From positions 1,146,001 to 1,210,000 of the forward strand of contig NC_133028.1 of NCBI RefSeq assembly GCF_048771995.1: a stretch of 64,000 bases of DNA. Direction: 5' to 3'. The notes beneath the pieces were generated by a model, which made no database searches, was not told the DNA's origin, and worked only from the letters and a program-made list of their open reading frames with translations. This stretch comes from Taeniopygia guttata. Lineage: Eukaryota > Chordata > Aves > Passeriformes > Estrildidae. Shown piece after piece: positions 1 to 64,000 of the stretch (positions are counted from its first letter, which is position 1; each line of letters starts with the position of its first letter). The position numbers were made by a program, and so were the translations under genes.

Positions 1-390
1 GATTCCTTCCTGGAATGGCAATTATTCCGTGTTACATTTAATATAAATTATATACATTTACATAATATATATTTTTTTATTCATCAGGAAAAAAATGGGA
101 TGGTGCCCAGGGCAGGGGGTTGGAAATGGATGGGATTTAAGGTCCCTTCCAACCCAAACATCCCGTGATTCCCTGGAATATTTTATAAAATTTAAATTCA
201 CAGCTCCAGGCCTTCCCAGCCTCCCCTAAAGCTGCACCTCGAGCATGCAAGTTTGAATTAAAAGGCCTTAATTCTGTGGATTCTGTGCTGATTTTCAAAT
301 TTCCTCCTCAAATTCCATCGCCGCCCCAGAAGGTGACGTGGGGATGGAAAATTCCCTGTTTGGAAGAGGGAGGATTTAGGATTTCCTGCA
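1..390. other. EXOC6B intron sequence with a CR1 3' end
   Basis: Intronic by position. Bases 100-178 (+) match the conserved CR1 LINE 3' end (TTTAAGGTCCCTTCCAACCC then a degenerate ATTCC motif). The flanks are AT-rich at 30-90, and nothing else is recognised up to the start of the tandem array. Confidence 0.6.
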
Positions 391-569
391 CTTGGGAATT
401 AGGGAGAGATCCCAAAGTGGTGTTGATTTGGATTAAAGGGGTTTAAAGCAAAAATGCATGAAAATTAAAAAAAAAAAGATTGGTGTAGAGCCTGGAAATT
501 CCATGTCCTGCTCTCTGAGTGCTGGACATTCCCAATCCCTGTTCCATAACCTGTTTGTGCTCCATGCAG

Positions 570-620
570 GATGCAGGACACCAGCAGGAAAAACAACATT
601 TTCACCCAATTCCAGAAAAA
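570..620 (+). pseudogene. EXOC6B terminal-exon copy 1
   Basis: After AG at 568-569 this copy reads G + MQDTSRKNNIFTQFQKK and then meets TAG in the same frame. It is an exon-start duplicate without the end of the protein. Confidence 0.8.
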
Positions 621-786
621 ATAGCGGGAATTGGGAGACCCCAAAGTGGCGTTGTTTGGGATTAGAAGTATTTAAGCCTGAAAAATCCCCCAAAATTTGG
701 TGTAGAGGCTTGAAATTCCATATTCTCCTCTCAGACCGCTGAACATTCCCAATCCCTGTTCCATAACCTGTTTGTGCTCCGTGCAG

Positions 787-837
787 GATGTGGGATACCA
801 GCAGGAAAAACAACATTTTCACCCAGTTCCAGAAAAA
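787..837 (+). pseudogene. EXOC6B terminal-exon copy 2
   Basis: After AG at 785-786 this copy reads G + MWDTSRKNNIFTQFQKN, then an in-frame TAG. Confidence 0.8.
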
Positions 838-1003
838 TTAGTGGGAATTGGGAGACCCCAAAGTGGCCTTGTTTGGGATTAGAGGGATTTAAGCCTGAAA
901 AATCCCCCAAAATTTGGTGTAGAGGCTTGAAATTCCATATTCTCCTCTCAGACCGCTGAACATTCCCAATCCCTGTTCCATCACCTGTTTGTGCTCTGTG
1001 CAG

Positions 1004-1090
1004 GATGCGGGATACCAGCAGGAAAAATATTTTCCCCCAGTTCCAGGAAAATGAGTGGGAATTGGGAGATCCCAAAGTGGCGTTGATTGG
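1004..1090 (+). pseudogene. EXOC6B terminal-exon copy 3 (short-type unit)
   Basis: After AG at 1002-1003 this copy reads MRDTSRKNIFPQFQENE. One Asn codon is lost relative to the real exon, and the frame continues open into unrelated intron-like sequence. Confidence 0.78.
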
Positions 1091-1199
1091 CATGAAAACT
1101 GCCAAAAAATTGGTGTAGACGCTTGAAATTCCATGTCCTGCTCTCTGAGTGTTGGACATTCCCAATCCCTGTTCCATCACCTGTTTGTGCTCCGTGCAG

Positions 1200-1305
1200 G
1201 ATGCGGGACACCAGCAGGAAAAACAACATTTTCACCCAATTCCAGAAAAAACAGCGGGAATTGGGAGACCCCACAGTGGCATTGATTGGGATTGGAGGGA
1301 TTTAA
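1200..1305 (+). pseudogene. EXOC6B terminal-exon copy 4, longest open tail
   Basis: After AG at 1198-1199 this copy reads MRDTSRKNNIFTQFQKKQRE and stays open for 34 codons, stopping at 1303-1305. It is the best candidate for an alternative C-terminus if spliced, although no polyadenylation signal follows nearby. Confidence 0.8.
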
Positions 1306-1416
1306 GCCTGAAAAATCCCCCAAAATTTGGTGTAGAGGCTTGAAATTCCATATTCTCCTCTCAGACCGCTGAACATTCCCAATCCCTGTTCCATCACCTG
1401 TTTGTGCTCCGTGCAG

Positions 1417-1510
1417 GATGCAGGACACCAGCAGGAAAAATGTTTTCCCCCAGTTCCAGGAAAATGAGTGGGAATTGGGAGATCCCAAAGTGGCATTGAT
1501 TGGCATGAAA
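1417..1510 (+). pseudogene. EXOC6B terminal-exon copy 5 (short-type unit)
   Basis: After AG at 1415-1416 this copy reads MQDTSRKNVFPQFQENE. It is nearly identical to copy 3, showing the two short units are sister duplicates. Confidence 0.78.
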
Positions 1511-1613
1511 ACTGCCCAAAAAATTGGTGTAGACGCTTGAAATTCCATGTCCTGCTCTCCGAGTGTTGGACATTCCCAATCCCTGTTCCATCACCTGTTT
1601 CTGCTCCGTGCAG

Positions 1614-1664
1614 GATGCGGGACACCAGCAGGAAATACAACATTTTCACCCAATTCCAGAAAAA
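1614..1664 (+). pseudogene. EXOC6B terminal-exon copy 6
   Basis: After AG at 1612-1613 this copy reads MRDTSRKYNIFTQFQKN, then TAG. The Asn to Tyr change is shared with copy 8. Confidence 0.78.
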
Positions 1665-1830
1665 TTAGTGGGAATTGGGAGACCCCAAAGTGGCGTTGTT
1701 TGGGATTGGAGTGATTTAAACCTGAAAAATCCCCCAAAATTTGGTGTAGAGGCTTGAAATTCCATATTCTCCTCTCAGACCACTGAACATTCCCAATCCC
1801 TGTTCCATCACCTGTTTGTGCTCCGTGAAG

Positions 1831-1881
1831 GATGCAGGACACCAGCAGGAAAAACAACATTTTCACCCAATTCCAGAAAAA
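1831..1881 (+). pseudogene. EXOC6B terminal-exon copy 7, altered acceptor
   Basis: The dinucleotide AG is kept at 1829-1830, but the preceding base is A (GTGAAG instead of GTGCAG), which weakens the 3' splice site. The copy reads MQDTSRKNNIFTQFQKN, then TAG. Confidence 0.78.
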
Positions 1882-2046
1882 TTAGCGGGAATTGGGAGAC
1901 CCCAAAGTGGCCTTGTTTGGGATTAGAAGTATTTAAGCCTGAAAAATTCCCAAAAATTGATGTAGAGCCAGGAAATTCCATGTCCTCCTCTCAGACCACC
2001 AGACATTCCCAATGCCTGTTCCATAACCTGTTTGTGCTCTGTGCAG

Positions 2047-2152
2047 GATGTGGGACACCAGCAGGAAATACAACATTTTCACCCAATTCCAGAAAAAACA
2101 GCGGGAATTGGGAGACCCCAAAGTGGCGTTGTTTGGGATTGGAGTGATTTAA
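2047..2152 (+). pseudogene. EXOC6B terminal-exon copy 8, adjacent to the real exon
   Basis: After AG at 2045-2046 this copy reads MWDTSRKYNIFTQFQKKQRE and stays open until about 2150. It lies 217 bp upstream of the authentic acceptor and so competes most directly with it. Confidence 0.8.
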
Positions 2153-2263
2153 ACCTGAAAAATCCCCCAAAATTTGGTGTAGAGGCTTGAAATTCCACAT
2201 TCTCCTCTCAGACCGCTGAACATTCCCAATCCCTGTTCCATCACCTGTTTGTGCTCCATGCAG

Positions 2264-2390
2264 GATGCGGGATACCAGCAGGAAAAACAACGTTTTCGCC
2301 CAATTCCGGAAAAACGAGCGGGACAAGCAGAAGTTGATCGACACCGTGGCCAAGCAGCTGCGCGGCCTCATCAACAGCCACCACTCCTGA
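2264..2390 (+). CDS. EXOC6B: EXOC6B, last coding exon (C-terminal 41 residues)
   Basis: EXOC6B (Sec15B) is a subunit of the exocyst, which tethers secretory vesicles to the plasma membrane; Sec15 proteins link the complex to Rab GTPases through their C-terminal part. The exon follows a 3' splice site (AG at 2262-2263). Its first base completes a codon begun in the previous exon, then MRDTSRKNNVFAQFRKN is read, and the protein ends LRGLINSHHS with TGA at 2388-2390. The basic, charged helix and the ending match my memory of vertebrate Sec15B tails. The rest of the gene lies to the left of the window. The same-strand position upstream of CYP26B1 supports B rather than EXOC6, whose partner is CYP26A1/C1. 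The preceding intron is filled with tandem copies of this exon's start. Confidence 0.88.
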
Positions 2391-4591
2391 GGGGCTCGGG
2401 ATGCCCTTCCCGCAGCCGGGACTTCGGGAATCTCGTTGGGAGAGAAGATTTGTATTTTTTTATTCGCCCGGAAAGTCTCCGCGGAGCCTCCCCCCGGCGG
2501 CAAAACCCTCCCGGCGGAACAATCCCGGGAAAAGAGGTGGTGGCAGGAGTCTCCTGGATAAACTCCTATTTTCAGGGGTTTAGGAAGCGATGGGAATTCT
2601 TGGAGCCTGGGAGAAGTTCACACCCGGATTGGGTTGTTTGATTTGGGTTTTTTTGGGTTTTTTTGTTGTTGTTTTTTTTTTTTGTCAAAGCCAAATTGAA
2701 GGGATCATCCTGCCTTCCTTTTGTTAATTTATTCCCTTGGAAAACTGAGAAATATGGGAAGAGCCGCGGGGTCTCTGGGCAGAGGGAGGAAGGTCACCCT
2801 GGGTGTGTCCTGGGGTTTGGATTTAGGCAGGAAAAAGGGATTTCCCAGGGTTTTTTTCTCCTCTTTTCACCCTCCACTGGCTGATTCCCACATTAGACTG
2901 CAAATCCCTGGAATTGCGACCCTTTCCCATCCCTGAGCTCCACTCCAGGACCTGCCAGGGGCTGTGGGATCACGGAGAAGGGTTTGGAGCGGCCACCTGG
3001 ATTAGATTTGGGAAGGGACAGCTGAAGGATAATTTGGGAATGTGTCCTGTGGCAGCGCTCCAGGGCTGGGATGCTGCTGGGGACATCCATGGATGGGCAG
3101 TGGGAAGGGACACTGGGATCTCCTGGTGTCCAGGAAGGGCTTTTCCCTCTCTTTTCCCTGCTGGTGTCCCATCTTCCCTCTCCTCCTGGTGGTTTTCCAT
3201 GGGGAAAACTTCCCCGGGATGTTTTGGAGCTGGATCAGCGGGAATCTCCTGGAGCAGTGGGAGATCCCCCATGGAGCCGCGCTGCTCCAAAGTGCCTGTG
3301 GATAAAATTCCCCCTGTTCCAAAGGCCCCAGAAATCCTCTGCTCAAACCAGGTGGCCACCAACAGGATTTAATCCCAGGATTCCAGTTCCAGAGGGGAAT
3401 TTTCACCCTTCTCATCTTGTCACCATTTTGCCTCTTAATTCCTCACATTATCCAGCCACATTCCCAAACCCTCGAAGGGAATTCCGATCTCCCCGGTGGT
3501 TGTTGCAGCCCTGAACTGCTGCTCCTGTGCCCATTCCCAACCCTCTGGATGCATCCAGAGGTTTTGCCTTCCCACCTTGCTCCTCAGCAATATTTTGGGC
3601 TTGGTTTTCATTTGGAGAAGGTTCCTGTGGCTCAATCCCAAAATTAAACGGGAACTCAGTCAGGAATGACCCCCTGGAGCTCTTGGGCTGTCCCAGCCAT
3701 CTCCAGCTGCAGGGACCAAGGGGTTGTTTTCATTAATAAGAGGGAAAATTTGCAATTCCTTGGGTTTGGACAGGGATGTGGGGTTCCTTGTGAGCTCCTC
3801 CTGGAGGGATGTGGAAGAGGAATGACGGGAAAAGCAGCAGGTGAAGGAAAGTTGGAGTCAGCCTGGCCAAAAAGGGATCGGCTTTGGAGACTCCTCTGGA
3901 AGTGACCCAGAGAGGGACAAGGGATGGGAATTCCGAGTGGGATGGACAAGGAGCAGAAACTCCGGGACACAGGGAAGGGGTTTTGTGCTGTCATCCTGAA
4001 ATTCCATTTTCCTCTCCTATAATTCACGAGGTATTCCCACAAAAAATCCCCAGCACAGCCGAGGCAGCTCCCACCCTTCCCAAATCCACGCTGGACTCTC
4101 CTTCCCATCTCCCTGAACTGTAATTCCAGGAGCAGCGACCTGGGATGGGCATCCCCGCTCCTTCAGGTTCCTTTTGGAAAAACCAGGATTGGGATCCTCC
4201 AAACCGGCTCCTGGCCCTCAGGATTTGCTGCTGGGAAAGTCAAATCCGGCCAAGGGAGAGATTCTGGGAGTTCCTGATCTCGGGAGGTCAAGAGCCGGAA
4301 CCGCAAGTCAGAGCCCGGGATGAAAAATGGGATTTTGGGACTCTGGTCCCAATTAACTTTTTGTTCCAAGAGATGTTCCATCACTTCCAAACAAAATTAA
4401 TCTTTTAAACAGATTGCCCCCAAAAAAAAATAGCCCTGGAAGACATCCCAAATCCCCTCTCAGTCTCTTCCTAATGATGGGTGTCCTCCGACACGGATGG
4501 AATTGCTTAGGAGGGAAAAGTCACTGCAGGGAATTTAAAAGGGGGTGGGAAATGGGGGCAGGACCCAAATCCAAGATTTCCAGCTTCCCAG

Positions 4592-4597
4592 AATAAA
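4592..4597 (+). terminator. AATAAA, possible proximal EXOC6B poly(A) signal
   Basis: Canonical hexamer 2.2 kb past the stop codon. The downstream sequence is not clearly GU-rich until about 4640, so its use is uncertain. Confidence 0.35.
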
Positions 4598-6206
4598 TAA
4601 TGCTGCTCTCACACCTCGCTCCACATCCAGGGAACATTCCTTAGTGGGTTTTATTTTTTAACAAAAGGAAATTGGATTATCCCATGATTTCTCGTGGCTC
4701 CAGCAAATGTATTCCAGCACCAGTGGGAAAAATTATATTAAAACCCAATTTTGGCTTCCTAAGAAGCTTCTTTCCTTCTTCAGGAGTTGTCAGGCATTCC
4801 AGGAGTTGGGAATAATCCCGTAAAAGGTGTCCAGAGTGGGGATGTGCAGCCCGACCCATCCACAGGATGTTCTCCCTGAGCCATCAGCACCTGGGAGGTG
4901 GGAAAGGAGGGGTTTTCCTGGGATTTTTTGGGTATTCCTGGGGCTGGAGTTCTGGAGTTCAAGCCAGATGCTCCCAGTGATTTTTTGCACTTTGTTCCAG
5001 ATCCAATCCCAGCTCCCGCTTGGATGGGGACAGGAAAAATTGGGATGATGCTGTTTTGGGATTGGCGGCTTTGGGGAAGGCGGAATTTCGGGCAGGAGCT
5101 GTGGGAAGGGTCATGGTGGCCCCAGATTCCTTGGAAGCGAGGCTGGGATGGAGCTGGGGCTGCTCCGGGGGCATCGCTGCTGTCACGTCCCTCGTGCCAA
5201 AGTTTTGGGATCAAATTCCAGCCAGAATCCGAATCCCAGGCAGAGATTCCTGAGCCCTGGGTGTCTCCTGCCTCCGCCGGGCTTTTCCCGTTAGTTCTGG
5301 CTTGGGTTTGGTGCTTTTTAGGGCCTTGGAGGGGTTTGGAGCATCCAAACACCGTCCCATGCTCCGGCTGGGTTCGTGTCCCAGGATTTTTGGGATATCT
5401 GTCCCATTTTTCCTACAGCTCCACAGGGCTGGAGACCCCTCATATCCCCCCAGCGCAATTCCATAATTTATCCCACTGCTGGCAGCTCCAAGGGAACACA
5501 AATCCCACAAACCCCATCCCAAATGGCTCCGGGATGATCCCAGCTCTGCTGTCCTCTGGGAACGCCGTGGATCGGCGGGAAGCGACCCGAACACACCGGG
5601 ATTGGCTGGGATTCACCCCAAAAACGCCGGGATGGAGGGGGGGAGCTCGGGGGGGGCTTTGCTTCACCCCAAAGCTGCTGCTCCAACCTCCAGCCCCTCC
5701 CTTGCCCCCAGGGCTGGATTTGGGAAGCTTTTCCCAGAGCTGGGATCCATCCCCACCTGCAGCTTCCTGAAAATTCCATGGGAAGCTCTGGAATCCTGTC
5801 CAATCCAAGCTGCTCCCTGCCTTGGCTCATCCCTCAGATTTTGCCAGGAAAACCCCCACACTCCCATCCCACATCCCTCCCTGCCCACCGGGGTTGCTTT
5901 TTCCCGTTGATTTTGGGGTGGAAGGACCTGATTTTGGGAACCGAGGTGGTGAAAACAGCTTTTTTTGCACAAGTCGTTGCACAATAAGGGGAAAATTTAG
6001 CAAATTAGGTTTAACTTTAAAGGGAATTTTGTTGTTGGTTTGTTTTGGTTTGTTTTTTTGTTTTTTTTTTTCCTTAAAACTCGCTAGCAGAGCTACTGAT
6101 TCCAAGAGGAAAAAGAGCTGGAATGGTTGGAGAAAGGTCTGCATGGTTTACAGGTTCAATTCTGTTAGAAATTAGCATGTTGGACATTTATCCTGGTGTA
6201 ATTCCA

Positions 6207-6212
6207 ATTAAA
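6207..6212 (+). terminator. ATTAAA, possible distal EXOC6B poly(A) signal
   Basis: Common variant hexamer at the end of an AT-rich, non-repetitive stretch, followed by a T-containing segment near 6230. CR1-containing intergenic DNA begins about 270 bases further on. Confidence 0.4.
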
Positions 6213-6482
6213 CAAATACAGCATTTAACTGTTTCATTAACACCTCGTCTGGCTCTGTGCACCCCCGGGGAAAAACCCGACCCCTAAATTCCACGAAGGA
6301 TAAAATTCCACATCCCCTTCGGACACCTGGCTGCTGGAACACCCAGGTTTATGGGGGATCCAAGGGGGAAGAAAATCCCTGGATGAGTGTTGGATTCCAC
6401 CTTCCCTCGTTGTCCTGAGCAGAAACCAAGTTTTGCCCAAATCTGGGGGGATTTTAGTTGGTTTCTAACCAAAAATTCCTCC

Positions 6483-6680
6483 CTGGGAGGGTGGGGAGGG
6501 GCTGGGCTGGAATTCCCAGATTTGCTGTGGCTGCCCCTGGATCCCTGGCAGTGCCCAAGGCCAGGTTGGACATTGGGGTTGGATCCACCTGGGACAGTGG
6601 GAATTGTCTCTGCCCATGGAACTGGTCGGGATTTAAGGTCCCTTTTCACCCGAACCACTCCAGGATTCTGGAGATGTGGA
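6483..6680 (+). mobile_element. CR1 LINE 3' fragment
   Basis: Matches the CR1 3' UTR in sense orientation: the CCAAGGCCAGGTTGGA block, a GTGGGAATTGTC block, then TTTAAGGTCCC and an imperfect ATTCT-like end. It belongs with the copies at 8934, 19738, 20130, 40320 and 60955, which share a distinctive GGAATTCCCAGATTTGC segment. It is 5' truncated, as usual for CR1. Confidence 0.75.
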
Positions 6681-7221
6681 GATTTCATGGGATGGCTCAA
6701 GCAGGTGATGTGGGGTTTGTGTAGGATGAAGGATTTAGGGGATATCCATGGGATGGCAGAGATTCCTGATGGTTTATATTCCATGAATTCCTCCAAATCC
6801 CGTTTTTTAAGCCCTTTATCCCTGCTGGTTTCTGGCAGATCCTGGCACAGGCATTCCCAGGTGTTAACTCGGAGCAGTGGGAAGGAAAACATTCCCTGGA
6901 ATTGTTGGTGACTCCACCTCTGCCAGGAGCTTTTCCCTACAAGGGAGGGAAAAAGGAGGGTGGGAATCTCCCAGATTTCACCAGGATATTTCTGAGCATT
7001 TCCTGGTAATGGAAAAAAGAGGAAAATTCCGTCTCCTCCCACGGCAGGTCCAGGGAGGACCCAAAAATCCAGGAAACCTCCCCAGTGCCAGGGTTAAGGA
7101 CCTTTGTGCCACCCCCATCCCCTTTTCCTGGTGAATTTTGGGATGCTCCAGGTGGGAGCTGGAGATCTGGGGACAGGATGTGGTCCGGCACCGTGGGACA
7201 CCAGTGGGAGAGGGTGGGAAG

Positions 7222-7373
7222 AGATCTTGGATCATTCTGGATCAGCAGAGCCTGGACTGTCCTGGATCAGAGGATCTCGGATCATCCTGGATCAGTGGAT
7301 CTCAGACCTTCTGGATCCGAGGATCCTGTATAATCCTGTGGATCCTGGACAATCCTGGATCAGAGGATCTCAG
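7222..7373. repeat. GGATC-rich minisatellite
   Basis: Five or so imperfect ~30-bp copies built from CTGGATCAGAGGATCTC and CGGATCATC. It has no coding character. Confidence 0.75.
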
Positions 7374-7530
7374 TCGGGTGGGGTTTGGGGCAGGGATTTG
7401 GGGTGCTGCAGTGGCACCGGTGTCCCCCTGGGTGTGGCCAGGCCCTGACCCGGTGCCCGGAGCGGGGCCAAACCTCAGCGGGGCCCCGGGGCTCCCCAGG
7501 GTCCCCATGGCTGGCTCTGCCACCAGCCCT

Positions 7531-8412
7531 GTCACCCCTCGTGTCCTTGGGACACCCCTCGTGTCCTCAGGACACCCGTCATGTCCTTGGGACACCCCTC
7601 GTGTCCTTGGGACACCCCTCATGTCCTTGGGACACCCATCATGTCCTCAGGACTCCCCTCGTGTCCTCGGGACACCCCTCGTGTCCTCGGGACACCCATC
7701 ATGTCCTCAGGACACCCATCATGTCCTTGGGACACCCCTCGTGTCCTTGGGACACCCCTCATGTCCTTGGGACACCCATCATGTCCTCAGGACACCCCTC
7801 ATGTCCTCAGGACACCCCTCGTGTCCTTCCTGTCACCCCTCGTGTCCTTGGGACACCCATCATGTCCTCAGGATGCCCCTCGTGTCCTGGGGACACCCAT
7901 CATGTCCTTGGGACACCCATCATGTCCTCAGGACACCCATCATGAACTCGGGACACCCATCGTGTCCTTGGGACACCCCTCGTGTCCTTGGGACACCCAT
8001 CATGTCCTCAGGACGCCCCTCGTGTCCTTCCTGTCACCCATCGTGTCCTTGGGACACCCATCGTGTCCTCAGGACACCCCTCGTGTCCTTGGAACACCAT
8101 CGTGTCCTTGGGACACCCCTCGTGTCCTCGGGACACCCATCATGAACTTGGGACACCCCTCATGTCCTCAGGACACCCCTCATGTCCTTGGGACACCCAT
8201 CATGTCCTCAGGACACCCCCCATGTCCTTGGGACACCCCTCGTGTCCTTGGGACACCCATCATGTCCTCAGTTCACCCCTCATGTCCTCAGGACACCCCT
8301 CGTGTCCTCACTGTCACCCATCATGTCCTTGGGACACCCATCATGTCCTTGGGACACCCCTCCTGTCCTCAGGACACCCATCCTGTCCTCACTGTCGCCC
8401 CTCGTGCCCTCC
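7531..8412. repeat. 20-bp minisatellite of hairpin units (~44 copies)
   Basis: The unit is GGACACCCCTCGTGTCCTTG with alternation of CTTGG, CTCAG and CTCGG and of CCCTCGTG and CCATCATG. Most units contain the inverted repeat GGACAC...GTGTCC around a 5-base loop. Three interruptions with TTCCTGTCACCC break the 20-bp register. Because 60 bp equals 20 codons, all three + frames stay open for long distances; this is a by-product of the repeat. Confidence 0.92.
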
Positions 8413-8458
8413 CAGCCCTGAGCCGCCGTTCCAGCCCCAGGGATGCGTTGCCAGCCCA

Positions 8459-8550
8459 TTTTTCCCCAAACCATGGAATCAGGGAATGTCCTGGTGGAAA
8501 GGGACCCCAGGGATCGCCCAGCCTCACTCCTGGCCCTGCCCAGGACACCC
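8459..8550 (-). mobile_element. CR1 LINE fragment
   Basis: Antisense CR1 3' region: CATGGAATCAGGGAATG, then GGAAAGGGACCCCAGGGATC and CTGGCCCTGCCCAGGAC. It resembles the fragment at 18708. Confidence 0.65.
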
Positions 8551-8933
8551 AACCGCCCCACAAGCCACCCCAAGCAGGGAGGTTTTCCTTTCCTCCTGGT
8601 TTTCCTTTCCTCCTGGTTTTCCCTGATCCAGGCGAGACAAACGTTTTCCAGCAGCTGTTCCTGAGTGTCCCTTCTCGCCTTGACCTCGGTTCACCTCCTC
8701 ACCTCCTTCCCGCTGGGATCATCGGGAAGTGGAGCTGCCAGGTGAGTCTGACCCCTCCAGGTGGGATTTGCCTCCTCCAGGGAGCCCCAGGAACGCGGCA
8801 GGAGAAGGTTTGGGACGTTGGGAGATGCCCTCACGCACCTGTGGGGTGGCTTTTCCCATCGTGTGCCACGGGCAGGGCTGTCCTGGACTGAAACAGGGCA
8901 GGGATTGGGTGGGATTTTGGGAAGGAATTCCTG

Positions 8934-9105
8934 TCTGGGAGGGTGTGCTGGAATTCCCAGATTTGCTGTGGCTGCCCCTGGATCCCTGGCAGTGCCCAAG
9001 GCCAGGCTGGATCCACCTGGGATAGTGGGAGCTGTCCCTGAACATGGATGGGTGGGAATGGGATGGGATTTAAGCTCTTTTCCAAACCATTCTGTAATTC
9101 CCCGA
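8934..9105 (+). mobile_element. CR1 LINE 3' fragment
   Basis: Sense CR1 3' end sharing the GGAATTCCCAGATTTGC and GTGCCCAAGGCCAGG blocks with the other + copies; it ends in a degraded CCATTCTGTAATTCC. Confidence 0.72.
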
Positions 9106-9514
9106 TTTCTTCCACTCCAAAAACACCTGCAGTGGAAGGGATGGGCAGGTGGCCGCTGGACCAGGACCACCAGGGCTCCCAGGAGGAGGATCCCGAGGAG
9201 AGGAAGCTGATGAGCCCCGGCTGTCACCACTTGCCCGCAGAAGCCGGGAGAAGGAGGCTGTGGGAGCAGACCCGAGATAAGGAGCGAGATAAGGCCGAGA
9301 TAAGGCAGGGAGGGCTGGATGGGGTCCAGGGTGAGAAACGCGGGCACGGGGTGGGAAACCGGGTCCCGGGAGAGGCTGAGGATGGTCCAAAATGAGGGTG
9401 GTGGGGGGAAGATCAGGATTTGGCCAAACAGGACTTTCCTCCTTCCCTCCCCGGCGCTTCCCAGCGCATCCCAGGTGGGCAGACAGGAATCCCCCTCCTC
9501 CATGCCCCATCCCG

Positions 9515-9935
9515 CGCCCCACGTGGCTCCAGCCGCGCTAATTGCATTCCGTGGGGCACTAATTGGATGATGGGATCAAAGGCGGGAGCCCATCCATATC
9601 TGCCGGGCGCTGGATGCGATTATCCGGGAGGAGGCATCGATCACCGCCGCCCCTCCCTGACCCAGCGGGGCCCTCGCAGGTACCGACCCCGCGCTGGCGG
9701 CGCCCAAATGGGATTTTGCTGCCGAAAGGTTAAAGGGAGGCGGCGGATGACAAATGACGGCGGTGCCGAGCGCTCATCCATTCATCTCCCGGCGCGGAGG
9801 GGCCGCCCCGGGATGCGGGCGCTGCCTGCGGGGACCATCGCTCACTGTCACCGCGACGTGTGAAGTGTTAAAGACCCCCCGGCGGGGCACGGGGCGCTCG
9901 TTTGTATTCATTAGCCGCCGGTGCAGATGTCGGAG
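9515..9935. promoter_or_regulatory. candidate conserved enhancer-like block
   Basis: Non-repetitive DNA dense in developmental factor motifs: CACGTG at 9520, TAATTGCAT at 9539, TAATTGG at 9560, TCF-like ATCAAAGG at 9575, GATTATCC at 9618, ATCGATCA near 9637, a Meis-like TGACA at 9748, TTAAAG near 9868 and TTCATTAGC near 9908. Its composition and lack of repeats contrast sharply with both flanks. The function is inferred; position between EXOC6B and CYP26B1 suits a CYP26B1 enhancer. Confidence 0.4.
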
Positions 9936-10032
9936 GAGGCACCGAGCCGCTCCGAGCCTCCCCGGGAAGCGGCGGCACCTCCTTTCTCCTCGCCTGGTGG
10001 CCCCGGGGATTTGCTGTCCCCGTGTTGGTCCT

Positions 10033-10470
10033 CCAGACACACCCCTGGAAAAGCCATCCCGAGGGACCAGGAGGAAGCGGGGAGCTCCTGGGACAACCAG
10101 AGCGAGCCTGGAATTCTCTTTTCCCTCTCTCCAGGCTCGATCTGGTGGTCCGGCGCTGTGCAGGGCACGGGATGCTCCAGACACACCCCTGGAAAAGCCA
10201 TCCCGAGGGACCAGGAGGGAGCGGGGAGCTCCTGGGACACCCGGAACGACCCTGGAATTCTCTTCTCCCTCTTTCCAGGCTCGATCTGGTGTCCCCGGCG
10301 CTGTGCAGGGCACGGGATGCTCCAGACACACCCCTGGAAAAGCCATCCCGAGGGACCAGGAGGGAGCGGGGAGCTCCTGGGACACCCGGAGCGACCCTGG
10401 AATTCTCTTTTCCCTCTCTCCAGGCTCGATCTGGTGGCCCCGGCGCTGTGCGGGGCACGGGATGCTCCGT
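10033..10470. repeat. ~145-bp tandem repeat, three copies
   Basis: Units begin near 10035, 10179 and 10324 with AGACACACCCCTGGAAAAGC and end in GGCACGGGATGCTCC. The copies differ by few substitutions, so the triplication is recent. The open frames through it are not supported as genes. Confidence 0.9.
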
Positions 10471-10486
10471 TCCCACCGGGAGAGAG

Positions 10487-10600
10487 CAGGAATTTGTGGG
10501 AGCAGCTGCTGACTCGCTGCCCCTGGCTTGGAGCTTGTTGGAAGTGAAAATTCCCAGCTGGAATTTCCTAGGTGGAAATTTCCTTCTTTCTTCCCCTCTG
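10487..10600 (+). repeat. dispersed duplicate, copy A
   Basis: Shares about 110 bp with 11246-11370, including GGGAGCAGCTGCTG and TTCCCAGCTGGAATTTCC followed by TAGGTGGAAATTTCC. The family is not recognised; it may be an old transposon fragment or a local duplication. Confidence 0.65.
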
Positions 10601-10717
10601 GGAATGTCAGTATCAAAATCCCTGGCTGAGGGCAGCCTTTGGCTCCTCTCCTCCTCACATCTTCAGCTCTGACCTTTCCCTCGGCCCCACCGGGCGCTTC
10701 CCAGCCCAGGCTCTGGG

Positions 10718-10800
10718 TTTTCCAGGCAGGGCCTGGATCTCCAGGCAGGTCCTGGGTTTTCCAGGCAGGTCCTGGATCTCCAGGCACGCTCCTGCTCCGC
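10718..10800. repeat. short CAGG-rich minisatellite
   Basis: Four imperfect ~20-bp units of TTTTCCAGGCAGGTCCTGG alternating with ATCTCCAGGCAGG. Confidence 0.75.
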
Positions 10801-11245
10801 TGCAGGGCGGGCAGCACCTCCAGGCCGTCCTGTCGGGACAGATCTTCCCTCTTCTCCCACCTCTGCCTCTTCCCCTTCTCCACAGGATCGCGGTTCAGAG
10901 CAGAAGGAGCCCACAGAGAAAGAGGAGAGTGGCTTTTGGGTGAATATCCTTAATTTTGCCCACTCTGAGGGATGAACCCTCTGCCAAGGAGTGGCTGCTC
11001 TTCCCCCGGCATTCCCAACCCGCCTGAATCCGGGGTTTTTCCTTGTTGGGATGCAGCTTTGGGGTTCTTGAGGCAGTGGGATTCGCTTTGTAGGGAGTGA
11101 TCATGGGAACTTCAGGTTTTTTACCCAAATTAGCTTTTCTGGTGGGAATCAGACACCCCTGCCTGGGCTGGGAAGAGGAAAATCCTGGCTGAGGTTCCCA
11201 GGGACTTCATCCCGGTCTTCTCCTGCCCTTGGCTCCACTGGACAA

Positions 11246-11370
11246 GGAGACAGCAGAATTTTGTGGGAAGAGCCTGAGCAGCTGCTGCCTCAGTGCCCCT
11301 GGACTGGAGCTGTGGCTGTTGGAGGCAGAAATTCCCAGCTGGAATTTCCTAGGTGGAAATTTCCTTTCTT
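11246..11370 (+). repeat. dispersed duplicate, copy B
   Basis: Second copy of the element at 10487, in the same orientation and about 760 bp away, with moderate divergence. Confidence 0.65.
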
Positions 11371-11964
11371 CTGCTCCCAGTATTGCAACCTGGGCTGTGA
11401 AACCCTTCCAGTGCCTCTTTTTGGGGACAGACTGGGATAAATCTGGGATAAATCCCCTTAAATCCATCTGTTCTGAGGGCAGGATATAGGGAAAAGTTGG
11501 AATAAATGGGATTTTGGGGCAGAGCATGATCCAAGAGCCTGAGAACCTGAGCTGAGCATCCCCTGAGTTTCCATGACGCCCAACCCCATCTCCTTCCCTG
11601 CTCGGAGAGACCCTGCTCCAAGGAATCTTCCTTTCTATGGAAAGGCAGAAGCTTGAGGGATGTAAAACCCCAATGGGGAATTCACTCCTTGGCGGGATTG
11701 GTTGGGAATTTTGCTGTTTGATGGGGACAAACCCCGTGTGCAGCTGGGGGTTGAGGAGGTGATCCGAGTGTCCCAGCCCCTGGAGTTTGGATCCCTTTGG
11801 ATCATCCGTGGCTCAGCTGATGGGGAAGGTCCATCCCGGGAGGGATCTCGGCGGCATTCCCAGGCTGCAATCCCTCCGGTGTCTGAGCTTGGGAAGCACC
11901 GCAATTCCCAGGGGGAAGGTGGCTGCAGCCAGCCAGGGGTGAAACATCCACCTTTGTTTTCTTC

Positions 11965-12250
11965 ATGGAATCGTGGAATGGTTTGGACTCTTAAAGCCCA
12001 ACTCATCCCAACCCCCTGCCAGGAACAACTTCTGCCATCCCAGGGTGCTCCAAGCCCCGTCCAACCTTTTGTTTCCGAGGGCCTGGACTCACCTGATCCA
12101 ATTCCAGCATCCCTGGGAGTGTCCAAGGCCAGGCTGGAGGCGCTTGGAGCACCCTGGGATAGTGGGAGTGTCTCTGCCATGGCAGGGCTGGGAATGGGAT
12201 GGGATTTAAGGTCCCTTCCATCCCAAACCATTCCACAACTCCATGGCTGG
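11965..12250. mobile_element. inverted pair of CR1 fragments
   Basis: 11965-12090 is antisense CR1 (starting CATGGAATCGTGGAATGG). 12100-12250 is sense CR1 (GTCCAAGGCCAGGCTGG, then ATTTAAGGTCCCTTCC, ending near 12250). The two 3' ends face outwards, making an imperfect inverted repeat. Confidence 0.7.
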
Positions 12251-12570
12251 GAAAAGGCAGCTCCAGCTCATCCCTAAGGGAATTCTGGGCACACACGGCC
12301 TTCAAGGCCATCTCCTGGACATTTTGGCACCAAAACTCCCCCGTGGCCACCAGCACGGGCAGAAAATCCCCAGGAACAACAAACCCCGGGTGTATCCCGC
12401 CCATCCAGACCCCGGGAGCGGCGGAGTCGCAGCTTTCCCGCCCGGCTCCGGTGTTCCAGGACTCGGGAGAGGTTTGGGAGCTCTGCCCGCAGGAGAGCAG
12501 AGCACCCGGGGCCTGCGGGGACACGCTGGGGTCGATAGGATCTGCTGGGGTCTGGCTCCCAGGTGCTGGA

Positions 12571-12632
12571 AGGAGGCTTGGGATGAGAAGATCTTTCAGG
12601 TCCTTTCCACCCCAAACCTGAATTCCGTGACT
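12571..12632 (+). mobile_element. CR1 LINE 3' end
   Basis: Short sense fragment: GATCTTTCAGGTCCTTTCC followed by the CR1-like AACCTGAATTCCGTGACTC end. Confidence 0.5.
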
Positions 12633-12847
12633 CATCCTCCTCTGGTTTGGTTGGAAACGCATCCCGGGCTGGGGCACGGAGCAGGGAATGTGTCAGGGCT
12701 GGCCTTGTGGGGTTACAGAGCGAGATTTCCCCAGCCCAAACCCTCAGCCTGACCCCGTTTCACACCTGCTGGGATAATTCCCAGCCTTGGGATGCTTTCC
12801 TGGGGATGGGCTGCAGCAAAAGCCCCGGGGCTGTGTCTATCCCAGCA

Positions 12848-13260
12848 AATTAAGCAGTTCCAGGGCTCAGACACCAATTATCCTCACGGTTTAATTATTA
12901 AATTATTGCCCAGGTGATTCTCGGGCACGGGTCTGGACTGTGCCGGGAGAATTCCTGAGGGGCAGGATGGATTTGGCTCCCTGGTTTTGTGGAGGTCATC
13001 CAGTGGGTGAAGGTTTGGCCTCACCAGGTGTCCTCGGGGCTGGGGGATGATCCCAGGCTCTTCCATGATCCTGGAGAAGATGTGCCATGGACAGCCGGGC
13101 TCAGCTTTCCCAAACTCGGGTCTTCCCAGATTGGATCATTTCCAAACGTGCAGCCCCAAATTCCTAAGTGAATTTGGTCATTTGGTCATTAATTCTATTT
13201 GCAAATATTAATTTGCATTATTTTATTTTTAATTTCTTTCTTTTTCTTTTTCTTTTTTTT
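12848..13260. other. AT-rich unique stretches, possible regulatory DNA
   Basis: Two AT-rich patches sit in GC-rich surroundings: 12860-12910 (CAATTATCC, TTTAATTATTAAATTATTG) and 13165-13260 (GGTCATTAATTC, TTTGCAAATATTAATTTGC). They hold homeodomain- and POU-like sites, but a T-rich run at 13220-13265 suggests partial low complexity. Confidence 0.25.
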
Positions 13261-13264
13261 TTTA

Positions 13265-14780
13265 ATTTCCAGAAGGTTCCTTTTTGCGAAGTGCCTGGAG
13301 CAGCTGGGATTGTCATTCCTGGAGCAAAGAAAGGAAGAATCCCTCTTTAATTTTTTGAGAATCCCTCAGTTTTCCTGACTGATTTCCAGCTGGGAAAGGA
13401 GAGTTTGGAGCAGCCTCATCCAGGGGAAGGTATCCGTGCCCATGGATGGTCTGTGAGGTCCTCCAAGAACAAACCATTCCATAAAAACTGATTCCGTCCC
13501 GAAATTGTGATCCCATGGTTCCTGTGTCAGCTGGCACTGGAAAAGGCTCCATCATTATCCCATTCTCCATGATTATCCCAACCTCTCCTCCCCTCCCAGC
13601 TCCCTCCTGCTCCATTGGCACTTTTGATCCTCCCGGTCTTCCCGGGCGGGGGAGATTTGCATGCCGGAATTCCAACCAGGAAGTTCCCTGGTGCGGGAGG
13701 GGACGGATTCCTCCCCTGCTTTGGGTTTTTTTGGGATTTTATTTGTTTTCCCGGTCAGCCTCGGGTGGTTTCCCCTTCCGAAGGCGCTACTCGAAAGCAG
13801 GTGAAGGTGATGTGGGACACCCGTGACCCCAGCGTGACCCTGCCCGAATTCCCAGAGGGATAAGCCGGTGACTAAGGCAGATCCTGGATTTCCTGAGGCA
13901 CACCCAGCAGCCTGGATCCTTCCTAAATGTGATTTTCCAGCCTCTCTCTCCCTCCACCCTCCTGGGGAAATTCCCCCCAAGGAAAGCTGAGGGGGTTGTT
14001 TGGGGGTGAGGCTGAGGGAAGCACCAAAAACGATGGAATAGGGAAGGCGTGAGCTGGGAATGCTCCCACCATCCCGTTTATTTGGTGCCAGGGATCCCAA
14101 ATTTTGTGCTGTGGTGCTGGAGCCAGTCTGGAATTGGGATACTGGGAGACCAGAAAGGCCAGGGAGGGAAGATCCGAAAGTCTGCAGTGGTTGGATGAGC
14201 AAAACGTTTTCCAGCGGCTTCCAAATCCATCACAGGCTTCTGGAATGTTCTCTGTGCCCACCAGGAATTGGCTGGAATGGGGTCCAGAGAGTTTGGGATT
14301 GAGGAGGGTGGGCTGGGGGTGTTGGGGCCGCAGCATCTCCGAGGTTGGGCAACCAACGGGAGGGGGCTGGGCTGGAGCAGGGATCCAGGTTGGGAATGGG
14401 CTGGAAGCTCCTCCAAAATCCATCCCAAGGCATCCTGATCCTGCTGAGCACGGGCAGGAGCCGGCTCAGATCCCTCAGGTTTGGGTCAGGAGGTGGTGGC
14501 AGCTGCTGCCTGGTGGGAAGTCGGGATTCCCATCCATGAACAAACGGTTTTGAATGCCTCCTTTGGGTTTTTTTTGTATTTTTGGCTCAAACACAGCTCT
14601 TCCCAAAACTGGGAACAGCTCTTGGAGCAGCTCTCATTCCCACCTGTACTCTTGGGTGCCTCCCAGCAGAAATTTTTCCTTCCCAAAACCAGGAGCTGAG
14701 AAGTTATCTGCACCTCTCATGAAACCTGAGGCTCTCTGGCTGAGATCGGCCGTGAGGCCCCTCCAGTCTCAGCTCAGTGA
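13265..14780. other. intergenic stretch without recognised features
   Basis: GC-moderate unique DNA. I found no credible coding exon, no RNA gene and no clear transposon in either strand; open frames are short and cross no splice signals in a gene-like order. Confidence 0.5.
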
Positions 14781-14785
14781 CAAAA

Positions 14786-14975
14786 ATGAGGCCCCTTCTG
14801 TCCCCCTCTGAGGGGGTTCCAGCCCCTTCTGTTCCCCTCTGAGGGGGTTCCAGCCCCTTCTGTCCCCCTCTGAGGGGGTTCCAGCCCCTTCTGTTCCCCT
14901 CTGAGGGGGTTCCAACCCCTTTTGTCTCCTCTGAGGGGGTTCCAGCCCCTTTTGTCTCCTCCAAGGGGGTTCCAG
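14786..14975. repeat. 31-bp minisatellite, six copies
   Basis: The unit is CCCCTTCTGTCCCCCTCTGA followed by GGGGGTTCCAG. Each unit contains the short palindrome CCCCTCTGAGGGG. Confidence 0.9.
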
Positions 14976-15121
14976 CTGGGTTCCAGCCAGGATTCAGCTC
15001 CCAGATTTTCCCACCTAAACATGGAGGGGCGATTTGGTCACCTCAGTGCCTGGGAGCCCACCTGGCCCCCAGCTGTTGTTCCAGGAGGATGGAATCCTCC
15101 AGGAGGTGCCTAGTTCCTACC

Positions 15122-15345
15122 GTCATGGACAATCCCAGGATTGCTGAGGTTGGAAAAGCCCTCCAGGCTCATTGAATCCATCCTGTGCCCGATCCCCACC
15201 TCGGCAGAGTGACAGGAATTCCTTGGACACCTCCAGGGCTGGGCACTCCAAACCTCCCTGGGCGCTTCCAAGACCTGAGTACTCTTTCCATGAGGAAATT
15301 CCCGCTGGTGTCCAAGCTGAGACAATGTCCCCTGGGGTGGGTATT
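15122..15345 (-). mobile_element. CR1 LINE 3' region
   Basis: Antisense CR1: ATTGCTGAGGTTGGAAAAG, then TGTGCCCGATCCCCACCTC, GGACACCTCCAGGGCTGGG, and TTTCCATGAGGAAATTCCC. The order is that of a CR1 3' end read backwards. Confidence 0.75.
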
Positions 15346-15389
15346 GGAAAATGCCGGTGAACCCGGTGGGAAGAAATGCTGATGTCTAA

Positions 15390-15755
15390 ATCCAGTTCAG
15401 AATATGTATTATATGTATTATAACTATATGTATAACTATATATGTATTATAACTATACTATAATACTTTAATACACTATTTAAAAGAGATACTAAAACTA
15501 CAAACCTACTTTTTCTAACTCCCAACTCATGACCCTCTCTCCAGACTCCAGCCACATTGGATTAGCCATCAGCTCAAACAATCCTCACCAGAATCCACCC
15601 AAGCAATCACCCCAGGGAAACAATTCTCCAAGCACATTCCACATGGATGCAAGGAGCAGAAATAGAAATTGTTATTTCTTTCTTCCTTCTGTGCTCCTCT
15701 ATGAACAAATTCTGAAAGAAAGAAGGATGTCCCTGCCAGAGGAGGGAGCAGCAGC
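15390..15755. mobile_element. LTR-retroelement remnant, passerine type
   Basis: An AT-rich stretch of TATGTATTATAACTATA repeats passes into CCAGACTCCAGCCACATTGG and AACAATTCTCCAAGCACATT, and ends near GAAGGATGTCCCTGCCAGAG. I recognise this layout from songbird endogenous-retrovirus LTRs, without a database check. It looks like a single degraded LTR fragment with no internal viral genes nearby, and its moderate divergence suggests an old insertion. Confidence 0.5.
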
Positions 15756-15939
15756 GAGGCCTCCAGGGGATGTGGTGGCCTTGGCAGCGCTGGGGCCATG
15801 GTTGGGCTCGGTGATCTGGAGATGTTTCCACCCAAAGGGTTCTGATTCCACCACGGAGGGGTGAGGTGGAACCTCTCCCCAGCCTCGTGTCCCTGTCCAT
15901 CGTCCATCCCTCCTCATTTCCATCAATCCCAGACCTGCA

Positions 15940-16215
15940 GAATACCCCGAGCTGGGATCATCCATCCACAGGGATCATCCATCCAACCCCAGGCCCTGCA
16001 CCCGGCACCCCAAAATCCCACCCTGGGCATCCCTGGCAGCGCTGTGCCAGCGCTCCTGCAGCTCTGGAATTCCCATTCCCTGGGGAGCCTGGGCAGTGCC
16101 CAGCTCTGTCTGGATGAGGAACCTTTTCCTGAAATCCATCCTGAACCTCCCAGCCCCAGTTCCAGCCCGTGAAAACCGTGTGGAGTCCTCGTGTGTCCTG
16201 CGGGACCTTCTGCAG
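15940..16215 (-). mobile_element. CR1 LINE 3' region
   Basis: Antisense CR1 blocks in order: a GGGATCATCCATCC repeat, GCTCTGTCTGGATGAGGAAC, TTTTCCTGAAATCCATCCTG, AACCTCCCAGCCCC, ending in CGTGTGTCCTG. A local duplication of the ATCCATCC motif lies at its start. Confidence 0.7.
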
Positions 16216-17183
16216 CTCCCATCACTAGGGCAGGTGAGAAAAAAAGGAGTTTTTTGGGTTTTTGTTTGTTCTCTCCCATTTCTCAGGCCCTGAGGTGAGG
16301 CTTTAGCTACAGGAAGGACTTTTTGCAAGTATCTTCTGCGATTTGGACATTTTCAGGTCTGGGGACCTTTGTGAGTCCAGAGCAGAGCCCAGATCCGGCC
16401 AGGGATGGCTGAGTGAGACTTAACGATGTTGTTTGGGTGATTAGACAAAAAAAGGTCCTTGCCAGGCACCAGGAGGGGTGGGAAGGGCAGAGCTGATGTG
16501 GTTGTTAATCCCATAAACCAGGGAAAATCCAGGCAATAATTCCTGTGGGAGCAGCCTGTAAAATGCTGGGAGAGCAGCACTGCTCCCAATCCATCATTTT
16601 TAGTGCCAGAATTCCCTGCTGGATTGGTTTGCTCCTCTCCAGGGGGAATTTGCTGCTGGGGACAGGGCTGAGGGGTCACCCCTGGCTCCACACTTCTGCC
16701 ACCTCAGCTGGGGCTGGAGCCTGGAGCGTGGCCGAGGGTGCCAAAATCAAACCAAGGGGAGAAAAATGATCCCACGGTTATGATGAGAAGAAATAACTCC
16801 CAATTCCCTCATTCTTGGGAAGTTGGTGCTCTGAGGACCCCAAATCCTGCCTCCTCCTCTAATTGTGGGTGAGGGATCCATCCCACAAAGCTCTAGATCC
16901 CTTGATGCTTCCCAGAGCTGGAAGGTGAGCGGCGACTCTCCCACCTGGGATTCACCTCTGGGAGTTTGGGTGGTCGAGTCGGGGTGAGGGGACAGAGAAA
17001 GCCCAGACAGGTGAAATGTCTGTGTCCAGCCAGGAGAAATATTTGGGAATCTTCCCAGAGAATGTCCTGGCTCAGCCAGGGATTTTCCCAGTCTCCACTC
17101 CCTTTTCCAAGCCCCAAGTGGAGCAGCCAAGTTCATCCCTCCTTATCTTTCCTACTGCCGTGGAATTTGGGCTGTGCCAGGCC
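16216..17183. other. intergenic stretch without recognised features
   Basis: Unique moderate-GC DNA between a CR1 fragment and a 30-bp minisatellite. No exon, RNA gene or repeat was recognised. Confidence 0.45.
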
Positions 17184-18090
17184 ACGAGGCACTTCCAGGA
17201 GGTCCGTCCCACCCCGAGGCACTTCCAGGAGGTCCGTCCCATCCTGAGGAACTTCCAGGAGATCCTTGCCATCCCAAGGAACTTCCAGGAAGTCTGTCCC
17301 ATCCTGAGGAACTTCCAGGAGGTCCGTCCCACCCCGAGGCACTTCCAGGAGATCCATGCCATGCCAAGGCACTTCCAGGAGGTCCATCCCATCCTGAGAC
17401 ACTTCCAGGGGATCCATCCCATCCCGAGGAACTTCCAAGAGATCCATGCCATGCTGAGTCACTTCCAGGATCTCTGTCCCATCCTGAGGCACTTCCAGGA
17501 CATCCATGCCATGCCAAGGCACTTCCAGGAGGTCCGTCCCATCCTGAGGCACTTCCAGGATCTCCGTCCCATCCCGAGGCACTTCCAGGAGGTCCATCCC
17601 ATCCCGAGGAACTTCCAGGAAGTCTGTCCCATCCCGAGGCACTTCCAGGAGGTCCATCCCATCCCGAGGCACTTCCAGGACATCCGTGCCACCCCGAGAC
17701 ACTTCCAGGAGGTCCGTCCTATCCCGAGGCCCTTCCAGGAGATCCATGCCATGCCAAGGCACTTCCAGGAGGTCTGTCCCATCTCAAAGCACTTCCAGGA
17801 GGTCCGTCCCATCCCGAGGAACTTCCAGGATCTCCGTCCCATCCCGAGGCACTTCCAGGAGGTCCATGCCATCCCGAGGAACTTCCAGGAGGTCTGTCCC
17901 ATCCCGAGGCACTCCCAGGAGGTCCATCCCATCCCGAGGCACTTCCAGGACATCCGTGCCACCCCGAGACAGTTCCAGGAGGTCCGTCCCACCCCGAGGC
18001 ACATCCAGGAGATCCATGCCATGCCAAGGCACTTCCAGGAAGTCTGTCCCATCCCGAGGCACTTCCAGGAGGTCCATGCCATCTCAAGGC
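17184..18090. repeat. 30-bp minisatellite, ~30 copies in perfect register
   Basis: The unit is ACTTCCAGGAGGTCCGTCCC followed by ATCCCGAGGC. From 17221 to 18080 every unit is exactly 30 bp, with substitutions only and no insertions or deletions. This keeps several frames open on both strands for 200-370 codons (for example a ten-residue HFQEVRPIPR repeat). Changes cluster at CpG steps (CCG to CTG or CCA, CGT to TGT or CAT), which fits neutral decay rather than selection on a protein. Confidence 0.92.
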
Positions 18091-18707
18091 ATGGTCACTT
18101 CCATGGAGGACAGCTCCTGCCCCTCTGAGCCCTCAGCCTCGGGAGGAGATGCCTCCATCTCCGAGAGTTCCAGGGAATCCCAAAGAGCCATCCCGGAGCA
18201 GATGCCTCATTTATGGACCCCCCACCCCGGCAGCAGCAGGGTCCCTGTGTCACTTCTCCATTGGGATTCCTCAAAGATGCTGTCCCCTTCCAGGTGACGT
18301 CACTTAGATGCCAAGAGAACCCCACTGGGAGAAATTTCCCGGAGCTGCCGATGGTTCTTGGGAGGAATTTGGAACCTCTGGTCATTCCATGACCCCAGGA
18401 GCATCTCCCAGGAATGTCCTTCATGGGAAGAGGCAGGATAGTGTCCAGGGAGGATGTGGGACATCCCTGAGGACAGCAGCTGGATCTGTCCCTCAGCAAG
18501 GCTTGGAGGGGACTTGAGGGGACATCCCGCATGTCCCTGGGAGGAAATCTTGGGAAGGGCAGGTAGGATGAAGTGCCTTTCCCAAAATTATCCCCCTTAT
18601 CCAAAAGAGGACCTCTAAACAGGCAACGCAAGTTGGGAATGGGGGGATTTGGGATGGGGGCTGAGCTTTGGGGCCAGGACTTCCTTTATCCCTTTCAGAT
18701 CCTTGAG

Positions 18708-18795
18708 CCACAGATCACAGAATCATGGAATGTGCTGAGTGGGAAAGGACCCCAGGGATCATCGAGTCCAACTCCTGGCCCTGCCCAGGATCATT
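18708..18795 (-). mobile_element. CR1 LINE 3' fragment
   Basis: Antisense CR1 3' terminus: TCACAGAATCATGGAATG, then AGGACCCCAGGGATCATCG and AGTCCAACTCCTGGCCCTG. Confidence 0.78.
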
Positions 18796-19049
18796 CCCAA
18801 GACTCCCATTCCACCTTCTCCCTGTTGACAGGGCTCCTCCTCTCTCATCTCCCTCCCTGATGGGATCTCCTGGCGTTCATTTGTTTTTTCCTTGTCTCTC
18901 CCCGTGAAGGAGCAGAGGGAAGGGAAATCTCCCCAAAATCCCATTTTCCCTCCGCCCAGGGCAGGTGCTGAGCGGGATCCCAGCACTCTGCTCGGGTGTG
19001 TGGGCCGGGAATCCAGGGAAAAAGGAACAGTAGCTTTTTCTTTCCCCGG

Positions 19050-19460
19050 CGACGCCGACGTGGTGATCAGAGGAGCTGGCCAGAGTCCTAATGAAGATAA
19101 ATGAGTATTCCCACTCCTCCAGCTCTTCCAGCTTTTATTGATGGGCTGTGGGGTGAAAGGCGAGGGCCGGAATGTTCATTCCAGCCGACGTCACGGGCTG
19201 GGGTGGAGGGGAAGGTGCAGGGAAAAGCGCCTGGTGCCGGGAAGTTCCTCCACCACCGTGAGCACGCTCCAAGGCTTTACAAGGCTTTCTCCATTCCTTC
19301 CCCATCCATCACTTCTCGGGATCCCTTTGTAAATGCAAATTGCACTTTGATAGGAATAATGCACTGAGCCCCATTAGTGTCGGGTAATGGGGAGGGTGAT
19401 TTTAACACCATCCTTCTTCAAACAAGGCACCGAGGAGCTTCTCGGGTGCTGTGTATCAAA
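19050..19460. promoter_or_regulatory. candidate conserved enhancer-like block
   Basis: Repeat-free DNA with clustered sites: a TEAD-type palindrome GGAATGTTCATTCC at 19169-19182, a CRE-like GACGTCA at 19187-19193, an octamer ATGCAAAT at 19333-19340, GGAATAATGC near 19352, CATTAGTG near 19373 and GGGTAATGGGG near 19382. A CR1 copy starts at 19738 just downstream. The regulatory role is inferred from motif density only. Confidence 0.4.
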
Positions 19461-19737
19461 AACCCATCTGGGACCCGGCTCCTCCCATCCCCGGCCTTGG
19501 CAGGAGCTGGGATGGTTTTCATTTTGGGGCTCGGGACTCTGGGATGTTTTTTATTTGGGCTCGAGGCTCTGGGGTGTTTTGTACCTGGGGCTCGGGATCC
19601 TTTCGGTTTGGGGTTGGGGATCTGTGGGGCAGCCCAAGGTTTGGGCCGTGTTAATGTGAGCTCAGAGCTCGCCCCCTTCGAACCTGGTGCCAGGACAAGG
19701 AGAGGTGGCTGTAAACAGGAATTGAGGAGACTTAGAT

Positions 19738-19945
19738 TGGATTTGGGGAGGAATTCTTCCCTGTCAGGGCACGGAGGGGCTGGGCTGGAATTCCCAGATT
19801 TGCTGTGGCTGCCCTGGATCCCTGGAAGTGCCCAAGGCCAGGTTGAACACTGGGGTTGGATCCACCTGGGACAGTGGGAGTTGCCCCTGCCCATGGAAAG
19901 GGATGGGATTTAAGGTCCCTTCCCACCCAAACCATTCCAGGATTC
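19738..19945 (+). mobile_element. CR1 LINE 3' fragment
   Basis: Sense CR1 3' end with the shared GGAATTCCCAGATTTGC block, GTGCCCAAGGCCAGGTTG, GGATTTAAGGTCCCTTCC and CCATTCCAGGATTC end. Confidence 0.78.
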
Positions 19946-20129
19946 TGGAGCTCCTCGGCTCTGGGAGAGCTGGGAATGTTCCCCTGGAGAAGGGAAAATC
20001 CAGGGAATGCTCAGAGTCCCTGGAGGGGCTCCAGGAGAGCTGGAGAGGGACTGGGGACAAGGGACAGAGGGACAGGAGCCAGGGAATGGCTCCCACTGGG
20101 AAAGGGGAGCTTGGGCTGGGATCTTGGCA

Positions 20130-20305
20130 AGGAATTCCTGTCTGGGAGGGTGGGGAGGGACTGGGCTGGAATTCCCAGATTTTCTGGGGCTGCCCCTGGA
20201 TCCCTGGCAATGCCCAAGGCACTCTGGGACAGTGGGAGCTGTCCCTGCCATGGCAGGGCTTTAAGATCCCTTCCCACCCAAACCATTCCATGATCCCATG
20301 GCAAG
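20130..20305 (+). mobile_element. CR1 LINE 3' fragment
   Basis: Second sense copy of the same subfamily 390 bp after the previous one. An internal deletion removes part of the CCAGGTTGGA block. It ends AACCATTCCATGATCCC. Confidence 0.75.
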
Positions 20306-20609
20306 TCTGTCCCAGACTGGAATGCCTGGATCATGGAATGGTGGGATAACCTGCCTCCTTCCCACTTTTCCATGTGGGGAAGGACCAGCTGGGATTTTAG
20401 GGGGCTGAGATCCCTCATCCCCCAGAGCCGTTCCTTCCCAGGCTCTCCCAGGTGCTCCATCCCAGCTCAATCCATCTCCCATGGGATGGAGCCTCGGGAT
20501 GTGCAGGACAGCCCCTCAGATCCCTGGGATGTTCCTGCCCCACCAAACAGATTTTCCTCATGTCCCAACCTGAGCTCTCCCTCCCAGGGTGAGCAGCAGC
20601 AGCAGCTCC

Positions 20610-20940
20610 AGCGCTGAAATCGGTTAAAGCTGCTGTAAAATTCCAGAAAAAAAGGAACATTTGAAGGCACTGAGATCCCCCTACACACTCACACTTTGGG
20701 AGGTCAGAAAAAAAACGGCTTTGAAGTGCTTAAAAACAAATCCGGGGCCTCGTTCATCTTCATTAATGAGATATTTTACCAGGCCCTTTTAATAACTTTT
20801 TGATGCCTGTGCCAAGTGAAAAAATAAAAAAACCCAAACATTTTCTGCTTAAAAGACCTTGAGTTTGGTCTCTTTGCTGATTAAAAGACCATTATGCTCC
20901 ATGCCTTTTCCCACCTTAATCCCTAAATCCTTGCCTTTTT
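20610..20940. promoter_or_regulatory. candidate conserved enhancer-like block
   Basis: AT-rich, repeat-free interval in GC-rich DNA with TTCATTAATGAG near 20758, TTTTAATAAC near 20788, TGCCAAGTGAA near 20810 and TGCTGATTAAAAG near 20876. The even, non-repetitive composition over 300 bp is typical of vertebrate conserved noncoding elements. Confidence 0.42.
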
Positions 20941-21769
20941 TTCCAGGTGTTCCCACGGAGCAGCTTCTCCGTGGGCACCACCAGGATTTGTGCCAGTGAG
21001 ATCAGGGAAAGGAGGTGACTTCTGTCATCTCTCCCCGGTTTTCCACAGGGCTTCCATGCAGGATTTAATCAATCCTGGGAAAATCAGTCCCGCTGGATCC
21101 CTCTCCCTACCTGTTTGGGTGGGAATTATCCCTGGGCTGGAGTGGATTTTCTCCAGGAAGAGCTGGAATCAAAACCATCCCGGAGTGTCAATCTGCAGTT
21201 CCTTCCCAAAGGATGGCTCCAAAGGTGTGGCCCTCCGCCACCTTCCCAGTGGAGCTGGAATATTTAGAGCCAGTCAGGAACATCTGAGCGAGTCCCAGCG
21301 TGGCTCTTCTGAACTCCGGGGTGGGAACCACCGATTTTGGGGGTCCTTGACTCCCAAAACGAAGGATTTGGGGAGGGAAAAGTCCTTTCATAAATCAAGC
21401 GTGGAGAACAAAGGGAGGGAACATGGGAAGCAGAGGGGAGACTTCCCTGTTTCTCGAGGAGCAGAAGAAGAGGGATGGGGATGGCAGCGTCGTTAAAGTG
21501 AAATCCTGACTGGAATGACAAAAGGAAAAGAAATTAAAGCCAGATTTGTTCCCCTGGGCCGGAGGAAGGAGGATCCCGTTGGATTTGTTCCTCCTTTCTT
21601 GTCTCCTTCAAAGCCAGGAGATCAATTGTGGGCCTTAATGAGAACCGTCTCGTGCCAGAGGTGGACAATGGAGCGGGACAGGGACATCCCGGGGATTTTA
21701 CAGCAGCTCGGAGCATTGGGATCCATCCCTGGAAGTGCCAGCCCGTCCTTGGGAGTGCCAGCCCATCGT

Positions 21770-22030
21770 CTCTGGACTTTGTGAGTATCCCGGTGCTGAG
21801 CCCGAGCGGGGAGCTCTGGTGGCAATTCCCAACTTCATCCCAGGGGATGGAGTGTCCGTGGGTCCAGCCTCGGTCCCACACCCACGCTGGGATCTGGAAA
21901 TTTGGGATCAGGACCTGGTTTTAAATCCCCCATCGCTGGGCCGTTGTGCTTTGTGAGTATCCCGGCGCTGAGCCCGAGTGGGGAACGCCAGCAGCAATTC
22001 CCATCCCTGATCCCGGATCTGGGAAAGCAT
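21770..22030. repeat. two-copy tandem duplication (~170 bp)
   Basis: GTGAGTATCCCGGTGCTGAG occurs at 21781 and again at 21954 (GTGAGTATCCCGGCGCTGAG), each followed by similar sequence. It directly precedes the 20-bp minisatellite. Confidence 0.7.
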
Positions 22031-22040
22031 CTTGGGCCTC

Positions 22041-22860
22041 CTGGAGACCCTCGAGGAGATGGGAATGGCCTCAAGGAAATGGGGATGGCCTCGAGGGGAC
22101 GGAAATGGCCTCGAGGGGATGGGGATGGCCTCGAGGGGACGGGAATGGCCTCGAGGGGATGGGAATGGCCTCAAGGGGATGGGAATGGCTTCGGGGAGAT
22201 GGGAATGGTCTCAAGGAAATGGGGATGGCCTCGAGGGGATGGGAATGGCCTCGAGGGGATGGGAATGGCCTCAAGGAAACGGGAATGGCCTCGAGGGGAT
22301 GGGAATGGCCTCAAGGAAATGGGGATGGCCTCAGGGAGATGGGAATGGCCTCGAGGGGATGGGAATGGCCTCGAGGGGATGGGAATGGCCTCAAGGAAAC
22401 GGGAATGGCCTCGAGGGGATGGGAATGGCCTCGAGGGGATGGGGATGGCCTCGAGGGGACGGGAATGGCCTCGAGGGGATGGGAATGGCCTCGAGGGGAC
22501 GGGAATGGCCTCGAGGGGATGGGAATGGCCTCAAGGAAATGGGGATGGCCTCAAGGAAATGGGGATGGCCTCGAGGGGATGGGAATGGCCTTGGGGAGAT
22601 GGGAATGGCCTCGAAGGGATGGGAATGGCCTCGGGGAGATGGGAATGGTCTCAAGGAAACGGGGATGGACTCAAGGAGATGGGAATGTCCTCAGGGATAT
22701 AGGAATGGTCTTAAGGAAATGGGAATGGCCTCAAGGAAACTGGGATGACCTTGGGGAGACAGGGATGGCCTCAGGGAGATGGGAATGGTCTCAAGAAGAT
22801 TGGAATGGCCTCAGGGCCACAGGGGCGGCCTCACGGAGTCGGGAACAGTTTCACAGTAAT
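22041..22860. repeat. 20-bp minisatellite, ~41 copies in perfect register
   Basis: The unit is GGGAATGGCCTCGAGGGGAT, varying to CTCAAGGAAAT and CTCGGGGAGAT. Every unit is exactly 20 bp across the array, with substitutions accumulating towards the right end. Open frames of 238-313 codons on the + strand are a consequence of the 60-bp (20-codon) periodicity. Confidence 0.93.
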
Positions 22861-23189
22861 GGGAAGCCTCGGGAAGCAGACACCTGACATCGAGGCCCCG
22901 TCTCCCACACCAAAGCAAGAAGGACACAACAGGGAGGATAAAATTCCCGATCATCCTGGGAATCATCCCCATCTCCCGCTCCATGGGCAGCAGCAGGAAC
23001 TGGGAGAACTTAGACACGTCCCGGCGCAGCGGAGCCTCCCAAATCCGCGCGGAGCCGCCTCTTCCGAGGCCTCCGCGCCGGACCCTGGGGATGAATCTTC
23101 TTTCAGAGCAAATTCTTTGCTCTGTCACCCGATCAGCCTCAATCCTGGAGCTCCAGCGGAGAGAGGGACCTTTCGGGGCAGGGGAGGGG

Positions 23190-23330
23190 GGAGGGCTCTG
23201 CTAATCACCCCAGGCTCCTAATGAATGCAAATGAGCTCTGGCCCAGGAGGTTTGTTCGAGGAGGAGCAGGTACATCCTCATTCCCAAATGTTAACAACTT
23301 CCTGCCCAGGTCCCAGATCCCTGGAAACCT
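23190..23330. promoter_or_regulatory. candidate regulatory block with octamer motif
   Basis: Holds CCTAATGAATGC overlapping a perfect octamer ATGCAAAT (23225-23232) and a GTTAACAAC site near 23290. Unique sequence; the function is inferred. Confidence 0.33.
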
Positions 23331-23454
23331 CTGGGGGAAGGATTCGTCCTGAGGTCTCCTCATCTGGAATGTCTGAGGCTCATTTGGGGATTTATTCAGG
23401 TTGAGGATGTTTAAAGAGGGCAACACCCTCGGTTATCCCACACCAGCACCCCAC

Positions 23455-23690
23455 TTATTCCTTAAAATCCTAATTTCCCTTCCCATCCTCAATCTGGGAT
23501 ATTCCTTGCAGGAAAATGAGGTTTGCCTCCTAGAAAATCTCCCAATTTCCCTTCCTGTCCTCAATCCAGGATATTCCATGCAGGAAAATGGGGATTTTCT
23601 CCTAAAAATCTCCTGGTTCCTCTTTCCATCCTCAATCTGGGATATCCCATGCAGAATAGTGGGTTTTGCCTTGTAGAAATCTTGAAAATG
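23455..23690. repeat. ~70-bp tandem repeat, three copies
   Basis: Units carry CCATCCTCAATCTGGGATAT followed by CC(T/A)TGCAGGAAAATG and a CTCCTAGAAAATCTCC segment. Confidence 0.8.
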
Positions 23691-23754
23691 GCTCGAACTA
23701 AATATGAATTTATTTCCCTGAGTTTTAACTGGGAGCACGGATCAATTTTGATTT

Positions 23755-23905
23755 TAAGGAAATTTTCCAAAGAAGAAATGAGGTTTCTGTGATTTTTCTT
23801 TAAATGAAAGGAAGCTTCTGTGAGTTTTCCCAAAAAGAATGGACATTTCTGAGTTTTGCAAAAAGGAAGGGTAGTTTCTGTGAGTTTTCCTGAAAGGAAA
23901 ACTAA
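23755..23905. repeat. ~45-bp tandem repeat, four copies
   Basis: Repeated TTTCTGTGAGTTTTCC followed by an A-rich segment. It is adjacent to the 70-bp repeat but of unrelated sequence. Confidence 0.7.
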
Positions 23906-23909
23906 ACTC

Positions 23910-26239
23910 TGTGAGGGGAATGGGAAAACCTCCCTGGAATTTGGTGATCCTAAGGATGACCTGGAGAAACCTTTCCGGTGTGTTTCGGGATGTGGAGCAA
24001 CACTCGGAGCCAGCATCAGCCAGGAGTGATATCCCAATTTATTCCATGGATTTCCATGGGGCCGTTGTGTTTCCTTGGATCCACGAGGCCCCATCAGTGG
24101 TTTGGAAGATCCAGAGTGGTTCTGTTGGAAAGGGGATGAAGGATTTCGGGAAGGAACGGAGCCGTGGTGCTTTCAGCTTCATTCCACATCCTTAAGGGAA
24201 GTGAAAAACTCCCCCAAATTTCCCAAAACTTCCCTAAACCAGGAAAAATTTGATCTGGAAAACTATTTTTTCTTCCTCTTCACCAATCTCTTCCTCACTC
24301 ACAAACTTCCCTCACTTTTATTCTGGGAATGGAGAAGAAAATACCTTCTTGCTTTGATAAAAATCCCACTTATTCCACATGGAACAGGCTCCCATTCCTT
24401 CCCAATCCCGCTTTTCTGGGCCACCTCTTGTCCTCGGGGGGCATCCTTGCTCCAGGGCCTCATTCCAGAGTTTTTTCCCTGTTTTTAAGGCTCTTTGGTC
24501 TGTGGGGTGGGTGGGGGGTCCCTCACCCAGGATGGGCCCAAAATTTTGGCTGTTTGAGCCAAAAAAAAAAGGGTAATTTAAAAAAGATCCCAAAGGAAAA
24601 GTGGAATTTTGGGAGTTCTTCAGGAAAGAGGAGCCCTGGGCTGGTGTTCAAGGGCACCCAGCCCTTTGCTTTGGCAGCAAATCCCACCTGGAATTTCCTC
24701 TGGATGAGGTTGGCATTTGGGGCTTGGCTTCTTTCCTTTCTTTCCTCATCCCTTTTCCCTGTTTTCCAAATGTGTTCGGCAAGGAAAACTGTTGGGATTC
24801 AGGGATGAGCGGAGCCATGGGCAGGTGAAACAGGCTCGGCTCCAGCCTTGAATCCCTGCCCCACAAACGCTCCTGGGATTTAAAACCTCTTTTTCCAAGG
24901 ATTTTGGGATGAGTTGGGAAGAGGGATGGGAGCAGAGAGGTGGAAATCTCCACCACAGGGAGAAGGAGGGAAATTCAGGATAATGGGATAAATCCCAGCC
25001 CTCTTCTCAGGGAGAAAATCCTGGATTTGGAGAGAACAAACATTGGGATATTCCAATTCTGTAGGTCCTTGGAGTTGCCTCCTCATCCAGGTTTTATATT
25101 CAAATATTTGGGATATAAATAACGTTTTAACCACAAGTCCAATATCCCATTTTTAAAAATATACGTGGATATTTTATCCATGGATTTCCCCATCTTGCAT
25201 TCCCTGGAATTTTGTGTTGGGATGAAGGGTGAAAATTCCCTAGGATTTATTTTCTTTCTGGAGTAGGGGAAAGTGGTTCTCATTGTGCCTTTGGAATTTT
25301 CTCCATGGCCTGGAGAAGAGTGGAGGCTGGAATCTCGCGAGGATGCACAAATCCCAAATTTTTTGGGAATTGTTGGGAGATCCAGGCCAGGGGAAAGCTG
25401 GATGGGTTGGGAAAAGCACTGAAATTTGGGAGGATGACTTTGCTGGTAGCAGATTTAAAAAAAAAGAAGGAAGATTGTTGGGAAAACCAGGATAAATTCC
25501 CAGGTAGTGGTGGCAGGTTGGGATTTAAAGGAGATTTTTTTTGTGGGGAATGTTTGGCAGAGAAAGGGAGATCAAATAAATGATCTGAACTAAATAAATA
25601 ATTTAAAAAAATTTAAAAGGGGATACTCAGGAAAAGGATCTCTTCTTCCTGAGGAGACTTCCAAACTAAGAGACCTTAAGGAAAAACTCTGGATAACTGG
25701 GATTATTTGCAGAAAATATTCCCAGTTCCATCACTGCTCATCCAACACAGAAGTGAGGGGAAATCCTGCCAAATTCTCCTAATTGGGAAAAAAAGAATGG
25801 GAACAGAAGCTCAAAACTTTCCCTGTGCAGCCCCCACGGAGATTTCTGTTGGGAATTTGGGATTTGGGATGCTCCAAGGGGATTGTTGCCTTGGGATTGG
25901 GTTTGGAGGAGGAATTGAAGGAATTTAGGGAGGAAAGAGGCTGAGAGTGGCCACAAATTGCAGGAAAAGGGATTGGGAATAAATTTGGTTGGGCTCCATT
26001 TATCGTGAAGTCCCAAACTGGAATTAAACCCCCCCAGAGTAAAATCCCACTGAAACCCAGCAGGAAAATCCCATTTTTAGAGGGATTTCTTTGGATTTGG
26101 GTTGGGCTGTCCCTGGAGCATCTTCTCGAGGGCCCATTCGGAGTTGGGGTTGGAGCAGCCCCAGCCCGGCCGCTTTTGGATTTTTAAGAGATCAGAAGTT
26201 GAGTTTTGGGGTTTTGGCGGGATTTTAATGGGGTTTTAG
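23910..26239. other. intergenic stretch without recognised features
   Basis: Mostly unique moderate-AT DNA. No exon, RNA gene or transposon fragment could be recognised on either strand. Confidence 0.45.
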
Positions 26240-26905
26240 TGGGGTTTTTCCACGGCTCTGCCACATTCCCCCCTCCGGCGGCGCCTGGAGCAGGCCCAAG
26301 GCGCGTCCGCGTTCCTCGGGAAAAGGCGGATGCACAAAAAGGGGGAATATCAAAATGATCTCGTTTCTGTCTCTCCTCGGTCTCCCGTGGAACAAAGGAC
26401 AGATGGGAACAAGAAAGGAAGGAAAAAAGCATCACCTGTTCCCATCCAGTCCTGGAGCGATCCGGTCATTATCTCGGAGCTTCACATTTCCAAAGGGGCT
26501 TCATTTTCCTTTGAAACACTGGCATTTTGTTAAAAAAAAAAAAAAAAAGAAAAAAAAAAGAAGAAGAAAAACAAAAAAAACCCGAAGAAAAAACCTGAAT
26601 TTGGTCATTCCGACCCCCACGCACCCCCGCAATCCAAAGGGATTTTCCGTGCTTTTCCCCACAGCCCCGAGTTTAACACCTGGGAAAAGAAAGTGGGAAG
26701 GAAATCCAAGGAAAAGAGAAAGAAAGGCCCCCCCAAGGGCGGCTTTTCCCGATCTGCATCCGACAAAAGCCTTTGGTTTTCTGTCATTCTTTTCATTTCC
26801 TTGCTGGCTCCCCCAATTGTCAAAGCCCTCAAGAAAATGCACTTTAGCTCTTTGTCCCCAAATGTAATTTGATAAACTCCAGGCAGAAACATTTGGGTTT
26901 CGGAG
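26240..26905. promoter_or_regulatory. candidate conserved enhancer-like block
   Basis: Repeat-free apart from an A-rich run at 26531-26580. Sites include a SOX-type AACAAAGG at 26391-26398 beside CAGATGG, CATTATCTC near 26467, CCTTTGAAA near 26509, CAATTGTCAAAG near 26813 and ATGTAATTTGATAAAC near 26862. It is flanked on the right by the homopurine tract. Confidence 0.38.
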
Positions 26906-26914
26906 GCTTTTCAG

Positions 26915-27530
26915 AAAAAAACAAAAAAAAAAAAGGAAAAAAAAGGTAAAAAAAGTGTGGAAAAAGGGGGGAAAATAAGAGGGGAAAAGGGGAAAAAAAG
27001 AGGGGGGAAAAGGGAAAATTAGAGTGGGGAAAATGAGAGAAAATGGGGGGAAAAAGAAGAAAAATGAGGGGGGAAAGGAGAGGAAAGTAGGGGGAAATGA
27101 TCAAATAATGAAGGGGGAAAAGATAAAGGAGAAAAAGAAGAATAAAAGAAGGGAGAAATGAGGGGGAAATAAGAAAAAAGGCGATGAGGGAGAAAAAGAA
27201 GAATAAAAAGAAGAGAGAAAAAGAATAATAAAAAGAAGGGAGAAAATGAAGGGGAGAAGGAGGGGAAATAAGGAAAAAAGAAAAATAGATAAAGGGGAAA
27301 AGAAGACGGAAAAGAAGGGACAAAATGAGGAGGAAAAAGAAGAAAGAAAAAGGGGATTAAGGAGAATAAAGAAAAGAAGGGACAAAAATTACAGAGAGGA
27401 AAGGGGAAAATATTTTTTTAAAAAGAGAAGAAGGGGAAAAAGGAATGAAAATAAGATTAAAAAAAAAAAAAAAAAAAGAAGGACAAGAGGGATAAAAAAG
27501 GGAAAAAGAAAGAAAACCCCCAGGAGGGGT
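26915..27530. repeat. ~600-bp homopurine tract
   Basis: The + strand is almost entirely A and G (AAAAGGGGGAAA, GAAGAAGAAAA and so on), with only scattered T and very few C. Such tracts can adopt triplex (H-DNA) structures. No coding content: the frames read Lys/Arg/Glu on + or Phe/Ser/Leu on -. Confidence 0.9.
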
Positions 27531-27699
27531 AAAAGTGGGGGAGTCCCTATTGAAGAATCTCTTGGAGCCTTTGGAATTTAAAAAGCGGGATTTTGGGAGC
27601 GGGGTGATGGAGCCAATGCCGAAGTCTCGGGGAGGGAAGCTTGACATTGTCATCATCCCTAAATCCTTGGGAATCCTCATTTTCCAGCGGCACTTTCCC

Positions 27700-27810
27700 C
27701 CCTGTGGGCGGGGACCACCGCGGCTCCCACGCTATAAAACGCTCCGGGTTTTCCCGGGAGTGGGAAGCGGCCGCCGGGGCCAACTTGGACTTGGAGGTTG
27801 GGTGAGTGGC
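27700..27810 (+). promoter_or_regulatory. promoter-like cluster: GC box, TATA box, splice donor
   Basis: GGGCGG at 27706-27711, TATAAA at 27733-27738 (within CTATAAAACG), CpG-rich sequence at the expected start region, and a GTGAGT donor at 27802-27807. The order and spacing fit a short first exon of about 40 nt. No downstream coding exon was found, so the product, if any, may be a noncoding RNA. Confidence 0.3.
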
Positions 27811-28204
27811 GAAAATAATCCGGATTTTCTTCCCGGGGATTTTTCCCGATGGGGGTTTGCGGTTTGGGATGCTGCCGCATCAAATCGCGCCCGAAATCCT
27901 GGAATATCCGCGGCGCTTCCCACGGGATTTCCCAAGGGGGTGGTTGTTGTTTGTTCATCCAGAGGGTGGGAAAAGCGGTGATGACAATTCCTAAATTTCG
28001 GTGCAGGGGTGGAAAAGCACCTGGTTTGAAAAATATCTCAAACGAGGAATGAGGGCCTATTCCCAGCTGCGGGAATGGTGGAATTCCGCTTCCAGCGGGA
28101 AAAGCGGTTCCCGAAACCCCGGCAGAGTTTTGGGGGGGAAAAGAGCAAAATTGAGGAAGGAGCAAAAATTGATTAGGAAGTTTGGGGAGGGGGGAGATAA
28201 TGGG

Positions 28205-28400
28205 AAGAAGTTGGAATTTGGCTGCAAATAATTCCAGTGGGGGGCTTGGGTGCAAAAAAATTCCATCTGGAAGTTTGGCTGCAAAAAAAATTCAGGTTGA
28301 AAGTCTGGATGTAAAAATTCCAAGTTGAGGGTTTGGATGAAAAAAAAAAATTCCAGTTGGATATTTGGGAAGAAAAATTCAATAAAATTGGAGGAGGAGT
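28205..28400. repeat. ~35-bp minisatellite, about five copies
   Basis: Units of GTTTGG(C/A)TG(C/A)AAAAAAAATTCCA(G/T)(T/C)TGGA with variable A-run lengths. Confidence 0.75.
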
Positions 28401-28424
28401 TTAAAAATGAAATATTTTTGGATA

Positions 28425-28525
28425 TACATCCCTGGGATTGTGGAAGTTGTCCCTGCCCAGGGCACGGGGTGGGATTGGGATGTTTAAGGTCACTTCCAAT
28501 CTGCAATTCCCTGATTTTCATGTCA
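28425..28525 (+). mobile_element. CR1 LINE 3' end
   Basis: Sense fragment: GGAAGTTGTCCCTGCCCAGG, TGTTTAAGGTCACTTCCAA, ATTCCCTGATT. Confidence 0.6.
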
Positions 28526-28689
28526 GGGTTGGGATGGGTTTTCCCTGCTCCTCATTATCAGCCTGGAAGGGGCAGAGGTTCAAATCCAAAGGGGCTGGAG
28601 CTGGGATTCCCCTGGAATGTAAAATTCCCTGGATTCTGCCCTCCCGAGCTTCACGTCTGCAGGTGGATGAGAGCGGGAAAGGAGCTTGT

Positions 28690-28860
28690 GGTGCATCCCT
28701 ATAATTAAATCAGCTCGGAAACCGTTAATTAATATTAATTAATGGAAATAAACCCCACAATCAAAGCGAAAAAAATGGGATCAACATTCCTAATGGATCG
28801 TTATCAGGAAATCCTGGCTGGGAAATGAAAGATATTTGGATGAATTAGGTTTTTTTTTTA
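28690..28860. promoter_or_regulatory. AT-rich candidate element with 18-bp perfect palindrome
   Basis: Contains TTAATTAATATTAATTAA at 28725-28742, a perfect palindrome made of four overlapping TTAAT homeodomain cores. It is followed by AATCAAAGCG, CCTAATGG and CGTTATCAGG. Unique sequence. Confidence 0.35.
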
Positions 28861-30230
28861 GTTATATTTTTGAAATTACATACAAGATGAGGTTAAAAAA
28901 AAAAAAAACAACCTGAAAATTCCAACTCTGCCTTCCAAGTTTTTCCCAGTTTCCCCTTCGGGAATGTTTTGCCTGGATAAGGAAAGGGGGAATTGGGGTT
29001 TGGAAAAAAAAAAAAAAAAAGGAAAGGATATGAGGAAGACTCAGAGAAATAAATGATGATTTTAGAAGGGATTTTGGGAAAAGAAAAAAAAAAAAAAGAA
29101 GGAATTAAAAAGGAATATTACCTGGAAGCGCCTCTGGAATTTTCTCAGGGAATCCAATCTGTCTGCGCGGCCGAGAGGGCGCAGCTGCCTGTGCCAGGGA
29201 GCGGAAAACAGGGAAGGAAAATTCCCAGTGGGAGAGACTCCAGCACTTCTTTTGGGATGCCCTGGGAAGGCAGAGCTCCCCCGGGTTCCCTGGGAATGAG
29301 GAAATCCCGGGAATGCTGCTCCGGGCACAACCTCCGGGACTCTCTGCTGCTCTCTCCAGCTGGAATCGAACAGCACTGGGATTTCCAGGAGCTGCAGGGA
29401 GAGCATTGCCCACTCCTGGCACGGCAAATCCCAGGAAATTTGGGAAAAAAGGGAATTTTGCCGCTTTGTGGCCCAGGCAGAGGGAGAGCCTGGAGGGAGC
29501 TTTTCCTCCTGGCACCGGAATTCCCTGTTTTCCCCAAGGTAGGAATTCAGGGTCTCGTTTGTGTCGCAAAATTGGACTCTGGGATCCAGCCCCGTGGGAA
29601 AAGCGGGATTGAATCCCGGGATTTGGGAGTGGTTCAGCCCCAAACCCATCCTGGGGGATGAGATCCCGGCATTCCCATTCCCAAAGGGAAATCCGGCGGT
29701 GCCGTGGCCCCTTTTCCCTCTGGAATTGTCGCTCCCCCGGTGCTTTCTCCACCCCATTTGCGATGTCCCGGCCCCTTGGCTTTGTTTGGGGATGATAAAA
29801 TTCCCCAGGCTCCAGGAAAAGTTGGGAATGCCGCGGCTGCATCCCCACGGACCCGGCTTCAGCTCCGGGTCCAACCTTGGAAAACCTGGATTTATCTCCA
29901 GAGGGTGGGAATCTGCTCCAAAAAAAACCCTTTTAACCCCACAAATATTTAATTTTTTTTAGGCTTTCCCACTTTCTCCTTGAATTCCCGGTAGTAGGAA
30001 AAGAAATATTGGGAATTTCCATAAAATTCTTATGGAATTCCGAGCTGGTGGCTCGTTCCTGCCCCTTTCCCTGCTCCTCGGAAGGGCTTTTCCACACACT
30101 TGGAAAGATTTTGGGACAGGAATTCTGCTGCTTTGGGGAGGCCAAGAGCATCCCCGGGATGGATTTTTCCATGGAAAAGGAAGGAGGAGGGAAGGCCTCC
30201 TTGCTGGGAATTCCAGGGGTGTTTTCCACT
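28861..30230. other. intergenic stretch with A-runs only
   Basis: Contains poly(A) runs near 28894, 29005 and 29084. The rest is unique DNA without recognised exon, RNA gene or transposon. Confidence 0.45.
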
Positions 30231-30234
30231 GGGG

Positions 30235-31515
30235 TCAGGGATCGTTTTGGGAAGGAGTTTTGGGAAGGGGTTTCCCAAGTGAGGGGTTTGGAGCAGGAAT
30301 TTTGGGAAGATGCTTTGGGGAAGGGCTTCAGGAAGTGTTGGGAAGGTTTTTGGGGAAGGAATTTTGGGAAGGCGTGAGGTGCCTGGGGCAGGTGTTTTGG
30401 GAACAATCTTTGGGAACAGTTTTTGGGAACAATCTTTGGGAACAGTTTTTGGGAACAATCTTTGGGAACAGTTTTTGGGAAGACGCTTTGGGAACAGTTT
30501 TTGGGAACAATCTTTGGGAACAGTTTTTGGGAACAATCTTTGGGAACAGTTTTTGGGAAAACACTTTGGGAACAGTTTTTGGGAACAACCTTTGGGAACA
30601 GTTTTTGGGAAAACGCTTTGGGAACAGTTTTTGGGAATAATCTTTGGGAACAGTTTTTGGGAAAACACTTTGGGTTGGCATTTTGGGAAGGTGCATTGGG
30701 AGCGTGTGAGGTGCTTTGGGAAGATCCTTTTGGGAATCACTTCCAGCAAGAATTTTGGGAAGATATTTTGGGAAGGGGCTTCAGGAAGATGCTTTGGGAA
30801 GGGGAGCTGGGACAGCGCGAGGTGCTCTGGGAGCCACTTGGGACAAATATTTTGGGAAGACGCCATGGGAAGGGGCTCTGAAAAAGTATTTGGGGAAGGT
30901 ATTTCAGGAAATTTTTTTGGGAATGTTTTTTGGGACGGAGCTTTGGGATGGGGAGATGCGTGTGAGAGATGCAGGAAGAGGCTTTGGGAAGGCTTTTTGG
31001 GAATGTTTTTCAGGAAGGTTTTGCAGGATGGGGAGATTTGTGTGAGAGGTTCAGGAAGAGGATTTGGGAAGGTTTGTTAGGAAGGTATTTTGGGAGAGTT
31101 TTTTGGGAATATTTTTCAGGAAGGTTTTGTGGGATGGGCAAATGTGTGTGAGATATTCAAGAAGCTGCTTTGGGAATGTTTTTTGGGAATGTTTTTCAGG
31201 AAGGCTTTGCAGCATGGGAAGATTTGTGTGAGAGATTCAGGAAGAGGCTTTGGGAATGTTTTTTGGGAATGTTTTTCAGGAAGGCTTTGCAGGATGGGGA
31301 GATTTCTGTGAGAGATTCGGGAAGAGGCTTTGGGAAGGTTTTTTGGGAATGTTTTTCGGGAAGGTTTTTTGGGAATTTTTTCAGGAAGGCTTTGCAGGAT
31401 GGGGAGATTTCTGTGAGACATTCAGGAAGAGGCTTTGGGAAGGTTTTTTGGGAAGGTTTTTTGGGAATGTTTTTCGGGAAGAGGCTTTGGGAAGGTTTTT
31501 TGGGAAGACGCTTTG
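30235..31515. repeat. TTTGGGAA minisatellite complex
   Basis: Built from TTTTGGGAA elements. In 30395-30670 the unit is about 24 bp (TTGGGAACAATC or TTTGGGAACAGT). From about 30940 to 31510 longer units of ~80-100 bp combine GATTCAGGAAGAGGCTTTGG, GGAATGTTTTTCAGGAAGGC and TTTGCAGGATGGGGAGAT. Both derive from the same core. Confidence 0.9.
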
Positions 31516-31560
31516 GAGAAGCGATCGGGGCCGAGCCCGGGGACACCCAGTGAGGAGGAG

Positions 31561-32442
31561 GAGGCGGGACAGGAGGGGACATTGAAGGGGACAGGAGGGG
31601 ACGGGGAAGGGGACAGGGGAGGGGACAGGTGAGGGGACATGGAGGGGACAGGAGGGGACAGGGGAGAGGACATTGAAGGGGACAGGAGGGGACAATGATG
31701 GGACAGGAGGGGACAATGAGGGGACATTGAAGAGGACAGGGGAGGGGACATTGAAGGGGACAGGGGAGGGGACAGGAGGGAACTTTGAAGGGGACAGGGG
31801 ACGGGACATTGAAGGGGACAGGGGAGGGGACATTGAAGGGGACAAGAGAGGGGACATTAAAGGGGACATTGAAGGGGACAGGAGGGGACAGGGAGGGGAC
31901 ATTGAAGGGGATAGGGGACGGAATATTGAAGGGGACAAGGGAGGGGACATTGAAGGGGACAGGGAGGGGACGTTGAAGGGGACAGGGGAGGGGACAGGAG
32001 GGGACAAGGAGGGAACATTGAAGGGGACAGGGAGGGGACGTTGAAGGGGACAGGGAGGGGACAGGTGAGGGGACATTGAAAGTGACAGGGAGGGGACATT
32101 GAAGGGGCAGGGGACGGGACATTGAAGGGGACAGGGAGGGAACATTGAAGGGGACAGGAGAGGGGACATTGAAGGGGACAGGAGGGGACAAGGAGGGGAC
32201 AGGGGACGGGACATTGAAGAGGACAGGAGAGGGGACATTGAAGGGGACAGGGAGGGGACATTAAACGGGACAAGGGAGGGGACAATGAGGGGACATTGAA
32301 GGGGATAGAGGAGAGGACAGGAGGGGACAGGGAAGGGAGAGGAGGGGATATTGAAGGGGACAGGGAGGTGACATTGAAGGGGACAGGGGAGGGGACATTG
32401 AAGGGGACAGGGAGGGGACAGGGGAGGGGACAGGAGGGGACA
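31561..32442. repeat. GGGGACA minisatellite, G-quadruplex prone
   Basis: Units of ~17-35 bp such as GGGGACATTGAAGGGGACAG and GGGGACAGGGGAGGGGACAG. Runs of four G separated by 1-5 bases recur across nearly 900 bp on the + strand. Confidence 0.92.
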
Positions 32443-33290
32443 GTGCCACCTCCACCTGCCGGCCCTGCAGTGCCCGCGGCCGCCACCGGGTGGGGCCGTG
32501 GGGCCGCAGTGAGCGGCGGCAGAGGGGGTGGGGGGATGCGGGGCTCGGGGGGCTCGGGGGGCTCCGGGCCCGGGATGCGCCCACCCGGGAAGGGATCCCC
32601 GCTCCGGAGAGGGGGATCCCCACCCTGGGGGACGGCAGCGGGGAGAGGAGGAGTCCCCGCAGCGGGATGCGCCGTGGTGGTGACGGGAATTCCCGTGGGA
32701 TGCCATTGGGGGGGTGTATGGGGGGGTTCTATCACCGGGAATGGGGTGCGGGGCTGGGTGACCCCAAAGATGCGGGAATTGGGATGCTCCGAGGGGATCC
32801 CGCCCCAGGGGGATGCGGGGAAGGGGGTCCAGCTTGGCTCCACCCCCCCCCCACCCCGGGGTCACCCCAAAAATAAAAAGTGGGGGGGGTGCCCCCGCCC
32901 CCTCTTCCCTGCGCTCCCACCGGGAACAGAGCGGACCCAGCGGGGAGGGGCGGGGAGGGGGCGCAGGGGAAGGGGGGAACTCAAAGAACTTTTGTTTTTC
33001 CTGTAATCTGAAGCAAATGCGTGGCTGCGAGCGGGCGGCCCCGCTACCTGCTGCCATCCCCGCGGGGGGAAAGGGAATTTTCTGGGGGTCGGAGCCTCCT
33101 GGACAATGGGGACACCCCTGGGAAAAGCGGCGTCACCCAGCAAAGCTGGCCTGGGGAGCAGGAAAATTCCCACCCCCCCTCCAATAAATTAAAATAGAGC
33201 AAGACCCCAAAATGTGGTGGGGGCACTGAGGAAATCACTGCGAGGTTAATTATCACTGGTAATTAGGGGAGGGTGCTTAGGATTAATGCA
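32443..33290. other. GC-rich unique DNA upstream of CYP26B1
   Basis: CpG-containing, with a GGGGCT cluster near 32540. Near 33230-33275, GAGGTTAATTATCACTGG and GTAATTAGGGG form a small homeodomain-site cluster. No exon was recognised. Confidence 0.35.
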
Positions 33291-34870
33291 AAGGGGGAAA
33301 TGATTGTGGGGGGGTCGTTGCAAGGGGGCAGATCCTGGTGGGGCAATTCTGTAATGGGGGAAATCTGGGAAATAATGGGAAAAGGAGGGGGGTCAGGATC
33401 ATCAAAGGGGGAGGGAAATTATTCCCAGGAGGAAATGAGGGAAGGGGAACATCAATAGGCAGGGAGAAATTATTGGGGAGGGGGAAAAAAATCAATGGTT
33501 GGGGTGAATTAATGTCAGGTGTGGGGGTAAAGCTGTGCCTGGGTGGGGGCAGAGAGGGAAATCACGGACGGGGGAAATAATTAGGGAATAAATTGGGGCG
33601 GGGAGGGTCATGAAAAGGGGGGAATTCCTGTGGGGATGAAAGTTTTGCGGGGGGAAGCATTAAGGGTTAAATATTGGGGGGAGCGAAGGGGGGGGATTGG
33701 GGCTTAAATATGGGGGGGAAGGCGTGAAGAGTTAAATATGAGGGGATCATTACGGGGGAAATATCAGGGATTAAACATCGGGGGAAATGATCGAGGGTTA
33801 AGTTTGGGGGGATCATCACGAGGGGGAGTCAGGGTTAAACATTTGGGGGGGTTGTGGAGAGGGGGAACAACGAAGGGTTAAATGGGGGGGGGATTTTTGC
33901 CAGGGTAAAATGATCGAGTGTTAAATATTGGGGGGGTGGAATCAAGGATTAAATATTGGGGGGGTAACCAAGGATTAAATATTGGGGGGACAATCGCAGG
34001 GAGATCAAATCCTGGGGATGGAGGGGTTTGTGGCAAGGGGGGAACGATCAAGGATTAAATATTGGGGGGACAATTCTAGGGGGATCACTGAGGGGGGTTT
34101 GTGGCAAAGGGAAAAGGATCAAAGATTAAATATTGGGGGAACAACGCCAGGGGATCCCTGGGGGGGTTTGTCGCAAAGGGAAAAGGATCAAAGATTAAAT
34201 ATTGGGGGAACAACGCCAGGGGATCCCTGGGGGGGGTTTGTCGCAAAGGGAAAAGGATCAAGGATTAAATATTGGGGGAACAATCCTAGGGGGATCACTG
34301 GGGGGGTTTGTGGCAAAGGGAAAAGGATCAAGGATTAAATATTGGGGGAACAATCCCGAGAGGATCCCTGGGGGGGGTTGTGGCAAAGGGAAAAGGATCA
34401 AGGGTTGGCAAAAGGAAAAGGATCAAGGATTAAATATTGGGGGGACAATCCTAGGGGGATTTGTGGCAAAAGGAAAAGGATCAAGGATTAAATATTGGGG
34501 GAACAATCCCGGGGGATCACTGGGGAGGGGGGGTTGAGGCAAAAGGATCAAGGTTTAAATTTTGGGGGAACAATCCTAGGGGGATCACTGAGGGGGGGTT
34601 GGCAAAAGGAAAAGGATCAAAGATTAAATATTGGGGGAGCAGTCCCGAGAGGATCCCTGTTGGGGGGGTTTGGCAAAAGGAAAATGATCAAGGATTAAAT
34701 ATTGGGGGACCAATCCCGGGGGGATCACTGGGGAGGGGGGGGGTTGAGGCAAAATGATCAAGGATTAAATATTGGGGGAACAACGCCGGGGGATCCCTAC
34801 GGGGGGTGTAGCAAGGGGGGAACGATCTCGGCTCGAACCCTGAGGAGACAATCCCGGATTAAATATCGGG
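33290..34870. repeat. G-rich satellite with ATTAAATATTGGGGG units
   Basis: From about 33950 to 34830 a 60-70-bp unit recurs about a dozen times: GGATCAAGGATTAAATATTG, GGGGAACAATCC, a GGGGGATC(A/C)CTGGGGGGG block and GTGGCAAAGGGAAAA. 33290-33950 holds more degraded versions with single TTAAATATTGGGGG elements. It ends about 100 bp before the CYP26B1 CpG-rich leader. Confidence 0.9.
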
Positions 34871-35239
34871 GCGGGGGGTCCTGCGGGGTGCTGAGGGGAG
34901 TTTGGGGGGAACCTCCCGGTGCCAGCAGCGCCTCGCCAAGGGTTAATGCGGGCGGGGGTCCGGCGGGGCTGAGCCGCGCTCGTCTCTCCGCAGAGCGGCG
35001 GCGGAGCAGCAGCGGGAGGAGGAGGAGGAGGAGGAGGAGGAGAAGAGGAGGAGAAAGAGCAGCAGGAGGAGGAGGAGGATGAGGCCGAGCAGAGCGGCGT
35101 GACCGAGCCGCGGGCTCCTCGCCAGGGCTCGCACGCTCCAGCGCCGCGTCCCCCGGCCCCCCCGAGCCCTGAAGTGCGGGTGGGGGCGCGGGGGGAGCAG
35201 CGGCGCTGGCGGCCGGCCCAGCCCCGGCTTCCCCGCCTC

Positions 35240-35247
35240 TATATAAA
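35240..35247 (+). promoter_or_regulatory. TATA box candidate (TATATAAA)
   Basis: A perfect TATA motif within CTCTATATAAACACAC, directly downstream of GC-rich sequence and upstream of CAGTGCAGAGGGGC near 35281, which would lie at an appropriate distance for transcription initiation. Confidence 0.45.
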
Positions 35248-35317
35248 CACACATTTGACTTTCTTTTGCCTCAAAGCGAACAGTGCAGAGGGGCTTTGCC
35301 CAGCAGCCCTGCCTCCC

Positions 35318-35420
35318 TTTTTTTTTTTTTTTTTTTCCTTTTTTTTTTTCTTTCTTTCTTTTTTTTTTTTTTTTTTTCTTCCTCCTCCTTCCTTCTCTCT
35401 TCTCTTCCTCCTCCTTACAG
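35318..35420 (+). promoter_or_regulatory. ~100-nt polypyrimidine tract ending in TTACAG
   Basis: An almost pure T/C run terminates in CCTCCTTACAG with AG at 35419-35420. It has the form of a very strong 3' splice site and could define a 5'-untranslated exon starting at 35421, or be fortuitous low complexity. Confidence 0.35.
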
Positions 35421-35572
35421 AAGTCTGGTGAAAAGTCTGGGGCTCCCAAATAAGCGGCGTGGCGAGAGATCTGTATTTATAGGGAGATATTTATATATAT
35501 ATATGTAGAGATAGAGCTATAAACCGAACCGGCTCGCTGCGTGTGTGTAGTTACATATATACAGCTATTTAA

Positions 35573-54544
<18,972 letters not shown>

Positions 54545-55525
54545 AGCCCGCGCCAGTGGCACCAGGGACGGGCGGCCGGGGGATGCGGGGTGGGGTGGGG
54601 GCGAGGGGATGGACAGGAGGGGAGGAGAGAGGGATGAGGAGCTTCTCCACGGTGCTCACCTCCGGATCGGGACTGCTTTTCCAGCAGGGAAGCTGCCGAA
54701 AGCGTTTTGCTCTTCCCGCGGGACGCGGAGAAGGTCGGGGCGGCGGCGCCTTGTTTCGTCGGGAAGGAGGAAGATACGCAAAAGCCGAGTCGAGCTGGGA
54801 TGGCCGACCATACACAGTATCTAATTATTATAAATATATATATATAAATATCTATAAAACACTTCTGCTGCCAGGAGGAGAAGGCCCGACTGCGGGAAAG
54901 GCTTGGGAATCAGCCAAGGATCTGAGGTCTGGTGTCCCGGGGCAGCTCTGGGGTGACCTCTGACCTTTTGTTTTTAACAGTGTTAAATTAGCTGGTGATA
55001 ACAGTGTTTTTATGTTTTTTGAGTTTTTTTTTGTTGTTTTGTTTTTTGTTTCATTTGTTTGGTTGTGTTGTTTATTCCGGGGCGTTGGAGCCTTTCCTTG
55101 GCCAGGGGGAGACAACGCTGCCCATTCCCAGCCCCTCTCCCGCTGGTGCCGGGGCAGGCTGGGGAGGAGGAGCAGGAGGGGTGGTTTTGCTTCCCAAAAA
55201 ACCCCTCCTGTGGTGTCTTGCCCGGGGCTGAGTCATCCCCGAGGCCCCCAAGAGAAAGGCAGATTTGCATTTTCCAAGATGTTTTGGGGCTCTGGGGAGG
55301 GGGATGCCCTTTTTTTTTTCTCTCATTGAGTTTCCTGCTGCTGCTACACGGCCCGTGAGCACCCCCTCCTCTGCAGCCCCCGCCAGCCCTGGGCACAGGC
55401 ACCCGGCTTTGGGGACATTTCGGTGCCTCTGCTGTCCCCTCAAGGTGCTGGCACCAGCCCCTGACCCCAGCACGGCTCTGGGGGCACCTGGGGGCGCCGG
55501 GGCTGCTCCTGCCAGGGGCATTTGC

Positions 55526-55531
55526 ATTAAA
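55526..55531 (+). terminator. ATTAAA, possible early CYP26B1 poly(A) signal
   Basis: Variant hexamer one kb after the stop, followed by a T/G-rich patch (TTTGTTTGTCTCGTGTTTGG) 30 bases later, a good downstream element. Could give a short 3' UTR isoform. Confidence 0.4.
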
Positions 55532-57181
55532 GGTGATCTCTCGAATTAAGCCAACGCACGCATTTGTTTGTCTCGTGTTTGGGGTTTTTTGGCAACGGGA
55601 GAGCTCAGCAGGAAGGAGAGGGCTCCGTGTCAGCTTCCACCCCGCATCCCAGGAGAATTCCAGAGCCTCTCCAGCACAAGCCAGCAGCCACCGAGAGGTA
55701 TCTTTGCCTTCCATTTGCTGGGGGGGGGGGTTATTTTATTTTGATTTTCTGCATGCAGGAGGCTTTTAGGTTGAGTTGGAGATTTGGGGGGCTGTGTTGG
55801 GAGGGTGTGGAGCCAAAGCTCCCCGAGCACTGGGCAGGTGTTGGGTTCCAACCAGAGCCAAACGCCAGCTGGGGAGATCCCTCCGTGACTTGGGGCAGCT
55901 CTTCCAGCCCACCCAGCCCCACTCCTGTCCCATCCCAACCCTCCGAGGTGGAACAGATGACACGAGGAGGCCGAGAGCGGTGACGGGCACCGATCCCATG
56001 CCGGTGGGGGCAGCTTGGCTTTCAGCTCCTCAGGGGTCCAGAGAAGTTTGGGGGCTTGGAATAGGGAAGGAGAAGGGGCAGGTGTGGCTCACCAGGTGGC
56101 TTTGCAGGTTGTGCCTTTGCCTCTTTGGCAAGAGGCGCCTCTTGGGAAGGTGGTGGGAAGTGTGAAGCGAGCGGAGGCGAGGCCGCCTTGGCCGGCGCGT
56201 GCTGGCGGGGGCAAGGAGGAGGGAGGCAGGTTTGGAGCCAAGGGAAGCACTTGAGGTTGGAATGCCGTCAGCCAAGCTGCCAAAAATCCCCCTCCGGAGC
56301 ATCCCAGGGGACGGCGGTCTCTCCCACTGGGGTGCACAGCTTGATTTAAGCTGGAATGAAACTCCCGATCTTCTGGGATTCCCCATTTCCTGTTCCGATC
56401 CCATTCTTATTCCTGGGTGGTGACCAACGTGCCAAACCCCACAGGAAGGTCTCAGGAGCCCTGGAGCCAGAGGCTCAGAGTTTTCCAGCCTGGAATTTTT
56501 AAATGGAACACCACTAGCTCAGGCCCTGTTGGGATCCTAAATGTTTCCTTGTCCCTGATGGAGAGAAAATGTTCCTGGAAGGAGTTGGGTGGAAATCCAA
56601 ATCCCAAAGGAGAACACAAACCAGGATGTGGTGGGAATGGGAGTCTCCCAGGGACAAATATCCCGGGAAAGGCGCCGGGCACAGGGAGGTATCCGGGATT
56701 TTTGTAGGACTTGGGAATGGGGATGGAAGGCAGATGAGCTGTAGGGTGAGAACCCAGCGGGTCCCTCCAGGAGCCCCCGTTTCCATCTGGGATCTGTGCT
56801 TGGGGATGAGTGGGCTGGGAAAGGGAAAAGCTGGAGAGAGGGGCGGACAGCCAGGATGGAAGGTCTGGTTAAAGACAAATCCCTCGGATAGATGGGCAAA
56901 ATCTCTTGGACAGATCTCTGGAAGGGCTCCCTCCTTCTTTTCACAGGGAATCAGGGAAGGGTTTTTCCCTGAAATTTCGATTTTAACTTCCAATGTTGTT
57001 CCAAAGTGAGAACCAAACCTGTTCTGGAGTGAGTTTTGATGGGAATGGGAGCTGCAGCCATCCCTGAAATTCCATTAACATCCCGTGGATATACAGTGTT
57101 TGTGTGGGGGAGTATTTAATCCAGGCTGAAGTAAGCCAGGCTTTGTTGTTCCAGTCCTAACTAATATAACTTGACTAAAAA

Positions 57182-57214
57182 AATAAAGTTGCTGCAGTGG
57201 GTTTGCAGAATAAA
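57182..57214 (+). terminator. paired AATAAA poly(A) signals of CYP26B1
   Basis: AATAAA at 57182-57187 and 57209-57214, followed by a T-run at 57230-57246. A plausible major cleavage region. Confidence 0.5.
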
Positions 57215-57594
57215 GCACTTTGAATCTCAGATTTTTTTTTTTTTTTAATTAGCACAGTCCAATTTGCTATAATATTATTTTATACACAAAATTTTTTTTT
57301 TTGGTCTGTCTTTATAAACTATTATAAGTGCTATTTTTGTTATAATTCAAAAATAGATATTTAGGATAAAGTTGTGCTGTTAAATATTTGTTATTTAGTA
57401 AAAATATGATTTTTTTTTCCTCTATTGTAAACGTTGTTTGGGAAAAAATATTAATGTTTTATCCTATTTGTTTTTAATATTAAAAAAAAAGGAAAAAAGC
57501 GCTTGTGGGGTTTTTTCGTTCGGAAATTGGTGCCGTGTGCGGTTGTGTTGCAGTCATGTGGGTTTGAATATGTACAGAATATTCTGTGTCCCAT

Positions 57595-57695
57595 ATTAAA
57601 ATGAATGTTGTGTATTTTGTGATCCCAAAATAAAACAAAACAAAACAAAAAAAACCACCCATCCATGTGGCTCCTTTCTAGAATTCCAGAATAAA
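57595..57695 (+). terminator. distal CYP26B1 poly(A) signal cluster
   Basis: ATTAAA at 57595-57600 followed by the GU-rich TGTTGTGTATTTTGTG; AATAAA at 57629-57634; AATAAA at 57690-57695 followed by GGTTTTGGTCTCGTGTTG. The AU-rich, non-repetitive sequence stops here, and CR1-derived repeats begin about 170 bases on. Confidence 0.55.
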
Positions 57696-57859
57696 AAGGT
57701 GTTGGAGCTCCCAGGTTTTGGTCTCGTGTTGCAGCTGCTGCTCCTTTGAAGGCCTTGTGGCCTCCGGGTTTCAGCGAGAACCATCCCAAAAATTGGGATA
57801 AAGCGGGATTTTGGCTCCATGGCCAAGGTGGAGCCTGGTTCTATGGACCCAAAGAGAGG

Positions 57860-58640
57860 AAATTCCACTTAAAAATAAAATAAATTATGGGGACAGTGGA
57901 CAAGTCCATGAATCGAGATGTCCAGAGATTGGGAATCCCTGGAGATTGGACAGGTCCTGAGCCACCTGTCCAAGGTGAATCCTGGCTGACAGGGAATCCA
58001 GCACAGGAAATTTCACTTCAAAATACAAAAATAACCCCATAAGATTAAATATTTTTACAGGGAGGATGGTCAAGTGTTGGATTAAGATGTCCAGAGATTT
58101 GGAATCTCCATCTCTGGAGACTGGACATGGTCCTGAGCACCCAGACCAAGCTGAACCCTGATATTAATTGAAATGCAGAAAATTCTAAAAGAAAATAAAA
58201 ATAAATTAATTTTATAGGGAGATTGGTTGAAATTGGGATCAAGTGGGAGATGTTTGGAGTCTCCATCCTTGGAGACTGGACATGGACCTGAGCTACATGA
58301 ATCTTGGCTGATATGGATCCAAATACAGGAAATTCTACAATAAAGTAAAATAGAATAAAATAAAATAATTCAAATAAAATCTTTTTATGGGGAAGATTGT
58401 CAAAATTTGGGTCAAGTGTGAGAGATTTCAAGTCTTCATCCCTGGAGATGGGATGTGGTCCTGTAGACCTGGACTAAGGTGAATCCTGGCTGATACAGAT
58501 CCAAATACAGGAAACTCTATAATAATAAAATAAAATAAAATAAAATAAAATAAAATAATTTTTTTTTATGGTCAAATATTGAATTAAGTGGGATAGGTTT
58601 GGAGTCTACCTCCCTGAAGATTGGACATGCACCTGAGCAA
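57860..58640 (+). repeat. CR1-derived ~165-bp tandem array, five units
   Basis: Each unit contains GGAGTCTCCATCCTTGGAGA then TGGACATGGTCCTGAGC, AAGGTGAATCCTGGCTGA and ACAGGAAATTCTA plus an (AAAAT)n run. The core resembles a CR1 3' UTR segment, so part of a CR1 copy together with an A-rich tail was amplified in tandem. The (TAAAA)n run is longest at 58520-58560. Confidence 0.75.
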
Positions 58641-58974
58641 GGTGCCACAGCTCCGAGGTCCAACCCATCCTGAATTTTTGGTAGCTCCAGGATTTCCCAT
58701 TTTTGTCCAGAGCTTTATTCTCTTCCCAGGAGGAGAAAGGAGGGAAAGGAAGGCAAATACTCCAGCTGTGTGTGCGCCCTGCTCCCCGCTGCTGGTTTTT
58801 TCAGGAATTGCTCCCTATGGAATTGGCACAGGAGAACACCACGGGTGGAGGAACAAACACCCAAGTGCCTGGGGTGGAGCAGAGGGGACAGGACACAATT
58901 CCCAAGGCAGGACACGAGAATTCTTTTATTTTTTACAAATCTATTACTCACTTTTTTTTTTTTTTTTTTAGTTC

Positions 58975-59310
58975 TAAAAAAAAATTTATTATCAGTCTCG
59001 ATGAAGGGTGAGATGTAAGAGATGTAAAACTTGATGCTATTCTATTAAAAACTAACTTATTTCTTAATTACAATTTTCTTTTCAACTTACTTTTCTTACC
59101 CAATACTACTATTGCTTTTAACACTAATCACCAATATTTCCCCCCATGTAATCCTACTACAATGCATCTTTTACAATGCCAATTCTCTAAAATATCTAAT
59201 GTTTTTACAAAGTTATGTTTTAAAACTTATTAAAACTTGTTTCTTAGTTCAATCTCTCTCTTGACAATATCACCTCTATTCCACAACCTTCCTAAACCAG
59301 CACACCTCAT
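58975..59310 (-). mobile_element. probable LTR-retroelement remnant
   Basis: On the - strand the block opens with TGTGCTGGTTTAGGAAGG, resembling the start of avian endogenous-retrovirus LTRs, is AT-rich throughout and ends near GAGACTGATAATAAA. No viral genes adjoin it, so it would be a solo LTR or fragment. The family is unassigned; degraded, age unclear. Confidence 0.38.
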
Positions 59311-59699
59311 CTCAATATTTACATACAAGTATACAAAACTAAACAAAAAAATCCTAAAAATAAAATCCTACAAAAATCCTAATAAATCTTATCAAACTTT
59401 AAAAATCCTTCACAAATCTATTTCTCACATCCAAGGTGGGAACAGCCCCTGTGATGAGCACCAGGTGATCACCATCTCCCATTTGGGTTCCAGGGAGATT
59501 GACTCCACCTCCCCATCAAATCCCGGAGTTTTCTGGGGAGCTGGGGCTGCTGTGAGGTTTTAAAACCAATAATATTTTAAACCCATCAATATTTTAGGAA
59601 GTTCTGACCCTGGCTGGTGGGAGAAGAGCTTTGGGTGATGAGATGTGCCAGGACAAGCTCCTGGTGGGAGCCGCAGCTGCAGCAGCTCCGGAGCGAAGC

Positions 59700-59900
59700 C
59701 CGGGCGGGCTGGGAGTGCTTAGGGTAATTAGGCAATTAGTGAAGTAATTGGCTTCTGTCTCCTTCCTCTTTTCCCCATAAATAGAGGCCTGACGGAGCCC
59801 TGGCCACGGTGGGAGCAGTGGAGAACAGGATGTTGCTTCCAGCGATGACATCCCAAGGCAAGTGCGGGAATGAATGGCGCTTTGGCTGGAAAATGTGACC
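59700..59900. promoter_or_regulatory. homeodomain-site cluster downstream of CYP26B1
   Basis: Three cores within 26 bp: TAATTA at 59725, CAATTAG at 59733 and TAATTG at 59745; then an ATAAATAGAGG MEF2- or TATA-like site near 59778. Unique sequence. Confidence 0.38.
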
Positions 59901-60950
59901 GTGAAACCCCAGCCCGGGTCCCTTCGGAGCAGCCCGAGGCTCCGAGGCTCCTCTCCCTCCCTTCAGAGCTTTGTGGCCGCTCATTCCCTACTTTGGGATG
60001 TGTCCTGCCAACGACGATTTTGCCGCCTCTGTCCTGGCCTTGGCCAAACTCCACCCTTGGGTCGTGCTCATCACCGCTCCTGTCCCATTCCCAGCCCAGG
60101 GTGGCACCTCCCCATCCTTTTTGTCCCGTCCAAACCCCACAAATCCCGTCTGTCACCTCTGTCCGAACAGGGCAGGTCATTTCCTTTTGGGATTTCTTCG
60201 CTCCCCTCCCTTTGCTCGGATTTATTTGTGATTTATTGGTATTTATGGCTGTCAGCGAGGAGTTGCACCACCCCTGGAGTGGGATGAGTGTCTCGCTGTG
60301 CTCCAACAGAAGCAGGGAGAGGTTTTTTTTTTTTGGGATGGCCTCACGGGAGCAGCTGGATCCCGGCTCAGGTCCTTCGGACTCCGTGTTCTTTCCACTC
60401 GGCGCCGGCTCCAGGGCTCACGTTACTCCCTCGGTTTTTAACTCGAGCTGAACTCTTGGAAAGTTTCTTTTTAAAGGTTGTGTGTGAGAGCACAGGAAAG
60501 GTGTGTGAATGCATCCAGGGATTTTTATTTTTTTCGCCCCTGTTTTTATCTCCTTTTTTTTTTCCCCTTCTGAACACAAAAGGGAATTTTGGCTCCTGCA
60601 AAATCAAATGGGATTCTCCAGTGGTCTTGTCTCCTCTTAAAATGTGGATTTAACCGGAAAATCTCCAGGCTCAGGCCATTCCAAGGTAGAGCTGAGCTAA
60701 AATCCTGCAGTGTCCTTAAATAACATTTACAGGAACTATAGAAAGGAGAGAAATGGGAGAAAGGGGTGGATTTCCAGGTGGTTTCTTGGCACTGTTTTTC
60801 TCCAGAATATTTTAGGAGCCCTGGTGGACCCTGTGCTCTGGTCTTGGCTGGAATTAAAACATGGAATTGAAAACAAAATTGAATAAAACAGAATATTCTA
60901 GAAGGGAAAAATCCAGGCAGAGCTCAGAGCTCCTTGCAAGGCCTGGAGGG
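59901..60950. other. intergenic stretch without recognised features
   Basis: Unique DNA with T-runs near 60320 and 60530-60565. No gene, RNA or repeat was recognised. Confidence 0.45.
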
Positions 60951-60954
60951 ACAG

Positions 60955-61190
60955 GAGCCAGGGAATGGCTCCCACTGGGAAAGGGGAGATTGGGCTGGGA
61001 TCTTGGCAAGGAATTCCTGGCTGGGAGGGTGGGGAGGGGCTGGGCTGGAATTCCCAGATTTGCTGGGGCTGCCCCTGGATCCCTGGCAGTGCCCAAGGCC
61101 AGGTTGGATCCACCTGGGACACTGGGAGCTGTCCCTGCCATGGATGGGATGAGATTTAAGGTCCCTTCCCACCCAAATAATTCCATGGAG
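60955..61190 (+). mobile_element. CR1 LINE 3' fragment
   Basis: Closely matches the copy at 20090-20280, including the leading GGAGCCAGGGAATGGCTCCC segment. Sense, ending AATAATTCCATGG. Confidence 0.8.
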
Positions 61191-61837
61191 AATTCACTTC
61201 TCCCCAGTTTTGGACTCCTGGGGTGAAAGGAGCTTGGAATTCTCCGTGCATCCAATTCCCTGCTGACATCCTGAGAAAAACTGGACAAAACCCTAAAATA
61301 GATCCTAATAAATCTTCCAGAGTGTTGGGGTAATAATTCAGAGTACCTGGATGGCCTCAGTGCTCCGTCTGGACTTTTAAAAATGATAAACTGTGACAGC
61401 AAACAGGATGTAAAGTGCTGGAATGGCAAATGGGTTTCTGGCAAATATTCCCTTTTCAAGGTCTCCCCCTGCACTTGGAATTAAGGATTTTGATTTTATC
61501 CCAGCCTACAAATGAAAATTTCCCTTTACGAGAGATGATTACCCCAAAATCGTGACTTGGAGCATCTCCCTGATCATTTATTTAACAGCTGATGTGGGAT
61601 TTTTTGATGGGATAAAACACAAATGAGAAAGGTTTGCATGGAAAAATGTGGGAAAGGGAGGGTCAGGGAAGCTTGGAGGCCGTGGTTGAAGGATTTCTAT
61701 GGGTTTTTTTTTTTTTTTTGGGAATAATCTGCATTGGAGATACCCAAAATTCGGGAATGAGGGGTGGGTTAGGCCACAACATCCCTGTGAGGCTTCATGC
61801 TTGTTCCTGGGGGTGGTTTAACAGGAGGTTCCTGAGG

Positions 61838-61960
61838 CTTCCATGGAATGAGGTGGAAGGGACCTTAAAAACCCCCTAATTCCAGCTGCCCCTGCCACGG
61901 GGAGGAATGCCATTGATTATCCATTGAAAACCAGGATTTGGTCCTTCCAGAGATCAGGAA
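61838..61960 (-). mobile_element. CR1 LINE 3' fragment
   Basis: Antisense: TTCCATGGAATGAGGTGG, AAGGGACCTTAAAAACCCCC, CAGCTGCCCCTGCCACGG. Confidence 0.65.
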
Positions 61961-62067
61961 GATCTGACAGGTTGCAAGGCCAGGTCCTCGATGGAAACCT
62001 CCGGAAAGGTCTTGGTCAGCGTGGGATTCCCAAACATGGAGAGGTGAGGTGATATTCTGTTAAGGTA

Positions 62068-62420
62068 AAGAATCCTGGAATATCCTGAGCGGGAAGGGAC
62101 CCACAGGGATCATGAATCCGGCTCCTTCCCTGGGACATTCCCAACAATCCCACCCTGTCCATGGGGGCGTTTTCCAAATGCTCCTGGAGCTCTGGCAGCC
62201 TTGGGAATGTGGCCATTCCCTGGGGAGGTGTTCCAGTGTCCCACCACCCTCTGGATGAGGAATCTTTTCCTGATCTCCAGCCTAACCCTCCCTGCAGCAG
62301 CTCCAGCCATTCCCTGGATTATATCCCTGCCACAGGGAACAGCGATGGGAGCTGCTGATCCAAACGGATCACCTTCAGGCTCCTCTTCTCCCGCTGAACA
62401 TTCCGTGTGCCCTCATCTGT
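62068..62420 (-). mobile_element. CR1 LINE 3' region
   Basis: Antisense: GAATCCTGGAATATCCTGAG, GGGACCCACAGGGATCATG, GTTCCAGTGTCCCACCACCC, GAATCTTTTCCTGATCTCCAG, GCTCCAGCCATTCCCTGG. The same lineage as the fragment at 15940. Confidence 0.8.
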
Positions 62421-62636
62421 TCCTCACATGGTTCCTCCAGACTTTTCCCATCCTTGTGTCCCTCCTTTGGAAGTTCTCCAGGAGTTTTGGACCTTTCTTG
62501 GATGGCGGTGCCCAAAGCTGCCTCAGAGCAGGACAATCCCCTCCTCTGGCTGCATCCTTGAATCCCTCGCTGATCCCTGCGAGTTCAAACCCGAGCATTC
62601 CCTGAGAATCCCAGGCAGCAGCTTAAACAATCAATT

Positions 62637-62735
62637 CCCTTTTCAGTAGTTGAAAATTCCCTTTTCAGTAGTTGAAAATTCCCTTTTCAGTAGTCGAAAA
62701 TTCCCTTTCCAGTAGTCGAAAATTTCCTTTCAATA
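62637..62735. repeat. 22-bp minisatellite, four and a half copies
   Basis: Unit CCCTTTTCAGTAGTTGAAAATT, with TAGTCG variants in the third and fourth copies. Confidence 0.9.
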
Positions 62736-63254
62736 ATCAAACCCCATAATCCAAACAACCTTCTCAGCGTCTTCCAGTTGATGTTTCAATTCCACGTCCT
62801 CCTCCAGTACTGGACAAAGTCAATGGATGTCTTTGTTTCCGGTGCTGGAAGCTGGATCAGGCCTTCCCATGCTTTTTTCCCCCCATTATAAATGTAGATG
62901 GGATCTATATTTGTGTATATTTGTCCTGAGGTATCGAGTTGGAACGTTTGTTATGGAATGAGAGCTCCTTTTCCAGGGTGAGGAGCAGTTTTCTCTGGCA
63001 TGGGAGCCATGTTTAGTCTACATTCCCAGATCCCTTTTCCTTGAACAATATTTGCCCTTCACGGATTCGCTTGGCTCGGGAGGGAAAGGTGATTTTTGGG
63101 ACGTGCTTGGAGAGATTGCAGGGAATGACCCCAAAAAAGTGGGATGTGCTCCTTGGGTACCGTGAAATGCAGGAGCACCTCTGGTGTCCCACTGGAGCGA
63201 ATTCCTGCCTCTGAGCACGGCCAGGAATGTGCAGAGAGGGAATGGGAATATCCT

Positions 63255-63960
63255 GGGGTCTGTGAAGGTCAGCCCAGGAGGACACTTGGATTGGGAATGG
63301 TGTCCAACAGCATTTGGGAAGGGATTGTCCCTCTGTACCAGGCACTGCTGAGGCCACACCTGGAGGGTTGTGTCCGGTTCTGGGCCACTCAGTGCAGGAC
63401 ATGGAGGGGCTGGAGCTTGTCCAGGGCAGGGAACGGAGCTGGGAAGGGGCTGGAGAGTTCCTGAGGGAGCTGGGAAGGGGCTGGAGAGTTCCTGAGGGAG
63501 CTGGGAAGGGGCTGGAGAGTTCCTGAGGGAGCTGGGAAGGGGCTGGAGAGTTCCTGAGGGAGCTGGGAAGGGGCTGGAGAGTTCCTGAGGGAGCTGAGGG
63601 GGCTCAGCCTGGAGCAAAGGAGGCTCAGGGGGACCTTGTGGCTCTGCACAGCTCCTGCCAGGAGGGGACAGCTGCGGGGATTTGGGATCTGTTCCCAGGG
63701 AACAGGGACAGGAAGGGAGGGAATGGCCCCAGGGGAGCCTCAGGGTGGACATCAGCAAGAATTTCCCCATGCAAAGGCTGCTCAGGCCTTGGAAGTGCCC
63801 AGGGAACTTTGGAGTCCCCATCCCTGGAGGTGTCCAAGGAATTCCTGGATGGGGCACAGCTTGGACTTGATGATTCTAGTGGGATTTTCCAATCTCAGTG
63901 ATTCTGTGCATTTTGAGGTTGGAATAGATAATCCTCTTCCAACCCAAATTATTCCAAGAA
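63255..63960 (+). mobile_element. CR1 LINE with end of ORF2 and 3' UTR
   Basis: The longest CR1 here. It includes the C-terminal ORF2 region (CACACCTGGAGGGTTGTGTC, CTGGGCCACTCAGTGCAGG), CCTGGAGCAAAGGAGGCTCAGG, the AATGGCCCCAGGGGAGCCTC block, GGAGGTGTCCAAGGAATTCC and GATGATTCTAGTGGG with an ATTCTGTG end. A tandem repeat (63430-63590) expanded inside it. A second CR1 3' end follows at 63915. Confidence 0.87.
63430..63590 (+). repeat. 36-bp tandem repeat inside a CR1 copy, ~4.5 units
   Basis: Unit GGCTGGAGAGTTCCTGAGGG followed by AGCTGGGAAGG; the units are almost identical, so the expansion is recent relative to the host CR1. Confidence 0.92.
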
Positions 63961-64000
63961 AACCTGGAAAAAATAGGGGAGGTAGAGATGGAAACCTTTC

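Follow-up and report, generated by a model that had tools for sequence, protein, structure and literature searches.

The window (the whole stretch analysed, 64,000 nt, C5:1146001-1210000; positions given without a contig count from its first letter) contains the terminal exon of a gene that is, judging from sequence, probably EXOC6B, and a tandem array runs into this exon. A Sec15_C (PF04091) profile search of the genome gave seven matches on the plus strand of contig C5 and seven on contig C8; three of the C5 matches fall below the curated cut-off, including the last (profile positions 311-348 at 1140322-1140438; the penultimate exon alone, 25.8 bits, E 0.0045). The two exons that flank the final, 7,826-nt intron are:

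C5:1140325-1140437, + strand: penultimate exon of the probable EXOC6B (Sec15_C); ends in AA followed by GTGAGT; joins the terminal exon in frame
2264-2390, + strand: coding part of the terminal exon of the probable EXOC6B; entered in phase 2; TGA at 2388-2390; similar to its counterpart in the C8 paralogue

Once joined, they stay open through in phase 2, end in ...TTALILLEKMRDTSRKNNVFAQFRKNERDKQKLIDTVAKQLRGLINSHHS and then stop. Downstream, a CYP26B1-like N-terminal peptide lies at 36494, its motif matching what we take to be the start of CYP26B1, and P450 Pfam matches occur in two of the ten references tried (52469-52873 and 54110-54541); the reference with the CYP26B1-like N-terminal peptide gave no Pfam match. 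EXOC6B presumably adjoins CYP26B1; thus the Sec15_C exon joined in frame, together with the CYP26B1-like and P450 matches downstream, fits EXOC6B, the identity proposed in a preliminary description of this DNA. The 41-residue terminal exon had no meaningful match in Pfam or PDB, nor had the penultimate exon in PDB.

The Sec15_C paralogue on C8 is taken to be EXOC6, distinct from the EXOC6B locus. Its acceptor falls at the corresponding codon (AG, then A ATG), which suggests the phase of its terminal exon. The two tails share 28 of their first 37 residues, and 14 of 18 in residues 20-37. No array comparable to that of C5 was found in 30 kb at the C8 paralogue by Tandem Repeats Finder; the largest repeat period there is 26.

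Anatomy and setting of the array

The minisatellite array is real. Tandem Repeats Finder places it at 480-2323 (period 217, 8.7 copies, 84% matches, score 2577), with a second row of period 413 over the same array; divided into units, it comprises nine head-to-tail members at 398-2323, namely eight imperfect copies (398-2106, decoys hereafter) and a ninth unit that carries the true acceptor (2107-2323):

394-397, + strand: GGGA bordering the array on its left, common to the exon GGGA at 2320-2323
398-629, + strand: decoy unit 1, 232 bp; AG ends at 569; edge unit, intron part furthest from unit 9 (80% identity)
630-846, + strand: decoy unit 2, 217 bp; AG ends at 786
847-1060, + strand: decoy unit 3, 214 bp; AG ends at 1003; exon part with a 3-nt deletion
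1061-1259, + strand: decoy unit 4, 199 bp; AG ends at 1199; intron part shortened
1260-1473, + strand: decoy unit 5, 214 bp; AG ends at 1416; exon part with a 3-nt deletion; groups with unit 3
1474-1673, + strand: decoy unit 6, 200 bp; AG ends at 1613; groups with unit 4; top-scoring of the nine boundary acceptors
1674-1890, + strand: decoy unit 7, 217 bp; acceptor AAG, ending at 1830; intron part closest to unit 9 (97%)
1891-2106, + strand: decoy unit 8, 216 bp; AG ends at 2046
2107-2323, + strand: unit 9; final 157 intron nt, true acceptor (AG ends at 2263) and first 60 nt of the terminal exon

Each unit has 139-172 nt of intron end up to the AG, followed by 57-60 nt homologous to the exon, and in all eight decoys this homology begins at the native boundary and stops at one common point. 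Units end in AG[C/T]GGGA and units 2-9 start, straight after it, with ATTGGGAGA, while unit 1 starts with ATTAGGGAGA; there are no N bases within the array. The preliminary description was partly right, and on the structure it holds: the repeat spans the intron-exon boundary, every unit combines an acceptor with a stretch of terminal-exon sequence, the row closes with the true exon, and the nine AGs lie exactly where it placed them. Its 217-bp unit is the program's period, but the units actually measure 199-232 bp, and the break at AGCGGGA holds for copies 1, 4, 7 and 8 but reads AGTGGGA in copies 2, 3, 5 and 6.

Used as a query of the genome, the terminal exon recovered itself and five of the eight decoys (units 1, 2, 3, 4 and 7) at 83-90% identity across 57-60 nt, with E from 2e-14 to 2e-8, which excludes chance; nothing was listed away from the EXOC6B-array locus, the counts being lower bounds. 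A 151-nt query from the intron part gave at least nine matches, every one within the array.

The surroundings are rich in repeats. Tandem repeats with a period of at least 10 cover 17.5% of the window and 14.7% of C5:946001-1210000 (one 5-kb N stretch included in the denominator); across the 20 upstream 10-kb pieces, coverage varies between 0.4% and 66.5%, two of 20 being below 1% and as repeat-poor as the controls, so the contrast in density is uneven. The interior 10-kb control samples, of which C5 gave four and C8 three, all stay at 0 to 1.6%; the four from C5 are AT-rich (G+C 0.33-0.35) and thus poor composition matches, and of the three from C8 two are similar in G+C (0.52 and 0.47) and have 1.0% and 0.4%. 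The locus lies 1.15 Mb from the contig start. The array overlaps one of the eight EXOC6B exons located (the terminal exon and seven Sec15_C matches, of which three fall short of the curated cut-off), the exon boundaries being edges of profile matches and so approximate. Given 14.7% coverage, chance alone should place arrays over about two of 15 boundaries; a special tie of arrays to exon boundaries is therefore unsupported, an array across one of the 15 being no more than chance.

Other repeats in the region may be recorded here. The minisatellite load close to the contig start is very high, one 10-kb piece of C5:946001-1210000 having 66.5% coverage. A second array at 10031-10468, between EXOC6B and the CYP26B1-like gene, consists of three 145-bp copies, each with a sequence like TTCTCTTTTCCCTCTCTCCAG followed directly by GCTCGATCTGG, resembling a polypyrimidine tract and acceptor. 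Long arrays lie at 30395-32443, before the CYP26B1-like gene, and GC skew is strong at 30001-34000 (0.573 and 0.445 in two 2-kb bins).

Splice signals and decay of the copied exon parts

If every unit brings its own acceptor, what sets the true one apart? Little in the local motifs does. AG is kept in all eight decoys, TGCAG in seven and GTGCAG in six, rather than in the seven first reported: copy 1 has ATGCAG, as does the true site, and copy 7 has GTGAAG. On a rough generic matrix, which underlies all splice-site scores given here, the true acceptor scores 4.78 and ranks 28 among the 445 AGs that the intron contains. Higher scores (4.94-6.57) go to decoys 2, 3, 4, 5, 6 and 8, while decoy 1 equals the true site (4.78) and decoy 7 reaches 1.52. 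At each of the nine boundary acceptors the A of a TNAY branch-like site falls at -21, and 12-13 of 17 positions are pyrimidines; a full yTnAy was found in the last 50 nt of none of the nine. The decoy scores and the shared TNAY thus indicate motif strength without preference for the true site.

A further acceptor-like AG (CATATTCTCCTCTCAG) lies 52 nt earlier in units 2, 3, 5 and 7 (at 734, 951, 1364 and 1778) and scores 6.57, more than the true site and seven of the eight decoy boundary acceptors and equal to that of unit 6; unit 9 has a like-placed AG at 2211, read directly from the sequence.

Donor signals are another matter. The best of the 84 GTs in 561-2330 scores -0.25 versus 5.00 for the real donor, though 62 of the 570 GTs in the intron and its flanks reach -0.25. 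Since no array GT comes near the real donor on this matrix, no copy is bounded by both an acceptor and a donor as a cassette pseudo-exon would be, and the term pseudo-exon, used at first, is too strong; a copy, if used, would most likely be an alternative beginning of a longer terminal exon. Neither AATAAA nor ATTAAA begins anywhere from 465 to 3642, so a decoy-spliced transcript is expected to run through the remaining array. Read in the native frame, copies 1 to 8 would continue for 17, 17, 37, 34, 40, 17, 17 and 34 codons, versus 41 in the true exon. The C-termini first proposed, 34 codons in copy 4 and about 17 in others, agree with this for copies 4, 1, 2, 6 and 7; copy 8 gives 34, copy 3 gives 37 and copy 5 gives 40. 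Use of a decoy would cost the protein a tail that is conserved in the C8 paralogue (14/18, residues 20-37), and the last acceptor would therefore be needed in most transcripts.

The exon parts of the decoys bear the marks of unconstrained change. Compared with the true exon, 48 of 96 CpG-site cells differ versus 13 of 378 other cells, and 45 of 61 codon differences (0.74; two further codon cells, both indels, are left out) are nonsynonymous, the same share as expected under neutrality (0.74, for unselected change with transitions weighted four-fold); many of these differences are shared by descent, so the cells are not independent events. One common codon gives the stop in four of the eight copies. 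The exon parts thus appear to have decayed in a neutral-like manner, mainly at CpG, and selection on the decoy coding sequence is rejected, the nonsynonymous share being that of the neutral expectation. Taken at the usual bird substitution rate, the non-CpG divergence of 3.4% would suggest, very roughly, 10-30 million years.

Are the decoy acceptors themselves under constraint? Among the decoys, the segment from -45 to -1 has fewer variable columns (7/45) than the distal intron part (34/94; p 0.017, and the same p without CpG columns); without edge unit 1, p is 0.056, and additionally without CpG columns 0.11. Lower variability could mean constraint; however, the exon part, which has no coding constraint, is as conserved as the acceptor segment (11/57 columns, p 0.80). 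A signal of selection on the decoy acceptors thus cannot be told apart from the equal conservation of the exon part.

Origin and competing readings

The array is probably a neutral 'mirage' minisatellite spanning the boundary, its copies being intronic passengers. It would have arisen by a single tandem duplication that took in about 157-172 nt from the end of the final EXOC6B intron and the first 60 nt of the terminal exon, with the first copy placed upstream, possibly joined at the common GGGA. That all units stop at a GGGA also present at the left edge fits one tandem duplication followed by amplification; with just four shared bases, a join through microhomology is weak and no more than suggestive. 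Unequal exchange of one- and two-unit blocks may then have produced the eight extra units. The units group as 3/5, 4/6 and 7/9 (support 0.924, 0.925 and 0.850): those inside the cluster pair up, and in the intron part it is edge unit 1 that stands furthest from unit 9, though in the exon part unit 5 takes that place. Exchange would also have drawn in the intron end now serving the true exon: over its intron half, unit 9 matches unit 7 at 97% identity, so the true-exon acceptor itself belongs to the exchanging array. The exon part of the copies would subsequently have decayed without constraint, mainly at CpG, while selection would keep the last acceptor, that of the true exon, in use because only its unit continues into the conserved C-terminus; the copies are perhaps spliced to at a low level, giving a changed C-terminus. 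The duplication step, the exchange and the predominant use of the last acceptor are what we infer from these patterns. Some observations sit less easily with the passenger reading: six of eight decoys outscore the true acceptor and one equals it, so that local motif strength does not favour the last site, and the reduced variability from -45 to -1 is readable as constraint.

The high decoy scores, with the AG retained in 8/8 decoys, TGCAG in 7/8 and branch-like A and pyrimidines at all nine sites, would fit decoys used enough to matter, giving alternative EXOC6B C-termini of 17, 34, 37 or 40 codons versus 41, with copy number tuning their share. We regard such use as unlikely: codon differences stand at the neutral proportion, a common codon ends the frame in half of the copies, the continuations vary from copy to copy, every copy loses the tail common to the C5 and C8 paralogues, and the authors of the amphioxus studies saw no disturbed splicing (PMC3087553, PMC3902484). 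A more specific proposal, that the array could be a vertebrate copy-number switch in which tissue- or haplotype-specific upstream acceptors yield EXOC6B without the conserved tail, in a share set by unit number and order, is quite improbable. Nor do the units look like a step toward intron gain or recursive splicing, serving as ratchet points or new internal exons. This route has a precedent in potato RdRp (PMC4974935) and was proposed by the amphioxus authors (PMC3087553), but the nine AGs are followed by GATG, not GTRAG, and hence make no ratchet site, and the donor scores given above speak against internal exons, despite the many GTs that reach as high. Recursive splicing and cassette exons are disfavoured on these grounds, and the reading as a whole is extremely doubtful.

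Could the array reflect how the sequence was put together or where it came from? Long tandem arrays are generally error-prone, and copies may be added or mis-joined by an assembler; however, the intron parts of the decoys differ by 3-22%, the units have their own indels and an ordered dimer pattern, and the array is free of N, all of which makes an artefact very unlikely, though the number of copies may not be exact. There is a vanishingly small chance that the source was a dispersed repeat or transposon family with a piece of exon picked up by accident: the genome search, whose counts are lower bounds, found the unit only at the EXOC6B locus, and the exon homology runs from the native boundary to one common end point in all eight decoys. 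With the 151-nt query matching only in the array, this origin is rejected within search sensitivity.

Relation to known boundary-spanning repeats

The preliminary description knew of no account of such a structure, but the amphioxus 'mirages' share it (PMC3087553, PMC3902484). In the globin genes BflGb6 and BflGb9, mirage minisatellites lie across intron-exon boundaries; they do not seem to disturb splicing, and the authors propose a route of intron gain through them (PMC3087553). TnC and PGBD5 add to the list of amphioxus mirage genes (PMC3902484). Like these, the EXOC6B array is a set of tandem repeats across an intron-exon boundary, with units made of intron end, AG and exon start, the authentic exon as the last unit, homogenised inner units and a divergent boundary unit. 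Unlike them, it is found in a vertebrate, at a terminal exon, with eight extra units of 199-232 bp, and is known from the sequence of one assembly. An amphioxus Adh3 mirage minisatellite is also said to have been described by Canestro et al. in 2002.

On the donor side, Turri et al. reportedly described in 1995 a minisatellite of human IFI6 (6-16) with multiple splice donor sites. As in EXOC6B, a splice site of a vertebrate gene has been multiplied by a minisatellite lying at the junction; unlike in EXOC6B, the IFI6 repeats lie on the donor side and, according to a citing paper, the units are used as donors. The IFI6 repeat unit is said to be short, versus 199-232 bp in EXOC6B. A tandem duplication across a boundary gave rise to a new intron in potato RdRp (PMC4974935); this was a single duplication with the new intron formed through a cryptic donor, whereas EXOC6B has eight extra copies and no comparable donor. 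DDX3Y MSY2, considered as a parallel, was set aside: it is a minisatellite with a transcription start, not a splice-boundary array (PMC3039753). No acceptor-side boundary array in a bird or other vertebrate was among the literature matches listed, a search that left most subscription journals outside and does not imply absence.

The array is a naturally occurring test of acceptor choice, in which the spliceosome meets eight near-identical sites before the true one: the nine units nearly share branch-like site, pyrimidine stretch and AG, and differ mainly in distal exon sequence and order. It is also a warning that automatic EXOC6B gene models might choose the wrong acceptor. Finally, it suggests that mirages, reported from lancelets, also arise in vertebrates where minisatellites are dense. 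The EXOC6B array is a further mirage, of a structure type already known, now on the acceptor side of a vertebrate terminal exon.
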